Of a stretch of DNA of 64,000 bases, positions 1-64,000 are shown piece by piece (within the stretch, counting starts at the first letter, position 1; the number at the start of each line of letters is the position of its first letter). The stretch lies in contig NZ_CP060724.1 in NCBI RefSeq assembly GCF_014397255.1, positions 310,001 through 374,000 on the forward strand. Direction: 5' to 3'. The notes under the pieces are model-generated. The model worked only from the letters and a program-made list of their open reading frames with translations. It searched no databases and was not told the DNA's origin. The position numbers were made by a program, and so were the translations under genes. The stretch comes from Weissella diestrammenae (GTDB taxonomy: Bacteria > Bacillota > Bacilli > Lactobacillales > Lactobacillaceae).

Positions 1-37
1 AAAACATGTATCATCAATGTCGATACATGTTTTTTTG
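1..37. terminator. Bidirectional hairpin terminator
   Basis: A 12-bp inverted repeat (1-12 with 22-33) has A residues on one side and a run of seven T on the other, so it can end transcription from either side. It lies just beyond the stop of the RluA-like gene at 82-600. Confidence 0.7.
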
Positions 38-81
38 TTATTAAAATAAAATATAAATGACCTCAAAGGCGTAATCGATAC

Positions 82-600
82 TTACCGACTAGCGCCCTGA
101 TTAGGCTTAAAATTACGCGGGAAATTCTTTGGTATCGGGGCACCAATTTCAATTTGCTGCTTGGTTATTGGTAATCTCAGTTGTATCGCGCTAGCATGGA
201 GTAATAATCGGGAACTAGCTATGTGCTGCCCCTGATTATTTTCAACATCAATAATCGGATGTCCAAATGATTGCCATGCTGATTGAATTTCAACTGCCGA
301 CAAATGATTGGTCGTCATACGAACAAGTGTCGTTTGATAAACCGTATGCACCTTTGTCCATTGCCAATCATCAAACCGTTCATTTTCGAGCGGCAAATGA
401 CCTTCAATCCAGGCCAAGTATGTCACTCGATACTGTAATAAATCAGCTTGATAGCCTGGTTTCATGCTAATTTCAATCCCTGATACATCATTGGGTAATG
501 CCAGTACACCCCCGACTATGCTTTCACCCACTGCCTTATTAATCACCAAAATTGATTCATCTTCAAATAATATTTGCTGCGCCATCGTTCTTAGTTCCAT
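82..600 (-). CDS. Degenerate RluA-family pseudouridine synthase-like protein
   Basis: The 172-residue product keeps the outer landmarks of RluA-family rRNA/tRNA pseudouridine synthases: an opening ILFEDESILVINKAVG segment (about 10-25), RVTYLAWIEG (58-67), GHPIID (113-118) and RLLLHA followed by PIP.NF near the end. The stretch between the opening motif and the catalytic loop is almost gone, and the HRLD.DTSG motif aligns best to LALPNDVSG (33-41), which puts Pro36 where the catalytic Asp should be. Family members are usually 220-300 residues. The protein is therefore predicted to be catalytically dead, either decaying or reused as an RNA-binding protein. It is followed by a terminator and has no obvious operon partner. 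An alternative start lies 15 nt downstream. Confidence 0.6.
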   Translation of the reverse strand: MELRTMAQQILFEDESILVINKAVGESIVGGVLALPNDVSGIEISMKPGYQADLLQYRVTYLAWIEGHLPLENERFDDWQWTKVHTVYQTTLVRMTTNHLSAVEIQSAWQSFGHPIIDVENNQGQHIASSRLLLHASAIQLRLPITKQQIEIGAPIPKNFPRNFKPNQGASR

Positions 601-624
601 TCTATCTTTTTCTCAGCATAACAT

Positions 625-655
625 AAAACGCCAAGATAAGTATCTTGACGTTTTA
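625..655. terminator. Hairpin terminator
   Basis: The near-perfect repeat AAAACGCCAAGATA / TATCTTGACGTTTT, with A/T flanks on both sides, lies between two minus-strand genes. It would end the MFS-DUF4811 transcript. Confidence 0.7.
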
Positions 656-667
656 CTATGATCCTAA

Positions 668-1258
668 TTAATGCGCCATTTTGGCTGCCATTTGAGCTTG
701 CATCGCCTGCGCTTCTTTTGCTGTCATTGCTTGCCACCCTTGCTTAGGCAAGGTAACAAGATGCTCTTTTTTCACAAGACTCCCATCGATACCAGTAAAT
801 CCAAATAGCCAACGAGATAGATCTGAATCAAAGCGCCATCGTGTAGTCTCTGTCGTGACCGTAGCTTGATTAACTGCTTTAAATTCGTATCGTGCTATCG
901 TATGAATCAATTGATTCATATCAGATTTATTCGGCACAAAATGTGCTTTAGCTTGCTTATCATTGGCATTATCACGATAAACCATGACATAATCATCAGC
1001 TTTAGTGCCGATTTCTTGCGTAATCAATAATTTAACCGGTAACTGATCTGGTGCCGCCGAGTAAATATTTTTAGTCTGAGTCGTGGTGACTTTTTTCATT
1101 CCCCAATGTGCATTAAAATTCAAGGTTGTTAATCCAACTGCACCTAACAATAACAGAACACCCGTAAATCCTAATACTTCTCGCGCAATTTGATTTTTGA
1201 CAAATATAAATGCGTAAAAGGTGAAGACGGCTAAAACTGCCATGACCAAAATCATCAT
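668..1258 (-). CDS. DUF4811 membrane protein, partner of the MFS pump
   Basis: The 196-residue protein has two hydrophobic segments at its N-terminus (about 3-20 and 28-46), followed by a soluble, probably extracytoplasmic domain of about 150 residues ending in a Met/Ala/Gln-rich tail. I recognise it as the DUF4811 family, which in lactobacilli sits beside DHA2-type drug transporters. Its ATG overlaps the stop of the upstream pump gene by 4 nt, and its SD GAGGGAG lies inside that gene, so the two are translationally coupled. The function is unknown; an accessory or stabilising role for the pump is inferred from the coupling only. Confidence 0.7.
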   Translation of the reverse strand: MMILVMAVLAVFTFYAFIFVKNQIAREVLGFTGVLLLLGAVGLTTLNFNAHWGMKKVTTTQTKNIYSAAPDQLPVKLLITQEIGTKADDYVMVYRDNANDKQAKAHFVPNKSDMNQLIHTIARYEFKAVNQATVTTETTRWRFDSDLSRWLFGFTGIDGSLVKKEHLVTLPKQGWQAMTAKEAQAMQAQMAAKMAH

Positions 1259-2796
1259 AATGATTCTCCCTCCTCAGTAGTTTGTAAATCAACCACCTGT
1301 GACTTATGCATACCGGCTAAGAAATTCGCAACTAGAAATCCTAAGAGTGCAAAACCAAGTCCAATTGCAAAAGAAACATGGAAACCATCGAGTGATGCTT
1401 GCGCCATTTTTGCAGCATATTTAATCGGATTTTCAACCTGTAAGCTATGCACTGGCGTTTGATGTGAAATAATATTTTGAGTAACAGATGTTAACAACGC
1501 CACAACCACCGCAGAAGCGATTTGCCGGGCCGTATTATTTGAAGCTGTACCATTTGCAGATTGTTCGATCGGTAATGCTGACATCGCTGAAGCTGTCAAC
1601 GGCATCATCACCATGGCAATACCAAACATGCGCAGTGCATACAATAATGTGATAAAGTGCACTGGCGTATCAATTCCTAAGAATAGGAATGGCAAAGTAC
1701 CGATTGCTAAGATCAAGAACCCGACACGTGCCAAACGCTTAGCGCCAACCTTGTCATATGCAATACCTGCAATTGGCGAAATAATTCCCATCATTAATGC
1801 ACCTGGCAAAAGCGCAATTCCCGATTCTAATGGTGTTAAGCCGTGCACATTTTGCATGTATAGCGGTAACATCATTTCAACACCCATCATCGCCATCATT
1901 GCTAATGATACTGATAATGTTGTCAACGTAAATTGCTTATTCATAAAGACACGGACATTTAAGAATGGCACAGGCATTACTAATTGACGCCAGATGAATA
2001 GTCCGATAATCCCAATTCCAAATAGTATAGGTAGGATAACAGTCTGACCAGCACCCCAACCATCTGAGGCAACATTTGTGAAGCCCCACAAGAAGCTTCC
2101 AAAGCCTAATGTTGACAAAGCAAGTGATAACCAATCAAGCTTACTGTTTCGATTTGGAATAACATCTTTAAGGAAAAAGAAACCAAGTACTAATGCCAAT
2201 CCTAATACGATTAGTGGAAAGACGAAGATTGAACGCCATGAATTAGATAATGTCAGCCCTAAAATGGTATGATCCTTTTCCAAAATCCATCCTGATAACG
2301 TGGGACCAATCGCTGGGGCCATTCCGATGACTAAGCCACCTAATCCCATCACGGCACCCCGCTTCTCGGGTGGGAACACATTAACCATGACTAATTGCAT
2401 CAACGGCATTGTGATACCGACAGCCATCGCTTGTAGGGCACGTCCAGCAATAAACATCATCCAATAGTCTTTATCAGCCGGCGTTAATGCTGATAGCAAC
2501 ATTCCAGCAAATAATAAAGCATAAGCAGACTGATAGAGCCACTTCGTTGGAAACTTAGTCATTAAGAATGCCGATACTGGCACCATAATCCCATTTACCA
2601 ATAGAAACCACGTTGTTGCCTGTTGCGCAGTCGCCATTGTAATGTCAAAATCTTTCATTAATGTGGGTAATGCTGTCCCTAACGATGTTTGGTTGAGCAT
2701 TCCAGCAAATGTTGCAAATAAAATAATCACGATTAATGTCACACGTGAGTATGGCTTTCCATGAATATCTAATGCTTGATTAGTATTCTCTGTCAT
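1255..2796 (-). CDS. DHA2-family MFS multidrug efflux transporter (EmrB/LmrB-like)
   Basis: The 513-residue protein has about 14 membrane segments, which is the DHA2 (drug:H+ antiporter 2) architecture. The first helix carries the LNQTSLGTALPTLMKDF motif, where this family usually has LD.TIVN.ALP, and helix 5 carries the antiporter signature GPTLSG (motif C). Expected role: proton-driven export of lipophilic drugs or metabolites across the cytoplasmic membrane. The start ATG follows TAGGAGG with good spacing. It is co-transcribed with the DUF4811 gene from a clear promoter at 2837-2865 that overlaps a palindrome, suggesting control by a substrate-sensing repressor not encoded next door. The substrate cannot be told from sequence. 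Confidence 0.85.
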   Translation of the reverse strand: MTENTNQALDIHGKPYSRVTLIVIILFATFAGMLNQTSLGTALPTLMKDFDITMATAQQATTWFLLVNGIMVPVSAFLMTKFPTKWLYQSAYALLFAGMLLSALTPADKDYWMMFIAGRALQAMAVGITMPLMQLVMVNVFPPEKRGAVMGLGGLVIGMAPAIGPTLSGWILEKDHTILGLTLSNSWRSIFVFPLIVLGLALVLGFFFLKDVIPNRNSKLDWLSLALSTLGFGSFLWGFTNVASDGWGAGQTVILPILFGIGIIGLFIWRQLVMPVPFLNVRVFMNKQFTLTTLSVSLAMMAMMGVEMMLPLYMQNVHGLTPLESGIALLPGALMMGIISPIAGIAYDKVGAKRLARVGFLILAIGTLPFLFLGIDTPVHFITLLYALRMFGIAMVMMPLTASAMSALPIEQSANGTASNNTARQIASAVVVALLTSVTQNIISHQTPVHSLQVENPIKYAAKMAQASLDGFHVSFAIGLGFALLGFLVANFLAGMHKSQVVDLQTTEEGESL

Positions 2797-2836
2797 TTTG
2801 TCCTCCTAGATATTGATAAGCTTTTAGTATTTAAAC

Positions 2837-2871
2837 ATTGTAAAGTAATTTAACAAAGGATGCAATCCTTT
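2837..2871 (-). promoter_or_regulatory. Promoter with overlapping palindromic operator, MFS-DUF4811 operon
   Basis: On the minus strand, -35 TTGCAT (2860-2865) and -10 TACAAT (2837-2842) are separated by exactly 17 bp. The -35 hexamer sits inside a perfect inverted repeat AAAGGAT-GCA-ATCCTTT (2855-2871), the usual geometry for a repressor operator. The repressor itself is not identified. Confidence 0.6.
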
Positions 2872-2886
2872 TATTTCATTTTTTCA

Positions 2887-2900
2887 TGAAAACGTTTAAA
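2887..2900. promoter_or_regulatory. cre-like site upstream of the MFS operon
   Basis: TGAAAACGTTTAAA matches the CcpA consensus TGWAANCGNTNWCA at all but one position. It lies about 20 bp upstream of the -35 box of the MFS operon promoter. Single sites of this kind occur by chance in AT-rich DNA, so this is a candidate only. Confidence 0.35.
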
Positions 2901-2904
2901 AATA

Positions 2905-2935
2905 CAACAAAAAAGCATCCAAAAAGCAGGATGCT
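2905..2935 (-). terminator. Rho-independent terminator of the FemX-like gene
   Basis: On the minus strand, a 7-bp stem AGCATCC / GGATGCT is followed by a run of six T. It lies 32 nt after the stop of the gene at 2968-4215. Confidence 0.8.
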
Positions 2936-2967
2936 GATTACTTGAAAAGATATAATCATTGCACCGA

Positions 2968-4215
2968 TTATCGTCTAAGCATATGTTTTAAAGTCCGATA
3001 AATTCGATACTTGAACGGATGAACCGGTAAGATAAATTTTCCAATTAATTGACGCGCATGACCATTAAAGACCGTTTTAAACTTTAATACCCCATCACTC
3101 CCATCAAATCGACCAGCAATTCCGTAGAAATTAAAACGTTTAATTCCCTTGCTAATTGCGTGCCTCAACATTGCATCTTGAATCTGATAGGGGCCATAAT
3201 ATTCCATATATGTTTCATACGTACCAGAGTATAAATAGGTTATCTCTTGTGGTTGCTCAATAAACATCGCGCCAGCCACAATTACTTGATCTTGTCCTGC
3301 GGCTTGCCACTGATCTGAAGCAGTCGCAATGCGTTTATCATGTGCTTCTTTTTGACTAATATATTCAGCTTGTTGGCGTTTAAACTTCGGATTATCCGGA
3401 TACTTCACCATTTTGTCTTCAATTTTGGTAATCTTTTGCGATAACAACTCAACATGTTGCCGTTCTTCAGCCAAATATGCCGCAAAGTCAAGTTCAGCAA
3501 CGACATATGTCACTTCGTCTCCATAAATATCGTATGCTTTTTGATAGAAGTCCAAATCCTTATCGTGGTACGCCAACCGCTTGGCCGTTGTTTCAGTTAA
3601 TGTTTTAAATTCTATCAAATCAGCGCGCTTTAAATAACGTAAAGTCACACCAAATTGGGCATTTTTCTTCAAATAATAATTAACTTTTTTATCATAAGAG
3701 TCCCGTAAAGCGCTATCATCATGAATGTCTGATAAATCTTTGACATATTCCCATTCCGGTGAACCATCAGTTGACATGCCAAGGGTAAATGGTTGATGAC
3801 TAAATCCCAAGCTTTCAAACATACTGATAGCCGCATCGTGACTTGGACGTAATAAATTACCATGATTATCGGTTTCGAGGTACGTGATATTAGGTCGTAA
3901 TTCAATGAAAAGGCCTTGATGTTGACGGGCAAATTTAATGATTCCATTTATGAAAAATTTGACAAGTATCGGTTGATCAAAATTCAACAAGGGGCCATGG
4001 TCAATTGAAAAAACATAGCCCATATGAATTTTCTCTCGAAGTACCAGAGCCGCAGCAACAATTTGATGCTTGTCTTTTACGCCTAATAACCAAACGTCAT
4101 ACCCACGGCTTTTTAATAATTCAGCTTGACGCGCAGATTGCACAAAAGTGCCATTTATCTGTTGACGTTCAAAATTGTCATATTCAGTTTCATTCAATTC
4201 GACAAATTGATACAT
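2968..4215 (-). CDS. FemAB/MurM-family peptidoglycan cross-bridge aminoacyltransferase
   Basis: The 415-residue protein has the length and layout of the FemX/MurM/FmhB group: two GNAT-like halves split by a charged helical arm (about residues 230-305, rich in Glu, Lys and Gln). The C-terminal half contains YLYSGTYETYMEYYGPYQIQ and FNFYGIAGRF.GSDGVLKFK, the typical signature of these enzymes. They add amino acids from aminoacyl-tRNA to the lipid II stem peptide at the inner membrane face. A GTG lies 15 nt upstream, but the ATG at 4215 fits better: a purine-rich AAGTGAG lies just before it and family members begin MYxFVxL. Lone gene between two terminators. Which amino acid it adds is not predictable here. 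Confidence 0.85.
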   Translation of the reverse strand: MYQFVELNETEYDNFERQQINGTFVQSARQAELLKSRGYDVWLLGVKDKHQIVAAALVLREKIHMGYVFSIDHGPLLNFDQPILVKFFINGIIKFARQHQGLFIELRPNITYLETDNHGNLLRPSHDAAISMFESLGFSHQPFTLGMSTDGSPEWEYVKDLSDIHDDSALRDSYDKKVNYYLKKNAQFGVTLRYLKRADLIEFKTLTETTAKRLAYHDKDLDFYQKAYDIYGDEVTYVVAELDFAAYLAEERQHVELLSQKITKIEDKMVKYPDNPKFKRQQAEYISQKEAHDKRIATASDQWQAAGQDQVIVAGAMFIEQPQEITYLYSGTYETYMEYYGPYQIQDAMLRHAISKGIKRFNFYGIAGRFDGSDGVLKFKTVFNGHARQLIGKFILPVHPFKYRIYRTLKHMLRR

Positions 4216-4277
4216 AATCTCACTTCTCACTTTTTCATTAATAACATCTCTTGTTATTACTATACGCGATTAGAAAC

Positions 4278-4304
4278 AAAAAAACCGGTAGCAACCGGTT
4301 TTTT
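4278..4304. terminator. Bidirectional hairpin terminator
   Basis: The perfect repeat AAAACCGGT / ACCGGTTTT with tetraloop AGCA and flanking A and T runs sits directly after the stop of the LysM-CAP gene on the minus strand. Confidence 0.8.
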
Positions 4305-4314
4305 ATCAATACCT

Positions 4315-5019
4315 TTAATAAGCTTCACCAACAATCACACCGTTGACATATCCAAATCCAACGTGCGTAAATGATGCGTTCATTTCCCAATTACGATGAC
4401 CATTGGCGGCACCCACCATGTTCGTTTCGTTATACCATGCAGAAATAACAGATGAACCTGCTGACCAACCAATAGCAATCACTTCAGTACTAAGCCGGAA
4501 ATGATCTGCTGGAATACCAGACGCAGCAACTAATGCAGCCCGCCCTTGAGCTTTGGCAGCTAAACTGGCATCCCAAGTTAATTGAGGCAAACCAGCATTT
4601 GCTCGCATAGCATTCAAAGCAGCCAAAGTTGAATCATTTGAATCAACGGCTGTTGAATTCGTACTAGCAGTCGCCGTTGTCTGTGCGGCAGCAGTATTTT
4701 GTGTCGTACTACTTTCCGTTCCGTCTGACAACTTCAACTGTGACCCAGTAACAATCAAACTATTTGTTCCCAACTTATTAAAACGTTGTAGATCAGTAAC
4801 AGAAACACCAGTAACTTCTGAAATACTTGCTAAAGTATCACCAGATTGGACCGTATAGGTTGGTGTATTGGCTGCCTCATCTGCGACTTTCTTAGCGTCA
4901 TCAACTGACGTATCGCGGAATGATTGTGCTTGATCGGCTGAGGCATGGCCTCCTAAAAATGGAACTGTTGCAGCTGCTGCTGCGATTGCTGTACCAAAAA
5001 TTTTCTTTACATTCTTCAT
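4315..5019 (-). CDS. Secreted LysM and CAP (SCP/PR1) domain cell-wall protein
   Basis: The 234-residue protein begins with a signal peptide (MKNVKKIFGTAIAAAAATVPFL, cleavage probably after HASA). One LysM repeat follows (about 53-97; YTVQSGDTLASISEVTGVS), then a Thr/Ser/Ala-rich linker and a C-terminal CAP domain with the family marks DHFRLSTEV, NGHRNWEMN and THVGFGYVNG. LysM anchors it to peptidoglycan; the CAP function is unknown. The start is set by AAAGGTGAG 10 nt before the ATG at 5019: the GTG 15 nt upstream lies inside this SD and cannot be used. A perfect WalR-type box lies about 84 nt upstream, tying it to wall-stress control. Single gene with its own terminator. Confidence 0.85.
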   Translation of the reverse strand: MKNVKKIFGTAIAAAAATVPFLGGHASADQAQSFRDTSVDDAKKVADEAANTPTYTVQSGDTLASISEVTGVSVTDLQRFNKLGTNSLIVTGSQLKLSDGTESSTTQNTAAAQTTATASTNSTAVDSNDSTLAALNAMRANAGLPQLTWDASLAAKAQGRAALVAASGIPADHFRLSTEVIAIGWSAGSSVISAWYNETNMVGAANGHRNWEMNASFTHVGFGYVNGVIVGEAY

Positions 5020-5102
5020 AATTTTTATTCTCACCTTTAACTGTGTTTATCAACGCAATTTTCCTACGTGAATTACTATAGATATAAATATACCAGAGGT
5101 AA

Positions 5103-5119
5103 GTAACAAAAATATTACA
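5103..5119 (-). promoter_or_regulatory. WalR (YycF)-type box upstream of the LysM-CAP gene
   Basis: TGTAATATTTTTGTTAC on the minus strand matches TGTWAH-N5-TGTWAH, the established WalR direct-repeat consensus, at every position. It lies upstream of a wall-binding protein gene, a typical WalR target. The walRK genes are not in this window. Confidence 0.55.
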
Positions 5120-5189
5120 GTAGTTAAACAGTTCAGCCCTTTAACTTTACAAAATATTTAATATTTCCTTTGAATTTGTCAAATTTATC

Positions 5190-5549
5190 TCAAACTAGAA
5201 TTTGGGCAAGCCAATAACCCAATACTAAAATTGGAATACCGCCAATAAATGCTAATCCTGTTTTTAATAAAACACCCATCCGTTGTGATTGCTCTAACAA
5301 ACCATCTGCCAATTCGACAATCGGGGCAGAAAAAGTTGAAAACCCACCTAAAATCCCTGTCATCCAAAACAGACTACTCGCCTGATTAAGATGTAAGCCG
5401 AAGAGAAAGCCCATCAATAATGCCGCAAGGAGATTAATTAACATAACCATCCAATTGCGACCCTGACCAAAAATTTTTGGTGCCACTTCTAAGAGATAGA
5501 GTCGCGCAATCGACCCGATTCCAGCACCAATTCCAACCATCCAAATCAT
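5190..5549 (-). CDS. crcB: Fluoride channel subunit FluC/CrcB (second of pair)
   Basis: The 119-residue protein has four membrane segments. It carries the CrcB marks: an N-terminal GIGAGIGSIARLYL (GxxGAxxR), an Asn-containing helix 2 (LINLLAALLMG) and the GGFSTFSAP helix-3 break (family GGFTTFST). These proteins form dual-topology dimeric fluoride channels that lower cytoplasmic fluoride. The gene overlaps the other crcB gene by 4 nt; two adjacent copies usually mean a heterodimer with opposite membrane orientations. I found no fluoride riboswitch upstream of the pair. Confidence 0.9.
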   Translation of the reverse strand: MIWMVGIGAGIGSIARLYLLEVAPKIFGQGRNWMVMLINLLAALLMGFLFGLHLNQASSLFWMTGILGGFSTFSAPIVELADGLLEQSQRMGVLLKTGLAFIGGIPILVLGYWLAQILV

Positions 5550-5923
5550 TTCACGCCACCTTTATCTCGAACGGCCCAGCGAGCCAAGTAAACCATAGTC
5601 ACGCCACCGATAACACTAATTAGCCAATATGCAATCGCAATCATTAACGGGACCTTCACTATATCTAACATAGCGGTTGAATAGGTCGTATAAGCGCCTA
5701 GGACACCCACTAATAAAAAATCAGCAACCCATTGTGCAACATGCCAATATTTCGATAGGATTGTTACCAGTAAAACTGATAAGAATGTCCCGCTCAAATT
5801 AATGATAATCGTCCCCACTGGAAACTGTTGCGCGAATAACAATTCGATAGCTTGCCGACAACCACCACCGATAAACCCACCGATGCCAACAACCATACCA
5901 CGTTTAATTATCTGCCAGTTCAT
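5546..5923 (-). CDS. crcB: Fluoride channel subunit FluC/CrcB (first of pair)
   Basis: The 125-residue, four-helix protein is the partner of the downstream gene. Motifs: GIGGFIGGGCRQ (family GGxxGAxxR), GTIIINLSGTF and GVLGAYTTYST, where the usual GGFTTFST loop reads GAYTTYST. The two Phe-to-Tyr changes affect the aromatic box lining the fluoride path, which may be shared asymmetrically with the other subunit. Start chosen at the ATG at 5923; a GTG 12 nt upstream (5935) is also open, and neither has a strong SD. The pair forms a two-gene operon with a 4-nt overlap. Confidence 0.88.
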   Translation of the reverse strand: MNWQIIKRGMVVGIGGFIGGGCRQAIELLFAQQFPVGTIIINLSGTFLSVLLVTILSKYWHVAQWVADFLLVGVLGAYTTYSTAMLDIVKVPLMIAIAYWLISVIGGVTMVYLARWAVRDKGGVK

Positions 5924-6050
5924 CTCAAATTTCACACTTTCTACTTTTATACCGGTTTCAATAATATCCCCCGTTCACACAAGGCATGACTTACTTCTCA
6001 CCGTCATTCTGTCTAACATTTCTGACTAGCTTTCAAGTGTTTTTCCCTAA

Positions 6051-6941
6051 TTATTCATCATAATCGACCACTGTTTCTTGTTCGTGATCAACCTCAGGCT
6101 GAATTGTCACATGTGATACATGATATTTTTCCATAATCACACGTCGCATCTCATCACTACTTTTTTCTACTTCGGACAACAATTGATTTCGCATCGTGAC
6201 ATGGAATGATAGCATTGTATGTTCTTCATCAATTTGCCACGCATGAAAATGATGTGCGCCTAACACATAAGGGCAAGTGAGAATATCCGCTTTAATTTGT
6301 TCAAAATTCAAAATTGGATTCGCCTGCATTAAAATCTGTGTCGCATCTTTTAAAACCGGATAAGTAGCAAATATAATATAACCTGCAACAATTAAAGTCA
6401 TTAATGGATCCAAGAAAATCCAATTGAAAAAGTAAATCATAATCGCTGCAAAGATGACGCCGACTGAAGAAAGCGCATCACCGAGGACATGCAACAATGC
6501 TGCCTTAGTATTTAAATTTGCTTTACCACCCATTAACATTAGACCGGTCACCACATTAGCCACCAAACCAATGATTGCAATAATCAACATCAACATCCCT
6601 TTAATTGGATGCGGTGCCATAAAGCCGCGCACTGATTCGATAAGCAACACAATTGAAATGACCATCAAAAAAATAGAATTAACGAATGCTGCAATAATTT
6701 GTGCGCGTCGATAACCAAAGGTATTACGTTCACTCGTCCTTTTTCCTGAAATAAGTTGTGCAATCCAAGCAATGATCAAAGACAAAACATCTGTGAAATT
6801 ATGTACTGCATCTGAAATTAAAGCTAATGACCCAGAAATAATTCCCCCAAACAATTCAGCAACTGTAATGATGACGTTCATAACAGTTGCAATCAAAAAA
6901 CGCTTATTTGTTGCATCTGGTATCTCGTGTTGGTGAGCCAT
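6051..6941 (-). CDS. Cation diffusion facilitator (CzcD/ZitB-like metal exporter)
   Basis: The 296-residue protein starts with a short His-containing tail (MAHQHEIPD), then has six membrane helices: ELFGGIISGSLALISDAVHNFTDVLSL, where HNFTD is the HxxxD metal-site motif of helix 2, and LHVLGDALSSVGV, the second HxxxD of helix 5. A cytoplasmic C-terminal ferredoxin-like domain (about 205-296) contains GAHHFHAWQIDEEHTMLSFHV, typical of CDF proteins. These proteins export Zn2+ or related divalent cations in exchange for protons; the HxxxD/HxxxD set favours zinc. Single gene, with an SD-like AAGGA near the ATG. Confidence 0.88.
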   Translation of the reverse strand: MAHQHEIPDATNKRFLIATVMNVIITVAELFGGIISGSLALISDAVHNFTDVLSLIIAWIAQLISGKRTSERNTFGYRRAQIIAAFVNSIFLMVISIVLLIESVRGFMAPHPIKGMLMLIIAIIGLVANVVTGLMLMGGKANLNTKAALLHVLGDALSSVGVIFAAIMIYFFNWIFLDPLMTLIVAGYIIFATYPVLKDATQILMQANPILNFEQIKADILTCPYVLGAHHFHAWQIDEEHTMLSFHVTMRNQLLSEVEKSSDEMRRVIMEKYHVSHVTIQPEVDHEQETVVDYDE

Positions 6942-7014
6942 TCCTTAATCCTCGTCTCTCTCAAACTTTATTATCAGTTTACCACATCATATGAATTGTT
7001 TTTCATTAATTAAA

Positions 7015-7038
7015 TAAATAAAAAACGCCCACAGGCGT
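7015..7038 (-). terminator. Short terminator after the ECF S-component gene
   Basis: On the minus strand a 5-bp stem ACGCC/GGCGT with a 4-nt loop is followed by TTTTTTATTTATTT, eight nt after the stop codon. Confidence 0.65.
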
Positions 7039-7045
7039 CATTTAA

Positions 7046-7651
7046 CTATGCTGTAAATTTTGCTAAATAAGTCAGGACTGGCATGCCAACTAACAACCCT
7101 AAAATACCATCGACTACTAACTCAACAATCGCATTAAATCCAGCCAATGATGTAAATAGCCAAACAATTCCAACGTTATCAGGCAAACCAGTAAATGTTG
7201 TATGCATTAAACTAAATCCGACCCACGTAATAACCATCACAAAGAATGTATTTGTTAGCGCTGCCAAAGCTCCTAAGCCAAATAGACTAATCGCTTTGAC
7301 TTTAAACGTGCGATTACGAATAAAGTTGGCATAGACGATTCCAACAATGACCCCGACCAAGATGCGTGGGACAATGGCTGTGATAGGGTTTCGAAACATC
7401 AACGCCCCAATGCTAACTGGCATTGTCCAGGCATTATACAAAGAATACAAGCCCATAATGAAACCAAGCATACCACCAACTTTTGGGCCAAGTGCCATCC
7501 CACCTAACGCTATCGTAAATGGAATAATCGTTACCTGTACAACCGGGTTAATTGGAATATATCCTAACCACGGTACGAAGCATTGTAATAATATCAGTGC
7601 AATAAACATAGCCGTTAAGACTAATTTTCTCGTTGCGTTTGTCTGTTGCAT
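7046..7651 (-). CDS. ECF transporter S-component (pantothenate-type, PanT-like)
   Basis: The 201-residue integral membrane protein has about six helices. It opens with RKLVLTAMFIALILLQCFVPWLGYIPI, followed by the IIPFTIALGGMALGPKVGGMLGFIMGLYSL block found in the vitamin-binding S-components of energy-coupling factor transporters. The alternating Gly/Ala pattern in helix 1 (TAMFIALI) is where EcfT docks. Best resemblance is to PanT-type pantothenate carriers, but the substrate is an inference from memory. It needs the shared EcfA1A2T module, which is not in the window. Single gene with SD GAGAGGAA; I found no riboswitch upstream to name the vitamin. Confidence 0.75.
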   Translation of the reverse strand: MQQTNATRKLVLTAMFIALILLQCFVPWLGYIPINPVVQVTIIPFTIALGGMALGPKVGGMLGFIMGLYSLYNAWTMPVSIGALMFRNPITAIVPRILVGVIVGIVYANFIRNRTFKVKAISLFGLGALAALTNTFFVMVITWVGFSLMHTTFTGLPDNVGIVWLFTSLAGFNAIVELVVDGILGLLVGMPVLTYLAKFTA

Positions 7652-7732
7652 TTTCTGTTCCTCTCAATCGTTTAGCTGACCATTTATTATGATGCCTGAT
7701 TTAATCCGTTACATAGCTACTAATTCGATGCC

Positions 7733-8923
7733 CTATTTTTTGTCTCGAATATCTGTTATCCAATCATGCATCCGTTGCATCGCTTCAGTGAGCACCTCAT
7801 CATCAGCTGCATACGACACGCGGATATAATCTCGTGTGTGCTGTGAAAATGAGATACCGGGTGTGACACCCACACCACCTTCATTTGCCAATTGCCAAGC
7901 AAAATTTAAGCCATCCTCTCCGGCATTAAAATCAGCCGGAATCCTAGCAAAAATATAGAATGCACCTTGCGGGTCAACAATGTCAAAGCCCATCTCTGTC
8001 ATCGCTGTCACAACAAAATCCCGACGTTGACGATAGATATGACGCATTGCAAGCGGCGCATCTTTTGCCAAAGTCAAAGCGGCTGTCGCACCATCTTGTG
8101 TTATTTTTGGCAAGGAAAAAGTAATCGTATCGTGTACTTTAGCTGCTTCAGTAATAAATGCTTTAGAGGCCATGATAAAGCCAATACGATATCCTGTCAT
8201 AGCATGAGATTTTGATAATCCAGTTATTAAAATTGTCTGCTCTGGTAATAAGGTCACCATTGACACATGTGGCATATCATACGTCAATTCAGCGTAGATT
8301 TCATCCGAAATCACCCACAATTTATATTTTTTAAAAACCGCCGCCAAAGCCACCAATTCGTCTTTTGAATAAGTCACACCAGTTGGATTACTAGGATAAT
8401 TAAAAAGGACGGCTTTAATTGGCTGACTGGTCGTTGACATCACGTGCTCAACCGCTTCCGGTGTCAGCTTAAAATGTGTCTGGCTCGTATCGACCTTATA
8501 AAGCTTGCCATGGATTAATTCAATGGCTGCAAAATAAGGTGGATATGCCGGTTCCGGAATAATAATACCATCGCCTAGATCAAGTAAAGTTTGAAACGTA
8601 TCATAAATTGCTTCAGAAACCCCAGATGTAACAATTACATTGTCAACGCCTTCAAAATTCATATTGAACTTTTCATTATAATAGTTTACTGCTGCTTGGC
8701 GTAATTTTGGATCACCTTCGGCAACACTGTAGTGAGACTGATCATTTGTCACACTTTCAATAATTGCGCTTTTAACCACATCATCTACCGGAAAACCTGG
8801 TTCCCCAAAAGTTAGCCGTACAATATCCTTAATCCCTGAAATTCGTTTTTGAAAATTTGTCAAACCATCCATTGTCATTTCAGTCACACGCGTATTCAAT
8901 GGTTGAATAAATGAATCTGTCAT
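7733..8923 (-). CDS. Class I/II PLP-dependent aminotransferase (PatA/AraT type)
   Basis: The 396-residue length is normal for fold-type I aminotransferases. Motifs: LTFGEPGFPVD (substrate Gly/Pro loop), Tyr in HYSVAEGDP, VIVTSGVSEAIYD, NYPSNPTGVTYS (Asn for the pyridine ring), WVISDEIYAELTY (Asp and Tyr) and the Schiff-base Lys in LITGLSKSHAMTGYRIGF, with Arg in DYIRVSYA binding the substrate carboxylate. Sequence layout matches PatA-like enzymes acting on aromatic amino acids, N-acetyl-diaminopimelate precursors or aspartate; the true substrate is unresolved. Cytoplasmic and apparently monocistronic. Divergent from the dipeptidase gene at 9095. Confidence 0.85.
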   Translation of the reverse strand: MTDSFIQPLNTRVTEMTMDGLTNFQKRISGIKDIVRLTFGEPGFPVDDVVKSAIIESVTNDQSHYSVAEGDPKLRQAAVNYYNEKFNMNFEGVDNVIVTSGVSEAIYDTFQTLLDLGDGIIIPEPAYPPYFAAIELIHGKLYKVDTSQTHFKLTPEAVEHVMSTTSQPIKAVLFNYPSNPTGVTYSKDELVALAAVFKKYKLWVISDEIYAELTYDMPHVSMVTLLPEQTILITGLSKSHAMTGYRIGFIMASKAFITEAAKVHDTITFSLPKITQDGATAALTLAKDAPLAMRHIYRQRRDFVVTAMTEMGFDIVDPQGAFYIFARIPADFNAGEDGLNFAWQLANEGGVGVTPGISFSQHTRDYIRVSYAADDEVLTEAMQRMHDWITDIRDKK

Positions 8924-9094
8924 TTGATTGATTTCCCCTAACTTTTCTCACATATTTTTTTTATCTATATTAAAATAGAAGTAGATTAGTTGATACCTCG
9001 CGAACATATAAGAGACGTCAATTAATTATTATTTATTTCTAATGATTTTCATTATACAGTAGATACACTAAATCGTACTAATCGAGGGACATAA

Positions 9095-9838
9095 ATGACT
9101 AACTTATTAAATCAGCCCATTCCAAGCGACACTCCGCTTTGGAGTTGGGAACCTGTAATGCAAAAAGAAATTGTCGAGTCTAACGAGGATCTCGTCCCGC
9201 TTAGCTTCCTACCAGAAAAAGTTCTCATTAAACCCGATTATTTTATTCAAGGCTTATCTGGCGCCCTGCCTGAATTGTACGCGCGACGTTCAGTACAACA
9301 GCGGTTATATGAGGCCACCAAGCTTTTACCCACCGGTTATAAATTTGTGGTCTTTGATGCTTGGCGTTCTGTGTCAACCCAAGCCGCATTATTTCATTCC
9401 CTTAATCGCAAACTAGCAATTGACCATCCTGACTGGTCTCTCAACAAATTACGTCAAGCCACACTCGAGACTGTTGCTTTACCATCACGCGATCAACACA
9501 AACCATCACCCCATAATACTGGCGGTGCCATCGATTTAACTATTGTCGATGCAACTGGACTTGTGTTAGATATGCAGTCACCATTTGATGACATCACATC
9601 TCATTCCAGTGCCGCCTTTTTAGAGCAGCGTACTGACTTATCCGCTATTGAAATACAAGCACGCGATAATCGCCGCTTATTATATAACATTATGACTACC
9701 GTTGGTTTTACCAATTTTTCAAATGAGTGGTGGCATTTCGATTACGGCAATCAAAACTGGGCTTTTTGTTCAGGTGAAGACTATGCTTTATATGGTGCAA
9801 CAAAGCCTTGTTTCCAATGGGCAAATATATTAGATTAA
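9095..9838 (+). CDS. D-alanyl-D-alanine dipeptidase, VanX/DdpX family (peptidase M15D)
   Basis: The 247-residue protein has no signal peptide, so it is cytoplasmic. Zinc and catalytic residues are all visible: SPHNTGGAIDLT (His140, Asp147), EWWHFDYG (catalytic Glu211, His214), and Arg91 in FDAWRS, matching the VanX transition-state Arg. VanX enzymes hydrolyse D-Ala-D-Ala but not D-Ala-D-Lac, depleting vancomycin-sensitive precursor; others recycle wall peptides for carbon. In this group peptidoglycan precursors end in D-Lac, so a scavenging or precursor-purifying role is plausible. It stands alone on the plus strand, with SD GAGGGA and its own terminator, and no vanH or vanA-like ligase beside it. 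Confidence 0.88.
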   Translation: MTNLLNQPIPSDTPLWSWEPVMQKEIVESNEDLVPLSFLPEKVLIKPDYFIQGLSGALPELYARRSVQQRLYEATKLLPTGYKFVVFDAWRSVSTQAALFHSLNRKLAIDHPDWSLNKLRQATLETVALPSRDQHKPSPHNTGGAIDLTIVDATGLVLDMQSPFDDITSHSSAAFLEQRTDLSAIEIQARDNRRLLYNIMTTVGFTNFSNEWWHFDYGNQNWAFCSGEDYALYGATKPCFQWANILD

Positions 9839-9850
9839 ATGAACAATATA

Positions 9851-9880
9851 AAAACCGAGCCATTCATGGCTCGGTTTTTT
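9851..9880. terminator. Bidirectional terminator between convergent genes
   Basis: Perfect 12-bp repeat AAAACCGAGCCA / TGGCTCGGTTTT with a 4-nt loop and a T run on the plus strand. It serves the dipeptidase gene and the convergent Ntdp gene. Confidence 0.85.
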
Positions 9881-9904
9881 ACTATATGGCTCAAACAACT
9901 ATCT

Positions 9905-10456
9905 CTACCGATCGGTTCGATGTTTAATCTCCTGATAACGCTGGTACCATAAATTAACATAGGCATCTGAAAATGGGCCACGTTTGTTTTGTATCCAATC
10001 AACCAAAATTTTAACATGCTCAGTTAAAATAAAGTCTATATCATCCGGATAATGCCATTTTTCACTATGCATCTGATATTCATCAGCATCGAGTAACCGC
10101 TTTTCACCATCTGGATAAACCTTAACATCCAAATCATAATCAATATACTTCAATGCTTCTTTATCTAAAACAAACGGTGTCGCCAAATTACAGTAATATG
10201 ACACCCCATTATCTCGAATCATCGCGACGATGTTAAACCAGTACTTTCGATGAAAAAAGACAATTGCAGGTTCACGGGTTACCCACCGACGGCCATCATC
10301 TTCAATGACAACCGTATGATCATTAATGCCTATAATTTCATTCTCACTCGTTTTCAAAACCATCGTCTCGCGCCAAGTTCGGTGAAGACTCCCATCGTGT
10401 TTGTAGCTTTTGATCGTTATATAGTCACCCTCGCGCGGTAAACGACTATCTTGCAT
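9905..10456 (-). CDS. DUF402 nucleoside tri-/diphosphate phosphatase (Ntdp/YgaC family)
   Basis: The 183-residue protein matches, from memory, the staphylococcal Ntdp fold along its whole length: [63 protein letters not shown] and a basic C-terminus. The conserved Asp cluster in [15 protein letters not shown] binds divalent metal; members release phosphate from NTPs and NDPs. The start at 10456 is chosen because SD AGAAGGAAAG lies just before it and the homologues begin here; 30 additional upstream codons are open but have no support. Apparently co-transcribed behind recX with a gap of about 100 nt. Role in the cell is still vague. Confidence 0.88.
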
Positions 10457-10557
10457 AACTTTCCTTCTTTCGGGCATAGACCACGAACTTTTCTCTAAAA
10501 GTATACCATAATTTCCGCTTTCCGCGCTTCTCAAGTTGTTCAACACTAAAATTCCAT

Positions 10558-11361
10558 TTACCGATGCTGATAATCCTTAAGCCACGAACTGACCTGATTT
10601 AAGTCAAATCCTTTGCGATACATGCCAGATTTAACCCGTCTTTCAAATTCCCAACCTTCAAGTTGATCATAACGTTGGACAATTTTTTCAGCTTCACGAG
10701 ATAAATTTTCCCACATCTCATCATCATCAACAGGATTGTTCAATTGATATTGTGCGATTTCTTTTTCAATAATGGCTTGACTAAATCCTTGCTGATACAG
10801 CTTCTTCATTACTTTCTGACGAGCCATACTTGTCGATTCGCGATCATACTTATCAAATAGTTTCGTTACCAGGCGTGACACATGAGCGCGTTGACTTTCA
10901 TCATCGTATTTAACTAAAGCATCTTCAATCATCAATGCGTCGATTCCCATCTGGCGTAACTTAAAATTTACACCTTGAGGCCCAAATTTACCTGATTGCA
11001 TTTGTTCGTCAACGTATACTTCGGCGAAGTGCTGATCATCAATAATACTTAAATCAATTAATCGTGCAATCGCCTGATTAATGACAAAGTCAGGGAAATC
11101 TTTTTCGATTAATTTCAAACGCACTTGATAGGCTGAATGAATTGCCCCAGTAGCATAGACTAGCGCCGTTTGATAAGCTTTTTGTTCATATTCCGCTGCA
11201 ATGATTTCTTCTCGCAACTCAGGAGATACCACCGTATCTTTAAATAATTGATATGATGTCAAAATCTTCTCATCAACAGCGAAGGCAAATTCATCATCCA
11301 AATAAATATTGTATCGTCCTGGTTTACGTGTTGATGTGACACGTGTCACTTTTGCCATCAT
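10558..11361 (-). CDS. recX: Regulatory protein RecX
   Basis: The 267-residue protein is built of repeated three-helix RecX modules: Y...A..YA....[59 protein letters not shown], and further copies toward the C-terminus. The order aligns with Gram-positive RecX (about 260-270 residues). RecX inhibits RecA filament growth and activity, limiting recombination. The start ATG follows AAAGGTAGAA; a second Met immediately follows. It sits alone between the ABC-F gene and ntdp; recA is not in the window. Confidence 0.88.
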
Positions 11362-11539
11362 TTCTACCTTTCAACTCGATCATTCGCTGTTACATAAAAA
11401 TCAATCGTCACTGCACCATTGAAAGCTATATGTCAACATTTTGTATGTTACAACAAACAACTTTTCTTTGTGTTTTTCACCATAATAATCAGTCAACCTT
11501 CAGAACGAGAAGCCAATTACCTCAAGCCATCTATTGTGC

Positions 11540-13474
11540 CTAGTGGTTGTTTTGTGCTGATTCTAAAGCAACTGATGCTTCCGTCCAATGTTCTTCAACC
11601 ACACCTAACTTTTGTTCAATTACTTGCAGTTGTTCATTAATTGTCTGAAGCTTGTCGAGGTTTGATCCAATTGACGGATCATTCAATTGCTGTGTTAATT
11701 CCAATTGTTGCGCTACCAAGTCATTCATTTCTTGTTCGGTTGCGTCAACAGCACGCTCTAATTGTCTCAGTTCACGTTGTTGTGCCTTGTTTGCTTGATA
11801 GCTAGTTTCTGCCAGTGGCCGAGATTTTTCTTGATTAACTTGTTCTTTTTGTTCATTAATTTGAGCAGTTTTTCCCAAATAGTAATCATAGTTACCATCA
11901 AAGAAAGTCACCCCATCAGCTGATAATTCAAGCACTTCCGTTGCTACTTCATTAATAAAATAACGATCATGTGATACAAAGAAAATTGTGCCGTTAAACT
12001 CATTTAATGCAGTTTCCAAAACCTCACGTGAATCAATGTCTAAATGGTTAGTCGGTTCATCCAGAATTAAAAAATTATCCTCATTCATTGACAAAACGGT
12101 TAATAATAACCTGGCTTTCTCACCACCAGATAATGCACTCACTTTTTTGTCGACATCCTCACCAGTAAACATGAATGAACCTAAAATACTACGCACATCT
12201 TTTTCAGGTAAACTCGCATGTAAATCCCAGACGGAATTCAACAGCGACTTTGTTGGATTCAATGTCGCTTGTTCCTGATCATAATAACCAATAGTTACAT
12301 TAGCCCCGATTTTAAATGAGCCAGCAATAATTGGTAATTGCCCCAGCAATGTCTTAATCAGCGTTGATTTACCAACGCCATTCGGTCCAACCAGCGCGAC
12401 AGCGTGTTGCTTTTTGACATCAAAATTAATATGTTGTGCCAAAGGTTGTTCTGCATCATAGCCCAAACTCACATCATGCGCTTGTAATACCTCATTACCT
12501 GATGATGTTTTGGCCTGAAACGTAATATGTGCAACGCCAGATTCATTGGTCGGTGCTGACAAAACAGTCATTTTTTCCAGTTGCTTACGCCGTGATTGCG
12601 CCCGTTTCGTTGTCGATGCTCGAACAATATTGCGATTAACAAAATCTTCAAGCTTGGCAATTTCAGTTTGCTGCTTATCAAATGCCTTTTGTTCCGCCAA
12701 GATTTTCGCCGTTTTTTGCTCAATATATCGGCTGTAGTTACCCATGTAATGATCCATCATCCCTGCATGAACTTCATAAATTTCATTAACTACACGATCC
12801 AAGAAATATCGATCATGCGAGACAATTAATAACGCACCTTGATAATTTTGTAAATATTTCTCTAGCCACGCCAACGTTTGCATATCTAAATGATTCGTTG
12901 GTTCGTCTAACACCAGTAAATCAGGTATTTCAAGCAGTTGTTTTGCAATGGCTAAACGAGTGCGCTGACCACCCGATAATGCCGACACTTTTTGGGCATA
13001 AAATGACTCATCAAAACCAAAACCATGTAACACACTTCGAATTGTGGCTTCATAACCATAACCATTCATCGCTTCAAAATCATGTTGAATTTGATCATAT
13101 TGTGCTAAAAGGTCTTGATATCCTGCACTTTGATAGTCATTGGTTGCTGCAATTTTTGTCTCCAATTGGTGCATTTTCTTTTCAACGGCAATGACGGTTG
13201 AAAAACTCGCCAACATCTCCTGATAAACGCTCAGTTCAGAATCAAGGCCTGCATTCTGTGCCAAATAAGCCACTTTCAGCCCTTTTTTGACCGCAATCGT
13301 CCCTTCATCAGGCTGTGTTTCGCCGATAATCATCTTTAATAAAGTCGATTTACCAGCTCCGTTTCGGCCAACCAATCCAATCCGTGACTTGTCTTGAATT
13401 TGCAATGAAAAGTACTCAAAGAATGTCACCCCACTAAAGCGACGAGCCACATCATTGGCTTGTAAAATAATCAT
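11540..13474 (-). CDS. ydiF: ABC-F ATPase, YdiF-like translation factor
   Basis: The 644-residue protein has two ATP-binding cassettes and no membrane segments. NBD1 has Walker A GRNGAGKST (about 37-45), signature LSGGQRTR and Walker B LLVLDEPTNHLD; NBD2 has GPNGVGKST, LSGGEKAR and FLILDEPTNHLD. A charged interdomain linker (about 235-315) and a coiled-coil C-terminal tail (about 545-640) complete the ABC-F plan. Length and the position next to rex match Bacillus YdiF. ABC-F proteins act at the ribosomal E site; an antibiotic-resistance role is unlikely because the linker is not extended. SD GAGG lies 10 nt before the ATG. A hairpin separates it from rex. Confidence 0.9.
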   Translation of the reverse strand: MIILQANDVARRFSGVTFFEYFSLQIQDKSRIGLVGRNGAGKSTLLKMIIGETQPDEGTIAVKKGLKVAYLAQNAGLDSELSVYQEMLASFSTVIAVEKKMHQLETKIAATNDYQSAGYQDLLAQYDQIQHDFEAMNGYGYEATIRSVLHGFGFDESFYAQKVSALSGGQRTRLAIAKQLLEIPDLLVLDEPTNHLDMQTLAWLEKYLQNYQGALLIVSHDRYFLDRVVNEIYEVHAGMMDHYMGNYSRYIEQKTAKILAEQKAFDKQQTEIAKLEDFVNRNIVRASTTKRAQSRRKQLEKMTVLSAPTNESGVAHITFQAKTSSGNEVLQAHDVSLGYDAEQPLAQHINFDVKKQHAVALVGPNGVGKSTLIKTLLGQLPIIAGSFKIGANVTIGYYDQEQATLNPTKSLLNSVWDLHASLPEKDVRSILGSFMFTGEDVDKKVSALSGGEKARLLLTVLSMNEDNFLILDEPTNHLDIDSREVLETALNEFNGTIFFVSHDRYFINEVATEVLELSADGVTFFDGNYDYYLGKTAQINEQKEQVNQEKSRPLAETSYQANKAQQRELRQLERAVDATEQEMNDLVAQQLELTQQLNDPSIGSNLDKLQTINEQLQVIEQKLGVVEEHWTEASVALESAQNNH

Positions 13475-13492
13475 AACTTACTACCTCATATT

Positions 13493-13517
13493 GAAAATGC
13501 CGCACTAGGCGGCATTT
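13493..13517. terminator. Hairpin between rex and ydiF
   Basis: Stem AAATGCCGC / GCGGCATTT with a short loop. On the minus strand it is followed by only TTTTC, so it may be a partial terminator that lowers ydiF expression behind rex. Confidence 0.55.
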
Positions 13518-13519
13518 TT

Positions 13520-14155
13520 TTAATTCTTAATATCATTGTCGATAAAATATAACAATGTCTGTAATTCATTCGTTAAATCAACATTCTGAACATGAATTGC
13601 ACGTGAGACATTTAGGCGTAATGGCGTAAAATTCAAAATACCTTTAACGCCACTTTTTTCTAAACGTGCTGCAATATCTTGTGCAACATCAGCTGGCACA
13701 GTCATAATTGCCACGTCAATTCGTTGTTCTGCAATTTGTTCTTCGAGATCATCCATTGAAAAGACCGGAACCCCGTCTTGAATCGTATTGATTAAGTCTG
13801 GATTCACTTCAAAGACTGCAGAGATACGGGCGTTTGAAGTTTTTTGAAATTTAAAATTCAACAACGCATGACCTAAATTTCCAAGCCCAATTAATGCTGC
13901 CGAAGCCAAATTATCTTGATTTAATTCGCCAGCAAAAAATTCTAGCAATGCTTCAACATCGTAACCATAACCACGTTTACCTAATGCACCAAAGCAAGAA
14001 AAATCACGACGAATGGTAGCTGCATCAATTTTAACAATTTCTGCTAAGTCAACCGATGAAATTCGGTTAATACCGTCATCTAATAATAACTTTAAGTACC
14101 GATAATAGATCGGCAATCGTTTTGCCGTTGCCCGTGGAATCTTCTGATCTGCCAT
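13520..14155 (-). CDS. rex: Redox-sensing transcriptional repressor Rex
   Basis: The 211-residue protein has an N-terminal winged helix (about 1-80; [19 protein letters not shown], and [22 protein letters not shown] as recognition part) and a C-terminal Rossmann NADH-binding domain with [12 protein letters not shown] (GxGxxG). A final domain-swapped helix ([11 protein letters not shown]) completes the dimer. Rex senses the NADH/NAD+ ratio and represses fermentation genes when NADH is low. Its promoter at 14203-14231 overlaps a partial Rex site, suggesting autoregulation. It lies directly downstream of mutS and upstream of ydiF. Confidence 0.95.
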
Positions 14156-14202
14156 TTCTGTCTCACTTTATCTCTAATTTTCATTTGCTTTATTCTGCCA
14201 TC

Positions 14203-14239
14203 ATTTTAGCACAAGTCGAGAAGTTTGTGAAATATACAA
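14203..14239 (-). promoter_or_regulatory. rex promoter with Rex-like half site
   Basis: Minus strand: -35 TTCACA (14226-14231), 17-bp spacer, -10 TAAAAT (14203-14208). The -35 is part of TTGTATATTTCACAA (14225-14239), which has one perfect TTCACAA arm of the Rex operator and a shortened other arm. The site lies between the mutS stop and rex. Confidence 0.45.
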
Positions 14240-14242
14240 CAT

Positions 14243-16819
14243 TTATTCCTTCAAGGCTTCTTGAATCTCATTCATTAAAATCATGGCTTGTATTGGCGTT
14301 AAATTAGCCAAATCAGCTGTTTGTAATCGTGTTAATGCTTCACTCATTGTTGGCGTCATCAATGCATTATCGAACAGCGTCAATTGTTGTTCTGAGCTAT
14401 TTTCAGGTGATTCAAACGTCTGATTATTAGGTGCGATATGCGCTGATTCGGCTTCCAATTGCTTTAAAATTTTGGTTGCTCTTTGAATGACAAGTTCAGG
14501 TAATCCCGCTAATTTTGCCACATTAATTCCGTATGACTGGTCAGCTGGTCCAGGTAAAACCTTATGTGAAAAAATTAAGTTCCCAGCTTCTTCATGCGCG
14601 CCGACGTGCATATTAAATAATTGGGGTAATTCATCAGCTAACGTTGTTAGTTCATGATAATGCGTCGAAAATAACGTTTTAGCATGCACATGATCATGCA
14701 CGTATTCAATAATTGCCTGTGCAAGTGCCATGCCATCAAAAGTTGCCGTTCCACGACCTAATTCGTCAAACAGAATCAATGAATGACTTGTTGCATCAGA
14801 CAAAGCTGTATTGGCCTCTGCCATTTCAACCATAAATGTTGAGTTACCAGAAATCAAGTCGTCTGCCGCACCAATTCGTGTAAATATTTGATCAAAAATG
14901 GGCAAATTTGCAGACTCGGCCGGCACAAATGAGCCCACCTGTGCCAAAACAACCGTCAAGGCCAATTGCCGCATATAAGTTGATTTACCTGACATATTTG
15001 GCCCAGTAATTAGCATGACCGTTTGATCAACAGCCATCTCAATATTATTCGCAACGTAAGCTTGATGACCTAATACCTTTTCAACAACAGGATGTCGACC
15101 ATTCACAATTTTCAATTCATGCCCAGTTGTTAGTTCCGGTCGAACAAAATGATATTTTTCTGCAACAGATGTGAATGCAAGCAAGACATCTAATTCAGAT
15201 AAACTTTTTGCTAAGTTCTGGAGTCGTGTAATATTCACTTTAACTTGTTCACGAATCTCAGTAAACACTTGATACTCTAAAGCACTAGACTTTTCTTCAG
15301 CCTCTAAAATTTGCTGCTCATGTGTCTTGAGTTCAGGTGTAACAAAGCGTTCAGCGTTTACTAACGTTTGTTTGCGCGTGTATCGCGTGGCATCTAACTT
15401 ATCAATATTTGCCTTGGTGACCTCTATATAATAGCCAAAAACCTTATTGTAACCAATTTTCAAACTATTAATTCCAGTCTCTTGCCGCTCTGTCGCTTCC
15501 ATTTCAGCAAGCCATTGCTTCCCATTGCGCATCACATGTCGATAATCATCCAGTTGCTTATGATAGCCATCTTTAATAATGCCACCATCTTTAATCGAAA
15601 TTGGTGGCTCATCTGTGATAGCTTGCGTAATAAGCGTTTCTAATTCTGTGACAGGATCAATGCGACTTTGCAATTCACCGATTACCGCACTATCTAAATC
15701 CGAGAGTAGCGCTACAATGTTTGGAATTTGACGTAATGAATTTCGAATTTGTAACAAGTCTCGTCCATTCGCTGTGCCATATGCAATGCGACCAACTAGC
15801 CGTTCTAAATCATAAACACCTTTTAATGCCGTTTGTAAATCATTACGAATCAAAAATTGTGTTTTAAATTGGTCAATTTTATCATATCGAGCCAAAATAT
15901 CATCTTGATCAAGTAACGGTTGTTCAAGCCATTGTTTTAGCATTCTACCACCCATGGCAGTTTGCGTTTCATCTAATAACCATAATAATGTACCGCCACG
16001 CTGCTGCGTGCGTAAATTAACCGTTAACTCCAAATTAGCTCGTGAATTGCGATCTAATTTTAAAAATTGAGCAATTTCATAGTGCTTTGCGATTTGTAAA
16101 TGATCCAATGATCTTTTTTGAGTTGTAAACAAATACGCCAACAATAATTTTGCAGCTGTTAGCGCGGCGGCTTGAAGCGCCTGAACCAAATATGAAATAT
16201 CTGCACTTGGATCAATTTGGTCCTGCTCTGATATCATAACCCCTAAATTAGTGAGGTTCGCGATTAAGTCCGCCGGTAATGTGCCATTACTGACCACTTC
16301 TTTAGCTTCTAACCGCACGATTTCATTTATCACTGTGTTCATAGCAACCAACTGAGTTGCAGATAATTCTCCTGTTGATAAATCAGCATATGCCAATCCA
16401 TAGCTGCCATTTTCAGCACCAATCACACTGACAAGGTAATTGTTTTCTTTAGCTGAATCGGCGCCAGTTTGCATCCGCGTACCAGGCGTGATAAGTTGAA
16501 CAACTTCACGCTTGACCATTCCCTCAGCAGTCGCAGGATTTTCCATTTGTTCAACAACAGCGACTTTATAGCCTTTATCGACTAAAATGTCGATATAATT
16601 TTGCGCAGCATGATGTGGCACACCCGCCATTGGAATTGGCACATCTGAATTCTTATTTCTTTGCGTTAGCGTTAACTCCAAGAGTTGTGACCCTAAAACA
16701 GCATCATCATTGAAAAGTTCGTAAAAATCGCCAAGCCGATAAAACAAAAAAGCATCAGGATACTGTGCTTTTATCTGATTATATTGTTGCATCATTGGGG
16801 TTTCTTTTGGCTTGGCCAT
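14243..16819 (-). CDS. mutS: DNA mismatch repair protein MutS
   Basis: The 858-residue protein is a full MutS. The N-terminal mismatch-binding domain has [11 protein letters not shown], where the Phe-x-Glu wedge is FYE; the long lever/clamp region follows; the C-terminal ABC-type ATPase has Walker [26 protein letters not shown] and STHYHEL. It recognises mismatches and recruits MutL. The start is decided by the SD: GAGGAG touches the ATG at 16828, leaving no spacing, but lies 9 nt before the ATG at 16819. The gene is followed by rex, not by mutL as in most Firmicutes. Confidence 0.95.
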
Positions 16820-16843
16820 TTTTACCATCTCCTCATTTATCTA

Positions 16844-17395
16844 TTACTCATCATCTGAAGTCTGCGCAAATAAGTCAGCTAGTCCTGACATTGGGGTATG
16901 CTTTTCTATTGGTTGATTCGCTTGTTGGGCATCAAATTCATCTTCGGCAATAACTTCCCAACCTTCGCCCGATGGCATTTTTGCAGCCGCTTCACCCTCG
17001 GCTAAGATTTGTAATGGTACTTGTAAAAAGATATATTCCATTACAACTTGTTTGAAATCTAACACATCATCTTCAACCAGGATAACCGAATCTTCAATTT
17101 CATAACGATCGGTATGATCAGCCGATTGAATATAGACTTCATCAATTTCAAAGTCCAATGGTAAATGGACAGGTTGTGCTGAGCGAGTTGATGGGGTCAC
17201 AATTTCTCCCCGGACACTGGCATGAATAATAATATCTTCATTTTCTGCCCGTGCTGTACCAGTCACTTGCATCGGGGTTGCTGCCAAAATGACATCCCCA
17301 AAATCAGCTAATAATGCCTGTTCTAAATCAAGCGTTTCTGAAAATTCAAAAGGCTCATTTTTATATTTTAATAATTCACTCAAATACCACTTCAT
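16844..17395 (-). CDS. DUF177/YceD-family protein
   Basis: The 183-residue acidic protein has the DUF177 layout: MKWYLSELLKYKNEPFEFSETLDL at the start, VTGTARAENEDIIIHASVRGE (family VxGxxxxxxxxxxxxGxxxxxC, here without the Cys) and LPLDFEIDEVYI in the middle. YceD proteins are linked to 23S rRNA and large-subunit assembly and nearly always precede rpmF (L32). Here the next gene is mutS instead. The tail beyond about residue 150 is rich in Glu, Asp and Gln and looks disordered. It sits 9 nt after tmcAL. Confidence 0.8.
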   Translation of the reverse strand: MKWYLSELLKYKNEPFEFSETLDLEQALLADFGDVILAATPMQVTGTARAENEDIIIHASVRGEIVTPSTRSAQPVHLPLDFEIDEVYIQSADHTDRYEIEDSVILVEDDVLDFKQVVMEYIFLQVPLQILAEGEAAAKMPSGEGWEVIAEDEFDAQQANQPIEKHTPMSGLADLFAQTSDDE

Positions 17396-17404
17396 TTTTT
17401 TACC

Positions 17405-18588
17405 TCATAACATAAATGGAATGCGACCTGTGTCTTGACGTAATGCTTGCTTATCGGTTGTTGTTAGCCATTCATAAAGATGCCCTGCCCGATAATCCAA
17501 TTTTAAAATAGTCTGCAGTTTTTTTTGATCAACATGATGAATCATTGGCAATTCAATTGTATCTCGCTGTTGTTTAAGATGCCGGCGACCTGTCTGATTG
17601 CTGCCCAAGACACGAATATACAGATGATTTTCAGCATATAGCATTTCATCCGTCGTAATATTCAAAAGTGTATATAAAAGACTTCTTTGTATCCGGCTCA
17701 AAGTGTAACGTTTTGATTTAAATTGTTTCAAAAACGTCGTCCAGGTCATCGTCGGATCCACCATCGCATGTTCAACCTGCATCTTCAAGCGATAAGCCAA
17801 CCCATTGTTTAATTGATATAGACGTTCTAATTCATCAATCGGCGTTGTCACTACTTTATACTTTAATAGCGACCATAACTGGCTTTCGGGAGCAGCAATT
17901 TGCAGCCCGGCAGCAATCATTTTTTTCGTCGCTGTTGGCACGTGGACCTGTACTTGTTTGGTTTCTCCGTTCGTTAACGCCTGTCTAATTGCCGTTGCAC
18001 TCGCAATCGCATCTGAACCAAGCTGCGTTTCGTGGTACGCCGCCGTCCGCCTTTGAATTGGTTGTATACGAATATCATTAACCAATCCTAGTGTGACAAT
18101 TGCCATCGCATAACTGAGGGCCAATAAGTCATTGGGGTGATCAACTACTAACCCCGTTTCAGCTTTTAATATCGCACTATATGTTGACGCATACGTGTTT
18201 TGATAGTCATGAAAAACATCATTATCATGTGTTGCCTGTTGCGCAATCTTCGCTAATGCAATAAAGTCCCATTCTGCATGTTCTGCACCGCAAACAATCA
18301 CGTCAACACCAACATTTGCTAAAATATTAACCGCCCCTTGGCAAAGATATGGCCAGGTTGAACAGCAAAAGCAAACGGCAATTCGATAACTAAATCGACC
18401 CCATTTAAGATTGCTGTTTCGGCACGTCGCCACTTATCAAAATTAGCCGGCATCCCACGTTGGACAAAATTACCACTCATAACAGCGATTGCCGTGTCAG
18501 CACCGGTTATTTTTTTTGCTTGTGCCAAATGGTAAGCGTGTCCATTGTGAAATGGATTATATTCTGTAATTAATCCAACAACCGTCAT
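17405..18588 (-). pseudogene. tmcAL: tRNA(Met) cytidine acetate ligase TmcAL (YlbM), frameshifted
   Basis: The start at 18588 has a strong SD (GGGAGG, 8 nt away) and gives [21 protein letters not shown], with the HxGH nucleotidyltransferase motif HNGH. The first frame runs to about 18319 (ending FAKGRLIF); the second carries [26 protein letters not shown] to the end at 17405. The natural join is FAKG|AVNIL: one base is missing in the run of four C (plus strand) at 18334-18337. With it restored the protein would be about 394 residues, normal for TmcAL, which makes ac4C34 in elongator tRNA-Met. Everything after the shift remains intact, so the change is recent or a sequencing error. Neighbours: methyltransferase upstream, DUF177 downstream. 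Confidence 0.88.
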
Positions 18589-18628
18589 TGACACACCTCC
18601 CTTTTTAACACACACTTCTTAAGCTTGA

Positions 18629-19378
18629 TTATGCTTTGGTCGCACTAAAGAACCAGCGCGCCGTTTTATCATTCAAATCAGATTGCCGCCCAAAATCACT
18701 CGTAACGTTCACTTGACTAAACCCAGCTGTTTGAAGGAGGCGTTGATATGTAGCCAAATCATAGGTACGCTCAGTGTGAATTTCTGTCAATTGGCGATAA
18801 CCATCGATCTCAGGTTCGTAAACAAAGAAAATCAATTCGTGTTCAACCGTGTGAGCTTGTCCGTCAACCCCATACGATTGCCATAAAAATGCAGTTTCAT
18901 CATCATGATAATTGTACATATACCCGGGATAATAAACGTCCGTTTGATATGGTGTAATAACATCAAACAAAAACTGTCCGCCATCCTCTAAATGAGCAGC
19001 AACTTGTTGAAAAGCCATTAACATTTCCTGTTCATTTTTTAAATAATTAAATGAATCCGCAAATGATGTAATCGTTGTGAACTTCTCTTGAAAATCTGAC
19101 CATTCGCGCATATCACCTTGAATCAAAGGGAGATCAACATCTGCATCTTGGGCATGTTGCATAGCAAGGGCCAACATATCCTCAGACAAATCAAATACCG
19201 TCGTATCATACCCTGCTTGAATTAACTGAATCGCCAAACGTCCAGCGCCTCCGGCTAATTCCAGTATTTTCCCTGTGGGTTGTTTGATATGTGTCGTTGC
19301 ATACTCAAACCAATCAGCATAGGCATCATCATCAAATAATTCGTCATATAATTTCGCAAAGGTATGATAATTTGCCAT
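18629..19378 (-). CDS. Class I SAM-dependent methyltransferase (YqeM-like)
   Basis: The 249-residue protein has the seven-strand Rossmann methyltransferase plan: motif I ILELAGGAGRLAIQLI (about 39-54), acidic residue at the end of strand 2 (TVFDLS), motif for adenine contact LIQGDMREW and post-motif FTTITSFADSFNYL. It matches YqeM of the Bacillus yqeG-yqeM cluster, both in layout and in place after rsfS. Substrate unknown. Its ATG overlaps the rsfS stop (TAATG), so translation is coupled. Confidence 0.85.
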   Translation of the reverse strand: MANYHTFAKLYDELFDDDAYADWFEYATTHIKQPTGKILELAGGAGRLAIQLIQAGYDTTVFDLSEDMLALAMQHAQDADVDLPLIQGDMREWSDFQEKFTTITSFADSFNYLKNEQEMLMAFQQVAAHLEDGGQFLFDVITPYQTDVYYPGYMYNYHDDETAFLWQSYGVDGQAHTVEHELIFFVYEPEIDGYRQLTEIHTERTYDLATYQRLLQTAGFSQVNVTSDFGRQSDLNDKTARWFFSATKA

Positions 19379-19746
19379 TAATACGTTTCCTCAATTAGCC
19401 AGTCATCAAGATTAATTTCCTGACCTTGTGCTAGCCAAAGTTTTTCCAGGCCGTAAAAACTACGCACATCTTTTTTAAAGACATGGACAATTAAATCACC
19501 AAAATTCATCAAAACCCAATCACCCTCATGGCGACCTTCATGATTAATTAATTGCCAACCCGACTTGGCCATTTGATCCTCAATCTCATCAACGATTGCA
19601 AGCACTTGTCGATTTGTCGGTGCATCTAAAATCAAGAATGCGTCAGCTACCAATGATACCTCATGGATATCAATGGCTACAATATCTTCAGCGCGTTTTG
19701 CATCAGCTGCCTTTACAGCTACTTCTAACATGTTTTTAATTGTCAT
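19378..19746 (-). CDS. rsfS: Ribosome silencing factor RsfS
   Basis: The 122-residue protein matches RsfS/Iojap over its length: AAD.KRAEDIVAIDI, AFLILDAPTNRQVLAIVDEIEDQM, HEGRHEGDWVLMNFGDLIVHVF and a terminal FYGLEKLW. It binds L14 on the 50S subunit and blocks subunit joining under nutrient limitation. SD AGGGAAAAG lies before the ATG. It follows yqeK with 12 nt between and overlaps the methyltransferase gene by 1 nt. Confidence 0.95.
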   Translation of the reverse strand: MTIKNMLEVAVKAADAKRAEDIVAIDIHEVSLVADAFLILDAPTNRQVLAIVDEIEDQMAKSGWQLINHEGRHEGDWVLMNFGDLIVHVFKKDVRSFYGLEKLWLAQGQEINLDDWLIEETY

Positions 19747-19758
19747 TCTTTTCCCTAT

Positions 19759-20361
19759 CTACCTTTTTTCTATTGACCATGCATTATATGTTAATAATGC
19801 CATAGGATAAACACTTACCCGTTGGTTAATTAAATAAGCGAGCGTATGTGCTGCTTGCCAGCCCACACTTGCTTTTAAATCCGTCATTGCTAGTGCGCGT
19901 ACTTCTGACACACCAGGAAAATCACGACCCGCTTCAACATAATCCGCCATATATAACACCTGTGATAGCGGTGACATTTCGACACCACCAGTCGTATGTT
20001 GCCGAATTGCCTCTAAAATGTCTGGGTTCAAAATACCCAACTCTTGTTTTACCATTTCAGCACCTACAATGCCATGCCAAATATTATTACCCCAATTTAA
20101 CAAATCAGGATCCAACTGTTCTTGCATAATCATCTGTTTGAAGTCTGCATCCGATCGTTCCTTGGCATAATCATGCGTTAAGGCAGCTACTGATGCTAGT
20201 TCAATCGATACTTGCCACCGTTTTGCTAGCTGGCACGCCATCGCTTCTACTCTTAAAACATGTTCAAAGCGTCTTTGCGACATGTGTGCAGCCACAATTG
20301 TTTTCAATTCATCGCGAGTACCTTGATAATAATGCGTTTGATAAATTAATTCTTTATTCAT
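19759..20361 (-). CDS. yqeK: YqeK HD-domain symmetrical Ap4A hydrolase
   Basis: The 200-residue protein carries an HD phosphohydrolase domain with MSQRRFEHVLRVEAMA (first His), AALTHDYAKE (HD pair), GNNIWHGIVGAEMV (His) and YMADYVEAGRDF (terminal Asp). YqeK enzymes split diadenosine tetraphosphate into two ADP. It overlaps the end of nadD by 8 nt from the ATG at 20361; another in-frame ATG at 20376 would overlap more, and neither has a strong SD, so reinitiation after nadD is likely. Confidence 0.9.
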   Translation of the reverse strand: MNKELIYQTHYYQGTRDELKTIVAAHMSQRRFEHVLRVEAMACQLAKRWQVSIELASVAALTHDYAKERSDADFKQMIMQEQLDPDLLNWGNNIWHGIVGAEMVKQELGILNPDILEAIRQHTTGGVEMSPLSQVLYMADYVEAGRDFPGVSEVRALAMTDLKASVGWQAAHTLAYLINQRVSVYPMALLTYNAWSIEKR

Positions 20362-21004
20362 TGCTATACAATCCATTCTCTACAATATAAGCAGCAACTA
20401 AATCTGGCACTAGATAGCGAACACTTTGATGTTTTGCAATCCGCTGCCGAATATTTGTTGAGCTAATATCTAAATTTGAAACAGTGACAAATTCAACTGG
20501 ATAAGGTGTATCAGGGATTGCTTGCGTTGGCCGATTAACACCAACAAATTGAACCATTTTAACTAAATCATCAATTCGATACCAAGTCGGTAAATATGCA
20601 ACTTCATCACTACCAATAATAAAATAATAATCATAATTCGGATGTTCGATTCGTAATTGGAGCAAAGTATTATACGAATAACTTTTTCCACCGCGTTGAA
20701 CTTCCAACAATTCGATACCAAACCGCTGATTGCCATATATTGCAGCTTTCACCATTTTTGCGCGATCCCAAGCATCAATTGCACTTTTCTCATCAACATG
20801 AGGTGGTTTTGCATTCGGCATGAAATAGACTTTATCGAGTCCAAGTTGAGATGCGACCTGTTCAGCAATTACCAAATGGCCCAGATGTGGTGGGTTAAAT
20901 GTGCCACCCAACAGTCCAATTTTTTTGCGTTCTTGTCCGAACTGTAAATCAGGCTGTACCTTCACTTGAATTTGAGTATCGCTTAATTTCACCGTTTCTA
21001 ACAT
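20354..21004 (-). CDS. nadD: Nicotinate-nucleotide adenylyltransferase NadD
   Basis: The 216-residue protein has the nucleotidyltransferase motif GGTFNPPHLGHL (HxGH) and the second ATP motif ISSTNIRQRI (SxxxxR). About 28 additional N-terminal residues precede the usual start of the fold, a feature of several lactic acid bacterial NadD proteins. It makes deamido-NAD from NaMN and ATP. GAGG placed 8 nt before the ATG at 21004 favours it over the GTG at 21013. It lies between yhbY and yqeK in the yqe cluster. Confidence 0.94.
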   Translation of the reverse strand: MLETVKLSDTQIQVKVQPDLQFGQERKKIGLLGGTFNPPHLGHLVIAEQVASQLGLDKVYFMPNAKPPHVDEKSAIDAWDRAKMVKAAIYGNQRFGIELLEVQRGGKSYSYNTLLQLRIEHPNYDYYFIIGSDEVAYLPTWYRIDDLVKMVQFVGVNRPTQAIPDTPYPVEFVTVSNLDISSTNIRQRIAKHQSVRYLVPDLVAAYIVENGLYSNE

Positions 21005-21030
21005 GTCATCCACCTCAGTATGATATGAAT

Positions 21031-21345
21031 TTAAATTTTTTGTACCGCGACAGAATAGTGTCGATTTTCTTTTTGAGTCGCTTGGTCAAACAAAACTAAG
21101 GTGTGTCCAATCGTCTGAACCACTTGAATTGTTGTTTGCCGCTCAATAAAGCTTTTCACTTCAGCAGGCGTAACGTCTGAATTACTTAAGATATTAACTT
21201 TAAATAATTCGCGTTTTTCCATGGCCTCCCCAAGCTGATCCAACCAGTTTTCAGTTAAACCTTGTTTACCCACACTAAATAATGGCCGCATATCGTGTGC
21301 AGCTGCACGCAAATAGCGTTTTTGTTTACCACGTAATTCAATCAT
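21031..21345 (-). CDS. yhbY: YhbY/YqeI CRM-domain RNA-binding protein
   Basis: The 104-residue protein is a single CRM domain: LRGKQKRYLRAAAH near the start, the FSVGKQGLTENWLDQL loop (family GKxG) and IGHTLVLFDQ near the end. These proteins associate with pre-50S particles. It starts 3 nt after the yqeH stop. Confidence 0.93.
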   Translation of the reverse strand: MIELRGKQKRYLRAAAHDMRPLFSVGKQGLTENWLDQLGEAMEKRELFKVNILSNSDVTPAEVKSFIERQTTIQVVQTIGHTLVLFDQATQKENRHYSVAVQKI

Positions 21346-21348
21346 TTT

Positions 21349-22491
21349 TTATATCATCGCCTTTCGAGTGAGCACGGATACACCTTGTGGCGCCCATACT
21401 GCAATTACAACATTTCCAGGGACTGTTAACCAGCCCAACCCATCAATCACAACATCACTTTTTTCAGCTATTTTGAACTCATACCGTCGTAGTGGTGGTA
21501 ACAAGCTCAAATTTTCTTGTACTGGTGGTGTTAGTAACTTACCAGCATGTTGCTGATAAAAATGATCCGCATTACTCAACTTTGTTCTGTGCAAAGGCAC
21601 ATTGTTCTCAAAGTACGCTGTGATACCACTTTTAGGCCCCTTCAAATAATCAAACCGACCAAGCGCACCAAAGAATAATGTTTGCGCCTCATTTAATTGA
21701 TAAGTCCGTGGTTTAATTTCTTTTTGTGGTGACACGAATTTTAAATCCTTAGATGCCAAATAATGTGCCATTTGATCTTGATGAATAATTCCTGGCGTAT
21801 CAATAATATTAGTTGTTTCATCCAAAGGAATTTCAATGCGATCCAGGGTCGTTCCTGGAAAACGTGACGTTGTAATCACTTCTTTTCGATCACCTGTCAC
21901 ATCTTTAATGATTTGATTGATTAATGTTGATTTACCAACGTTTGTCACGCCAACCACATAAACCGATCGGTTCTGACGATATTTTTCAATCGCTGTCATT
22001 AATGCAGGTACATCATCCCCATTTTTACCAGACGTCAACAGAACATCAATTGGACGTAGGCCGGCTATATTAGCTTGTTGGCGCATCCAGTCACGAATCT
22101 TGGCGCGATTAATCGAGTGTGGCAAAACGTCAACTTTATTCCCAACCAATAAGATTGGGTTATCTCCAACAAAACGATGCAACCCAGGTATCAAGGATCC
22201 ACTAAAATCGAACACATCCATCACATAGACAACGAGGGCATCTGTCTCCGAAATTTGTTCTAACAAGCGCCTAAAATCATCATCCGTCAAATCAACCGGT
22301 TGTATTTCATTGTAGTGTCTCAAGCGAAAACACCGTTGGCATAGGACTTCTTCTTGGTCAAAGCCTTTAATCAAGGCAGACATGGGTGTATATCCCAATG
22401 CCGTTTTATCAGTTGTTTGAATCAACGCACCACATCCGATGCACCTTAAGTCATCATTTAAAAGTGCTTGCACTTCCGTTTCAGTTATCAA
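21349..22491 (-). CDS. yqeH: Ribosome biogenesis GTPase YqeH
   Basis: The 380-residue protein has an N-terminal treble-clef zinc finger (CIGCG ... CQRC), then a circularly permuted GTPase domain: G4 VGNKVDVLP comes first, then G1 GVTNVGKST, G3 DTPG (IIDTPGI). A C-terminal nucleic-acid-binding region follows. It is required for 30S maturation. The start is TTG at 22491: GGAGG lies 7 nt upstream, and no in-frame ATG precedes the zinc finger. It overlaps yqeG by 11 nt. Confidence 0.95.
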   Translation of the reverse strand: MITETEVQALLNDDLRCIGCGALIQTTDKTALGYTPMSALIKGFDQEEVLCQRCFRLRHYNEIQPVDLTDDDFRRLLEQISETDALVVYVMDVFDFSGSLIPGLHRFVGDNPILLVGNKVDVLPHSINRAKIRDWMRQQANIAGLRPIDVLLTSGKNGDDVPALMTAIEKYRQNRSVYVVGVTNVGKSTLINQIIKDVTGDRKEVITTSRFPGTTLDRIEIPLDETTNIIDTPGIIHQDQMAHYLASKDLKFVSPQKEIKPRTYQLNEAQTLFFGALGRFDYLKGPKSGITAYFENNVPLHRTKLSNADHFYQQHAGKLLTPPVQENLSLLPPLRRYEFKIAEKSDVVIDGLGWLTVPGNVVIAVWAPQGVSVLTRKAMI

Positions 22492-23011
22492 TAGATTCCC
22501 TCCAATTCAATTCTTGGTGATTTTTCAACATGCTCTTCTTAACACCTTTTTCAATAAAACGATTAATTTTGGTATTCCATTGATCTGTTTCGATTAGTGG
22601 CTGAACGAGAACGCTACGAACACCAACATTATTTGCCGCCCAAATATCAGTCATCAGCTGGTCCCCCACCATAATGACATCATTAGCATTAAGATTTAAC
22701 ATCTTCAATGCCAAATTCAATCCTTTTGTCATTGGTTTTAATGCACGCGAGACAAATGGTAATCCTAAAGGTTCAGCAACACGCGCAATTCGTGTCGCCG
22801 AATTATTTGAAACAATCATCACTGGTATCTTAGCGGCAGCCATTGCCGCTAACCATTGTCGTAATTCTTCGGTTCCATCTGGATTATTCCACGCAATTAA
22901 CGTATTATCCAAATCGGTCAACACAGCTTTAATACCCTGGGCTTTCAACTGCTCTGGTGTTAAATTATAAATGGCGCTTACCAACCATGTTGGTGTAAAT
23001 TTTTCGGTCAT
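22481..23011 (-). CDS. yqeG: YqeG-family HAD-IIIA phosphatase
   Basis: The 176-residue protein carries HAD motifs I VLTDLDNTLIAWN (nucleophile Asp), II VMIVSNNSA, Lys in LKPMTKGLN and III VGDQLMTDIWAANN. YqeG enzymes are linked to phosphatidylglycerophosphate dephosphorylation in some bacteria; in Firmicutes the gene always heads the yqeH-nadD cluster. First gene of the transcription unit that runs down at least to the methyltransferase. Confidence 0.93.
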   Translation of the reverse strand: MTEKFTPTWLVSAIYNLTPEQLKAQGIKAVLTDLDNTLIAWNNPDGTEELRQWLAAMAAAKIPVMIVSNNSATRIARVAEPLGLPFVSRALKPMTKGLNLALKMLNLNANDVIMVGDQLMTDIWAANNVGVRSVLVQPLIETDQWNTKINRFIEKGVKKSMLKNHQELNWRESIDN

Positions 23012-23198
23012 GCCAAAGCTCCAAACTTTCTGTTTAATTAGTCTATTTTACCTTAATTATACGCTAGATTAAACCCACTAGATAGCTAGCATTTCATCAA
23101 GTTCTTTAAATTCAATTTAAGGCTGACCCATTCGGACTGCTAAAAAAAAGATTCAATGATAAACTTATAGAAAATAAAATAAGAGAGAATACGAAAAT

Positions 23199-23768
23199 AT
23201 GAAAGAAACTATCATCAATAGCTTAAAAAAGATTGGACTTGGACTTGCCGTGTTCATTGTTACAGCTGGTGGCGCGTTCCTCTTAACTTGGGGTTTTTAT
23301 AAACTTAATCACCATTCAACAAGCCAATCCGCTACAAGCACTTCAAAAGCAACTTCTTCCTCAAAAAAGAAAAGCGTAAAAACTAGTGGCAGTGCGTCCA
23401 AGAAGGCACCCAGTGCAACCGAATCAACGACCAGTACAACTTATTTAGTGCAAGCAGGTGATACTGGTGCTAGCATTGCCGCTGCTCATAATATGACATT
23501 ATCTGAATTAACAAAGCTCAATCCTAAAGTAACTTGGTCAGCGTTAAAAGCAGGTGCAACGATCAAGGTTGCTAATAATGCCAGCGCTGACACTGCTGCA
23601 GCAAGCACAACGACGACAACAACTGCAAGCACCAAATACGTCGTACAAGCAGGTGATACTTGGTATCGCATTGCTTACAATAATGGCATGACAACAGCAC
23701 AACTTAAAGCACTCAATCCAGGGGTAACTAATCTTAAATCTGGCACAACAATAAATATTAGCCAATAA
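23199..23768 (+). CDS. Membrane-anchored double-LysM protein
   Basis: The 189-residue protein has an N-terminal membrane helix (about 13-35, IGLGLAVFIVTAGGAFLLTWGFY) with no clear signal-peptidase site. A Ser/Thr/Lys-rich linker follows, then two LysM repeats: TYLVQAGDTGASIAAAHNM (about 81-124) and KYVVQAGDTWYRIAYNNGM (about 146-188), separated by a Thr-rich spacer. It is a wall-binding protein tied to the membrane, perhaps a spacer or anchor for another factor. SD-like AGAGAG is weak. It is a single plus-strand gene with a strong terminator. Confidence 0.8.
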   Translation: MKETIINSLKKIGLGLAVFIVTAGGAFLLTWGFYKLNHHSTSQSATSTSKATSSSKKKSVKTSGSASKKAPSATESTTSTTYLVQAGDTGASIAAAHNMTLSELTKLNPKVTWSALKAGATIKVANNASADTAAASTTTTTTASTKYVVQAGDTWYRIAYNNGMTTAQLKALNPGVTNLKSGTTINISQ

Positions 23769-23811
23769 AATAAAACGCTTAGTGAGTTCATCACTAAGCG
23801 TTTTATTTTAC
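23769..23811. terminator. Strong bidirectional terminator
   Basis: A 14-bp perfect stem AAAACGCTTAGTGA / TCACTAAGCGTTTT with a 5-nt loop lies after the LysM gene and also faces the pgk end on the other strand. Confidence 0.9.
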
Positions 23812-23844
23812 TTCAAAGCATCAGACGTCCAAACGCGATACTTC

Positions 23845-25071
23845 TTATTTTTCTGAAATTGCAGCAATACCTGGTAAAGTCTTACCTTCCAAGTATTCTA
23901 ATGATGCACCACCACCAGTTGAAATGTGAGTCAACTTATCTGCAACGCCAAGTTGTTGTACCGCTGCTGTTGAATCACCACCACCAACAATTGTGGTTGC
24001 CCCATTTTCCTCAGTTACCTTGACAAGTTCTTCACCAATTGCCAATGTACCATTAGCAAAGTTTGGCATTTCAAAGACACCCATTGGACCGTTCCAAACT
24101 ACTGTCTTGGCATCAGCTAGGACTGACTTAAACAATTCAACTGACTTAGGTCCAATATCTAAGCCCATATAACCATCTTTGATACCTTCATCCCCAGCAA
24201 CATAAGTGTCGGCATCATTATTGAATGCGTCAGCTGCAATTGCGTCGACTGGCAAGACAAGTTTGTCACCTGCTTCAGCAATTAATTGCTTAGCTAATTC
24301 AACCTTATCTTCTTCAAATAACGAATTTCCAATTGACTTACCATTTGCAACATCAAACGTATAAGCCATACCACCACCAACAATCACTTTATCAGCTTTT
24401 TGGAGTAAGTTTTGAATGATGGTAATCTTGTCTGAAACTTTTGCGCCACCAATGATGGCAACGAATGGTCGCTCAGGTGCTTCAACAGCACCACCCAAGA
24501 ACTTAATTTCTTTTTCCATCAAGAAACCAGCAGCTGTTTGCGCAATATTAGCAGCAATTCCAGCATTTGAAGCATGTGCACGGTGGGCAGTTCCAAACGC
24601 ATCGTTAACAAATACGTCACCTAATGAAGCCCAGTACTTTCCCAATTCAGGATCATTCTTTGACTCACGCTTAACTTCTACGCCATCAACCACGTCTTCA
24701 AAGCGTGTATTCTCAAAGACCAATACGTGCCCATCTTCAAGATTATTAATGGCTTCTTCTAATTCTGGACCTTCTGTTGCTGGTACAAACACAACTGGTT
24801 GACCCAATAAATCAGCCAATTTTTGAGCAACCGGCTTCATTGAAAGCCCCTTCTTATCATCCTCACTCTTGATTCGAGCAAGATGTGAGAAAAGAATTGC
24901 ACGTCCACCCTTTTCAAGTACATACTTAATTGTAGGTAAGGCAGCAACGATACGATTGTCGTTTGAAACAATCACTTCACCGTTTTCCTCTTTGAGTGGC
25001 ACATTGAAATCAACGCGCATCAAAACTTTCTTACCCTTCAATTCCAAGTCTTCAACAGTCAACTTAGCCAT
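23845..25071 (-). CDS. pgk: Phosphoglycerate kinase
   Basis: The 408-residue protein is a complete [16 protein letters not shown] near the N-terminus, [16 protein letters not shown], the catalytic hinge [11 protein letters not shown] and the nucleotide loop [13 protein letters not shown]. It transfers phosphate from 1,3-bisphosphoglycerate to ADP, the first ATP-yielding step of lower glycolysis and of the phosphoketolase branch. It follows gapA, but a terminator lies between them, so the two may be transcribed partly independently. Confidence 0.97.
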
Positions 25072-25146
25072 TTGGAGAATCCTCTATTTCTTTAATTATT
25101 AACTACATGAATTATTATATAACATTTTTATCCGGTTTTAAAAATA

Positions 25147-25187
25147 AAAAACAGGTAGCCGAGTCGCCCCCAACCACCTGTTTTTTA
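25147..25187. terminator. Terminator after gapA
   Basis: The repeat AAAAACAGGT / ACCTGTTTTT encloses a GC-rich loop and has T and A runs on either side. It lies 6 nt after the gapA stop on the minus strand. Confidence 0.8.
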
Positions 25188-25192
25188 CTATT

Positions 25193-26203
25193 TTACAATG
25201 TTGCTAAGTGTAACAAAGTACGGATCATGTTTGAAGTGAATCCGTATTCATTGTCATACCATGATGCAGTTTGAACTAATTGCTTGTCACCAACAGTGAT
25301 AACCTTAGTCAAAGTTGGGTCAAATGTTGCACCGTGTGTATCACCGATGATATCTGAAGATACAATTTCATCTTCGTTCCAACCAAATGAATCGTTAACG
25401 TACTTCTTAACAGCAGCGTTAACTTCTTCAGCAGTAACCTTCTTTGACAAGATAGTTGTCAATTCTGTCACTGATCCGTCAACAACGCCAACACGTTGTG
25501 CGTGACCGTCTAACTTACCCTTCAATTCTGGTACAACAAGACCAATGGCCTTAGCTGCTCCAGTTGAATGAGGGATTGTATTTGCTGAAGCTGTACGGTT
25601 TGAACGGAACTTTGACCCCTTAGGTCCGTCCAAAATCATTTGTGTTGATGTAAAGGCGTGAACCGTAGTCATCAATCCAATTTCAATACCGAATTCATTG
25701 TTCAACGCATTGGCCAAAGGTGCCAATGATTGTGTTGTACATGATCCAGCAGACACAATGTTATCCTCAGTTGTCAAAGTGTCTTGGTTAACACCATAAA
25801 CAACTGTAGGTACATCACCTGCAGGTGCAGAAACAAGTACCTTCTTAGCACCTGCATCCAAGTGCGCTTGTGACTTTTCTGCTGAAGTGTAGAATCCAGT
25901 TGATTCTAAGACGATTTCAACACCGTCGTTTGCAACCCACTTCAAATCAGCAGCATTACGTTCTGCATAAACAGTATAGTGCTTACCATCAACGATAATA
26001 CCAGTTTCGTCTGCTGAAACTTCAGCATTCAAAGTTCCGTGTGTTGAATCATACTTCAACAAGTATGCCAACATAGCAGGGTTAGTCAAATCGTTGATTG
26101 CAACAACTTCAATATCATCCGCAGTGTTCTTCAATTCCAAGATACGGCGGAACGCCAAACGCCCGATACGGCCGAAACCGTTGATACCAATCTTAACAGT
26201 CAT
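25193..26203 (-). CDS. gapA: Glyceraldehyde-3-phosphate dehydrogenase, type I
   Basis: The 336-residue protein has the NAD-binding start [18 protein letters not shown], the active-site [13 protein letters not shown] (Cys), the S-loop with [17 protein letters not shown] and C-terminal [13 protein letters not shown]. It converts GAP to 1,3-bisphosphoglycerate, producing NADH. SD TTGGAGG is strong. Upstream lie a promoter (TTGCGT-17-TAAAAT) and a cre-like site at the likely start of transcription. No cggR regulator gene precedes it, unlike Bacillus. Confidence 0.97.
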
Positions 26204-26227
26204 GTTTAAGATGCCTCCAAGTATTTT

Positions 26228-26279
26228 TTGTAAACGTTTTTACATCTATATATTTTACGCCCATCTGTCCATTTACGCA
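26228..26279 (-). promoter_or_regulatory. gapA promoter with cre-like site
   Basis: Minus strand: -35 TTGCGT (26274-26279), 17-bp spacer, -10 TAAAAT (26251-26256). Just downstream, at the expected transcription start, lies TGTAAACGTTTTTACA (26228-26243, plus strand), a near palindrome that fits the cre consensus apart from one displaced base. Confidence 0.5.
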
Positions 26280-26458
26280 AATGTTATCAGAATGTATCTT
26301 TCTCACAATTTTGTCATAAATTCACATCATAGTTAATATTTAATCAATATAAGGGCGTTGCATCTAAAATTATTAAAACAGTTAATAGTCAAGTCAAATC
26401 AACGTTATTCGCCACTATTCTCATTGTAATTCATCAATTTTCTCATTTCACATGAATC

Positions 26459-26659
26459 TCAGTCATTCTTGTGACGAATGTAATTTAAAACCAAAACAGC
26501 AAGCCCGCCGATAATTAGAATTACACCTGATGGAATTAATATATAATAGCCATTTAAAACACCCTCAACGTCACTTGATGCCCAAACCATATTATCGATC
26601 AAAAAAGCCAATAGTCCAGCAAAAATTGCCATCATACCGATTAAATTTGATATTTTCAT
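26459..26659 (-). CDS. Small two-helix membrane protein
   Basis: The 66-residue protein has two hydrophobic helices (about 4-21 and 37-60) joined by an acidic loop, and ends in a charged tail RHKND. I do not recognise the family. The nearest SD-like sequence, AAAGGA, lies about 17 nt before the ATG, which is far, so initiation is uncertain. It stands alone between gapA and the integrase remnant. Confidence rests on the clean membrane-protein pattern rather than on homology. Confidence 0.45.
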   Translation of the reverse strand: MKISNLIGMMAIFAGLLAFLIDNMVWASSDVEGVLNGYYILIPSGVILIIGGLAVLVLNYIRHKND

Positions 26660-26981
26660 TTTATTATTAAATCTCTTTCCTTTTAAAATTACTGACCTAT
26701 TCGTTTATCTGTTAACGATTAAAATTAATCCTGTCATGTCAAATCGATCTATTTTTATGACGATCACCACCAAATGGTCACCAGCCCCTCAGCTGACAAA
26801 ATCACACCTGCAACCTGCCTAGTAATTCATATCCTAAGTCATATTTAACGGTCGTGTGTTATTTTGGCCAACGCCACCTCACTAATGATTATAGCATTCG
26901 AAGTATTTGCAATCGAGAAAAAATTGCTGAAGACAGCGGGCATACTTTAGATCATTTTTTAGTGCACTCCTGATGATCTAA
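26660..26981. other. Noncoding stretch, no recognised feature
   Basis: About 320 nt of mixed composition lead up to the integrase remnant. I see no intact gene, RNA or terminator. It may hold further eroded mobile-element sequence, but no reading frame shows a family motif. Confidence 0.5.
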
Positions 26982-27155
26982 TATAACAGGTGCACCTTCG
27001 TCATATTATCAGCTCAGCTAGGTTGGCTGTTAGCCCCGCTACAATCTCAACTTGGGCAAGATGATGTGCAAACCACCCTATCAATCTATACGGCCGTCAC
27101 ACAGGAGATGAAAGATACCACCGCAGATATATTTACGAGCTTGGTAAACTTCTAA
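26982..27155 (+). pseudogene. C-terminal remnant of a tyrosine-recombinase integrase
   Basis: An open frame bounded by an upstream stop at 26979 and ending TAA at 27155 encodes 57 residues, including QLGQDDVQTTLSIYTAVTQE and MKDTTADIFTSLVNF. This matches the last segment of Gram-positive phage/ICE integrases, whose consensus runs LGHxDxxTTxxIYxHVT...M...A..F, with the nucleophile Tyr in SIYT. Upstream, NRCTF may be the relic of the HxLRHT box, with the His codon replaced by a stop. There is no start codon context and the rest of the gene is missing. Its 3' end points to the 3' end of tRNA-Arg 145 nt away, the usual arrangement for an element integrated in a tRNA gene. Confidence 0.75.
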
Positions 27156-27166
27156 AAAGGACGTTC

Positions 27167-27205
27167 TCAAATACACATGTAAATACACATCAGATGTGTA
27201 TTTGA
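27167..27205. repeat. Repeated and inverted AAATACACAT motif
   Basis: AAATACACAT occurs twice in direct orientation (27169-27178, 27181-27190) and once inverted (ATGTGTATTT, 27194-27203). The first copy can extend to a 12-bp arm (TCAAATACACAT / ATGTGTATTTGA). Two alternative hairpins can form. It lies between the integrase remnant and the tRNA gene, where recombinase arm or excision sites would be. Confidence 0.6.
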
Positions 27206-27244
27206 TGATATTCAGTGAGATTGTATGAAATTGATAGGTACAAA

Positions 27245-27290
27245 GAAACCCCGTTGTATCAGCGTTAATGTTGATACAACGGGGTTTCAA
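27245..27290 (-). terminator. Long hairpin, probable tRNA-Arg terminator
   Basis: A perfect 17-bp stem (27245-27261 with 27272-27288) with a 10-nt loop. On the minus strand it lies 12 nt beyond the tRNA 3' end and closes with GGGGTTTCTTT, a modest U tract. Confidence 0.6.
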
Positions 27291-27300
27291 AAATATATGA

Positions 27301-27372
27301 TGCGCACCGGGGGAATCGAACCCTCATCTCAAGAACCGGAATCTCACGTGATATCCATTACACTAGGCGCGC
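27301..27372 (-). tRNA. tRNA-Arg (anticodon CCG)
   Basis: The 72-nt cloverleaf has acceptor stem GCGCGCC/GGTGCGC with one G-U pair, discriminator A, a D-arm with GG in the loop, anticodon loop TTCCGGT (anticodon CCG) and T-loop TTCGATT. CCA is not encoded. The T-stem GAGGG/CCCCC holds an A-C mismatch at its second pair. The integrase remnant faces its 3' end, so this is a likely attachment site. Confidence 0.88.
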
Positions 27373-27423
27373 TTTACAACACATAACAGTATATCACATT
27401 TATCCCAAAATATTCTATCACAT

Positions 27424-27882
27424 TTAAAAAGGTATCACGCCTCGTGTTTGATAATAATTAATTGTCTCATTCGCAAAATTTGGGTCGTAGCCTAGTTCTT
27501 CAACCAGTACCCACGCCCCAAACTGTTGATCAGCGTAACGACGTGCCAATGTCATGATTTGTTTTTCATCTGTCATGTACGTGATAACGGATTCACGGGC
27601 CTCTACCTCATCGTTGTGAGCCCGAATACTATCATAATCTAAATGATTGCCAATATCTGAAATGGCATGAAAATACTCTTCGACCAATGTTTTCGCTTTA
27701 GAAAATAAATCTAAATCTTTATCAATAAAAATAAAAACATTTTCCCCTTTTATAAAGGTTACACCATCGAGCTCAGTCTCTGCATGTAAAGGGACTGTGT
27801 CAGAAATAACAGGATTGAGCCCTGTTCGTGTTAAATCGTTCTCAATTCGAATTAATAAATCTTCATACGCAGTGCTATGCAT
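27424..27882 (-). CDS. ImmA/IrrE (DUF955)-like protein, phage-type
   Basis: The 152-residue protein resembles the short DUF955 proteins paired with cI-like repressors in Lactobacillales phages and ICEs. The expected metal motif is seen as TLVEEYFHAISDIGN, with EExxH in place of HExxH, a substitution common in this subgroup; FIFIDKDL precedes it at the usual distance. ImmA-type proteases cleave the partner repressor after DNA damage or other signals. SD GAGG lies 6 nt before the ATG at 27882, inside the repressor gene, which it overlaps by 8 nt. It ends about 50 nt from tRNA-Arg. Whether it is still an active protease is open, since the first His is absent. Confidence 0.7.
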   Translation of the reverse strand: MHSTAYEDLLIRIENDLTRTGLNPVISDTVPLHAETELDGVTFIKGENVFIFIDKDLDLFSKAKTLVEEYFHAISDIGNHLDYDSIRAHNDEVEARESVITYMTDEKQIMTLARRYADQQFGAWVLVEELGYDPNFANETINYYQTRGVIPF

Positions 27883-28255
27883 GATGATCCTCATAATCAG
27901 TAATTAAACCTTCAATATATGACTTCGCCCGATCAATGACACGTTGGCGTTCATCTGAAGGCAATCCCGATAAATCAATGCCCCAATGTGCAGCCATTAA
28001 CGTTGGCTCTTCGGCAGATTCACTTGTCTCTGTCCGCACTTGATTTTCGACCAAATCAGATTTAGTAACGCCAAAGAAATTTGCCATTAACTCTAATTTT
28101 TCAATTCGTGGATATGTTTTACCATTTGACCAATCTGAAATGGTTGCTGTTGAAACCCCAACAACACCAGCTAGCTTAACTGCCGTCATATTATTTTCTT
28201 TGAGCAATCGTTTAATATTTTGCCCCATAATAATTTTACCGTCTAAGTCTGCCAT
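27875..28255 (-). CDS. XRE-family (cI-like) transcriptional repressor
   Basis: The 126-residue protein has an N-terminal helix-turn-helix (about 11-66): IKRLLKENNMTAVKLAGVVGVSTATISDWSNGKTYPRIEKLELMANFFGVTKSDLV, shown here only by its key parts VSTATISDWSNG and FFGVTKSDL. An acidic linker and a C-terminal helix (about 98-120) follow, in place of a LexA-type peptidase domain. SD AAAGGGG lies before the ATG. It forms an operon with the ImmA-like gene and is divergent from the small membrane gene at 28440, with operator-like repeats between. Confidence 0.85.
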   Translation of the reverse strand: MADLDGKIIMGQNIKRLLKENNMTAVKLAGVVGVSTATISDWSNGKTYPRIEKLELMANFFGVTKSDLVENQVRTETSESAEEPTLMAAHWGIDLSGLPSDERQRVIDRAKSYIEGLITDYEDHHA

Positions 28256-28303
28256 AGTTTACCCCTTTATTTGTTTATCCAGTTATTACTTAGCATTATA
28301 AAC

Positions 28304-28371
28304 TGAAACTTAACACGTTTCAAGGTTAAACTTAACAAACACTTGATTTTAGTTTTAACCTAATATATAAT
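28304..28371 (+). promoter_or_regulatory. Divergent control region: operator repeats and strong promoter
   Basis: TTAAC half-sites occur at 28310-28314, in GTTAA-AC-TTAAC (28325-28336) and in GTTTTAAC (28352-28359). A plus-strand promoter TTGATT (28343-28348), 17-bp spacer and perfect TATAAT (28366-28371) carries the last half-site between -35 and -10. AAACTTAAC is repeated twice. This is the layout expected if the XRE protein represses the small membrane gene and itself. Confidence 0.65.
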
Positions 28372-28439
28372 TGAGTCATACCTAATTAATTAGGCTAAAC
28401 ATTAACTATTAAATTTGAAATTTTTCGGAGGTCAACCAC

Positions 28440-28640
28440 ATGTATTCAACATCAGCAATTTTATTTATTATTTCGTTCTTTCTTATTTTGACAATCATTG
28501 GCTTCGTTACATTATTCACCCTTTTTGTACAAGCTACACGACGTTTCTGGCGTGGATTGTATCGGATGGCAATTTATCTGTACAAACGCTCTTCTGGGTA
28601 CCCAGAACGCGACGCAATGAATATTGCTATTAGCCATTAA
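28440..28640 (+). CDS. Small single-helix membrane protein under XRE control
   Basis: The 66-residue protein has a long hydrophobic segment (about 5-30, rich in Ile, Phe and Leu) followed by a basic amphipathic part (RRFWRGLYRMAIYLYKRSSG) and a short polar tail. GGAGG lies 8 nt before the ATG, and a near-consensus promoter and a strong terminator frame it, so the gene is real and potentially highly expressed when not repressed. I do not recognise the family. Hydrophobic helix plus basic tail is seen in small membrane-active toxins and stress peptides, but also in harmless ones; function is unassigned. Confidence 0.7.
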   Translation: MYSTSAILFIISFFLILTIIGFVTLFTLFVQATRRFWRGLYRMAIYLYKRSSGYPERDAMNIAISH

Positions 28641-28660
28641 TATTCCATCAATCATTTAAA

Positions 28661-28697
28661 AACACTAGTCCAAAGCAATTCGGACTAGTGTTTTTTT
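28661..28697. terminator. Strong terminator shared by convergent genes
   Basis: A 10-bp stem ACACTAGTCC / GGACTAGTGT with seven T after it on the plus strand. It ends the small membrane gene and abuts the end of the nuclease gene. Confidence 0.9.
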
Positions 28698-29574
28698 ATT
28701 TGACTGAGACTACTTTCCCTTCACCAGTCAGATAATTAATTGCAACGCCAGGTTGAACATTTGGCACAAACACGTTAAAAACTAAAGTGCCATCAGATGA
28801 TTTAGCCTCGATTTGATTACCCGACGGTACTAAATTATCTTGTTCATAAATTGGTGTCACACGGTAACGAATTTTTTTATGTTGATCAAGTGCGCGGCGG
28901 ACTAATATTTCATAATAATTTTGTCCGGTATTTTGATTATCGCCATTAGATGCTTGATTGGCCCATGCTGTTTGGGTCGCAATATTTTTCACATTGGCCT
29001 CACTTGCATCAAACCCTTTGGCATTACCTGCAATTGCATATCCGATTAAATGACCACGGTTATATAAAACTTGATAACGTCCCCCAAGTTTTATCTGTTG
29101 CCAACCAACCGGCTGAATCGTTCGATTATTGCCAGTCGCTTGGCGATTTTGGTATTGACGTGTTGTCTGGTTCAACCAAGCATTGGCAACCTTAGGCCTT
29201 TGAAGCGAATCGATTGCACTCAATTGGACATACGGTGCTGAATTAACAGCCGTTTTCAATGTGGTTTGATTCTGATTAATGATAAACGCCCCAGAACCAT
29301 TGAACTGAATCTGTTTCGCCTTTAACTGCTTTTTTACTTCATCTGATAAAACAGAACTCGCAAGTTGTTCACCTGGTTTCAAATCACTGGTCGATCCATA
29401 ATCAATATCCTGATTAACTCGAATCGATTGATTTGTGGCGTAATTAGTTGTTGAACGATTTTTATTACTAAAATTAAATTCCCCATCAACAGTTTTTAGT
29501 AAAATTGCTACTACAACTACCAATACCGTGCCCCATATGGTTGTTTGGGTTTGCCTTCGTCTTTGTTTGCGCAT
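28696..29574 (-). CDS. Membrane-anchored DNA/RNA non-specific endonuclease (EndA-like)
   Basis: The 292-residue protein has a basic N-terminus and one membrane helix (about 14-31), then an extracytoplasmic beta-beta-alpha-metal nuclease domain. The active site is YNRGHLIGYAI, the family DRGH motif with Asn in place of Asp, a variant also seen in other Lactobacillales; metal-ligand Asn comes in VKNIATQTAWANQ and the Q..N..GQNYYE segment. Such enzymes degrade external DNA for nutrients or competence, as pneumococcal EndA does. Start taken at the ATG at 29574, with GTG codons at 29577 and 29586 as alternatives; GGAG is upstream of all. Confidence 0.87.
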   Translation of the reverse strand: MRKQRRRQTQTTIWGTVLVVVVAILLKTVDGEFNFSNKNRSTTNYATNQSIRVNQDIDYGSTSDLKPGEQLASSVLSDEVKKQLKAKQIQFNGSGAFIINQNQTTLKTAVNSAPYVQLSAIDSLQRPKVANAWLNQTTRQYQNRQATGNNRTIQPVGWQQIKLGGRYQVLYNRGHLIGYAIAGNAKGFDASEANVKNIATQTAWANQASNGDNQNTGQNYYEILVRRALDQHKKIRYRVTPIYEQDNLVPSGNQIEAKSSDGTLVFNVFVPNVQPGVAINYLTGEGKVVSVK

Positions 29575-29672
29575 CACGCTTGCCACTCCATTTTTGAAAT
29601 TATTTTTTTATTATACGCTATCCCTCGCTTTACCGCACCCAACGATTAAGCAATAAAAAAAGAAAACAGAGT

Positions 29673-29706
29673 ATTAAAAAAACAGCCACGGTTGATCCGT
29701 GACTGT
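29673..29706 (-). terminator. eno terminator
   Basis: Minus strand: ACAGTCACGG / CCGTGGCTGT with a 5-nt loop, one mismatch, followed by seven T. It lies 24 nt after the enolase stop. Confidence 0.85.
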
Positions 29707-29729
29707 CTTAAATCAATTTAATTCACTAA

Positions 29730-31070
<1,341 letters not shown>

Positions 31071-31124
31071 TTACGCGCTTCAAAATAGTAATTTTATTTG
31101 AGCCAGATAGCTCATCACATGAAA

Positions 31125-31133
31125 ATTATACCA
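31125..31133 (-). promoter_or_regulatory. Extended -10 promoter element for eno
   Basis: TGGTATAAT on the minus strand is a consensus extended -10, about 67 nt before the eno start codon and just after the tpiA stop. A small GAGC/GCTC hairpin follows in the leader (31100-31113). Confidence 0.5.
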
Positions 31134-31145
31134 TATAATTAACAT

Positions 31146-31952
31146 TTATATTTCGTCTAGCTGACTTATTTTTTCCAATAGTGCTTCATTTGCTAATCGG
31201 CATAATTCAAGAAATGTATCCGGATTCAGCGCTGCATCCCCCACTAGTACCCCATCAATATCAGGTTGGCGCATTAATTCAAGTGCATTATTTGGTTTAA
31301 CGGACCCACCGTACATAATTCGAATGGCATTTGCCGTTGGCCAATCATACATATCTGCTAAAGTAAGTCGAATCCGTCGTAGACTAAACTCAGCTAATTC
31401 TGGCGTAATGGGCTGCCCACTCCCAATGGCCGCGGTAGGCTCATACGCGAGAATGACATGTTGGGCTTGTTGCGCTGAAATACCTTCTAGTGATTCGATG
31501 ACTTGATTCACTACCCAATGCGAACGATCATTATCATCCCCTTGGACAATGGGTTCGTCAATTGCAATAATTGGAATTAATCGGTGCGCAATCGCTGCAA
31601 TTGCCTTTAAATTCACCATCTCATTGGTTTCTCGAAAATAATTACGGCGCTCTGAGTGACCTATAATAACATAAGTCACACCTAGGTCCTCCAATGCAGC
31701 TGGCGATGTTTCTCCAGTAAAGGCCCCTTTTTCCTGCCAATACATATTTTCAGCCCCAATAGCAACTGACGTCTCTTTAGCTGCCTTTAACATTGCTGGC
31801 AATAACACATCTTGTCCTGCCAAAACAGAAATGACATCCGGATACCGGATTAGCTCTTTTTCAATATGTTTAATATATGCTGACGATTCACTTGGTAGTT
31901 TATTCATTTTCCAATTTGCTACCACTAATGGTCGTCGTTTCATCATCTCCAT
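31146..31952 (-). CDS. tpiA: Divergent triosephosphate isomerase
   Basis: The 268-residue protein keeps all catalytic residues: Lys15 in VVANWKMNK, His99 in IIGHSERR, Glu171 in LAYEP, and YGGSV for phosphate. Two conserved parts are changed. The usual CVGE motif reads AIDE (130-133), and catalytic loop 6, normally PIWAIGTG, reads PTAAIGSG, with loss of the hinge Trp. The usual VAPPF-like segment is also altered. It should still interconvert DHAP and GAP, perhaps with slower loop closure; in a phosphoketolase fermenter this is not the main flux step. The start at 31952 is favoured by GGGGG 9 nt upstream. It sits upstream of eno. A second tpi elsewhere is possible. Confidence 0.85.
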   Translation of the reverse strand: MEMMKRRPLVVANWKMNKLPSESSAYIKHIEKELIRYPDVISVLAGQDVLLPAMLKAAKETSVAIGAENMYWQEKGAFTGETSPAALEDLGVTYVIIGHSERRNYFRETNEMVNLKAIAAIAHRLIPIIAIDEPIVQGDDNDRSHWVVNQVIESLEGISAQQAQHVILAYEPTAAIGSGQPITPELAEFSLRRIRLTLADMYDWPTANAIRIMYGGSVKPNNALELMRQPDIDGVLVGDAALNPDTFLELCRLANEALLEKISQLDEI

Positions 31953-32065
31953 GATTAATTTCCCCCACAGGATGTGCCACCGCACACGGCCTATTCTTCA
32001 CCACTATGTCACTTTCGACTAATGTAGTAATTAAATTTGTGCGTCCAAACGCTTATTTATTTTTT

Positions 32066-32099
32066 AAAAAACGATTGAATCGAAATTCAATCGTTTTAG
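32066..32099. terminator. Terminator after ptsI
   Basis: A perfect stem AAAACGATTGAAT / ATTCAATCGTTTT with a short loop; on the minus strand it runs into TTTTTTAAAAAATAAAT. It lies about 10 nt past the ptsI stop. Confidence 0.85.
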
Positions 32100-32107
32100 T
32101 TTTGGTT

Positions 32108-33835
32108 TTAATTTGCATAAACCTCAGCTTCAACCAATGCTTTGACTTCATCATTCGTATCAAGATTCAAAGCCCGTCCAGCAAGTTCTGCCATCTGAAC
32201 TGTGTTTAAACGTTTCATCAGTGCGCGTGTCTGCAAAACAGACGTTGATGACATTGAAAATTCGTCTAGACCCATTCCAACTAAGATTGGCACGGCAATT
32301 TGATCACCAGCCATTTCACCACACATTGCAACAAACTTGCCATATTTATGTGCGGCATCAATGACCATTTTGATAATTCGTAGAATTGATGGATTATATG
32401 GCTGATAAAGGTATGACACATTTTCGTTACCACGATCAGCAGCCATTGTATAAGCTATCAAATCATTTGTCCCAATCGAGAAAAAATCAACTTCTTGAGC
32501 AAAACGATCTGCCAACAAAGCAGCGGCCGGAATCTCAATCATGATTCCTAGTTTAATATCATCAGATACTGCAACGCCTTCGGCAATCAACTTAGCTTTT
32601 TCAGCCTCAAAAATATCACGCGCTGCTCTAAATTCTTGAATTGTGGCAATCATTGGGAACATAATCCAAAGTTCACCATAAACAGATGCGCGCAATAATG
32701 CACGTAATTGAGTCTTGAAAATATCAGTCCGATCCAATGAAATCCGAATAGCACGATAACCCATAAATGGATTATCTTCTTTTGGCAATGGTAGGTATGG
32801 CAAATTCTTATCGCCGCCAATATCCATCGTCCGAACAGTCACCGGCTTATCCGACATACCTTCTAAAACAGCTTTATATGCTTGGAACTGGTCTTCTTCT
32901 GTTGGCAACTCGGCTGAATCCATATACAAAAATTCTGTTCGATAAAGTCCGATCCCCTCAGAACCACTTTCAAGCACACCAGTTAAATCTTTAGGGGTTC
33001 CAATATTTGACCCCACAATAAACTGCTTGCCGTCAGCCGAAACTGAGCGTTCATTCTTTAGCTTAGCCCACTCTGCTTTTTGAGCTTCATAAGCAGCTCC
33101 CTTAGCCTGGGCTTCTTGCGTTTGGACATCCGTCGGGTCAACAATAGCGAACCCGTCTAAACCATTCAAAATCATTTGATCATCGTCATTAATTAATGAT
33201 GATGCATTTCCCGTCCCAACAACTGCTGGGATTTCCAGCGTCCGTGCCATAATTGCCGCGTGTGCCGTACGACCACCTAAGTCTGTAATAAAGCCTTTAA
33301 CATACTGACGATCTAATTGTGCTGTATCTGAAGGAGTCATGTCTTTGGCGACAATAATGACTTCTTCTTTAATTAGCGCTGGATTTGGCAATGATTTTCC
33401 CAATAAGTGTGATAGCACACGTTTTGTCACATCTCGAATATCTGCCGCACGTTCAGCCATGTATGGATTATCATCAGCCATTCCTTCGAACATACTGATA
33501 TACATATCCGTCACATTTTTCAACGCTGCTTCGGCATTAATCTTATCTGTTTCAATAGCATTTTCAATCCCACCAATTAACTCAGGATCTTCCAAAACCA
33601 TGATGTGAGCCGTGAACACTTCAGCCTCATCAGCGCCCATATTTTGAACAGCTTTATCCCGAATTTGTTCCAAATCTGTCTTAGATACAGAAAAGGCCGC
33701 GCTAACGCGGTCCTTTTCTGCTTGAACATCATCAATTGTGACTTGATCAAAAGACAAATCAGGATCCACTAGCTTATAGGCTTTCGCAATCGCAACACCA
33801 TTTGATGCAGCAATTCCCTCAATAACTTGCGCCAT
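32108..33835 (-). CDS. ptsI: PTS enzyme I (phosphoenolpyruvate-protein phosphotransferase)
   Basis: The 575-residue protein is full length. Motifs: phospho-His site [13 protein letters not shown] (His in GGRTAHA), PEP-binding [16 protein letters not shown] and [15 protein letters not shown], and the C-terminal [26 protein letters not shown]. It passes phosphate from PEP to HPr His15 in the cytoplasm. SD GAGGAG precedes the ATG. It follows ptsH by 50 nt in one operon. Confidence 0.97.
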
Positions 33836-33885
33836 ATCAGATTCTCCTCATTTGTTCGTATGGTATTAACAAAGACAATTAAATA

Positions 33886-34149
33886 TTATGCCAAACCTTC
33901 TGTTGACATTGTTTCAGAAATAGCTGCGATCGCATCCGATGCGTCATCACCATCAGCTGAAATAGTTACGTCAGCGTTTTCTCCAACGCCCAATGACATA
34001 ACACCCATAATTGACTTCAAGTTAACATCCTTACCTTGATAAGACAAAGTGATATTTGATGCGAACTTTGACGCAGTTTGAACCAACAAAGTTGCTGGGC
34101 GTGCGTGGATACCTGTTTCTGCTACAATGTGAAATTCACGTGATTCCAT
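33886..34149 (-). CDS. ptsH: Phosphocarrier protein HPr
   Basis: The 87-residue protein has His15 in TGIHARPAT, phosphorylated by enzyme I, and regulatory Ser46 in [11 protein letters not shown], phosphorylated by HprK (gene at 38974). P-Ser-HPr is the CcpA co-repressor. The start at 34149 is set by AGAGGAG, 10 nt before it; the ATG at 34158 lies against this SD. First gene of ptsHI. The promoter at 34229-34257 overlaps a cre-like site. Confidence 0.97.
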
Positions 34150-34228
34150 GATAGACATGCTCCTCTGATTTTTGTAATTATTACAATTTTTTATAATAAC
34201 TAGAGCGTTGGCTCTATTTATATCTATC

Positions 34229-34266
34229 ATTATACCGATATCGCTGGCTATTTGCAAACGGTTACA
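34229..34266 (-). promoter_or_regulatory. ptsHI promoter with overlapping cre-like site
   Basis: Minus strand: -35 TTGCAA (34252-34257), 17-bp spacer, perfect -10 TATAAT (34229-34234). TGCAAACGGTTACA (34253-34266, plus strand) matches the cre consensus except for one base and covers the -35, so CcpA binding would block initiation. Confidence 0.6.
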
Positions 34267-34514
34267 ATATTATTCGATAAATGTTCAATAAACGCGAACA
34301 ATCGGCATTGAATAGCGCTTAACCACGCCTTTTTTCATCATCTTTTAATCGTATTTTTTAGAAATCTCACGTTCACTCATTTACCATGTATCTCAACTTG
34401 ATTTCATAAAAACACTTAATCTTTAGTCTAGCTTTGACATTTTTACGCTTACATTTCAGAGCAATTTATTTTGTATTCAGTGCTCTCATCATCGCATATG
34501 ACCGTCGCCCACTT
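34267..34514. other. Noncoding region upstream of ptsH
   Basis: AT-rich spacer between the ptsH promoter and the next hairpin. I see no gene, RNA or further clear regulatory site in it. Confidence 0.5.
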
Positions 34515-34569
34515 ATAAAAAAAGCAAGCTGCAATGCTTGCTTTGACGATCAAATTTACCATCGTCAAA
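34515..34569 (-). terminator. Terminator plus adjoining inverted repeat
   Basis: Minus strand: AAAGCAAGC / GCTTGCTTT (34521-34544) followed by eight T is a clear terminator for the gene at 34594. A second inverted repeat TTTGACGAT / ATCGTCAAA (34542-34569) sits beside it, between the terminator and the gene, and has no T run. Confidence 0.75.
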
Positions 34570-34593
34570 CGATAAAAATTTAGCCATCGATGA

Positions 34594-34776
34594 TTACTCT
34601 TTTTCATCTGCCCGGACATAGGTCACTTGCCCACCTTGTGCGGCGATGCCTCGAATCGTATTTTGGTATGGATAATTTCGCCATACTTCATAAAATAATG
34701 GAAAGTCATCATGTGACAATACAAATTCTTGCCGTTCGCCCAATCGAAGCGCTTCTAATATTTCATAATAATCCAC
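34594..34776 (-). CDS. Small acidic protein of unknown function
   Basis: The 60-residue protein, opening DYYEILEALRLGERQEFVLSH, looks soluble and globular rather than membrane bound; WRNYPYQNTIRG and GGQVTYVRADEKE form the rest. I do not recognise a family with certainty. The start is a GTG at 34776: AAAGGAG lies 8 nt upstream, whereas the GTG at 34782 is too close to it. It follows fabH by 35 nt, with its own terminator after it, so it may be the last gene of the fabH unit. Confidence 0.65.
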   Translation of the reverse strand: MDYYEILEALRLGERQEFVLSHDDFPLFYEVWRNYPYQNTIRGIAAQGGQVTYVRADEKE

Positions 34777-34811
34777 TGTCACCGCTCCTTTACTATTTCA
34801 TCGTATCAATT

Positions 34812-35789
34812 TTAAAATTGCAATAACAAACTACCATAGGTAAAGCCTGCACCAAATCCAGTCAATAGTACTTTTTTCCCGATTAATTTTTCCTTTTTTG
34901 CTAACTCATCAAACGCCATTGCGATACCTGCTGATGATGTATTGCCATAGTACACAACATTGGTTGAAAATTTTGTCATTGGTTGATTGATTGCCGCTGC
35001 AATTTGTTCAATAATGCGCAAATTTGCCTGATGCGTAATGAAAAAATCAATATCAGCTGGTTCTAAATTCTTAGTGGCTAAAAATGTTTCAACATGATCT
35101 GGAATGATTGAAATCACCTCATCAAACACTTGTCGCCCGATTTGCTGAAAGGCATCAATCGTGGGGTAATTGTCAGCTGATAACTGTCTCATTGGTGCAA
35201 TCCGACCAGAATGAACAACATCAGCATTACCGACTGTCCGCATTTGCTCCCCAATGACTTGATTATTGGCCATGTCAGTCCCAGATAAAATAACTGCCCC
35301 TGCGCCATCTCCAAAAAATACAGCTGAGGTCCGATCCTTAAAATCCATCATTTTAGAATTCACTTCTGCCGAAATGACTAACGCATGGTTATATTGCCCA
35401 CTTTTAATAAATTTATCCGCGGTACTCATACCAAAAACAAAGCCTGCACACGCCGTTGAAATATCATATGCCCAAGCATGATGCGCGCCTAAATTTCTTT
35501 GTACGAGTGCGGCCGTCGACGGTGCCAACCCATCCGGCGTAAAAGTTGTCACAATAATCAAATCAATGTCATCTGCGGTTAAATCACTATTATCAAGTGC
35601 CTGTTTTGCCGCTTGCGTTGCTAAATCTGATGTATTCTCTCCTTGCAACGACATATGTCGCGCTTGGATACCAGTATGTGCTTGAATCCATTCATCGCTG
35701 GTATCCATAATTGCCGTTAGATCATCATTTGAGATGATATCTTTTGGCACATAGTGCGCCGAAGCAACAATTTTCGTTCCTTGCGTCAT
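34812..35789 (-). CDS. fabH: Beta-ketoacyl-ACP synthase III (FabH)
   Basis: The 325-residue protein has the FabH catalytic triad: Cys in DISTACAGFVFGM, His in FFITHQANLRII and Asn in VYYGNTSSAGIA, plus the N-terminal IVASAHYVPKDIISNDDL and SDEWIQAHTGIQAR. It condenses acetyl-CoA with malonyl-ACP to start fatty acid synthesis. It lies apart from any other fab gene in this window, between trxB and a small unknown gene. That placement raises the possibility of a second FabH copy besides one in the main fab cluster. SD AAAGG precedes the ATG. Confidence 0.93.
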   Translation of the reverse strand: MTQGTKIVASAHYVPKDIISNDDLTAIMDTSDEWIQAHTGIQARHMSLQGENTSDLATQAAKQALDNSDLTADDIDLIIVTTFTPDGLAPSTAALVQRNLGAHHAWAYDISTACAGFVFGMSTADKFIKSGQYNHALVISAEVNSKMMDFKDRTSAVFFGDGAGAVILSGTDMANNQVIGEQMRTVGNADVVHSGRIAPMRQLSADNYPTIDAFQQIGRQVFDEVISIIPDHVETFLATKNLEPADIDFFITHQANLRIIEQIAAAINQPMTKFSTNVVYYGNTSSAGIAMAFDELAKKEKLIGKKVLLTGFGAGFTYGSLLLQF

Positions 35790-35810
35790 GTGTAGATGCC
35801 TTTTTCCTTT

Positions 35811-36758
35811 TTATTTTGCAGTCAATTTTGCCATTTTTACATTTTCAGAATATGCGTATGCATTCTGTCCAGCGATTGCTGCATCACCAACAGCCGTTGT
35901 AATCTGTCGTAAAGTCTTCTGCCGAATATCGCCCAAAGCAAAAACACCTGGTTGTGTTGTTTCCATTTGATCGTTTGTCACAACCCAGCCTTCCTCATCA
36001 GTGACATTCAATGATGCAAACGGTTCTGAAACTGGTAATAACCCAACATAAATGAAGACACCTGATGTTGCTAACTCACTGACTTCACCGGTTTTCCGAT
36101 TTTTGATTTGAACTGCTGTCGTTTTAGTATCGTCACCGATGATACTTTGCACCTCAGAGTCCCAAATAAAGTTAATTTTATCATTGGCAAAGGCACGATC
36201 CTGCAGAATTTTTTGTGCGCGTAACGTATCACGTCGATGAATGACCGTCACACGATCGGCAATTCCAGCTAAATAACTTGCTTCTTCAATCGCTGAATCA
36301 CCACCACCAACTACAACGACGTGTTCCCCTTTGAAGAACGCACCATCACAGACGGCACAATATGACACACCACGGCCTGCATACTGCTCTTCCCCAGGAA
36401 CACCAAGTTTTTTATATTGTGAACCCGTTGCGAGGATGACTGAGTCAGCTGTGTATTCATCCATATCAGTTATCACACGCCACGTCAAAGCATCTTGGGC
36501 CATAACATGTTCGACATTACCAAAAGCATACTCAACCCCCAGCGCTGTCGTTGAAGCGTACATTTTTTCAGCCAATTCTGGTCCCTGAATTGAAACGTAT
36601 CCTGGGTAATTCTCAATTTCAGCGGTATTGTTCATTTGACCACCGTAAATACCGCGATCAATCATCAAGGTCTTCATATTGGCCCGCGCCGTATAAATCG
36701 CCGCCGTCATCCCCCCAGGACCTGCACCAATCACAATTGTGTCATAATGTTGTGTCAT
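35811..36758 (-). CDS. trxB: Thioredoxin-disulfide reductase
   Basis: The 315-residue protein has FAD-binding GAGPGGMTAAIYTARAN at the N-terminus, the redox CAVC pair in YCAVCDGAFF, NADPH-binding VVVGGGDSAIEEASYLA and the C-terminal FAD motif GVFALGDIRQK. It reduces thioredoxin with NADPH. SD AGAAAGGAAG is good. It follows galU by about 200 nt with a terminator between. Confidence 0.96.
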   Translation of the reverse strand: MTQHYDTIVIGAGPGGMTAAIYTARANMKTLMIDRGIYGGQMNNTAEIENYPGYVSIQGPELAEKMYASTTALGVEYAFGNVEHVMAQDALTWRVITDMDEYTADSVILATGSQYKKLGVPGEEQYAGRGVSYCAVCDGAFFKGEHVVVVGGGDSAIEEASYLAGIADRVTVIHRRDTLRAQKILQDRAFANDKINFIWDSEVQSIIGDDTKTTAVQIKNRKTGEVSELATSGVFIYVGLLPVSEPFASLNVTDEEGWVVTNDQMETTQPGVFALGDIRQKTLRQITTAVGDAAIAGQNAYAYSENVKMAKLTAK

Positions 36759-36921
36759 TTTAAGCTTCCTTTCTACTAGTTCTTATCTTCATTCCATCTC
36801 ATCACTTAAGCTATATTTTACTCATTTTCTCTTAAATTGTACATAAAACAAGTTGTCCAAATTCATCATATGTCGTCATCGCTCGCTATTAACGGTTACT
36901 ATCAGGCAAAATTTCCACTAA

Positions 36922-36942
36922 CAAAAAAAGCGGTTTCCCGCT
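36922..36942 (-). terminator. galU terminator
   Basis: Minus strand: 5-bp stem AGCGG / CCGCT with loop GAAA, followed by seven T (the last T of the stem included). It lies about 13 nt after the galU stop. Confidence 0.75.
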
Positions 36943-36954
36943 CTTGATGACTAC

Positions 36955-37830
36955 TTAATCAAGCGTTTTAGCCAAATCTTTAATATATGCTTTTAATGCA
37001 TCACCTGTTTGTGGGTGACTAAGTCCAAATTCAATGTTAGTTGTTAAAAATCCAATTTTTGAACCAATGTCAAAGCGCTTACCCTTAAATTCATGGGCAT
37101 AAACGTGTTGCCGCTTATTCAAGGTATCAATGGCATCAGTTAGTTGAATTTCATTTCCCTTACCTGGTTGTGTTTTTTCTAATTCTTCAAAAATTTCTGG
37201 TGTCAAAAGATAACGACCAATAATTGCTAAATCAGATGGTGCTTCTTCAGGCTTAGGCTTTTCAACGAATGTTGACACCTTATGCAATCCTGGTGTTACT
37301 TCAGATTCAGGCGCAATCACACCATATTCTGACACCTGATCATGTGGCACTTTCATCACCGCAAGGGTTGAATCACCCGTTTGCTCGTAACGTTCAATGA
37401 GTTGTTTCGTCAACGGCACTTCATCAGTCATCAAATCATCGCCAAGCATGACAACAAAAGGTTCATCGCCAATAAATGCCTTAGCCGTTAGAACAGCATC
37501 TCCAAGCCCACGTGGATGTGATTGACGGATAAAGTAAAGATTGATGTCAGTCGTTTCTTCGACTAACTTCAACATTTCCAACTTTCCTTTTTCCTTCAAG
37601 TTGTTTTCCAACTCTGGATTTGAATCAAAATGATCTTCAATTGAACGTTTTGATTTACCGTCAACAATGACGATATCCTCAATACCAGAAGCCAAAGCCT
37701 CTTCAATGATAAATTGAATTGTTGGCTTATCAACGATTGGTAACATCTCTTTGGCTAATGCCTTAGTTGCTGGTAGAAAACGCGTTCCTAGTCCGGCTGC
37801 TGGAATGACTGCTTTACGTACTGGCTTCAT
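36955..37830 (-). CDS. galU: UTP-glucose-1-phosphate uridylyltransferase
   Basis: The 291-residue protein has the nucleotidyltransferase start [34 protein letters not shown] (shown by [10 protein letters not shown] and [10 protein letters not shown]), then [18 protein letters not shown] and FVEKPKPEE. It makes UDP-glucose for cell wall, teichoic acid and exopolysaccharide synthesis. Start chosen at the ATG at 37830 by family alignment, with GGGAAG upstream; an ATG at 37851 overlaps gpsA. It follows gpsA closely, so the two are one unit. Confidence 0.95.
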
Positions 37831-37837
37831 AATGTTG

Positions 37838-38857
37838 TTACTTCCCTTCATGATGTAATGGTCGATCCATTAATGCTTTAATGGCATCCTTTGGTGCTTG
37901 ACCTTTATAAATAACTTGATAAATTGCATTAGCAATCGGCATCTCAACCCCTTTTACTGCAGCAAGCTCATGGACAACCTTAGTAGTTGAAATACCTTCA
38001 ATCACCATGCCCATATGGGCAATGACTTCATCCATTGACTTGCCTTCACCCAATTGTAAGCCAGCCCGATAGTTACGTGAATGAATTGATGTCGCCGTAG
38101 CGAACAAATCACCCACTCCAGCTAAGCCCATAAACGTTGCCTCATCGGCCCCAAATGCAGCACCTAAGCGTGCAATTTCAGCCAGACCACGAGTAAAGAG
38201 TGCTGCCTTAGCATTGTCATCATACCCAAGACTTTGGAGAGCACCTGCAGCAATGGCTACCACATTTTTTAATGCGCCAGCTAATTCTGAGCCAACTAAA
38301 TCATCATTCGTGTACACACGAAATGATGAATTACTAAAGGCGGCTTGCACTTGTTGCGCAGCACTTTGGTTTTGACTGGCCACCGTAACCAAAGTTGGAT
38401 CATGTTTGATGACACCTTCAGCATGAGAAGGTCCTGCGATTGCAGCTAACCCATTGAGCCACTTGGCATCAATCTCATCAGCAATAATTTCTGTTGCCAG
38501 TTGATAAGTTTTAGGTTCTAAGCCCTTAGTCGCGGTAACCACAATCGCTGATTGTGCTAACGCTGATAACGCCTGATTCAATTGCCCAGCAACTTCACGT
38601 GTTGCTTTCGTCGGTACAACGCTCAAAATAATCGTTGCGCCATCAATTGCTTGTTGCATATCATCAGTTGCAACGATGCTAGCCTGTAGCACACGATCAC
38701 CAAGATAACGTTTATTCATATGGTGCTTATTAATTTCATCAACTGTTTCCTTGCGGTGTGCCCATAGGCGAACGTCATGCCCATTCTCAGCCACAACATT
38801 TGCTAATGCTGTTCCCCAAGAACCAGCGCCAAGTACGGCAATTGTTTTTTTACTCAC
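37838..38857 (-). CDS. gpsA: Glycerol-3-phosphate dehydrogenase [NAD(P)+]
   Basis: The 339-residue protein begins [28 protein letters not shown] (GxGxxG dinucleotide fold), then has the catalytic Lys in [18 protein letters not shown] and [14 protein letters not shown] and [11 protein letters not shown]. It makes sn-glycerol-3-phosphate for phospholipid and teichoic acid synthesis. The start is GTG, with GGAGGAG upstream. Here it follows hprK directly; the usual lgt between them is absent. Confidence 0.96.
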
Positions 38858-38934
38858 TGTACTCCTCCTATAAGGTTGACTATATCAACTTCTATAATAG
38901 ATTATCACATTTTGCTGTAGATTAAAAATAATAA

Positions 38935-38948
38935 TTAAAGCGGTTTCA
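38935..38948. promoter_or_regulatory. cre-like site upstream of gpsA-galU
   Basis: TGAAACCGCTTTAA on the minus strand differs from TGWAANCGNTNWCA at one position. It lies about 80 nt before the gpsA start codon, between hprK and gpsA. Confidence 0.35.
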
Positions 38949-38973
38949 TTCTATCAATGAAAATATGTTTCGT

Positions 38974-39912
38974 CTAGGCATCTGTATGTGAATTTTCTTC
39001 AATTAAATGATTCAAATTTTGATTAAACGTTGCCGTTGCATCAAAGCCCATTCGTTTCGCTCGGAAATTTTTGGTTGCCGTTTCGATCAAAACAGCAAGG
39101 TTACGCCCAGTTTGCACCGGTAAGACCATTCGAGGCAAATCAACACCTTGAATCGTAATTTTGTCCTCGCCATTCCCCAGTCGATCAAATTCTGAATCTT
39201 TTTCCCACTTTGCAAGATGCAAGTTAAAAGCAACTGTTGCATGCTCACGCACCGCACCAGCACCAAATAGATTTAATACGTCGATGATACCCACACCTCG
39301 TAACTCCATTAGATTTTTCAAAATGGCTGGTGCTTCACCAATCAAATGTTCTTCATCTTGTTGATAAATATCGACACGATCGTCAGCGATTAATCGGTGA
39401 CCACGTTGAACTAGTTCCAAAGCTGTTTCTGATTTTCCAACGCCAGAGTCACCAGTAATCAAAATCCCCAAACCATAGATATCAATCAAGACCCCATGTA
39501 CCGACTGACGCTCGGCCAGTTTACCGGATAAATAATATGTCATATTAGACAAGATTTGCGATGAAGTCAGTTCGGTTGCCATGACTGGAATCTTCGCCTC
39601 TGCAGCAGCTTGCATAAATTCAGGTGGCAACTCTCTTCCTGTTGAAACCACAAAACCGGGTGTTGTCGACCCCATCATTTTGCGAGCAATAATTAACAAT
39701 TCATCCCGACTCATTCGCTTTGCAAATGATGTTTCAGTAATACCCATTAATTGCACACGTTCTGGTGCATAGTAATCAAAGTAACCCGTCATTTCCAACC
39801 CAGGTCGTGAAATATCAGCTGTCACAATTTCACGATCTAAATATTCTTCACCAGTCACAATTTTTAAGCGCGTATTTGCTAACAAATCTTTAACTGTAAT
39901 TTTTTTTGCCAT
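38974..39912 (-). CDS. hprK: HPr kinase/phosphorylase
   Basis: The 312-residue protein has the HprK plan: an N-terminal domain (about 1-130) and a C-terminal kinase domain with P-loop GDSGVGKSETALEL, LIADDRVDIY and the family signature LMELRGVGIIDVLNLFGAGAVR. It phosphorylates HPr Ser46 when glycolytic intermediates are high, and reverses this when phosphate is high, setting carbon catabolite repression through CcpA. SD GGAGG precedes the ATG. It follows yvlD by 11 nt. Confidence 0.97.
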   Translation of the reverse strand: MAKKITVKDLLANTRLKIVTGEEYLDREIVTADISRPGLEMTGYFDYYAPERVQLMGITETSFAKRMSRDELLIIARKMMGSTTPGFVVSTGRELPPEFMQAAAEAKIPVMATELTSSQILSNMTYYLSGKLAERQSVHGVLIDIYGLGILITGDSGVGKSETALELVQRGHRLIADDRVDIYQQDEEHLIGEAPAILKNLMELRGVGIIDVLNLFGAGAVREHATVAFNLHLAKWEKDSEFDRLGNGEDKITIQGVDLPRMVLPVQTGRNLAVLIETATKNFRAKRMGFDATATFNQNLNHLIEENSHTDA

Positions 39913-39923
39913 GATTGCCTCCG

Positions 39924-40286
39924 CTATTCCCGATTAAAGTAGCTTGATAAAATTGCATTCACCAACGACATGATGATTGAAATCAAAACAGCCCAGCCAA
40001 AACTCGTAAATTGAAAACCAGTCCCAACAACCCAACTTGTTAGCCAAAGAACGAAAGCATTGATAATGAACGCAAATAACCCCATCGAAATAATTGTGAG
40101 TGGTAAGCTCAAAAAATGCAAAACTGGTCGCACAAATGCGTTAAGAAAACCCAAGACGAAGGCTGCTAACACAGCTGTCCAAAGATTTTCGACATACATT
40201 CCTTGCGGAAATAAACCAGCTAAAGCTAAAAACATCACTGTATTAATAATTAAGCGTTGCAGAAAAGAAAAACGTCTGAATGTCAT
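39924..40286 (-). CDS. YvlD-like membrane protein (phage holin family IV)
   Basis: The 120-residue protein has four membrane helices: about 10-30, 35-53, 56-80 and 90-115. NAFVRPVLHFLSLPLTIISMGLF is the family signature (N.xRP.L..L..P). In Bacillus, yvlD also precedes hprK. The role is unknown, with links to envelope stress in some species. Start chosen at 40286, where GAGG lies 8 nt upstream; additional upstream codons are open but would include the promoter. An extended -10 lies 35 nt upstream. Confidence 0.85.
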   Translation of the reverse strand: MTFRRFSFLQRLIINTVMFLALAGLFPQGMYVENLWTAVLAAFVLGFLNAFVRPVLHFLSLPLTIISMGLFAFIINAFVLWLTSWVVGTGFQFTSFGWAVLISIIMSLVNAILSSYFNRE

Positions 40287-40320
40287 ACTAATTGCCTCTT
40301 TGAATTTGATTATCGTTTTC

Positions 40321-40329
40321 ATTATACCA
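40321..40329 (-). promoter_or_regulatory. Extended -10 promoter for yvlD-hprK
   Basis: TGGTATAAT on the minus strand, just beyond the upstream terminator and about 35 nt before yvlD. It makes yvlD-hprK transcription independent of the RNA unit upstream. Confidence 0.55.
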
Positions 40330-40339
40330 AAATTAAAAC

Positions 40340-40373
40340 AAAAACCCCGAGACATTATATCTCGAGGTTTTAT
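40340..40373 (-). terminator. Terminator of the candidate noncoding RNA
   Basis: Minus strand: AAAACCTCGAGA / TCTCGGGGTTTT with a loop of about seven bases, followed by TTTTTTG. It marks the 3' end of the transcript that starts near 40578. Confidence 0.85.
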
Positions 40374-40578
40374 ATTTGGCATGTTAACGTAAGACCTGCG
40401 TTAACTCAGGTGATTAGTTTTACCTAATCAGTCAACGTACACCAAATCATTTCTGATAAGTTAGTCATGTGCAGCAAGTTTTGTTCCACAACAGCCCTTG
40501 CACCGACCACCAATGCGGGTGTCTATGTCGGCCGTTTAATAAAAAATCTAAGAAAGATTTTTCTCGACTCATCGCATA
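40340..40578 (-). ncRNA. Unidentified structured small RNA, about 240 nt
   Basis: No convincing protein frame exists here. Reading the minus strand, a promoter at 40585-40613 is followed by a series of hairpins: AAAAATCT/AGATTTTT, CCGAC/GTCGG, GCAAG/CTTGC enclosing TTGT-GGA-ACAA, GATTAG/CTAATC and GTTAACG/CGTTAAC, then a terminator with six T. Promoter, internal pairing and terminator together support an independent RNA gene. I could not match it to tmRNA, RNase P, SRP or 6S RNA with confidence; the size is in the range of 6S RNA, but a closing stem is not obvious. It ends about 54 nt upstream of yvlD, so a leader/attenuator role is the main alternative. Confidence 0.55.
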
Positions 40579-40584
40579 AGTCAT

Positions 40585-40613
40585 ATTATACGTGAAACTC
40601 ATCAAAAGCACAA
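40585..40613 (-). promoter_or_regulatory. Promoter of the candidate noncoding RNA
   Basis: -10 TATAAT (40585-40590) and -35 TTGTGC (40608-40613) are separated by 17 bp on the minus strand. Confidence 0.6.
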
Positions 40614-40622
40614 GCCACAGCC

Positions 40623-40711
40623 GACATATCACATGCTAAGTAAGGCGGTTCGGCAAGGTGATATGTCATTAATCTTTTGCAATAATTCATCATGGTTAAT
40701 CATGATGAATT
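40623..40711. repeat. Two inverted repeats between MFS gene and RNA promoter
   Basis: GACATATCAC / GTGATATGTC (40623-40632, 40658-40667) encloses a 25-nt loop. A second repeat AATTCATCATG / CATGATGAATT (40684-40711) spans the MFS stop codon. Neither is followed by a T run on the minus strand, so they may be weak terminators or processing barriers. Confidence 0.55.
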
Positions 40712-42135
40712 ATTTGACTTTTCATACGTAATACAACGCGGTATGCCGTTAATAGCCAGGCGATGATGACCAACAAAAGGCCAAAGACCATCGCAAAATG
40801 CATTCCCTGAACAAAAACTTCTGGCTTGCCAACAGGATACGTCACAACCTGATGTCCAATTTGTTGCGACATTGACAAATATAACGCCGTTGTAACAGCA
40901 GTTGTTCCCGATACCATCCCCAAATTTCGAGCCAAGGCATTCAAAGATCCCGCAACCCCAAGCTGTGCAGCCGGTGCATTGGACATCGTGATGGCATTAT
41001 TAGGTGAATTGAAGAATGCTGTACCTAACCCCGTCCATGCCCCTAAAATTACAACCATGAAAAGTGGTGAATGAGCATCGATGAAAAGCCACCCCGCCAT
41101 ACCAATTGTAATTCCTGTCAAAGCAAACAAAGTCACATTTTCACGATCAAACTTGTCAGCCACAGCACCAGAAATTGGTGCCCCTATCAACATTGCGGCT
41201 GGATACGCCATCATATATAATCCGGCTTCACCGGGCGCCACGCCTCGCAAATTTTGCAGATAAAATGGCAATAATACGTTAATGAAAAAGCCAGAGGCAA
41301 ATACTAAAAATGAAGTCAGAATTGACAAAGTAAAAAGCTTGATTTTGAAAATACTTAGGTCAAGCAATGGTTTCGATACACGTTGCTCCCAATAAATAAA
41401 TCCCATTAACAATAATAAAGTTAATCCATAACTCAAAATTGGTAACATTGAGAAAAAACCGTTTTCTTGACCAATGTTTAAGCCAACAAAGAAAGTTGTA
41501 ATTAAGAAAAATAGTAAAGCTACACCGACCCAGTCAACTGATAACGGCTCTTCACTGCCCTCAGAAGCAGGAAATAGAAATGCACCTAGGATAATGGTCA
41601 CAATACCCAACGGCACATTAATCCAAAAAATATACGACCAAGGTAGAATTGATAAAATCAAGCCCCCAACGGCTGGACCTGCAATCGCCCCTAACGAAAC
41701 AAACATCGCAATAGTTGCCATCGCACGTGCCCGCATTTTTTGCGGTGCAATCGTCGTTGAAATGCCAAACGAATTACTCATTGTCATTGCCGCGCCAATT
41801 GCTTGCACCACTCGGGCAAATAATAGAAAAGGTAAACCTAAGTTTATACCGGCTAACATTGAACCAAATGTGAAAACGTATGTTCCCCATTTGAAAATAC
41901 GTATTTTTCCCATTTGGTCCCCTAAATTACCAAATAGAGTCAATAATCCTGAAATCATAATCAAGTAGATTGATACTGACCATGTCGCTTGATTCATTGG
42001 GATGTTTAAGTCTTTTGAAATCACAGGTAACGCAATATTAATAATCGACGAATCTAACGTTGACATGAATGTAAACATGCCAATGGCTAGTAAGACTAAC
42101 CAAATTCGCCGTGTTGAAAGTTGTGTTTGATTCAT
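40696..42135 (-). CDS. DHA2-family MFS drug transporter (14 helices)
   Basis: The 479-residue membrane protein has the DHA2 pattern: helix 1 STLDSSIINIALPVISKDL (family LD.TIVNVALP), loop GDQMGKIRIFKWG (motif A), RVVQAIGAAM (motif B) and GPAVGGLILS (motif C). Later AYPAAMLIGAPISGAVADKFDRENVT belongs to the second half. It is related in family but not closely similar to the pump at 1255-2796 and lacks a DUF4811 partner. Expected to export drugs or other lipophilic compounds in exchange for protons. Divergent from uspA, SD AGAAGG. Substrate unknown. Confidence 0.85.
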   Translation of the reverse strand: MNQTQLSTRRIWLVLLAIGMFTFMSTLDSSIINIALPVISKDLNIPMNQATWSVSIYLIMISGLLTLFGNLGDQMGKIRIFKWGTYVFTFGSMLAGINLGLPFLLFARVVQAIGAAMTMSNSFGISTTIAPQKMRARAMATIAMFVSLGAIAGPAVGGLILSILPWSYIFWINVPLGIVTIILGAFLFPASEGSEEPLSVDWVGVALLFFLITTFFVGLNIGQENGFFSMLPILSYGLTLLLLMGFIYWEQRVSKPLLDLSIFKIKLFTLSILTSFLVFASGFFINVLLPFYLQNLRGVAPGEAGLYMMAYPAAMLIGAPISGAVADKFDRENVTLFALTGITIGMAGWLFIDAHSPLFMVVILGAWTGLGTAFFNSPNNAITMSNAPAAQLGVAGSLNALARNLGMVSGTTAVTTALYLSMSQQIGHQVVTYPVGKPEVFVQGMHFAMVFGLLLVIIAWLLTAYRVVLRMKSQIIHHD

Positions 42136-42250
42136 TTTAATACCTTCTTTCCAGAAATACTGATTTTAACTGATTTAATACATTCAAGCAAGCCATTATG
42201 CCAGTTTCACTCGTTTCCTCATCTTCAAGAAACCTTCATCTTTTCATCTT

Positions 42251-42288
42251 TGTAACCCCTTACAAGAATAGTCAATTAGCGGTATAAT
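42251..42288 (+). promoter_or_regulatory. uspA promoter with overlapping inverted repeat
   Basis: -35 TTACAA (42260-42265), 17-bp spacer and perfect -10 TATAAT (42283-42288). The inverted repeat TGTAA-CCCC-TTACA (42251-42264) covers the -35 box and could be an operator. Confidence 0.6.
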
Positions 42289-42322
42289 AAATATGTAAAT
42301 AAGTTTTGGAAGAGGTTCTATT

Positions 42323-42772
42323 ATGAATGAGGAAACATATAACAATATTTTGGCCCCAATTGATGGGTCTGACATCTCTACCCTAGTAGCCGAAAAAGCG
42401 GCTGCGGTTGCTGAACGTAATCATTCACATTTGGATTTGCTATATGTCATCGATACAAACTCCCTTTCAGGCGTGGCTGGCATGTCAATTACTGGTGATG
42501 TCGTCTATCATCTTGTTCAAGACTCGCAAGAAAAACTAGAGGGTTATCGTAAACACGTCTTAGCGCTTTACCCAGAACTAGCTGTGGACATACACATGCG
42601 CTTTGGTTCACCTAAAAAAGTCATCGCGTCTGAATTCCCAACTGATCATCATATTGACTTGACCGTCATTGGAAAGTCTGGTCTCAGTCGTTTGGAACGT
42701 CTCATTGTTGGCTCGGTCGCTGCGTTTGTCGTCCAAAATTCAAAAACAGACGTATTGATTGTTCAAAACTAA
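42323..42772 (+). CDS. Universal stress protein, UspA family
   Basis: The 149-residue protein is a single Usp domain: YNNILAPIDGSDIS at strand 1, an alpha-beta middle, and the ATP-type loop VIGKSGLSRLERLIVGSVAAFVVQNSKTDVLIV, where family consensus is G.xG..R..lGSvs..vv..a.cpVlvv. The GxSG part is compatible with nucleotide binding. Usp proteins accumulate under stress or stationary phase. It is preceded by a strong promoter and followed by an unknown gene 27 nt away, probably co-transcribed. Confidence 0.9.
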   Translation: MNEETYNNILAPIDGSDISTLVAEKAAAVAERNHSHLDLLYVIDTNSLSGVAGMSITGDVVYHLVQDSQEKLEGYRKHVLALYPELAVDIHMRFGSPKKVIASEFPTDHHIDLTVIGKSGLSRLERLIVGSVAAFVVQNSKTDVLIVQN

Positions 42773-42799
42773 GCCACATACACTCACGAGGTTTATGCT

Positions 42800-43165
42800 A
42801 TGAAAATTATCGGGAATCAACTTGAAACCATTCACAGATTTCGACACGACAATGTCAGTGATCGCGTGATTAATGACTCTATTTTAGGTTCACTAGCAGG
42901 CTTAACTACCGTAAACAATATTCATCGACTACAATTATTGTATCTTGATACTAACGATACTTTTTATCTTGTTGAAAATACATCTTCAATGGCACATGCC
43001 TTAACCTATAACGATGGTGCCATCGTTATTCATGAGTGGAGTCCTGCCGATATCGTTGCCTTGATGAAGAGTTATGATGCGCACGGATTTGATAACTATT
43101 TTCAGATTTTAGTTCATAATACCGCCGAATCACATGCTGGCATCTCGACATCACATGTCGGATAA
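42800..43165 (+). CDS. Unknown 121-residue protein downstream of uspA
   Basis: A soluble, mildly acidic protein without signal peptide or membrane segment. Notable parts are KIIGNQLETIHRFRHDNV at the start, DTFYLVENTSSMAHALTYND in the middle and EWSPADIVALMKSYDAHGFDNYFQILVHN near the end; it is rich in His. I do not recognise the family. SD ACGAGG lies before the ATG, and it shares the uspA promoter and ends at a strong terminator, so a stress role by association is the only inference available. Confidence 0.7.
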   Translation: MKIIGNQLETIHRFRHDNVSDRVINDSILGSLAGLTTVNNIHRLQLLYLDTNDTFYLVENTSSMAHALTYNDGAIVIHEWSPADIVALMKSYDAHGFDNYFQILVHNTAESHAGISTSHVG

Positions 43166-43181
43166 CTAACAATAATTACCT

Positions 43182-43215
43182 AAACAGCCATTCGTATTCG
43201 AATGGCTGTTTTTAC
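43182..43215 (+). terminator. Terminator of the uspA unit
   Basis: Perfect 13-bp stem AAACAGCCATTCG / CGAATGGCTGTTT with a 4-nt loop and T5 on the plus strand. Confidence 0.9.
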
Positions 43216-43239
43216 TAATATTTATTATATCTCTTTAAA

Positions 43240-43272
43240 ATAAAAAAGTGTGCTATTTCTTATAGCACACTT
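43240..43272 (-). terminator. Terminator of the cyclophilin gene
   Basis: Minus strand: 11-bp stem AAGTGTGCTAT / ATAGCACACTT with a 5-nt loop, followed by TTTTTA. Confidence 0.88.
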
Positions 43273-43285
43273 CGTTAAATAATAA

Positions 43286-44128
43286 TTATTTGGTTGCTTC
43301 TTTAACAATTGTGACAGATTCGATTTTAACCGGTGTCTTTGGCTTTGAGTTCTCCGTCCCAGATGCATTCGTTGTCACTTCTGCACTGGCAATTTTATCA
43401 ACCACATCCATGCCGGAAACGACTTGTCCAAACACTGTATAGCTACCATCCAAATTAGGATTACCACCATTTTTGTAAGCATCAACAATTTTATCTGGAT
43501 AGGTCTTGGTGTCCAAGTTACTTGTCACATCTGTTGCATTTTGATTAATAAAGAACTGTGATCCATTTGTACCGGCGCCAGCGTTAGCCATTGCCAATGC
43601 CCCACGAATGTTATACAAATTGTAACTGATTTCATTTTTGAAACCATTCCCCGAATCAATCTTTTTATTCTTATGTTCACCAGATGCCCAAATTGATTTA
43701 CCACCAGCACCTAAATCAGACGCGTTAGCATCTTCAGCAGATTTAGGATCACCACCTTGAATCATAAAGTCTTTAATCACACGATGGAATGTCGTGTTAT
43801 TGTAATAACCCTCTTTACTATGCGTAATAAAGTTTTGAACTGCCAGAGGCGCATACTTATTAAACAATTTAATCGTGACCGCACCCTCTGATGTATTCAA
43901 AACGACTTCCGATTCGTCTGAGGCCACATCTGTCGATAATTGAGGTAATGTCTCTTTATTTAATTTAGCCTTACTTTCAGTTTTTCGCGTCGAAGTTGAT
44001 GAAGAAGAATCACTCTGACTATCAGTTGAACTAATTTGTTTGGTCATCAAACCGACACCAGCTAAAATAGCAACCAATACCAGTGAGATACCGCCAATAA
44101 TCAACCCTAATCTATTCTCTTTACTCAT
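43286..44128 (-). CDS. Membrane-anchored cyclophilin-type peptidyl-prolyl isomerase
   Basis: The 280-residue protein has a basic N-terminus and one membrane helix (about 8-28), no lipobox, then a Ser/Thr-rich linker and a cyclophilin domain (about 68-275): NFITHSKEGYYNNTTFHRVIKDFMIQGGDP (active-site FHRVIKDFMIQGG), GALAMANAGAGTNGSQFFI and FGQVVSGMDVVDKI. It catalyses Xaa-Pro isomerisation, probably for proteins folding outside the membrane. The start at 44128 is set by GGAG 7 nt upstream. Single gene. Confidence 0.92.
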   Translation of the reverse strand: MSKENRLGLIIGGISLVLVAILAGVGLMTKQISSTDSQSDSSSSTSTRKTESKAKLNKETLPQLSTDVASDESEVVLNTSEGAVTIKLFNKYAPLAVQNFITHSKEGYYNNTTFHRVIKDFMIQGGDPKSAEDANASDLGAGGKSIWASGEHKNKKIDSGNGFKNEISYNLYNIRGALAMANAGAGTNGSQFFINQNATDVTSNLDTKTYPDKIVDAYKNGGNPNLDGSYTVFGQVVSGMDVVDKIASAEVTTNASGTENSKPKTPVKIESVTIVKEATK

Positions 44129-44284
44129 ATTCATCTCCATTTATTTTAATATTGAATAATCTAGCACCATGCCTAGTCAATTATGGAATAATCAACTTAA
44201 ATGAAGCTAAAGATTTCCATTCACAAGCCTGGTATATTCTGATTTTCCACAATTTCATTGACCATGCCATTCTGACATATCCAA

Positions 44285-44884
44285 TTAATCCCGTATAATC
44301 GCATATATCGGTAATAACGCTTGGATGGCATGCAACAATGTTTGCTCTGTCTGATTAGTCCCAATCTGATCCGATTTAGCATCAATTGACATACCAATAA
44401 TCAATTCATTTTGTCGGCTCTTCGTGAAATTCTGGACGATGTTTTTTACATCAATTGGCGTTACTTCGTTTACCATATGGTCCTTGCTACTAACAAAATC
44501 CGCTGGTAATTGCGCAATCAAGTCTTGCGCTACTTCTATTTTTTTAGATAATTGTGCCCATTTTCCTGGTGTTTCTTTCGCATTTTCTAGCACTGATAAA
44601 CTCATAAAGAGTCGATTTTGCCACATAGTCAACTCAAAATGTGGCATCATTTTATATCCGCGCCGATTTGGTGAAAATGCAATCCATGTACTTTCTGGTG
44701 GGTTAACCGTTCGTCGCAAATGTTTAGCAACGTGTGCTGTCCATTGTTGCCCATCTTGTTCGAGTAATGGTAGCGCCTTTTCTGCAAATAACTCAAACTC
44801 AGGATCTAAAACTGATCGAATTTGTGTCATGCGCCCATGTAACGTTGGCTCAGAAAAAACATCAAAATGCTGTTGTGTAAACAT
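44285..44884 (-). CDS. DUF1054/UPF0637 protein (YktB-like)
   Basis: The 199-residue protein resembles YktB along its length: F...F..F..P.L..RM..IRS.L.PEF at the start, HVAKHLRRTVNPPESTWIAFSPNRRGYKMMPHFELTMWQNRLF in the middle (key parts RRTVNPP, NRRGYK and PHF) and VKNIVQNFTKSRQNELIIG near the end. The function is unknown. SD GGGAGG precedes the ATG. It follows the pot operon by about 40 nt and could be read from it, since I see no terminator in between. Confidence 0.85.
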   Translation of the reverse strand: MFTQQHFDVFSEPTLHGRMTQIRSVLDPEFELFAEKALPLLEQDGQQWTAHVAKHLRRTVNPPESTWIAFSPNRRGYKMMPHFELTMWQNRLFMSLSVLENAKETPGKWAQLSKKIEVAQDLIAQLPADFVSSKDHMVNEVTPIDVKNIVQNFTKSRQNELIIGMSIDAKSDQIGTNQTEQTLLHAIQALLPIYAIIRD

Positions 44885-44921
44885 GAATTGCCTCCCATTC
44901 TACTATGCTGACTTAACGCAA

Positions 44922-45017
44922 TTAGACTAGCTCTGAAATCAATCCTAAGATAACAGCCAAAGCAAACACACCCAAACCAATCAATTCAATCATTATTATT
45001 TTTTTACGTTTTGACAT
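44922..45017 (-). CDS. 31-residue membrane peptide at the end of the pot operon
   Basis: A short frame, MSKRKKIIMIELIGLGVFAL at the start and AVILGLISELV at the end, has a basic head and one membrane helix (about 8-28). Its SD TTGAGGAG lies 7-8 nt before the ATG and starts 2 nt after the potD stop, so it is translationally linked to potD. Nothing in it is recognised; the head and helix pattern fits a small transporter-associated peptide. The SD, spacing and composition make it likely to be translated. Confidence 0.65.
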   Translation of the reverse strand: MSKRKKIIMIELIGLGVFALAVILGLISELV

Positions 45018-45033
45018 TGATTATTCTCCTCAA

Positions 45034-46122
45034 CTAGCGTTTAGTGGACATTTTAAATTCCAAAAATAAATCATTATATGCTTCTGTCCAGTATAATCCT
45101 AAATCTTGATAAACCCGCAATTGACCCAAGATTTGTTGTGTTGGATAAAATTGCGAATCGTGTTGCACACTTTGCGGTAATAGGCGTTTGGCTGCCGAGT
45201 TAGGCGTGGCATACCCATTATATAACGCATTTTGAGCTGCATTCTTTGGCTGAGAAATGAAATTGATAAAGGCATATGCTGCTGGTTTATTTTGAACCGT
45301 TTTAGGCATCACGATATTATCAAACCAAATATTTCCCTTTCCAGCTGGGACTACATAGTGCAGATGTGGATTCTCAGCAATCATTTGTGCCGCGTCACCA
45401 GAAAAATCCAAAGCCAATTTGGCCTCATCTTGTGCCATATACATCTTAATTTCATCACCGACTATCGCTTTAACATTAGGCATCAATGCGTCTAACCGCC
45501 CCTTTGCCGCTGCTAACTCACCCATATTTTTAGTGTTCACACTATTATTATTAGATGCCAGCCCAACCGCCATCACATCTCGGGCTGAGTCGTATAACAT
45601 AATTGAATTACGCCACTTAGGCTGCCACAAATCATTCCATGTCTTGATTTCATCCGGTTGAACATACTTGTCATTATACACAATACCAAGCGTGCCCCAA
45701 AAATAAGGTACTGAATAGCGATTATCGCGATCAAAATCTAAGTCCATAAATTGCTGGTCATAATATTTCAAACCTGTCAGTCGCTTATGATCCAATGGCA
45801 CAAGTAATTTGGCCTTTTTCATCTTTTGAATCATATAATCAGAAGGAATGGCTAGATCATAATGCGTGCCACCTTGCTTGATTTTAGTAAACATGGCTTC
45901 ATTTGAATCAAAGGTCTCATAATCCACTTTGTAGCCACTTTGACGTTCGAATTTATTAATCAATTCTGGGTCAATATAATCACCCCAATTGAAAATGGTC
46001 AATGTTTGTTGACCTTGCTTTGCTCGTTTGCTTTGCGATTGATTTGTCAAAACAAAATTAATTGTTGCTAGTACTGATACAATCGCAAGAATAATACCTG
46101 AAAACCATGCTAATCGTTTCAT
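45034..46122 (-). CDS. potD: Spermidine/putrescine ABC transporter substrate-binding protein PotD
   Basis: The 362-residue protein has an N-terminal hydrophobic helix (about 6-26) with no lipobox Cys, so it is probably anchored as an uncleaved helix or released. The binding protein domain begins TLTIFNWGDYIDPELINKFE and includes YDLAIPSDYMIQKM, VPYFWGTLGIVYNDKYV and LDFSGDAAQMI, matching PotD. It captures polyamines outside the membrane for PotBC. It overlaps potC by 4 nt. Confidence 0.95.
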   Translation of the reverse strand: MKRLAWFSGIILAIVSVLATINFVLTNQSQSKRAKQGQQTLTIFNWGDYIDPELINKFERQSGYKVDYETFDSNEAMFTKIKQGGTHYDLAIPSDYMIQKMKKAKLLVPLDHKRLTGLKYYDQQFMDLDFDRDNRYSVPYFWGTLGIVYNDKYVQPDEIKTWNDLWQPKWRNSIMLYDSARDVMAVGLASNNNSVNTKNMGELAAAKGRLDALMPNVKAIVGDEIKMYMAQDEAKLALDFSGDAAQMIAENPHLHYVVPAGKGNIWFDNIVMPKTVQNKPAAYAFINFISQPKNAAQNALYNGYATPNSAAKRLLPQSVQHDSQFYPTQQILGQLRVYQDLGLYWTEAYNDLFLEFKMSTKR

Positions 46123-46955
46123 CGCCTAACCACCATTTCCTTTGATTCCACAATCATTTTGTCTCGTTTTGTCTGAGTACTTTTTTTACTACGTGTCATA
46201 ATGTAATAATAAATCATGACCAAAATCAGCGATACCATAAACATTAACGCTGACAAGGCGTTAATTGACAAATCAATTCCATGTCGTGCACGTGCATATA
46301 TCTCAACTGATAATGTTGAAAAGCCATTCCCGGTCACAAAAAAGGTTACTGCAAAGTCATCTAATGAATAAGTAATCGCCATAAAAAATCCAGCCAGGAT
46401 TCCCGGCCATGCATAAGGCAAGATGACGCGGCTTAATACTTGTCGCCAATTTGCGCCCAAATCTTGTGCAGCACTAATCAACGCTGAATTCATTTCATTT
46501 AAGCGTGGCAGTACCATTAAAACAACAATTGGAATCGAAAAGGCAATGTGCGCTAGCAATACCGATCCAAAGCCTAAAGTGAGTCCAAACATTGTAAATA
46601 GAATCAAAAATGATGCACCAATAATGACATCTGGCGAGACCAACAAAATATTGTTCAAAGATAACAAGATATTTTTGATCCCTTTTTGTTTCGTTTGATA
46701 AATTCCCAATGCACCAAATGTACCAATTAACGTCGCCAACAATGATGACAAAAAAGCGATAATAAATGTATTAAGCAAAATGCTCATCAATCGTCGATCA
46801 GAGAACATATTCCCGAAATGGCGCAATGAAAAACCAGTAAAGCTCGTCATGTAGTTACCACGATTAAAAGCGAAAAATATCATATAAAAAATTGGGGCAT
46901 ACATTAAAATAAAGACAAACACTAAATAACTGGTACCCAAATAATGCTTTTTCAT
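46119..46955 (-). CDS. potC: Spermidine/putrescine ABC transporter permease PotC
   Basis: The 278-residue protein has six membrane helices and the permease EAA loop SAAQDLGANWRQVLSRVILPYAWPGI, where EAAxDLGAxxxxxFxxVxLP is the consensus. With PotB it forms the membrane channel. The start overlaps the potB stop (TAATG). A basic C-terminal tail (RSKKSTQTKRDK) is cytoplasmic. Confidence 0.95.
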   Translation of the reverse strand: MKKHYLGTSYLVFVFILMYAPIFYMIFFAFNRGNYMTSFTGFSLRHFGNMFSDRRLMSILLNTFIIAFLSSLLATLIGTFGALGIYQTKQKGIKNILLSLNNILLVSPDVIIGASFLILFTMFGLTLGFGSVLLAHIAFSIPIVVLMVLPRLNEMNSALISAAQDLGANWRQVLSRVILPYAWPGILAGFFMAITYSLDDFAVTFFVTGNGFSTLSVEIYARARHGIDLSINALSALMFMVSLILVMIYYYIMTRSKKSTQTKRDKMIVESKEMVVRR

Positions 46956-47773
46956 TATTCACCCCTCTTTTTCTGCTTTCTGTCACGCGTCAGATACATA
47001 GTGATTGCCATCGCAACCACCAAAACGATACCAATCGTCGACCCCATGCCCCAGTTTTGAGTCACCATGAAATGCTCCTCAATTGCAGTACCAAGTGTAA
47101 TCACACGGTTTCCACCGATTAAACGTGTAATCATGAAGAGTGACAAGGTTGGAATAAAGACCGCTTGCACGCCAGACTTAACCCCACCAATTGTTAAAGG
47201 AAAAATGACCTGGCGTAAAGTTTGCCAAGCTGATGCCCCAAGATCTTTGGCCGCATTGGTTAAACTTGGATCTAATTCAACCAAACTATTATAAATGGGC
47301 AAAATCATAAAGGGAATCTCAATATAGGCTGCGACTAAAATAAAACTTGTATCCGTAAATAATAACTGCTGCGGTGCAATGCCCATAAAACCAAGGAACT
47401 GGTTGACACTCCCCTCTTTTGAAAGTAATCCAATGAAAGCATATGCTTTTAATAATAAATTCACCCAGGTCGGTAAAATCACTAAAAGAAGCCAAAATTG
47501 ACTGTTCTTCAATCGACTTAATACGTAAGCCATCGGGTAGCTAATTAGTAATGTCATCAAAGTGACAATTGCGGCATAAAAGATGGAATTAAGCGTCATG
47601 CGTAAGTATGTGCCTGATTTAAAGAAATCAACATAATTACTCATTGTTGGTTGATGATATAAATTCTGAAACGATTGAAAGACCATTAAAACTAACGGTA
47701 AAATGACAAACAAAACCAACCAAAACACATATGGTACCATGTACCCCATCGTTCGTTTATTCTTCGACGTCAT
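46955..47773 (-). CDS. potB: Spermidine/putrescine ABC transporter permease PotB
   Basis: The 272-residue, six-helix permease carries the EAA loop [30 protein letters not shown] lies 9 nt before the ATG at 47773, inside the end of potA, so the genes overlap by 17 nt and are coupled; 15 additional upstream codons are open but unsupported. Partner of PotC in the polyamine importer. Confidence 0.95.
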
Positions 47774-48854
47774 CTTCATACGCCTCCAAACGTGTATCAA
47801 AATCTTCTTCAGTTTCATTTAGGCGCATGATATGGATATCTTCAGGGTCAAACGTCAACCCCACCCGCGTTCCAACATCGACCCCATTTGTTGATTGAAT
47901 CTGCCATTCATGAAGATCATCATCATAGCCAGTGATTTCAAAATAATCGCCTCGGAAAGAAGTCGCATCAATTGTCACAACCACTTTTCCCAATGCTTCA
48001 GACACAATATCAACATCTTCTGGTCGGATAACGACTTCAACTGGTTCATTGGGACGCATACCACCATCGACATTTTCGAAATCTTGGCCATTAAAATGAA
48101 CCAAATTATCTTCAATCATCACACCAGGAATAATGTTCGCCTCGCCAATAAAGTCAGCAACAAAATGATTAATCGGTTCGTCATAAATATCTATCGGATC
48201 ACCATTTTGAACAACATCACCATCATTAATTACAAAAATCCAATCAGACATTGCCAACGCTTCTTCTTGATCGTGTGTCACAAAGATAAAAGTAATACCT
48301 AGCCGTTGTTGAATTTCACGCAGTTCATATTGCATATCTTTTCGCAATTTGTAATCTAGGGCTGATAATGGCTCATCTAGCAATAAAACCTGTGGTTCAT
48401 TCGCCAAAGCGCGTGCAATTGCAACTCGTTGCTGTTGTCCACCTGACAATTCACTAATCTCACGATTCTGGTAACCACCCAGTTTTACTAATTCAAGCAT
48501 TTCGGCAACTTTGGCCTTAATTTCAGCTTTCGGTTTACCTTTAATAGTCATCCCAAAAGCCACATTTTCAGCAACATTCATATTTGGAAATAACGCATAA
48601 TTTTGGAATACAGTATTAACTGCCCGCTTTTCCGCTGGCACATCATTAATTCGCTTACCATCAAATAAAATATCACCACTTGTTGCAGACAAAAAGCCAG
48701 CAATCAAACGTAAAATAGTCGTTTTCCCTGAACCAGATGGCCCCAACAACGTATAAAATTTTCCCGCTTCGATTTCTAAATCAACGGCATTTAAAATAAC
48801 GTTTTCGTCGTAAGCTTTCACGACGTTTTTAAATTCAATAATTGGTTGAGTCAC
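47757..48854 (-). CDS. potA: Spermidine/putrescine ABC transporter ATPase PotA
   Basis: The 365-residue protein has Walker [10 protein letters not shown], signature [14 protein letters not shown], Walker [13 protein letters not shown] and the switch His in [12 protein letters not shown]-terminal TOBE-type regulatory domain (about 270-350) follows, then a very acidic tail (EAYEDDVEE). It drives PotBC. The start is GTG; AAAGG lies about 11 nt away. First gene of the operon. Confidence 0.95.
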
Positions 48855-48959
48855 ACCTCATGCCACCTTTCCTGTATTACAAAAATTGTACCACTAGTAT
48901 TCAATTGACTTCAAACTTAATCAGCCAAAGCTTGTTGAAATTTATAACCTTTCAGACAT

Positions 48960-48995
48960 ATAAAAAACGTCCTCAATCAATTTGAGGGCGTTTAA
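48960..48995 (-). terminator. fusA terminator
   Basis: Minus strand: AAACGCCCTCAA / TTGAGGACGTTT with one G-U pair and a 5-nt loop, followed by six T. It ends the rpsL-rpsG-fusA transcript. Confidence 0.85.
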
Positions 48996-49039
48996 TTAAA
49001 TTAACGGCTATTCAAGTTGTTAATTTAAATGATTATACT

Positions 49040-51163
49040 TTATGCTTCTTCTGAACCACGACCATACTTTTTAACGATCTCATCTTGAACGTTCTTTGGC
49101 ACAGCTTCATAGTGGTCAAATGCCATCTGGAAAGTTCCACGTCCTTGCGTTGATGAACGCAAAGTCGTTGCATATCCAAACATTTCTGACAAAGGTACTT
49201 TTCCGTGAACCATCAATGAGTTTCCACGTTGTTCTTGTCCTTCAATCATTCCACGACGTGCTGAAATATGTCCCATCACATCACCAAGATTGTCTTCAGG
49301 CACAACGATGTCAACCTTCATAATTGGTTCCAAGATAACAGCACCAGCAGTCTTTGCAGCTTCGCGCAAAGCTAATGACGCAGCAATCTTAAAGGCAGCT
49401 TCTGATGAGTCGACATCGTGATATGATCCATCATACAACTTAGCCTTCAAGTCAACCAATGGGAAGCCAGCAAGTGGCCCGTTGTTCAACGAATCCTTCA
49501 ATCCAGCTTCAACAGAAGGAATGTATTCACGAGGCACAACACCACCGACAATGGCATCCTCGAATTCAAATCCAGCACCCTCTTCATTAGGTGTGAATTC
49601 GATCCAAACGTCACCATATTGTCCCTTACCACCTGATTGACGCTTGAAGTATCCACGCGCTTGAACAGTTTTCGTAAAGGCTTCACGATATGCAACTTGA
49701 GGTGCACCAACCGTTGCTTCAACGTTAAATTCACGCTTCATACGATCAACGATGATGTCCAAGTGCAATTCACCCATTCCAGAGATCAAAGTGTCCCCAG
49801 TTTCAGGGTTAGTTTCGGCACGGAATGATGGATCTTCTTCGGCCAACTTCTGCAAAGCGGTTGACATTTTGTCTTGGTCTGCTTTTGTCTTAGGTTCAAT
49901 AGCCAATTGGATAACTGGTTCTGGGAACTCCATTGATTCAAGAATCAATGGCCGATCAACAGCAGTCAATGAATCACCAGTCGTTGTATCTTTCAACCCA
50001 ATCGCAGCTGCGATATCCCCTGAGAATACTTCATCAATTTCAGTTCGGTTAGTAGCGTGCATTTGTAGCAAACGTCCTACACGTTCACGCTTTCCCTTTG
50101 ATGTGTTTTGAACGTAAGAACCTGATTCCAAAGTTCCAGTATAAACACGAAGGAAAGTCAAACGACCAACGAATGGATCAGTCATAACTTTAAAGGCTAA
50201 GGCAGCAAATGGATCATCGTCATTAGCAACCAAGTCAACTTCTTCATCAGTGTCAGGGTCAGTCGCAATATATGGCTTAACATCCAAAGGAGATGGCAAG
50301 TAATCTACCACCGCGTCAAGCATCATTTGAACACCCTTATCTTTATAAGCTGATCCAGCTAGAACTGGGTAGAATTGCAATGACAAAACGCCACGACGAA
50401 TTCCAGCTTTCAATTCATCTTGTGTGATTTCTTCACCACCCAAGTACTTTTCCATGATATCGTCATCGACATCAGCGATGGCTTCAACCAATTCATTGTA
50501 CTTGTCTTCGACAAGATCCTTGTAATCATCAGGAATTTCGCGCTTTTCCCACTTCTCACCAAGTTCGTCAACAGGATATAGTGCTTCTTTAGTAATCAAA
50601 TCGATAACGGCTTCGAAGTCATCTTCAGCACCAATTGGCCATTGAATAGCCTTGGCATTAGCACCCAAGCGAGACTTGATTGAATCAACAGACATTTGGA
50701 AATCTGCACCCATCTTATCCATCTTGTTAACAAAGACGATACGTGGTACTTGATATGTTTCAGCTTGTCGCCAAACAGTTTCTGTTTGTGGTTCAACCCC
50801 GGCAGCACCGTCCAAGACAGCAACTGCACCGTCAAGCACACGTAAAGAACGCTCAACTTCAATCGTGAAGTCCACGTGACCTGGTGTGTCAATGATATTA
50901 ACACGGTATGGTTCCTTCTCGAATTGATCATGGAAACCATGCCAAACAGCTGTCGTTGCGGCAGATTGAATCGTGATTCCACGCTCTTTTTCTTGATCCA
51001 TAAAGTCCATTTGTGATGCACCATCATGTGTCTCACCAATTTTATGAATCTTTCCTGTATAGTACAAAATACGCTCGGTCGTTGTTGTCTTACCGGCGTC
51101 GATGTGGGCCATAATTCCGATGTTACGGGTACGGCTCAATGGGTATTCACGCTTGTTAGCCAT
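49040..51163 (-). CDS. fusA: Elongation factor G
   Basis: The 707-residue protein is a full EF-G: G1 AHIDAGKTT, switch [13 protein letters not shown]3 [10 protein letters not shown]4 NKMDKMGA, then domains II-V with [14 protein letters not shown] and the tip [14 protein letters not shown]. It catalyses ribosomal translocation. SD AGGAG precedes the ATG. It is the third gene of the str operon; no tuf gene follows it here. A hairpin with a T run lies between rpsG and fusA. Confidence 0.98.
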
Positions 51164-51344
51164 TGTGAAATATTCTCCTGTAAATTAATTCAGCATATTA
51201 CGCTGCTTATATTAAATTATACCGCAAAAGCTCAAAAGTGACCACCTATAAATGTAGCCAAATCACCAATGAGCTTGAAGGATTCATTTATCTGACTTAA
51301 TTTTTGAATCATACGAATTCAACTATCAATTAAGTCACTTTCAA

Positions 51345-51388
51345 ATAAAAAACACCATTGCTTCATCATTCGACTGATGTTTGCAATG
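51345..51388 (-). terminator. Attenuator-like hairpin between rpsG and fusA
   Basis: Minus strand: CATTGC / GCAATG and inner ATCA / TGAT pairs, then GTGTTTTTTATTTG. It could lower fusA transcription relative to the ribosomal protein genes. The rest of the 243-nt gap shows nothing else I can name. Confidence 0.45.
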
Positions 51389-51406
51389 ATGCGTTCTAAT
51401 TCAATC

Positions 51407-51877
51407 TTACCAACGATAGTGTGCAAAGGCACGGTTGGCTTCAGCCATTTTGTGCGTATCTTCGCGCTTCTTAACAGATGCACCAGAATTATTGGCAGCA
51501 TCCATAATTTCCTTGGCTAAACGTTCGTCCATTGTGTGTTCTCCACGTAAACGTGAGTATGACACAAGCCAACGTAATCCAAGCGTCACACGACGCTCTG
51601 GACGTACTTCGACTGGAACTTGGTAGTTTGATCCACCAACACGACGTGCGCGGACTTCAAGAACTGGCATGATGTTGTTCATGGCTTCCTCAAAGACTGC
51701 TAGTGGTTCATTTCCCGTAGCTTCTTTAATACGATCAAACGCATTATATAAAATTGTTGAAGCTGTTCCGCGCTTTCCATCAAGCATCAAGCGGTTGATC
51801 AAACGTGAAACAAGCTTTGAATTATAAATTGGATCAGGCAGAACTTCAGCCTGTTTAGTATAACCCTTACGTGGCAT
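51407..51877 (-). CDS. rpsG: 30S ribosomal protein S7
   Basis: The 156-residue protein is a standard bacterial S7: [23 protein letters not shown] (opening), [21 protein letters not shown] and the C-terminal [21 protein letters not shown]. It nucleates 16S rRNA 3' domain assembly and is the translational repressor of the str operon in many bacteria. SD GGGAGG is strong. Confidence 0.98.
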
Positions 51878-51896
51878 TATTAATGTCCTCCCTTAA

Positions 51897-52313
51897 TTAT
51901 TTCTTCTTAGGGCGCTTTGCACCATACTTAGAACGTGATTGCATACGACCGTCAACACCGGCAGTATCAAGCGCACCACGGATAATGTGGTAACGTACTC
52001 CAGGCAAGTCCTTTACACGACCACCACGGATCAAAACAACTGAGTGTTCTTGAAGGTTGTGACCGATTCCAGGAATGTATGCTGTCACTTCAATCAAGTT
52101 AGAAAGACGAACACGGGCGTACTTACGCAAAGCTGAGTTAGGCTTTTTTGGTGTCATCGTTCCGACACGAGTTGCAACACCACGCTTTTGAGGCGCAGGT
52201 GCAAGTGTCGTTTTCTTTGATTGTGAGTTATATCCGAAGTTCAACGCAGGTGAGTTTGACTTCGTGCTCTTTGACTTACGAGGCTTACGAACCAACTGAT
52301 TAATTGTAGGCAT
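51897..52313 (-). CDS. rpsL: 30S ribosomal protein S12
   Basis: The 138-residue protein matches S12: [40 protein letters not shown] (streptomycin-relevant Lys in [10 protein letters not shown]), [30 protein letters not shown]. Residues at the known resistance sites look wild type. First gene of the operon, with SD AAAGGAG and a leader of more than 300 nt up to the divergent A24 gene. Confidence 0.98.
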
Positions 52314-52641
52314 GTCTTAGAGGCTCCTTTCAAAATTCTATAAAATTTAGTCCACAATACCGGGCGTATCGTATAAAAATACGTCGAAATTGCAGCTGTT
52401 TGGTACTATCCAAAGCTAGTTCAGCACGTCGCGCGAACTAACGCGGACACCAACTTGATTTAAGCACAAAGAATATATTACCATCCCACAAATGAAATTG
52501 CAACCACTTTCTGCAAAACAATCCGGATAAGGTGGGCATTCGTTTTGCAAACATTACCGGGCGTATCATTATCGCGTTGTGCAATGATTGTCACAGATTG
52601 CTCACAATTGGCTCTTTTTTAACTATTAAGGAGTATTGATC
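52314..52641. promoter_or_regulatory. Divergent region, rpsL leader with repeats
   Basis: TACCGGGCGTATC occurs twice in direct orientation (52358-52370 and 52555-52567), 197 bp apart. Between them lies a hairpin TAGTTC...GAACTA (52418-52440) with a GC-rich inner part. It is the promoter and leader region of the str operon on one strand and of the A24 gene on the other; I cannot assign a secure -10/-35 pair. Confidence 0.45.
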
Positions 52642-53022
52642 ATGTCATTCATGTTTACATTTGTGCTCTTATTTTTAAGCTGGCAGGACTGGCAAACATA
52701 TCAAATCAGTAGTTGGTTACTAATGCCAATAATATGGTTAGCCAGTCTTTCATTCAAGATAATGGACATGCTTTTAGTATTAGGCATCTATATATTAACG
52801 CTTTTCGTCAACAAATTATCTGAAAAGTACATCGGTTCTGGTGACATTGATATCATGTTTACCAACTTTTTAGTTTTAAATGACCCTCAACAATGGTTAT
52901 TGTGGCTGACGTTAAGCAGTCTTTTGGCTTATGGCTATGCCCACAGCACTAAGCGCATCCAGTTACCGTTCGTTCCATTTTTAACCATTGCCAATATTTT
53001 GAATCTATCGTTTTATCCATAA
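52642..53022 (+). CDS. Stand-alone A24 prepilin-peptidase-like protein
   Basis: The 126-residue protein has about four to five membrane segments and only the aspartic-peptidase half of a type IV prepilin peptidase: SWQDWQTYQISSWLL carries the first Asp (family D...x.IP..l) and IGSGDIDIMF is the GxGD motif with the second. The N-terminal Cys/methyltransferase domain of PilD/ComC is missing. It may process competence pseudopilins or another signal. The start at 52642 follows AAGGAG at 8 nt; a TTG 6 nt upstream is unsupported. Lone plus-strand gene between rpsL and rplT, with a terminator. Confidence 0.75.
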   Translation: MSFMFTFVLLFLSWQDWQTYQISSWLLMPIIWLASLSFKIMDMLLVLGIYILTLFVNKLSEKYIGSGDIDIMFTNFLVLNDPQQWLLWLTLSSLLAYGYAHSTKRIQLPFVPFLTIANILNLSFYP

Positions 53023-53050
53023 AAAAACGAGCATCCGCTCGTTTTTAAAT
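53020..53050. terminator. Bidirectional terminator
   Basis: Stem AAAACGAGC / GCTCGTTTT with a 4-nt loop, A7 and T5 flanks; shared by the A24 gene and the infC-rpmI-rplT operon. Confidence 0.88.
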
Positions 53051-53052
53051 AA

Positions 53053-53619
53053 TTATACTAATGCTAGCAAATCAGCCTTCTTTGCAGAAGAAGCGTATTC
53101 GACATTTTGTGCATCCAAATATGCTTTAATTTCAGCAACAGTATTTTTGTCTGAAGGCTTTTCAGCACTTACTTCAGCTTTTTTTGCTGGCTTTGGTTCA
53201 GCAACAGTCACTGTTACTTCTGTTTCCAAAGTTGCAGGTGTTACTTCATGAAAAGCTTGTCCGTTATCAGTCAAAGCTTTCTTAGCAGCGTCAGTCAAAG
53301 CAGTAAATGCTTTTGCGTCAGTCACTGCCAAATCTGCCAACATCTTACGGTTCAACTTTGAACCCATCAAAGCAAGACCATTCATGAAACGTGAGTATGA
53401 CAACCCATTCATCCGAGCAGCAGCATTAATACGTGTAATCCACAACTTACGGAAATTACGCTTTGTTGCCTTACGATCACGGAATGCGTAAACCCATCCC
53501 TTCCAAACTTGTTGCTTAGCAACTTTATAATTAATATGACGTTGTCCACGGTAGCCCTTGGCTAACTTAATCATTTTCTTACGACGTGCACGTGAAACTG
53601 TTCCACCCTTTACTCGCAT
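53053..53619 (-). CDS. rplT: 50S ribosomal protein L20 with C-terminal HeH/LEM-like extension
   Basis: Residues 1-117 are an ordinary L20: [37 protein letters not shown] and [28 protein letters not shown] (key part MNGLALMG). L20 normally ends near 118. Here an additional 70 residues follow: a linker (about 118-157) rich in Thr, Val, Pro and Lys, then [28 protein letters not shown], which has the helix-extension-helix pattern of HeH/LEM domains (TVAEIKxYLDxxxIxYxxxxxKxxLLxLV). There is no frameshift; the frame reads straight through to the terminator. L20 binds 23S rRNA early in assembly and represses its own operon. SD TTGGAGG sets the start. Confidence 0.93.
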
Positions 53620-53676
53620 GGGTTAATCCTCCAATTTTTCTTAAAATTCAACAAGAGTCCTCTATTTAACAATTAA

Positions 53677-53874
53677 TTAAACGCGGCTCAATAGGTGCTT
53701 ATATGTCTTTAATGTCGTATGGTTCATCATTGATGTTCCACGTAATTGACGCCGTTGCTTCTTAGTCTTACCGTGGAAACGGTGTGAAGTATAGGCATTC
53801 CCTGACTTCAAACCACCATTGGCAGTCTTCTTAAAACGCTTTGCTGAAGCGCGGTGTGTCTTAAACTTAGGCAT
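53677..53874 (-). CDS. rpmI: 50S ribosomal protein L35
   Basis: The 65-residue protein is a typical L35: [37 protein letters not shown] (key part [10 protein letters not shown]). Second gene of infC-rpmI-rplT, SD TTGGAGGA. Confidence 0.97.
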
Positions 53875-53901
53875 GAGTTATTCCTCCAAACTGATTTTAG
53901 G

Positions 53902-54438
53902 TTACTTGGCGTCCTTAGGGGCGAGCACCATGAACATGCTACGTCCCTCCATCTTCGCGCGCGCTTCGATTTTTGCAATATCATCGAGTTCATTAGCAAA
54001 GCGATCCATCACTTCGCGTCCAATCTCTTTGTGCGTAATCGCGCGGCCACGGAAACGAATTGATACTTTGACTTTATTACCTTTTTGCAAGAACTTTGTT
54101 GCATTGTTCTTTTTGGTTGTAAAATCGCCAGCGTCAATTGTAGGACTTAGACGAATTTCCTTAACAGTAACAATTTTCTGGTTCTTGCGTTGTTCACGAA
54201 CCTTCTTTTGACTATCAAACTTGAATTTACCATAATCCATAATCTTAGCAACGGGTGGCTTTGCTGTCGCTTGAACTAGAACTAAATCTAGTTCCGCATC
54301 GTCAGCAATTCTTTGCGCCTCAGATTTTGACATGATACCTTGATCACCGTCATCAGTAATTAAACGCACTTCCCGTGCACGGATATGATCATTGATTAAA
54401 TCTTGTTGCTGTTGTGGTTGACGTACATTAGCTGCTAT
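53902..54438 (-). CDS. infC: Translation initiation factor IF-3 (AUA start)
   Basis: The protein has both IF-3 domains: N-terminal [20 protein letters not shown], linker with [16 protein letters not shown]-terminal [13 protein letters not shown] and [16 protein letters not shown]. The conserved [14 protein letters not shown] begins well upstream of any ATG or GTG that would do; the in-frame codons lead back to ATA at 54436-54438, with AGGAGG exactly 8 nt before it and a stop (TAG) within that SD. IF-3 genes classically use rare starts (AUU in E. coli) so IF-3 can repress itself; AUA would work the same way. That gives 178 residues, N-terminus (M)[15 protein letters not shown] at 54369 would remove conserved residues. 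Confidence 0.9.
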
Positions 54439-54617
54439 GGTCTTGACCTCCTAATTTTCTTCCAAAACAAAGTAAAAGCGGATTACTGCTCATCGCAATA
54501 ACCCACCATTCATTCAATAATTAATGAAATCGATTGACCTGAAGACAAAATCTCCTAGGTGAACAGCGGGTGGCCATTGCTTTGCTTTCTAACAGATATT
54601 ACTTTACTCGTTATGCC
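54439..54617 (-). promoter_or_regulatory. infC leader, probable L20-type autoregulatory leader
   Basis: Minus strand: GGGTTATTGC / GCAGTAATCC (54480-54489 with 54495-54504) forms a 10-bp stem with G-U pairs and loop GATGA, then GCTTTTACTTTG, about 40 nt before the start. Firmicutes infC-rpmI-rplT operons carry an L20-binding leader in this place. I have not shown a match to that family's consensus. Confidence 0.45.
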
Positions 54618-55034
54618 TTAAAAAGTCAACACTTTTGATAAGACACCATTGATAAATTTACTTGACGTGTCATCTGTAAAATCTCGTGCTAAATTTAGCG
54701 CTTCATCAACTGCCACTTTTGTTGGCACATCACCAAATGTTGCCTCATAGATAGCAAGGCGCATCAATTCAAGATCAACTCGATTTAAGCGATCCAAGGT
54801 CCACCCTGCTGCCAAATGTTCAGAAATTAACAAATCCGCTTCTGTAGCATGCGCTCTGACATTTTCGACTAGGTTGACCACTTCAACCGGTGCCTCATCC
54901 GTCCATTCAATTTCAGGATCGCCCGCTAACACCTGTAAGACAACGTCTGATACGTTAGCTTCAGGATTGGCAGAGAGTCCAAACAACGTCTGAAAGGCAG
55001 TTTGCCGAATAGCATGCCGCGTCAATTTCGTCAT
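54618..55034 (-). CDS. nusB: Transcription antitermination factor NusB
   Basis: The 138-residue all-helical protein has LTRHAIRQTAFQTLFGL at the start (Arg-rich helix for boxA RNA) and LNRVDLELMRLAIYEATFGDVPTKVAVDEALNLARDF.DDTSSKFINGVLSKV (key parts RVDLELMRLAIYE and SSKFINGVL). With NusE it binds boxA to aid rRNA transcription. Its ATG overlaps the asp23 stop by 1 nt. Confidence 0.96.
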   Translation of the reverse strand: MTKLTRHAIRQTAFQTLFGLSANPEANVSDVVLQVLAGDPEIEWTDEAPVEVVNLVENVRAHATEADLLISEHLAAGWTLDRLNRVDLELMRLAIYEATFGDVPTKVAVDEALNLARDFTDDTSSKFINGVLSKVLTF

Positions 55035-55474
55035 TACTTCGTCGCCCCTTCTTCTGATTGTTCTCCAAATAAGTTATTTGGATCAATTTCTGTCGTTGTT
55101 TTTTCAGAAATAATATCAGTCACATGCACATCAACTGAAGCAATTTCTAAATCCATCATCGCATGAATTTGTGATTTAATATGTTCTTGAATTGCGTGGG
55201 CGACTTTAGGCACACTCACCCCATAATTTAATTCAACATATGCTTCAATCGCAATGTCACCGGTTTCATTTTGCTTTGTATAAATGCCCTTACTATGTTG
55301 CACTTTTTTCCCAAGAACTTCTTTTGCACGTTCCCCAAAAGTACCGCGCAATTTTGCGACACCTTCAACTTCTTTTGTTGCTAATCCTGCAATTAAATCA
55401 ATCACACGAATATTAACGCGTGTTTCACCCTCTTGAGTAGCTTGAGTTAATAAAATTGTTTCTTCTGTTGCCAT
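55034..55474 (-). CDS. Asp23/Gls24-family protein (YqhY-like)
   Basis: The 146-residue acidic protein shows the Asp23 layout: RVIDLIAGLATKEVEGVAKLRGTFGER, GDIAIEAYVELNYGVSVPKVAHAIQEHIKSQI and VHVTDI. In Bacillus, yqhY sits between efp and nusB as here, and is linked to fatty acid synthesis control. The start at 55474 follows GAGGAGG; 25 additional upstream codons are open but unsupported. Confidence 0.92.
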   Translation of the reverse strand: MATEETILLTQATQEGETRVNIRVIDLIAGLATKEVEGVAKLRGTFGERAKEVLGKKVQHSKGIYTKQNETGDIAIEAYVELNYGVSVPKVAHAIQEHIKSQIHAMMDLEIASVDVHVTDIISEKTTTEIDPNNLFGEQSEEGATK

Positions 55475-55514
55475 TTTTGTTTTCCTCCTCAAGTGATTGC
55501 TTGCTAGAAAACGA

Positions 55515-55548
55515 AACGCCCACCATATACTCTTTGGTAGGCGCTTCA
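55515..55548 (-). terminator. Hairpin between efp and asp23
   Basis: Minus strand: GCGCCTACCA / TGGTGGGCGT with a 9-nt loop, then TTTCGTTTTC. Probably a partial terminator. Confidence 0.5.
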
Positions 55549-55565
55549 AGAATTAAACTATTTCA

Positions 55566-56129
55566 CTACGCACGTGAAGAGTATGAACCACCATTGTCAG
55601 TATTGACAACGAGCTTGTCACCCTCATTCACAAAATCAGGCACAGTAATCACTAGTCCTGTTTCCATTGTAGCTGGCTTACCACCACCATTAGCAGTTGC
55701 ACCCTTAATACCAGGTTGCGTTTCGCTCACTGTTAACTCAACAGTTTTAGGTACTTCAATACCAAGCAATTCGCTTTCATAATAAGTAACCTTAACATCT
55801 GTTCCTTCAAGCAAGAACTTCATTTCATCTTGAATCTTATCAACAGGAATTGCAATTTGATCATATGTTTCCATATTCATAAACACACGATCGTCCCCAT
55901 CTGAATATGAGAATTGCATTGGTGACGTTTCGATGTTAGCCGTTTCAAATTTATCTCCAGGCCGGAAAGTCACTTCATTAACAGCACCGCTACGTAAGTT
56001 CTTCAACTTTGAACGTACGAACGCTGCACCCTTTCCAGGCTTAACGTGTTGAAATTCCAACACACGCCAAATTGAGTTTGAATATTCGATTGTCAAACCC
56101 GTTTTTAAATCATTCATTCCGATGGCCAT
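55566..56129 (-). CDS. efp: Elongation factor P
   Basis: The 187-residue protein has three EF-P barrel domains; domain I has the tip loop [17 protein letters not shown] with Lys33 at the position that reaches the ribosomal P site and is modified in many bacteria. It relieves stalling at polyproline stretches. SD TTAGGAG is strong. Starts the efp-asp23-nusB unit. Confidence 0.97.
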
Positions 56130-56212
56130 GATTAATAATCTCCTAAAAATTAACTTTTATACTTATAAATGATACCAGAAAGAATGCTAAATGACTAGAA
56201 TTGCTTGTTGAT

Positions 56213-57049
56213 TTACTTATATTTTTGCTCGAGTCCGCTCATCCAATACCCTAAAAGTGTGCCCAAAACAAAGAGGAGGCCACTAATAATCACCTGTACC
56301 CACGTGAAGCCGGCATAATCAGCTACTGGCGGCAAGAGAATCAGAATGGTCGATACCAAGACAATGCCGAGAATAAAATGATAAATTTTAGCATAATAGA
56401 CTTGCAACAAGTAGTGCATGATTTTTGAAAAAATTAGCAACGTTAATATGCCACCGAAGGCCACAGGAATTAAGACGTTTAAATCAGCATTTTTAAAACC
56501 AATCAACATGGCATCAAACAATCCCAAATATAATAAGAGATTAGAAGGGCTTAACCCAGGTACAATGACGCCTAAAGCAATTAATCCGCCTGCTAGTAGC
56601 CATGAAAAATAGTTATGTGGTAATTGTCCAAAAATCATTGTTAAATTATATAGAAACAAACCACCAACACCCATTGTTGTTGCTAAGATAAGCCAATCTG
56701 ATGTTGAGCGCCCTTTTTTGCCAGCTTCATGCACTAAAGCCGGCAATGTCCCAACGATAGCACCCGCAAATGCCCATAACACCATTGCTTTATATGTTGA
56801 CAATAGATATTCCAATGGCGCACTAAGCAAAATAATACCCACGAGCCCACCGATACCCACCGGTAAGAAAAACCAAAAATCAACTTTGAAGCGGCTACGA
56901 AGATGTGCCATAAAATTCAACATCCGTTCGTATAAGCCAAGAATAGCCGCTAAAACACCGCCTGAGACGCCGGGCAAAATGAAGCCAAGCGCAATGAAAA
57001 CGCCTTTAACAAAGCGGACAAACCAATTTTTAATCGTTTCACTTTTCAT
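56213..57049 (-). CDS. DUF368 membrane protein (PopT-type lipid-carrier translocase)
   Basis: The 278-residue protein has about eight membrane helices and the two inverted DUF368 marks, GFILPGVSGGVLA near the N-terminus and GVIVPGLSPSNLL in the second half. DUF368 proteins (PopT) recycle undecaprenyl phosphate across the membrane for wall synthesis, known for other species. The ATG at 57049 follows TTGGGA. Lone gene between pgi and efp, with a 70-nt spacer. Confidence 0.85.
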   Translation of the reverse strand: MKSETIKNWFVRFVKGVFIALGFILPGVSGGVLAAILGLYERMLNFMAHLRSRFKVDFWFFLPVGIGGLVGIILLSAPLEYLLSTYKAMVLWAFAGAIVGTLPALVHEAGKKGRSTSDWLILATTMGVGGLFLYNLTMIFGQLPHNYFSWLLAGGLIALGVIVPGLSPSNLLLYLGLFDAMLIGFKNADLNVLIPVAFGGILTLLIFSKIMHYLLQVYYAKIYHFILGIVLVSTILILLPPVADYAGFTWVQVIISGLLFVLGTLLGYWMSGLEQKYK

Positions 57050-57099
57050 ATCTGTTCCCAATCTTTTTTATAAACAGTCTGGTCCAAAGCCTGCTGTGT

Positions 57100-57146
57100 T
57101 TAAAAATGACTTAACGGCTATCAATCATAGTCATTAAGTCATTTAC
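57100..57146 (-). terminator. pgi terminator
   Basis: Minus strand: AAATGACTTAA / TTAAGTCATTT with a long loop, then T5. It lies just beyond the pgi stop. Confidence 0.65.
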
Positions 57147-57152
57147 TATCTC

Positions 57153-58496
57153 TTACAAACGCGCACGTAATTGTTCAGTTAGTTCTTCATAACCTGGCTT
57201 ACCTAATAAGCCAAACATATTTCGCTTGTACGCTTCGACACCCGGTTGATTAAATGGATTAACACCATTCAAATAGCCTGAAATACCAACAGCAATTTCA
57301 AAGAAATAAATTAAGTATCCTAGATGGAACGCATCTTGTTTCTCAATCTCAACCACCATATTAGGCACACCACCGTCAACGTGGGCTAACAATGTACCAT
57401 CTGATGCCATTCGATTGACATAACTCATCTTTTCTCCTTGAAGATATGCCAAACCGTCATCAGCATCAGTCGTTGGAATGATGACATCTGATACAGGTTC
57501 TGTTACGCGCACCAAAGTTTCAAAGAGGTTACGACGTCCTTCTTGAATATATTGTCCAAATGAGTGCAAATCAGTTGAAAAATTACCTGTTGCTGGGAAG
57601 ATTCCCTTACCATCTTTCCCTTCTGATTCACCTTGTAATTGCTTCCACCACTCACCGAATTGGACCAAGGTTGGCTCATAGTTAATCAGCAATTCGGTTG
57701 TGTATCCCTTACGGTATAATGCATTTCGATAAGCGGCATACTGATAAGCGGCATTATTTTGCAAGTCTGAATCTGAATAAGCAACTTGTGCTGCTGCTGC
57801 ACCAGCCATTAATTGATCAATATCGCCACCTGCAACGGCAATTGGCAACAACCCAACTGCAGTCAAAACTGAGAAACGGCCACCAACACCATCAGGCACA
57901 ACAAATTCTTCATAACCTTCCTCATCAGCCAACGTTTTTAATGCACCCTTTTGGGCATCCGTCGTCGCATAAATGCGTGCTTTAGCGCCTGTCACGCCAT
58001 ACTTTGTTTCTAACATTTGCTTGAAAACACGGAAAGCAATAGCTGGTTCAGTCGTTGTTCCTGACTTTGAGATAACATTCACCGAAAAGTCGCGATCACC
58101 AATCAATTTAATTAATGAATTAAGATATTGACCCGAAATATTATTTCCGGCAAAGACAACTTGTGGCGCTGTTCGTTGTTCAGATGAATATGCTGAACTA
58201 AAATAGTCATTCAGAAAGTCAATTGCTGCACGTGCGCCAAGATATGACCCACCGATTCCAATCACAACAAGAACTTCTGAATTACTTTGAATTTGTTTGG
58301 CCGCTGACTGGATGCGTGCAAATTCAGTACGATCATATTCAGTCGGCAAATTAATCCAATCAGTATATGCTGCGCCGGCACCCGTTCCAGTGCGTAACAT
58401 GTCATCAGCAAGCGTCACCATTGGTTGCAACATTGTTAATTCGTTTGCATCAACAAAGGTGTCTAATTTACTTGTATCAAATGAAAGTGTTGTCAT
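57153..58496 (-). CDS. pgi: Glucose-6-phosphate isomerase
   Basis: The 447-residue protein is the Gram-positive [53 protein letters not shown], catalytic Glu in [15 protein letters not shown] and final [16 protein letters not shown]. It links glucose- and fructose-6-phosphate. It follows galM by 17 nt, forming a galM-pgi operon under a cre-like site. Confidence 0.97.
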
Positions 58497-58513
58497 GATT
58501 ATTTCCCCTAAAA

Positions 58514-59548
58514 TTAAATGTTCTTAAATGCGTAAGTTGTTACATACTCTTGATGTTGATTAGCTGGCAAAACAATATCACCAAACGATGGATGATGAAT
58601 CGCATCAGATAACGTTTGAGCCTCTAATGCGACCCCATTGTATGGATGTGCTGCTAGAAACGCTGCTTGATCTTCATAATCGTCTACTGCCGGATTTGTA
58701 ATAAAGAAAATGACTGCATTACGATCTGTTGTCATTTCCACTGATCGTTTTGACTGTGGATCAGTCAAAATCGCTGCGGGCGTACCGGGTTCATAAGATA
58801 GAGCAAAGGCATCATCGAATTTTTTATCGAAAGCATCTGATGGCAAACGATCAATATTATCACCAATCTTAGTTGCTGTTTGAAAATCAAAGGCTGTCTC
58901 AGCAACTGATAATAATTCACCGGTTGGAATTTTATCAGGTCTAAATGCCAAATGTTTTGGTGCTTGAAGCATCAATTCTAATTGACGGGCATCAGTCCCG
59001 ACACCTTGCATATTAAAATAAACGTGCGAGGTTGGATTATATAGCGTGTCTTGATCTGAAGTTGCACCAAATATTAAGCGTACTTCATTATCGTCAGTTA
59101 GTGTGTATGTGACAGTTGTCCCCATAGTACCTGGAAAATTGTCTTGAGCTTCGGTCATTGTTGTTGCAAAAGTAACGCTGTTGCCAGCTTCATCAACGTA
59201 AGCAATATCCCAATTTCGATGTGAAAAACTATGTTCGCCACCATGTAAATTGTTTTGTCCTTCATTAGCGTCTAACTGATAGCGTTTTCCATTTAATTCA
59301 AATTCAGCCGCATCAATCCGACCTGCCACACGGCCAACGGCATTCCCCAAGAAATAACCATTATGAAGATACCCATCTAAATCATCAAAACCCAGTACAA
59401 GGGAAACACCCTGTGCTGTTACGAATGACTGCCATGACGCTCCCCAAGAAACTAAGCTCAGTTGATGGCCATTGGCATTTTCGATTACAACACGTTTAAC
59501 TTGTTGACCATCTGGTGTCTGGCCAAAATCCGTCACTTGAATCGTCAT
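58514..59548 (-). CDS. galM: Aldose 1-epimerase (galactose mutarotase)
   Basis: The 344-residue protein has the GalM signatures [37 protein letters not shown] (His), [12 protein letters not shown] (His) and [16 protein letters not shown] (catalytic Glu). It interconverts sugar anomers before phosphorylation. SD AAAGGATAGG lies before the ATG. A cre-like TGAAAGCGCTTAAT sits upstream. Confidence 0.95.
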
Positions 59549-59600
59549 TATTTCACCTATCCTTTATTGCGTCTAATCCCTACCATTTTATTTTATCATG

Positions 59601-59614
59601 ATTAAGCGCTTTCA
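59601..59614. promoter_or_regulatory. cre-like site upstream of galM-pgi
   Basis: TGAAAGCGCTTAAT (minus strand) has a perfect TGAAAGCGCTT core and differs from the CcpA consensus only at the last two bases. It lies about 53 nt before galM. Confidence 0.5.
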
Positions 59615-59652
59615 TGAACAAATTTACAAAATTGGGCTAGTCCAATTTAAAA

Positions 59653-61092
59653 TTATTGTTCATCAGGGATGCGAACCGTGAATGTTGATCCCTTTCCAAA
59701 TTCTGATTGGACTGAAATTGTCCCTTGGTGAACATCGATTAATTGACGAATAATTGCCATACCAAGACCAGATTCGCCCTTCACAGTTCGTGATTCATCA
59801 GCTTTATAATACCTTTCCCAAATATTTTGTACTTGTTCAGGCGTCATCCCAATACCAGAGTCGGACACACTAAAGACAGCCGCGTGTGCTTCACGCCATG
59901 CTCGAATTTTAATTTCGCCGTTTTCAGTAAATTGAATGGCATTGTTAATGATATTAAAAATAATTTGAATTAACCGATCTTGATCTGCAAAAATCATTAC
60001 TGGTGTTGATTTTACATTGACAATCTTAATCACATCACCAGCCACATCAGCTTTACCGCTCAATTGTTCAACTAAATTATTAATAATCGGCAATAGATCA
60101 AAGTTTGTCTTATTGAGAACCACTTTATTTTGTCTCAATCGTTCATAGTCGAGATTGTCTTTCACTAGTCGCGTTAATCGGTCAGCCTCATTTTTAATCA
60201 TGTCATACGAATGCATTTTCTCGTCTTCTGGAATCACGTCATATTGCAACCCTTCAACGATACCCGAGATTGTCGTCAATGGCGTTCGCATCTCATGTGA
60301 CGCATTCGCCATAAATTCTTTTCGTCGTTCTTCTTGACGTTTAATTTCATGCTCTTGTTCATTCAATGCGTTCGTCATTGTGTTAACGTCCTCAGCCAGC
60401 GCACCAATTTCATCATTGGCTGTTGTATCAACAATTGCCTGATAATCGCCAGAAGCAACTTGTCTTGTCACTAATTGAATCAATCGCAAACGATTCACAA
60501 TCAGTTGTGACACAATAAAGCTCAACATCACTGCCACTATCCCGGCAACCAAAAATGCTATCGCTAAATTTTTCCGTAACATATCCATATTATCATCAAC
60601 CGTTGAGACATTTGCACGGGTCACAACCACTGCAATGAGTCGATTTTTATTATCAAAAAAAGGTTTCATGACGCCCATCGTATTTGATTCTTCTTTATTT
60701 GCCTTGTTTGCAGCATCAACTCGTGTGTGAACAATTTTATGATTTTTAAGTTTACGCCATTGACTGGCGGTAATATTACTATGAACTGCTTTGGTCGCAG
60801 TTGGATAAACAACGTTTTCGTCCCCATCATATACCGTAAACGACATATTCTGTTCTTCTAATAAAGACAAATCAATGTCTAATCCTCGTGTGTCAAAATA
60901 CGCAAAGTCACCCGTGTCAGCCTTATATCGCATTGCCTCTTCAGCAATTGCAACCGAAAAACGATTTAACTGACGATATGTGTTATCCTCAACCATCTTA
61001 GTTGTGAATTGTGTAAATAAGACACCAATAATCAAAAGTGCTGCCATAATCACTGTAAAAAATGCCAGCATTTGCTGATACATCATCTTCAT
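59653..61092 (-). CDS. Two-component sensor histidine kinase
   Basis: The 479-residue protein has two membrane helices (about 9-29 and 175-196) enclosing an extracytoplasmic sensor domain of about 145 residues, then a HAMP domain (198-250), dimerisation domain with phospho-His266 in FMANASHEMRTPLT, and an ATPase domain with N box FNIINNAIQF, G1 VSDSGIGMT and G2 SGLGMAIIRQL. The stimulus is unknown. It is co-transcribed with the response regulator upstream, separated by 137 nt containing a weak hairpin. SD AAGGA. Confidence 0.93.
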   Translation of the reverse strand: MKMMYQQMLAFFTVIMAALLIIGVLFTQFTTKMVEDNTYRQLNRFSVAIAEEAMRYKADTGDFAYFDTRGLDIDLSLLEEQNMSFTVYDGDENVVYPTATKAVHSNITASQWRKLKNHKIVHTRVDAANKANKEESNTMGVMKPFFDNKNRLIAVVVTRANVSTVDDNMDMLRKNLAIAFLVAGIVAVMLSFIVSQLIVNRLRLIQLVTRQVASGDYQAIVDTTANDEIGALAEDVNTMTNALNEQEHEIKRQEERRKEFMANASHEMRTPLTTISGIVEGLQYDVIPEDEKMHSYDMIKNEADRLTRLVKDNLDYERLRQNKVVLNKTNFDLLPIINNLVEQLSGKADVAGDVIKIVNVKSTPVMIFADQDRLIQIIFNIINNAIQFTENGEIKIRAWREAHAAVFSVSDSGIGMTPEQVQNIWERYYKADESRTVKGESGLGMAIIRQLIDVHQGTISVQSEFGKGSTFTVRIPDEQ

Positions 61093-61229
61093 ATTGCTAA
61101 ATTCCTTCGTTTAAAAATTTGTTCTCATTGTAACAAGAAATGGTCAAAACTGATGGAAATGAGGTAAAAAAAAGCATTTTCCGCCTCGCTCATTCATAGA
61201 GTTCGGTTCAAAACGCTTTTAATCTTTAA

Positions 61230-61964
61230 TTAGTCGTCATTATCTATTGAAACACCTGAATCATCAAATTTGTAGCCAACGCCCCAGACAGTTTGAATGA
61301 CCTGTGGACCAATTTTCTCAATTTTCTGGCGCAACTTCTTGACATGCGCATCGACCGTGCGTTCATCTCCAAAGTATTCATAATCCCAAACTAATTGCAA
61401 TAACTGTTCACGTGAGAACACTTGCCGTTGCTTTTTAGCTAATGCACGTAGCAAATCAAATTCCTTCGGTGTCAAATCTTGAATTAATTTACCATTCAAA
61501 TATGCTTCACGTGTATTTGAATTCAACTTAAACGTCCGTGTCACGACATCGAATTCTTCATGTTCAGCTGTAGCACCAGCTGTTGAAGCATTACCTGCCT
61601 CAGATCGACGATGCAACGCTTTGATTCGAGCAATCAATGTGATTGGTGAGAAAGGTTTCGTAACATAATCATCAGCCCCCATCTCTAGTCCCAACACTTG
61701 ATCTGATTCTGAATCTCGTGCGGTTAACATGATAATTGGCACATTGGCTGATGTTTCTCGAATTTTAACCGCTACTTGCATTCCATCGAGTCCTGGTAAA
61801 TTCAAATCCAAAATAATTAAATCCCACGACTGTGGTGCTTCATTGAATACCTTGACCGCCTCTAAGCCATCTGCCGAATATTCTGCATCCCAGCCTTCTT
61901 TTTTAAAAAACATGCTCATCATTTCTGACACTGACGTATTATCTTCTACCATTAATATTTTCAT
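61230..61964 (-). CDS. OmpR/PhoB-family response regulator
   Basis: The 244-residue protein has a receiver domain (about 1-118) with acidic pair EDN, phospho-acceptor Asp53 in LIILDLNLPG, Thr in IMLTARD and Lys in YVTKPFSP. A winged-helix DNA-binding domain (about 140-235) has DLTPKEFDLLRALAKKQRQVFSREQLL and ERTVDAHVKKLRQKI. It partners the kinase just downstream. Target genes are unknown; the acidic tail DDSGVSIDNDD is unusual but short. SD GGGGCG. Confidence 0.94.
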   Translation of the reverse strand: MKILMVEDNTSVSEMMSMFFKKEGWDAEYSADGLEAVKVFNEAPQSWDLIILDLNLPGLDGMQVAVKIRETSANVPIIMLTARDSESDQVLGLEMGADDYVTKPFSPITLIARIKALHRRSEAGNASTAGATAEHEEFDVVTRTFKLNSNTREAYLNGKLIQDLTPKEFDLLRALAKKQRQVFSREQLLQLVWDYEYFGDERTVDAHVKKLRQKIEKIGPQVIQTVWGVGYKFDDSGVSIDNDD

Positions 61965-62123
61965 ATTTTCGCCCCATTAATTAAAATATTATCTTTATTT
62001 TAGTTTCGTACATAAATATACAACATTATGGGGAAAATTAACAGTTATTTTAATGTAATATTCATTTTATCAACGGAACATTCATATAACGTTCATAAAA
62101 ATGATTATAATCTCTATTTTATC

Positions 62124-63590
62124 CTATCCTTGACGTTCCGATTGTGCCATTCGTCGCTCAAACAATCCCAGAATTCGTGACAAACCAAACGTTAAGATAA
62201 AATAAATTAATGCAGCAATTAATAATGGCACAAATGGCTTAAACGACGTTCCTTGCACCAATGACGTTTGGAATGTCAATTCGCCAACACCAATTACCGA
62301 GACAACCGATCCTTCTTTAATCACTGTCACAAATTCGTTTCCGAGTGCGGGTAAAATATTTTTTATTGCTTGTGGCAAAATTACGAAACGCATGGTTTGC
62401 TTCTTTGAAAGGCCTAACGAACGTGCTGCTTCCGTTTGTCCAGCTGCAACAGAATTAATACCAGAACGAATAATCTCAGCCACATATGCTGCAGAATTGA
62501 TTGACATCGCGATGGCACCTGCCAAGAATCCAGCAATATTTAGGCCAATAACCTGCGTCCCAAAGAAAACGATAAAGACTTGAATCAGCAATGGTGTCCC
62601 ACGAACAAACTCAATATACACATTTGCAATCACTTTAAACAACCAAAAACTAGATAGCTTCATCAATGCTAATAATGTACCAAACACTGCACCAAAGAAG
62701 ACACCGACTGCTGCAAGTCCCAGTGTATAAACTGTACCTTGAACAAAATATGGCCAATATTTCTGGAAGAAACCTTCTTTCTTATTCATAATTTGAATTG
62801 CTTGTTTCTTCCACTGCTCAAACGGCTTTCCAATCACATGTTGTTTAATCACTTGATTAATTTTAGCTTTCAAAACAGGTGAGTTTTTAGGCATTACGAT
62901 CGTTGAGCCTTGTGCCCGACTTAATTTTGCATCTGAAATTGCAAATTGATTACTTTGTGCCACATATGATTCAGCCGTCGTGGATGCGACAACAACACCA
63001 TCAACTTTCTTTTGCGTCAGTTGTGTCGCCATATCCGGAATTTTTTTCAACGCAGTGACGGTCGTATCATCAATCTTCTGTGCCTCATCATATTGAGTCG
63101 AAGCCACCTGTGCAGCTAATTTATGTCCTTTAAAACTAGCAACCGTTTGAAATTTCTTTTTATCGGCTTGTCGAATCATGACCACATTATCATCTGTAAA
63201 ATAAGGGACTGAAAAATCGACTTGAGCGGCCCGTTCGGGTGTATTGGTCATACCTGCAATGACAACATCAACTTTTCCAGTCATCACCGATCCAAGCAAA
63301 GCATCGAAGCTCATTTCTTTAATGACTAACTTAACATGAAGTTGCTTAGCAATTTCTTTTGCCATCGACATGTCAAAACCCACAATTTTATCCTTACCAT
63401 GCTCAGTTGTGTGGAATTCATATGGTGCATAATCAGCAGACGTACCAACCACTAACTCACCACTTCGTTTTACTCTCTGCCATGTTGGATCGGTGGTTGC
63501 CGCATCAACACCCAAAGTGCTTATTCCTGTTACCAATGCACTACCCAAAACAACTACAAGCAGCATGATCGAAAAAATCTTTTTAATCAT
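62124..63590 (-). CDS. Amino-acid ABC transporter, substrate-binding/permease fusion
   Basis: The 488-residue protein has a signal/anchor helix (about 3-29), then a substrate-binding domain (about 40-260; LVVGTSADYAPYEFHT, GFDMSMAKEIAKQL, GMTNTPERAAQVDFSVPYF) and a permease domain with about five helices (285-480) and EAA loop EAARSLGLSKKQTMRFVILPQAIKNILP. Such fusions are typical for glutamine/glutamate or basic amino-acid importers in Lactobacillales. The usual adjoining ATPase gene is not downstream here: the next gene is the response regulator. The ATG at 63590 follows GAGG at 7 nt. The promoter has striking inverted repeats. Confidence 0.92.
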   Translation of the reverse strand: MIKKIFSIMLLVVVLGSALVTGISTLGVDAATTDPTWQRVKRSGELVVGTSADYAPYEFHTTEHGKDKIVGFDMSMAKEIAKQLHVKLVIKEMSFDALLGSVMTGKVDVVIAGMTNTPERAAQVDFSVPYFTDDNVVMIRQADKKKFQTVASFKGHKLAAQVASTQYDEAQKIDDTTVTALKKIPDMATQLTQKKVDGVVVASTTAESYVAQSNQFAISDAKLSRAQGSTIVMPKNSPVLKAKINQVIKQHVIGKPFEQWKKQAIQIMNKKEGFFQKYWPYFVQGTVYTLGLAAVGVFFGAVFGTLLALMKLSSFWLFKVIANVYIEFVRGTPLLIQVFIVFFGTQVIGLNIAGFLAGAIAMSINSAAYVAEIIRSGINSVAAGQTEAARSLGLSKKQTMRFVILPQAIKNILPALGNEFVTVIKEGSVVSVIGVGELTFQTSLVQGTSFKPFVPLLIAALIYFILTFGLSRILGLFERRMAQSERQG

Positions 63591-63624
63591 CACAATACCT
63601 CACCCTTTTTTAATCATGATATTG

Positions 63625-63677
63625 AGTATAGGCTTAAATGTAAATTTATGCAATACTTTTTGCTAAAATTGCATAAA
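63625..63677 (-). promoter_or_regulatory. Promoter with large inverted repeat, amino-acid transporter
   Basis: Minus strand: -35 TTGCAT (63648-63653), 17-bp spacer, -10 TATACT (63625-63630). TTTATGCAAT and ATTGCATAAA (63645-63654, 63668-63677) form a perfect 10-bp inverted repeat that includes the -35. Two further ATGCAT motifs lie upstream (near 63759 and 63776). Confidence 0.6.
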
Positions 63678-63796
63678 ACAACCATTACTCGCATATTTTA
63701 AAATGACTAAAGTTATGAATCCCCTAATTACGTTAGCATGTATGGATATATTAACTTGATGCATAATTTTCATTAAATGCATATTTTTCCAATTAA

Positions 63797-63826
63797 ACAA
63801 AAAAACAGGCAAAAGCCTGCTTTTCC
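63797..63826 (-). terminator. Terminator of the sugar porter gene
   Basis: Minus strand: AAAAGCAGGC / GCCTGTTTTT with a 4-nt loop and seven T. It lies about 35 nt after the stop of the partial gene at 63858. Confidence 0.85.
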
Positions 63827-63857
63827 ATGTCAATATTTAAGTTGGGGCTAACTTTCA

Positions 63858-64000
63858 TTAAACTGCCGGTTCCCCGGCTTCTGAATGTCCCTTGGCGTGC
63901 GCTTTAGAACGCAAATCAGCTTCAAGCGATTCAAGCGTCCGATTACGTGTTTCAATCGTAAACTTAGCAATAAACCAGATGGCAACGAAACACAAAACAC
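63858..64000 (-). CDS. MFS sugar porter, C-terminal fragment (cut by window edge)
   Basis: The visible 47 residues are the end of the last membrane helix (VLCFVAIWFIAKF) followed by TIETRNRTLESLEADLRSK and an Ala/Gly/Glu-rich tail. The helix followed by ET.xRTLE.LE is the end signature of sugar porter (SP) family MFS proteins, such as xylose or arabinose proton symporters. The rest lies beyond 64000. Substrate not predictable from this piece. Confidence 0.8.
   Translation of the reverse strand, partial: VLCFVAIWFIAKFTIETRNRTLESLEADLRSKAHAKGHSEAGEPAV

Follow-up and report, generated by a model that had tools for sequence, protein, structure and literature searches.

Ribosomal protein bL20 is among the proteins needed for the first step of 50S subunit assembly (PMC10931766). 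Extensions of more than 20 aa are common in ribosomal proteins throughout bacteria. They are mostly disordered and lineage-specific, with functions that are for the most part obscure; in Mycoplasma pneumoniae, fitness is altered when they are disrupted (PMC9534751). The main text of that study does not mention L20. Two fusion or variant models of L20 are held in NCBIfam, namely NF011109 (L20/unknown domain fusion, PRK14537) and NF051450 (L20 sunset domain variant), so the premise of the initial annotation of this DNA, that the length of L20 is nearly invariant, was slightly overstated. The HeH/LEM domain (PF12949) is known from phage proteins, and the SAP domain, the Rho N-terminal domain and the C-terminal domain of endonuclease VII are its fold relatives. 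Here we describe an L20 protein of Weissella diestrammenae that ends in an HeH/LEM domain.

Gene organization of the rplT locus

The window, which is the whole stretch of 64,000 nt analysed, lies in a genome of the genus Weissella (1.66 Mb, one contig). The features of the locus are listed below with the evidence for each.

53053..53619, minus strand: rplT, bL20 with a C-terminal HeH tail; 188 aa plus stop, uninterrupted ORF.
53281..53619, minus strand: canonical bL20 core, residues 1-113 (PF00453, TIGR01032, charge, pN/pS).
53206..53280, minus strand: end of the core helix and clade-specific stub, residues 114-138, with the A129-T130 motif (comparison, pN/pS).
53161..53205, minus strand: flexible linker of Ala, Lys, Val, Glu, Ser and Pro, residues 139-153 (pLDDT, length, composition, pN/pS).
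53056..53160, minus strand: HeH/LEM domain, residues 154-188, Pfam match 160-188 (PF12949, AlphaFold2, pN/pS).
53023..53046, no strand: palindrome AAAAACGAGC-ATCC-GCTCGTTTTT with T-runs, likely a bidirectional terminator (sequence reading).
53677..53874, minus strand: rpmI, bL35 (ORF and sequence).
53902..54438, minus strand: infC, IF3 (IF3_N and IF3_C matches).
54464..54588, minus strand: L20_leader (RF00558), a diverged attenuator upstream of infC (42.4 bits, E 7.7e-6).

The genes are arranged in the operon order infC-rpmI-rplT, with the L20_leader upstream of infC at the expected place. The fusion was the only bL20 found in the host genome. bL21, the ribosomal protein chosen as a control, was of ordinary length (frame of 105 aa). 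The palindrome is located directly 3' of the rplT stop and also after a converging gene on the plus strand; it was not among the listings of a consensus terminator scan. The converging gene (52636-53022, plus strand) encodes a 128-aa prepilin-peptidase-like protein that has only the peptidase domain (Peptidase_A24, E 1.5e-6), and the terminator region is common to this gene and rplT. The apparent start of infC is an ATA codon (54436-54438, minus strand) behind AGGAGG, and the same ATA start was seen in the loci of W. cibaria, W. confusa, W. oryzae and W. thailandensis.

The tail of L20 carries an HeH/LEM domain

As shown in profile searches, residues 2-108 matched Ribosomal_L20 (PF00453) with an E value of 1.5e-43 and 147.8 bits (cut-off 30.8), and the core matched TIGR01032 with 2.7e-43 and 146.9 bits, above the curated cut-off of 65.65. 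Residues 160-188 matched PF12949 (E 1.3e-8, 34.9 bits, curated cut-off 28.9), and the E value was 7.3e-10 when the tail was searched alone. The initial annotation had proposed a bL20 followed by a linker and an HeH/LEM domain, with the tail starting at about residue 118 and the domain at about 160-188. Both Pfam families scored above their cut-offs, and the proposed boundaries were accurate with respect to the profile matches. Its linker and HeH domain stood, while the minus strand and the stub, which is common to Leuconostoc-type genera as well, had been overlooked.

All 16 fusion proteins that were scanned singly matched both Pfam families, the HeH at E values up to 0.001. A sequencing error or a chance match was rejected as the origin of the fusion because both profiles match and the same architecture is open in 26 genomes of the genus Weissella and in Oenococcus. 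The net charge of the L20 core ranged from +20 to +25 in 33 fusions, and that of the HeH was about zero (median 0, range −1 to +3). The tail of 70 aa consists of three parts. It begins with a stub found throughout the clade (114-138), continues as a disordered linker whose length varies, and ends in the HeH/LEM domain (160-188). We are highly confident of the overall anatomy of the protein, in which a bL20 core is followed by a stub, a disordered linker and a domain of HeH fold.

AlphaFold2 modelled the full protein with the known helical L20 core, disorder at residues 139-152 (pLDDT below 50) and two HeH helices, 161-170 and 181-187, with an extended loop between them (pLDDT about 80). The last 39 residues modelled alone reached a pLDDT of 87.8. 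The helix-loop-helix expected for the tail was thus predicted, and the flexible tether claimed earlier agrees with the low pLDDT at 139-152 and with a linker length of 8-42 aa. When the HeH alone was compared with known structures, matches were obtained to T4 endonuclease VII (1e7l; Z 3.9, rmsd 1.0 over 33 residues), the SAP domains of Ku70 (1jjr; Z 3.3) and Tho1 (4uzw; Z 3.1) and the N-terminus of Rho (8q3n; Z 3.0), the Z scores being low because the compared domain has 39 residues. Lysyl-tRNA synthetases and the BiP-binding CDNF domain were tied with these matches (Z 3 to 4), so that the fold is equally compatible with a protein ligand; as modelled, the HeH fold would be compatible with either nucleic-acid or protein binding. 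Foldseek comparison with viral models gave proteins named LEM-like and Rho-N-like, with no E value below 0.04. A PDB sequence search with the tail returned only 2out (E 0.73), and the list from a structure search with the whole protein was filled by matches to the L20 core.

Occurrence and conservation of the tail

Full-length matches to the fusion were found among 397 Lactobacillaceae genomes in 26 genomes of the genus Weissella and in at least six of the seven of Oenococcus, one of which is of low completeness (L019 and L020 are named Oenococcus). In a separate PF12949 scan, the domain was present in 27 of 27 Weissella-genus genomes, and the scan of the host genome placed HeH in L20 only. 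Three length classes of L20 were seen. The protein has 181-212 aa in Weissella and Oenococcus, where the stub region is followed by the linker and the HeH. It has 139 aa in the Leuconostoc-type genera, our label for the 139-aa genera inferred from their kinship with Oenococcus, and ends there in a stub such as RVAATLETTVKVDR. In other Lactobacillaceae, Periweissella included, it has 117-119 aa. The tail was absent from Periweissella and from other Lactobacillaceae and Bacilli among the matches listed. A profile of the fusions searched against 299 Bacilli genomes gave no comparable L20 fusion among the best-scoring matches listed, and a scan of the phylum with NF011109 gave none over the cut-off. 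The initial annotation had left the presence of the tail in close relatives to an alignment, and the tail proved to be conserved throughout the genus Weissella.

An apparent loss of the tail in a draft genome of Weissella confusa FS54 (L040, L087) was rejected. In this draft, rplT lies in scrambled pieces of 180-200 bases. The breakage is an assembly artefact mimicking a broken gene, since each piece is 100% identical to the intact gene and only their order is scrambled. A link between the tail and the loss of Rho was likewise dropped, as Rho was below the curated cut-off in all 23 family genomes alike, with or without the tail. The best matches of the Rho search resembled relatives of rotary ATPases, and a Rho-like ATPase of about 444-450 aa was seen in three Periweissella genomes.

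In a tree built from the L20 core, L35 and IF3, Periweissella was placed outside a group of Weissella, the 139-aa genera and Oenococcus (support 100). Oenococcus was grouped with the 139-aa genera (support 100), and the branching inside was poorly supported (41-44). The simplest history suggested by these sequences would be that the tail was gained a single time and that the 139-aa genera later lost the HeH. It is possible that the tail was gained twice. No HeH remnant was found 3' of the L20 stop in the Leuconostoc-type genera, where terminator-like sequence follows closely after the stop.

When 299 pairs of species (dS below 1) were pooled, pN/pS was lowest in the core (0.19) and the HeH (0.23), higher in the stub (0.51) and highest in the linker (0.78). 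The values serve to rank the segments and not as a test, because branches are shared among the pairs, which therefore depend on one another. The linker varied from 8 to 42 aa between species, and the HeH was constant at 35 aa. In the stub, A129 and T130 were invariant in 16 fusions. The invariant positions of the tail include K154, P155, T160, V161, A162, I164, K165 and L168, and further S178, A179, K180, K181, L184, L185 and L187. Purifying selection on the HeH is nearly as strong as on the ribosomal core, and the linker drifts. A head that is conserved at the end of a drifting linker is typical of functional domains on a tether.

Possible roles of the tail

We propose that L20 would assemble into the 50S subunit normally, with its basic core on domain II of 23S rRNA. 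The tail would then hang from the subunit as a flexible tether, the mature ribosome would carry it, and the HeH head would dock on a ligand. The sequence of the linker could drift because only its flexibility would be needed. Whether the tail is a functional docking module on ribosomes seems to us evenly balanced. The likeliest class of ligand would be nucleic acid, which may be rRNA during assembly, mRNA or nucleoid DNA, with protein as the alternative. Nucleic acid is favoured because the nearest folds are those of SAP, the Rho N-terminal domain and endonuclease VII and because K165, K180 and K181 are invariant; the assignment, which draws on the predicted fold and these lysines, is tentative and on the whole doubtful. 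Strong non-specific binding of nucleic acid is not expected, because the net charge of the HeH is about zero. The HeH is dispensable on an evolutionary scale, since the Leuconostoc-type genera are without it.

Instead of docking on a partner of the finished ribosome, the linker and HeH may grip 23S rRNA or a neighbouring ribosomal protein in early 50S assembly and have no later partner. The Weissella fusions also differ in their L20 core, and the fold class includes nucleic-acid binders, both of which would suit an assembly aid. However, a linker that ranges from 8 to 42 aa is easier to reconcile with a mobile domain than with a fixed contact, and the genera with the stub only build their ribosomes without HeH. 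We consider a role confined to assembly unlikely.

The tail may also be cut off by proteolysis after translation, or it may simply be tolerated without function. No proteomic evidence was found that ribosomes carry the tail, and the Leuconostoc-type genera live without HeH. Yet the pN/pS of 0.23 and the constant length of the HeH, beside a drifting linker, hold across Weissella and Oenococcus and imply selection on the protein sequence, although a tail that is cleaved could still be functional. A cleaved or functionless tail is, in our judgement, improbable.

The third alternative concerns feedback control. The HeH may alter the binding of free L20 to the infC leader and thereby set the levels of IF3, L35 and L20. 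The L20_leader of the window locus scored 42.4 bits, below the gathering score of 58.7. Of the tail-bearing loci, 13 matched at 33.0-52.3 bits and two did not match, and the 17 tail-less or stub loci gave 49.8-69.6 bits; with just two lineages carrying the tail, this difference counts only as a lead. Lower scores in tail-bearing loci are what altered control might leave behind, but the two ranges overlap, the two lineages may simply have diverged, and the layout of the leader is visible even where the model misses it. Such feedback control is therefore decidedly improbable. The earlier idea that the tail changes L20 autoregulation is left with a weak hint, in that the leader is recognisable upstream of infC and scores lower in the tail-bearing lineages. 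Compared with tail-less relatives, Weissella and Oenococcus (L001, L003, L007, L009, L015, L018-L021) have a leader that departs further from the Rfam model; in L001 and L009 the model gives no match, and the layout of the leader is still recognisable in L001.

Origin of the HeH domain

The kinship with phage proteins suggested in the initial annotation was recovered with PF12949, in PHROGs and in the phage-like HeH proteins of the genus. The PHROGs matches were phage families, including Arc-like repressors and small proteins of unknown function. A translated search of phage genomes gave the major capsid proteins of Streptococcus phage Javan626 (E 3e-4) and Leuconostoc phage phiMH1 (E 5e-3). 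The other HeH proteins inspected in the genus Weissella, which are part of its PF12949 matches beside several other weak ones, were all phage-like, with LysM/endolysin-type or structural parts. One phage-type HeH of the genus was identical at 26 of 35 positions to the HeH of rplT at 53053..53619, and the HeH domains of L20 differ among themselves, with identities down to 20/35. A phage-type protein of Weissella (L102:~1477-2184, and L103 at the same position) starts with an HeH that closely resembles the L20 tail and continues with Ig-like and LysM parts, which is an unusual combination.

The fact that the inspected HeH proteins other than L20 are all phage-like, one with 26/35 identity, makes capture from a phage plausible. 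The HeH is wide among phages, and transfer from phage to L20 is therefore the likelier direction, although 35 residues are too few to prove it. This close similarity, together with the HeH in capsid proteins of phages of lactic acid bacteria, might also mean that the L20 HeH and the phage HeH bind one host component, the L20 copy competing with phage proteins or serving as a decoy, but plain domain capture explains the similarity too and nothing points to defence, so we regard such a phage counterpart as very improbable.

Under domain capture, the HeH was probably taken once from a phage gene, by the common ancestor that Weissella, Oenococcus and Leuconostoc shared once Periweissella had diverged, and was then probably lost in the Leuconostoc-type genera with the stub retained. 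The L20-HeH protein would thus be a likely route for a phage module into the translation machinery. In its fullest form, our proposal is that the captured phage-type HeH serves as a tethered docking head on all ribosomes of the two genera, for a specific cell component that may be RNA, nucleoid DNA or a factor. This would be a lineage-specific ribosome function, with a partner perhaps shared with phage HeH proteins. All parts taken together, the proposal is speculative and rather unlikely to hold as it stands.

Relation to described L20 and HeH proteins

Extensions of ribosomal proteins and other L20 fusions were already known; no paper on a combination of L20 with HeH was found within the literature searched. 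The window protein has the full 113-residue core, the infC-rpmI-rplT operon and the L20_leader in common with bL20 (PF00453, TIGR01032), from which it differs by its 188 aa and added domain against the usual 117-119 aa in Lactobacillaceae. NF011109 and NF051450 likewise have a longer C-terminal part of L20. The window protein scored 131.3 bits against the former (cut-off 187) and 126.4 bits against the latter (cut-off 375), which is far below both cut-offs and indicates that L20-HeH is another fusion.

The pattern TVAEIK..L...I.... and the two helices with an extended loop are shared with phage HeH/LEM (PF12949), and in several phage HeH families the HeH is also C-terminal, behind a flexible linker. 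Unlike the phage domains, the HeH of L20 is placed on a ribosomal protein, is under strong purifying selection and has a near-neutral net charge. The ribosomal protein extensions of Mycoplasma pneumoniae and other bacteria (PMC9534751) resemble the tail in being lineage-specific and terminal, whereas L20-HeH ends in a named, separately folded domain of mobile elements. Since this domain is compact and since full tail, stub only and no tail form a clean phylogenetic contrast in culturable food bacteria, the role of ribosomal protein extensions becomes testable here by domain deletion.
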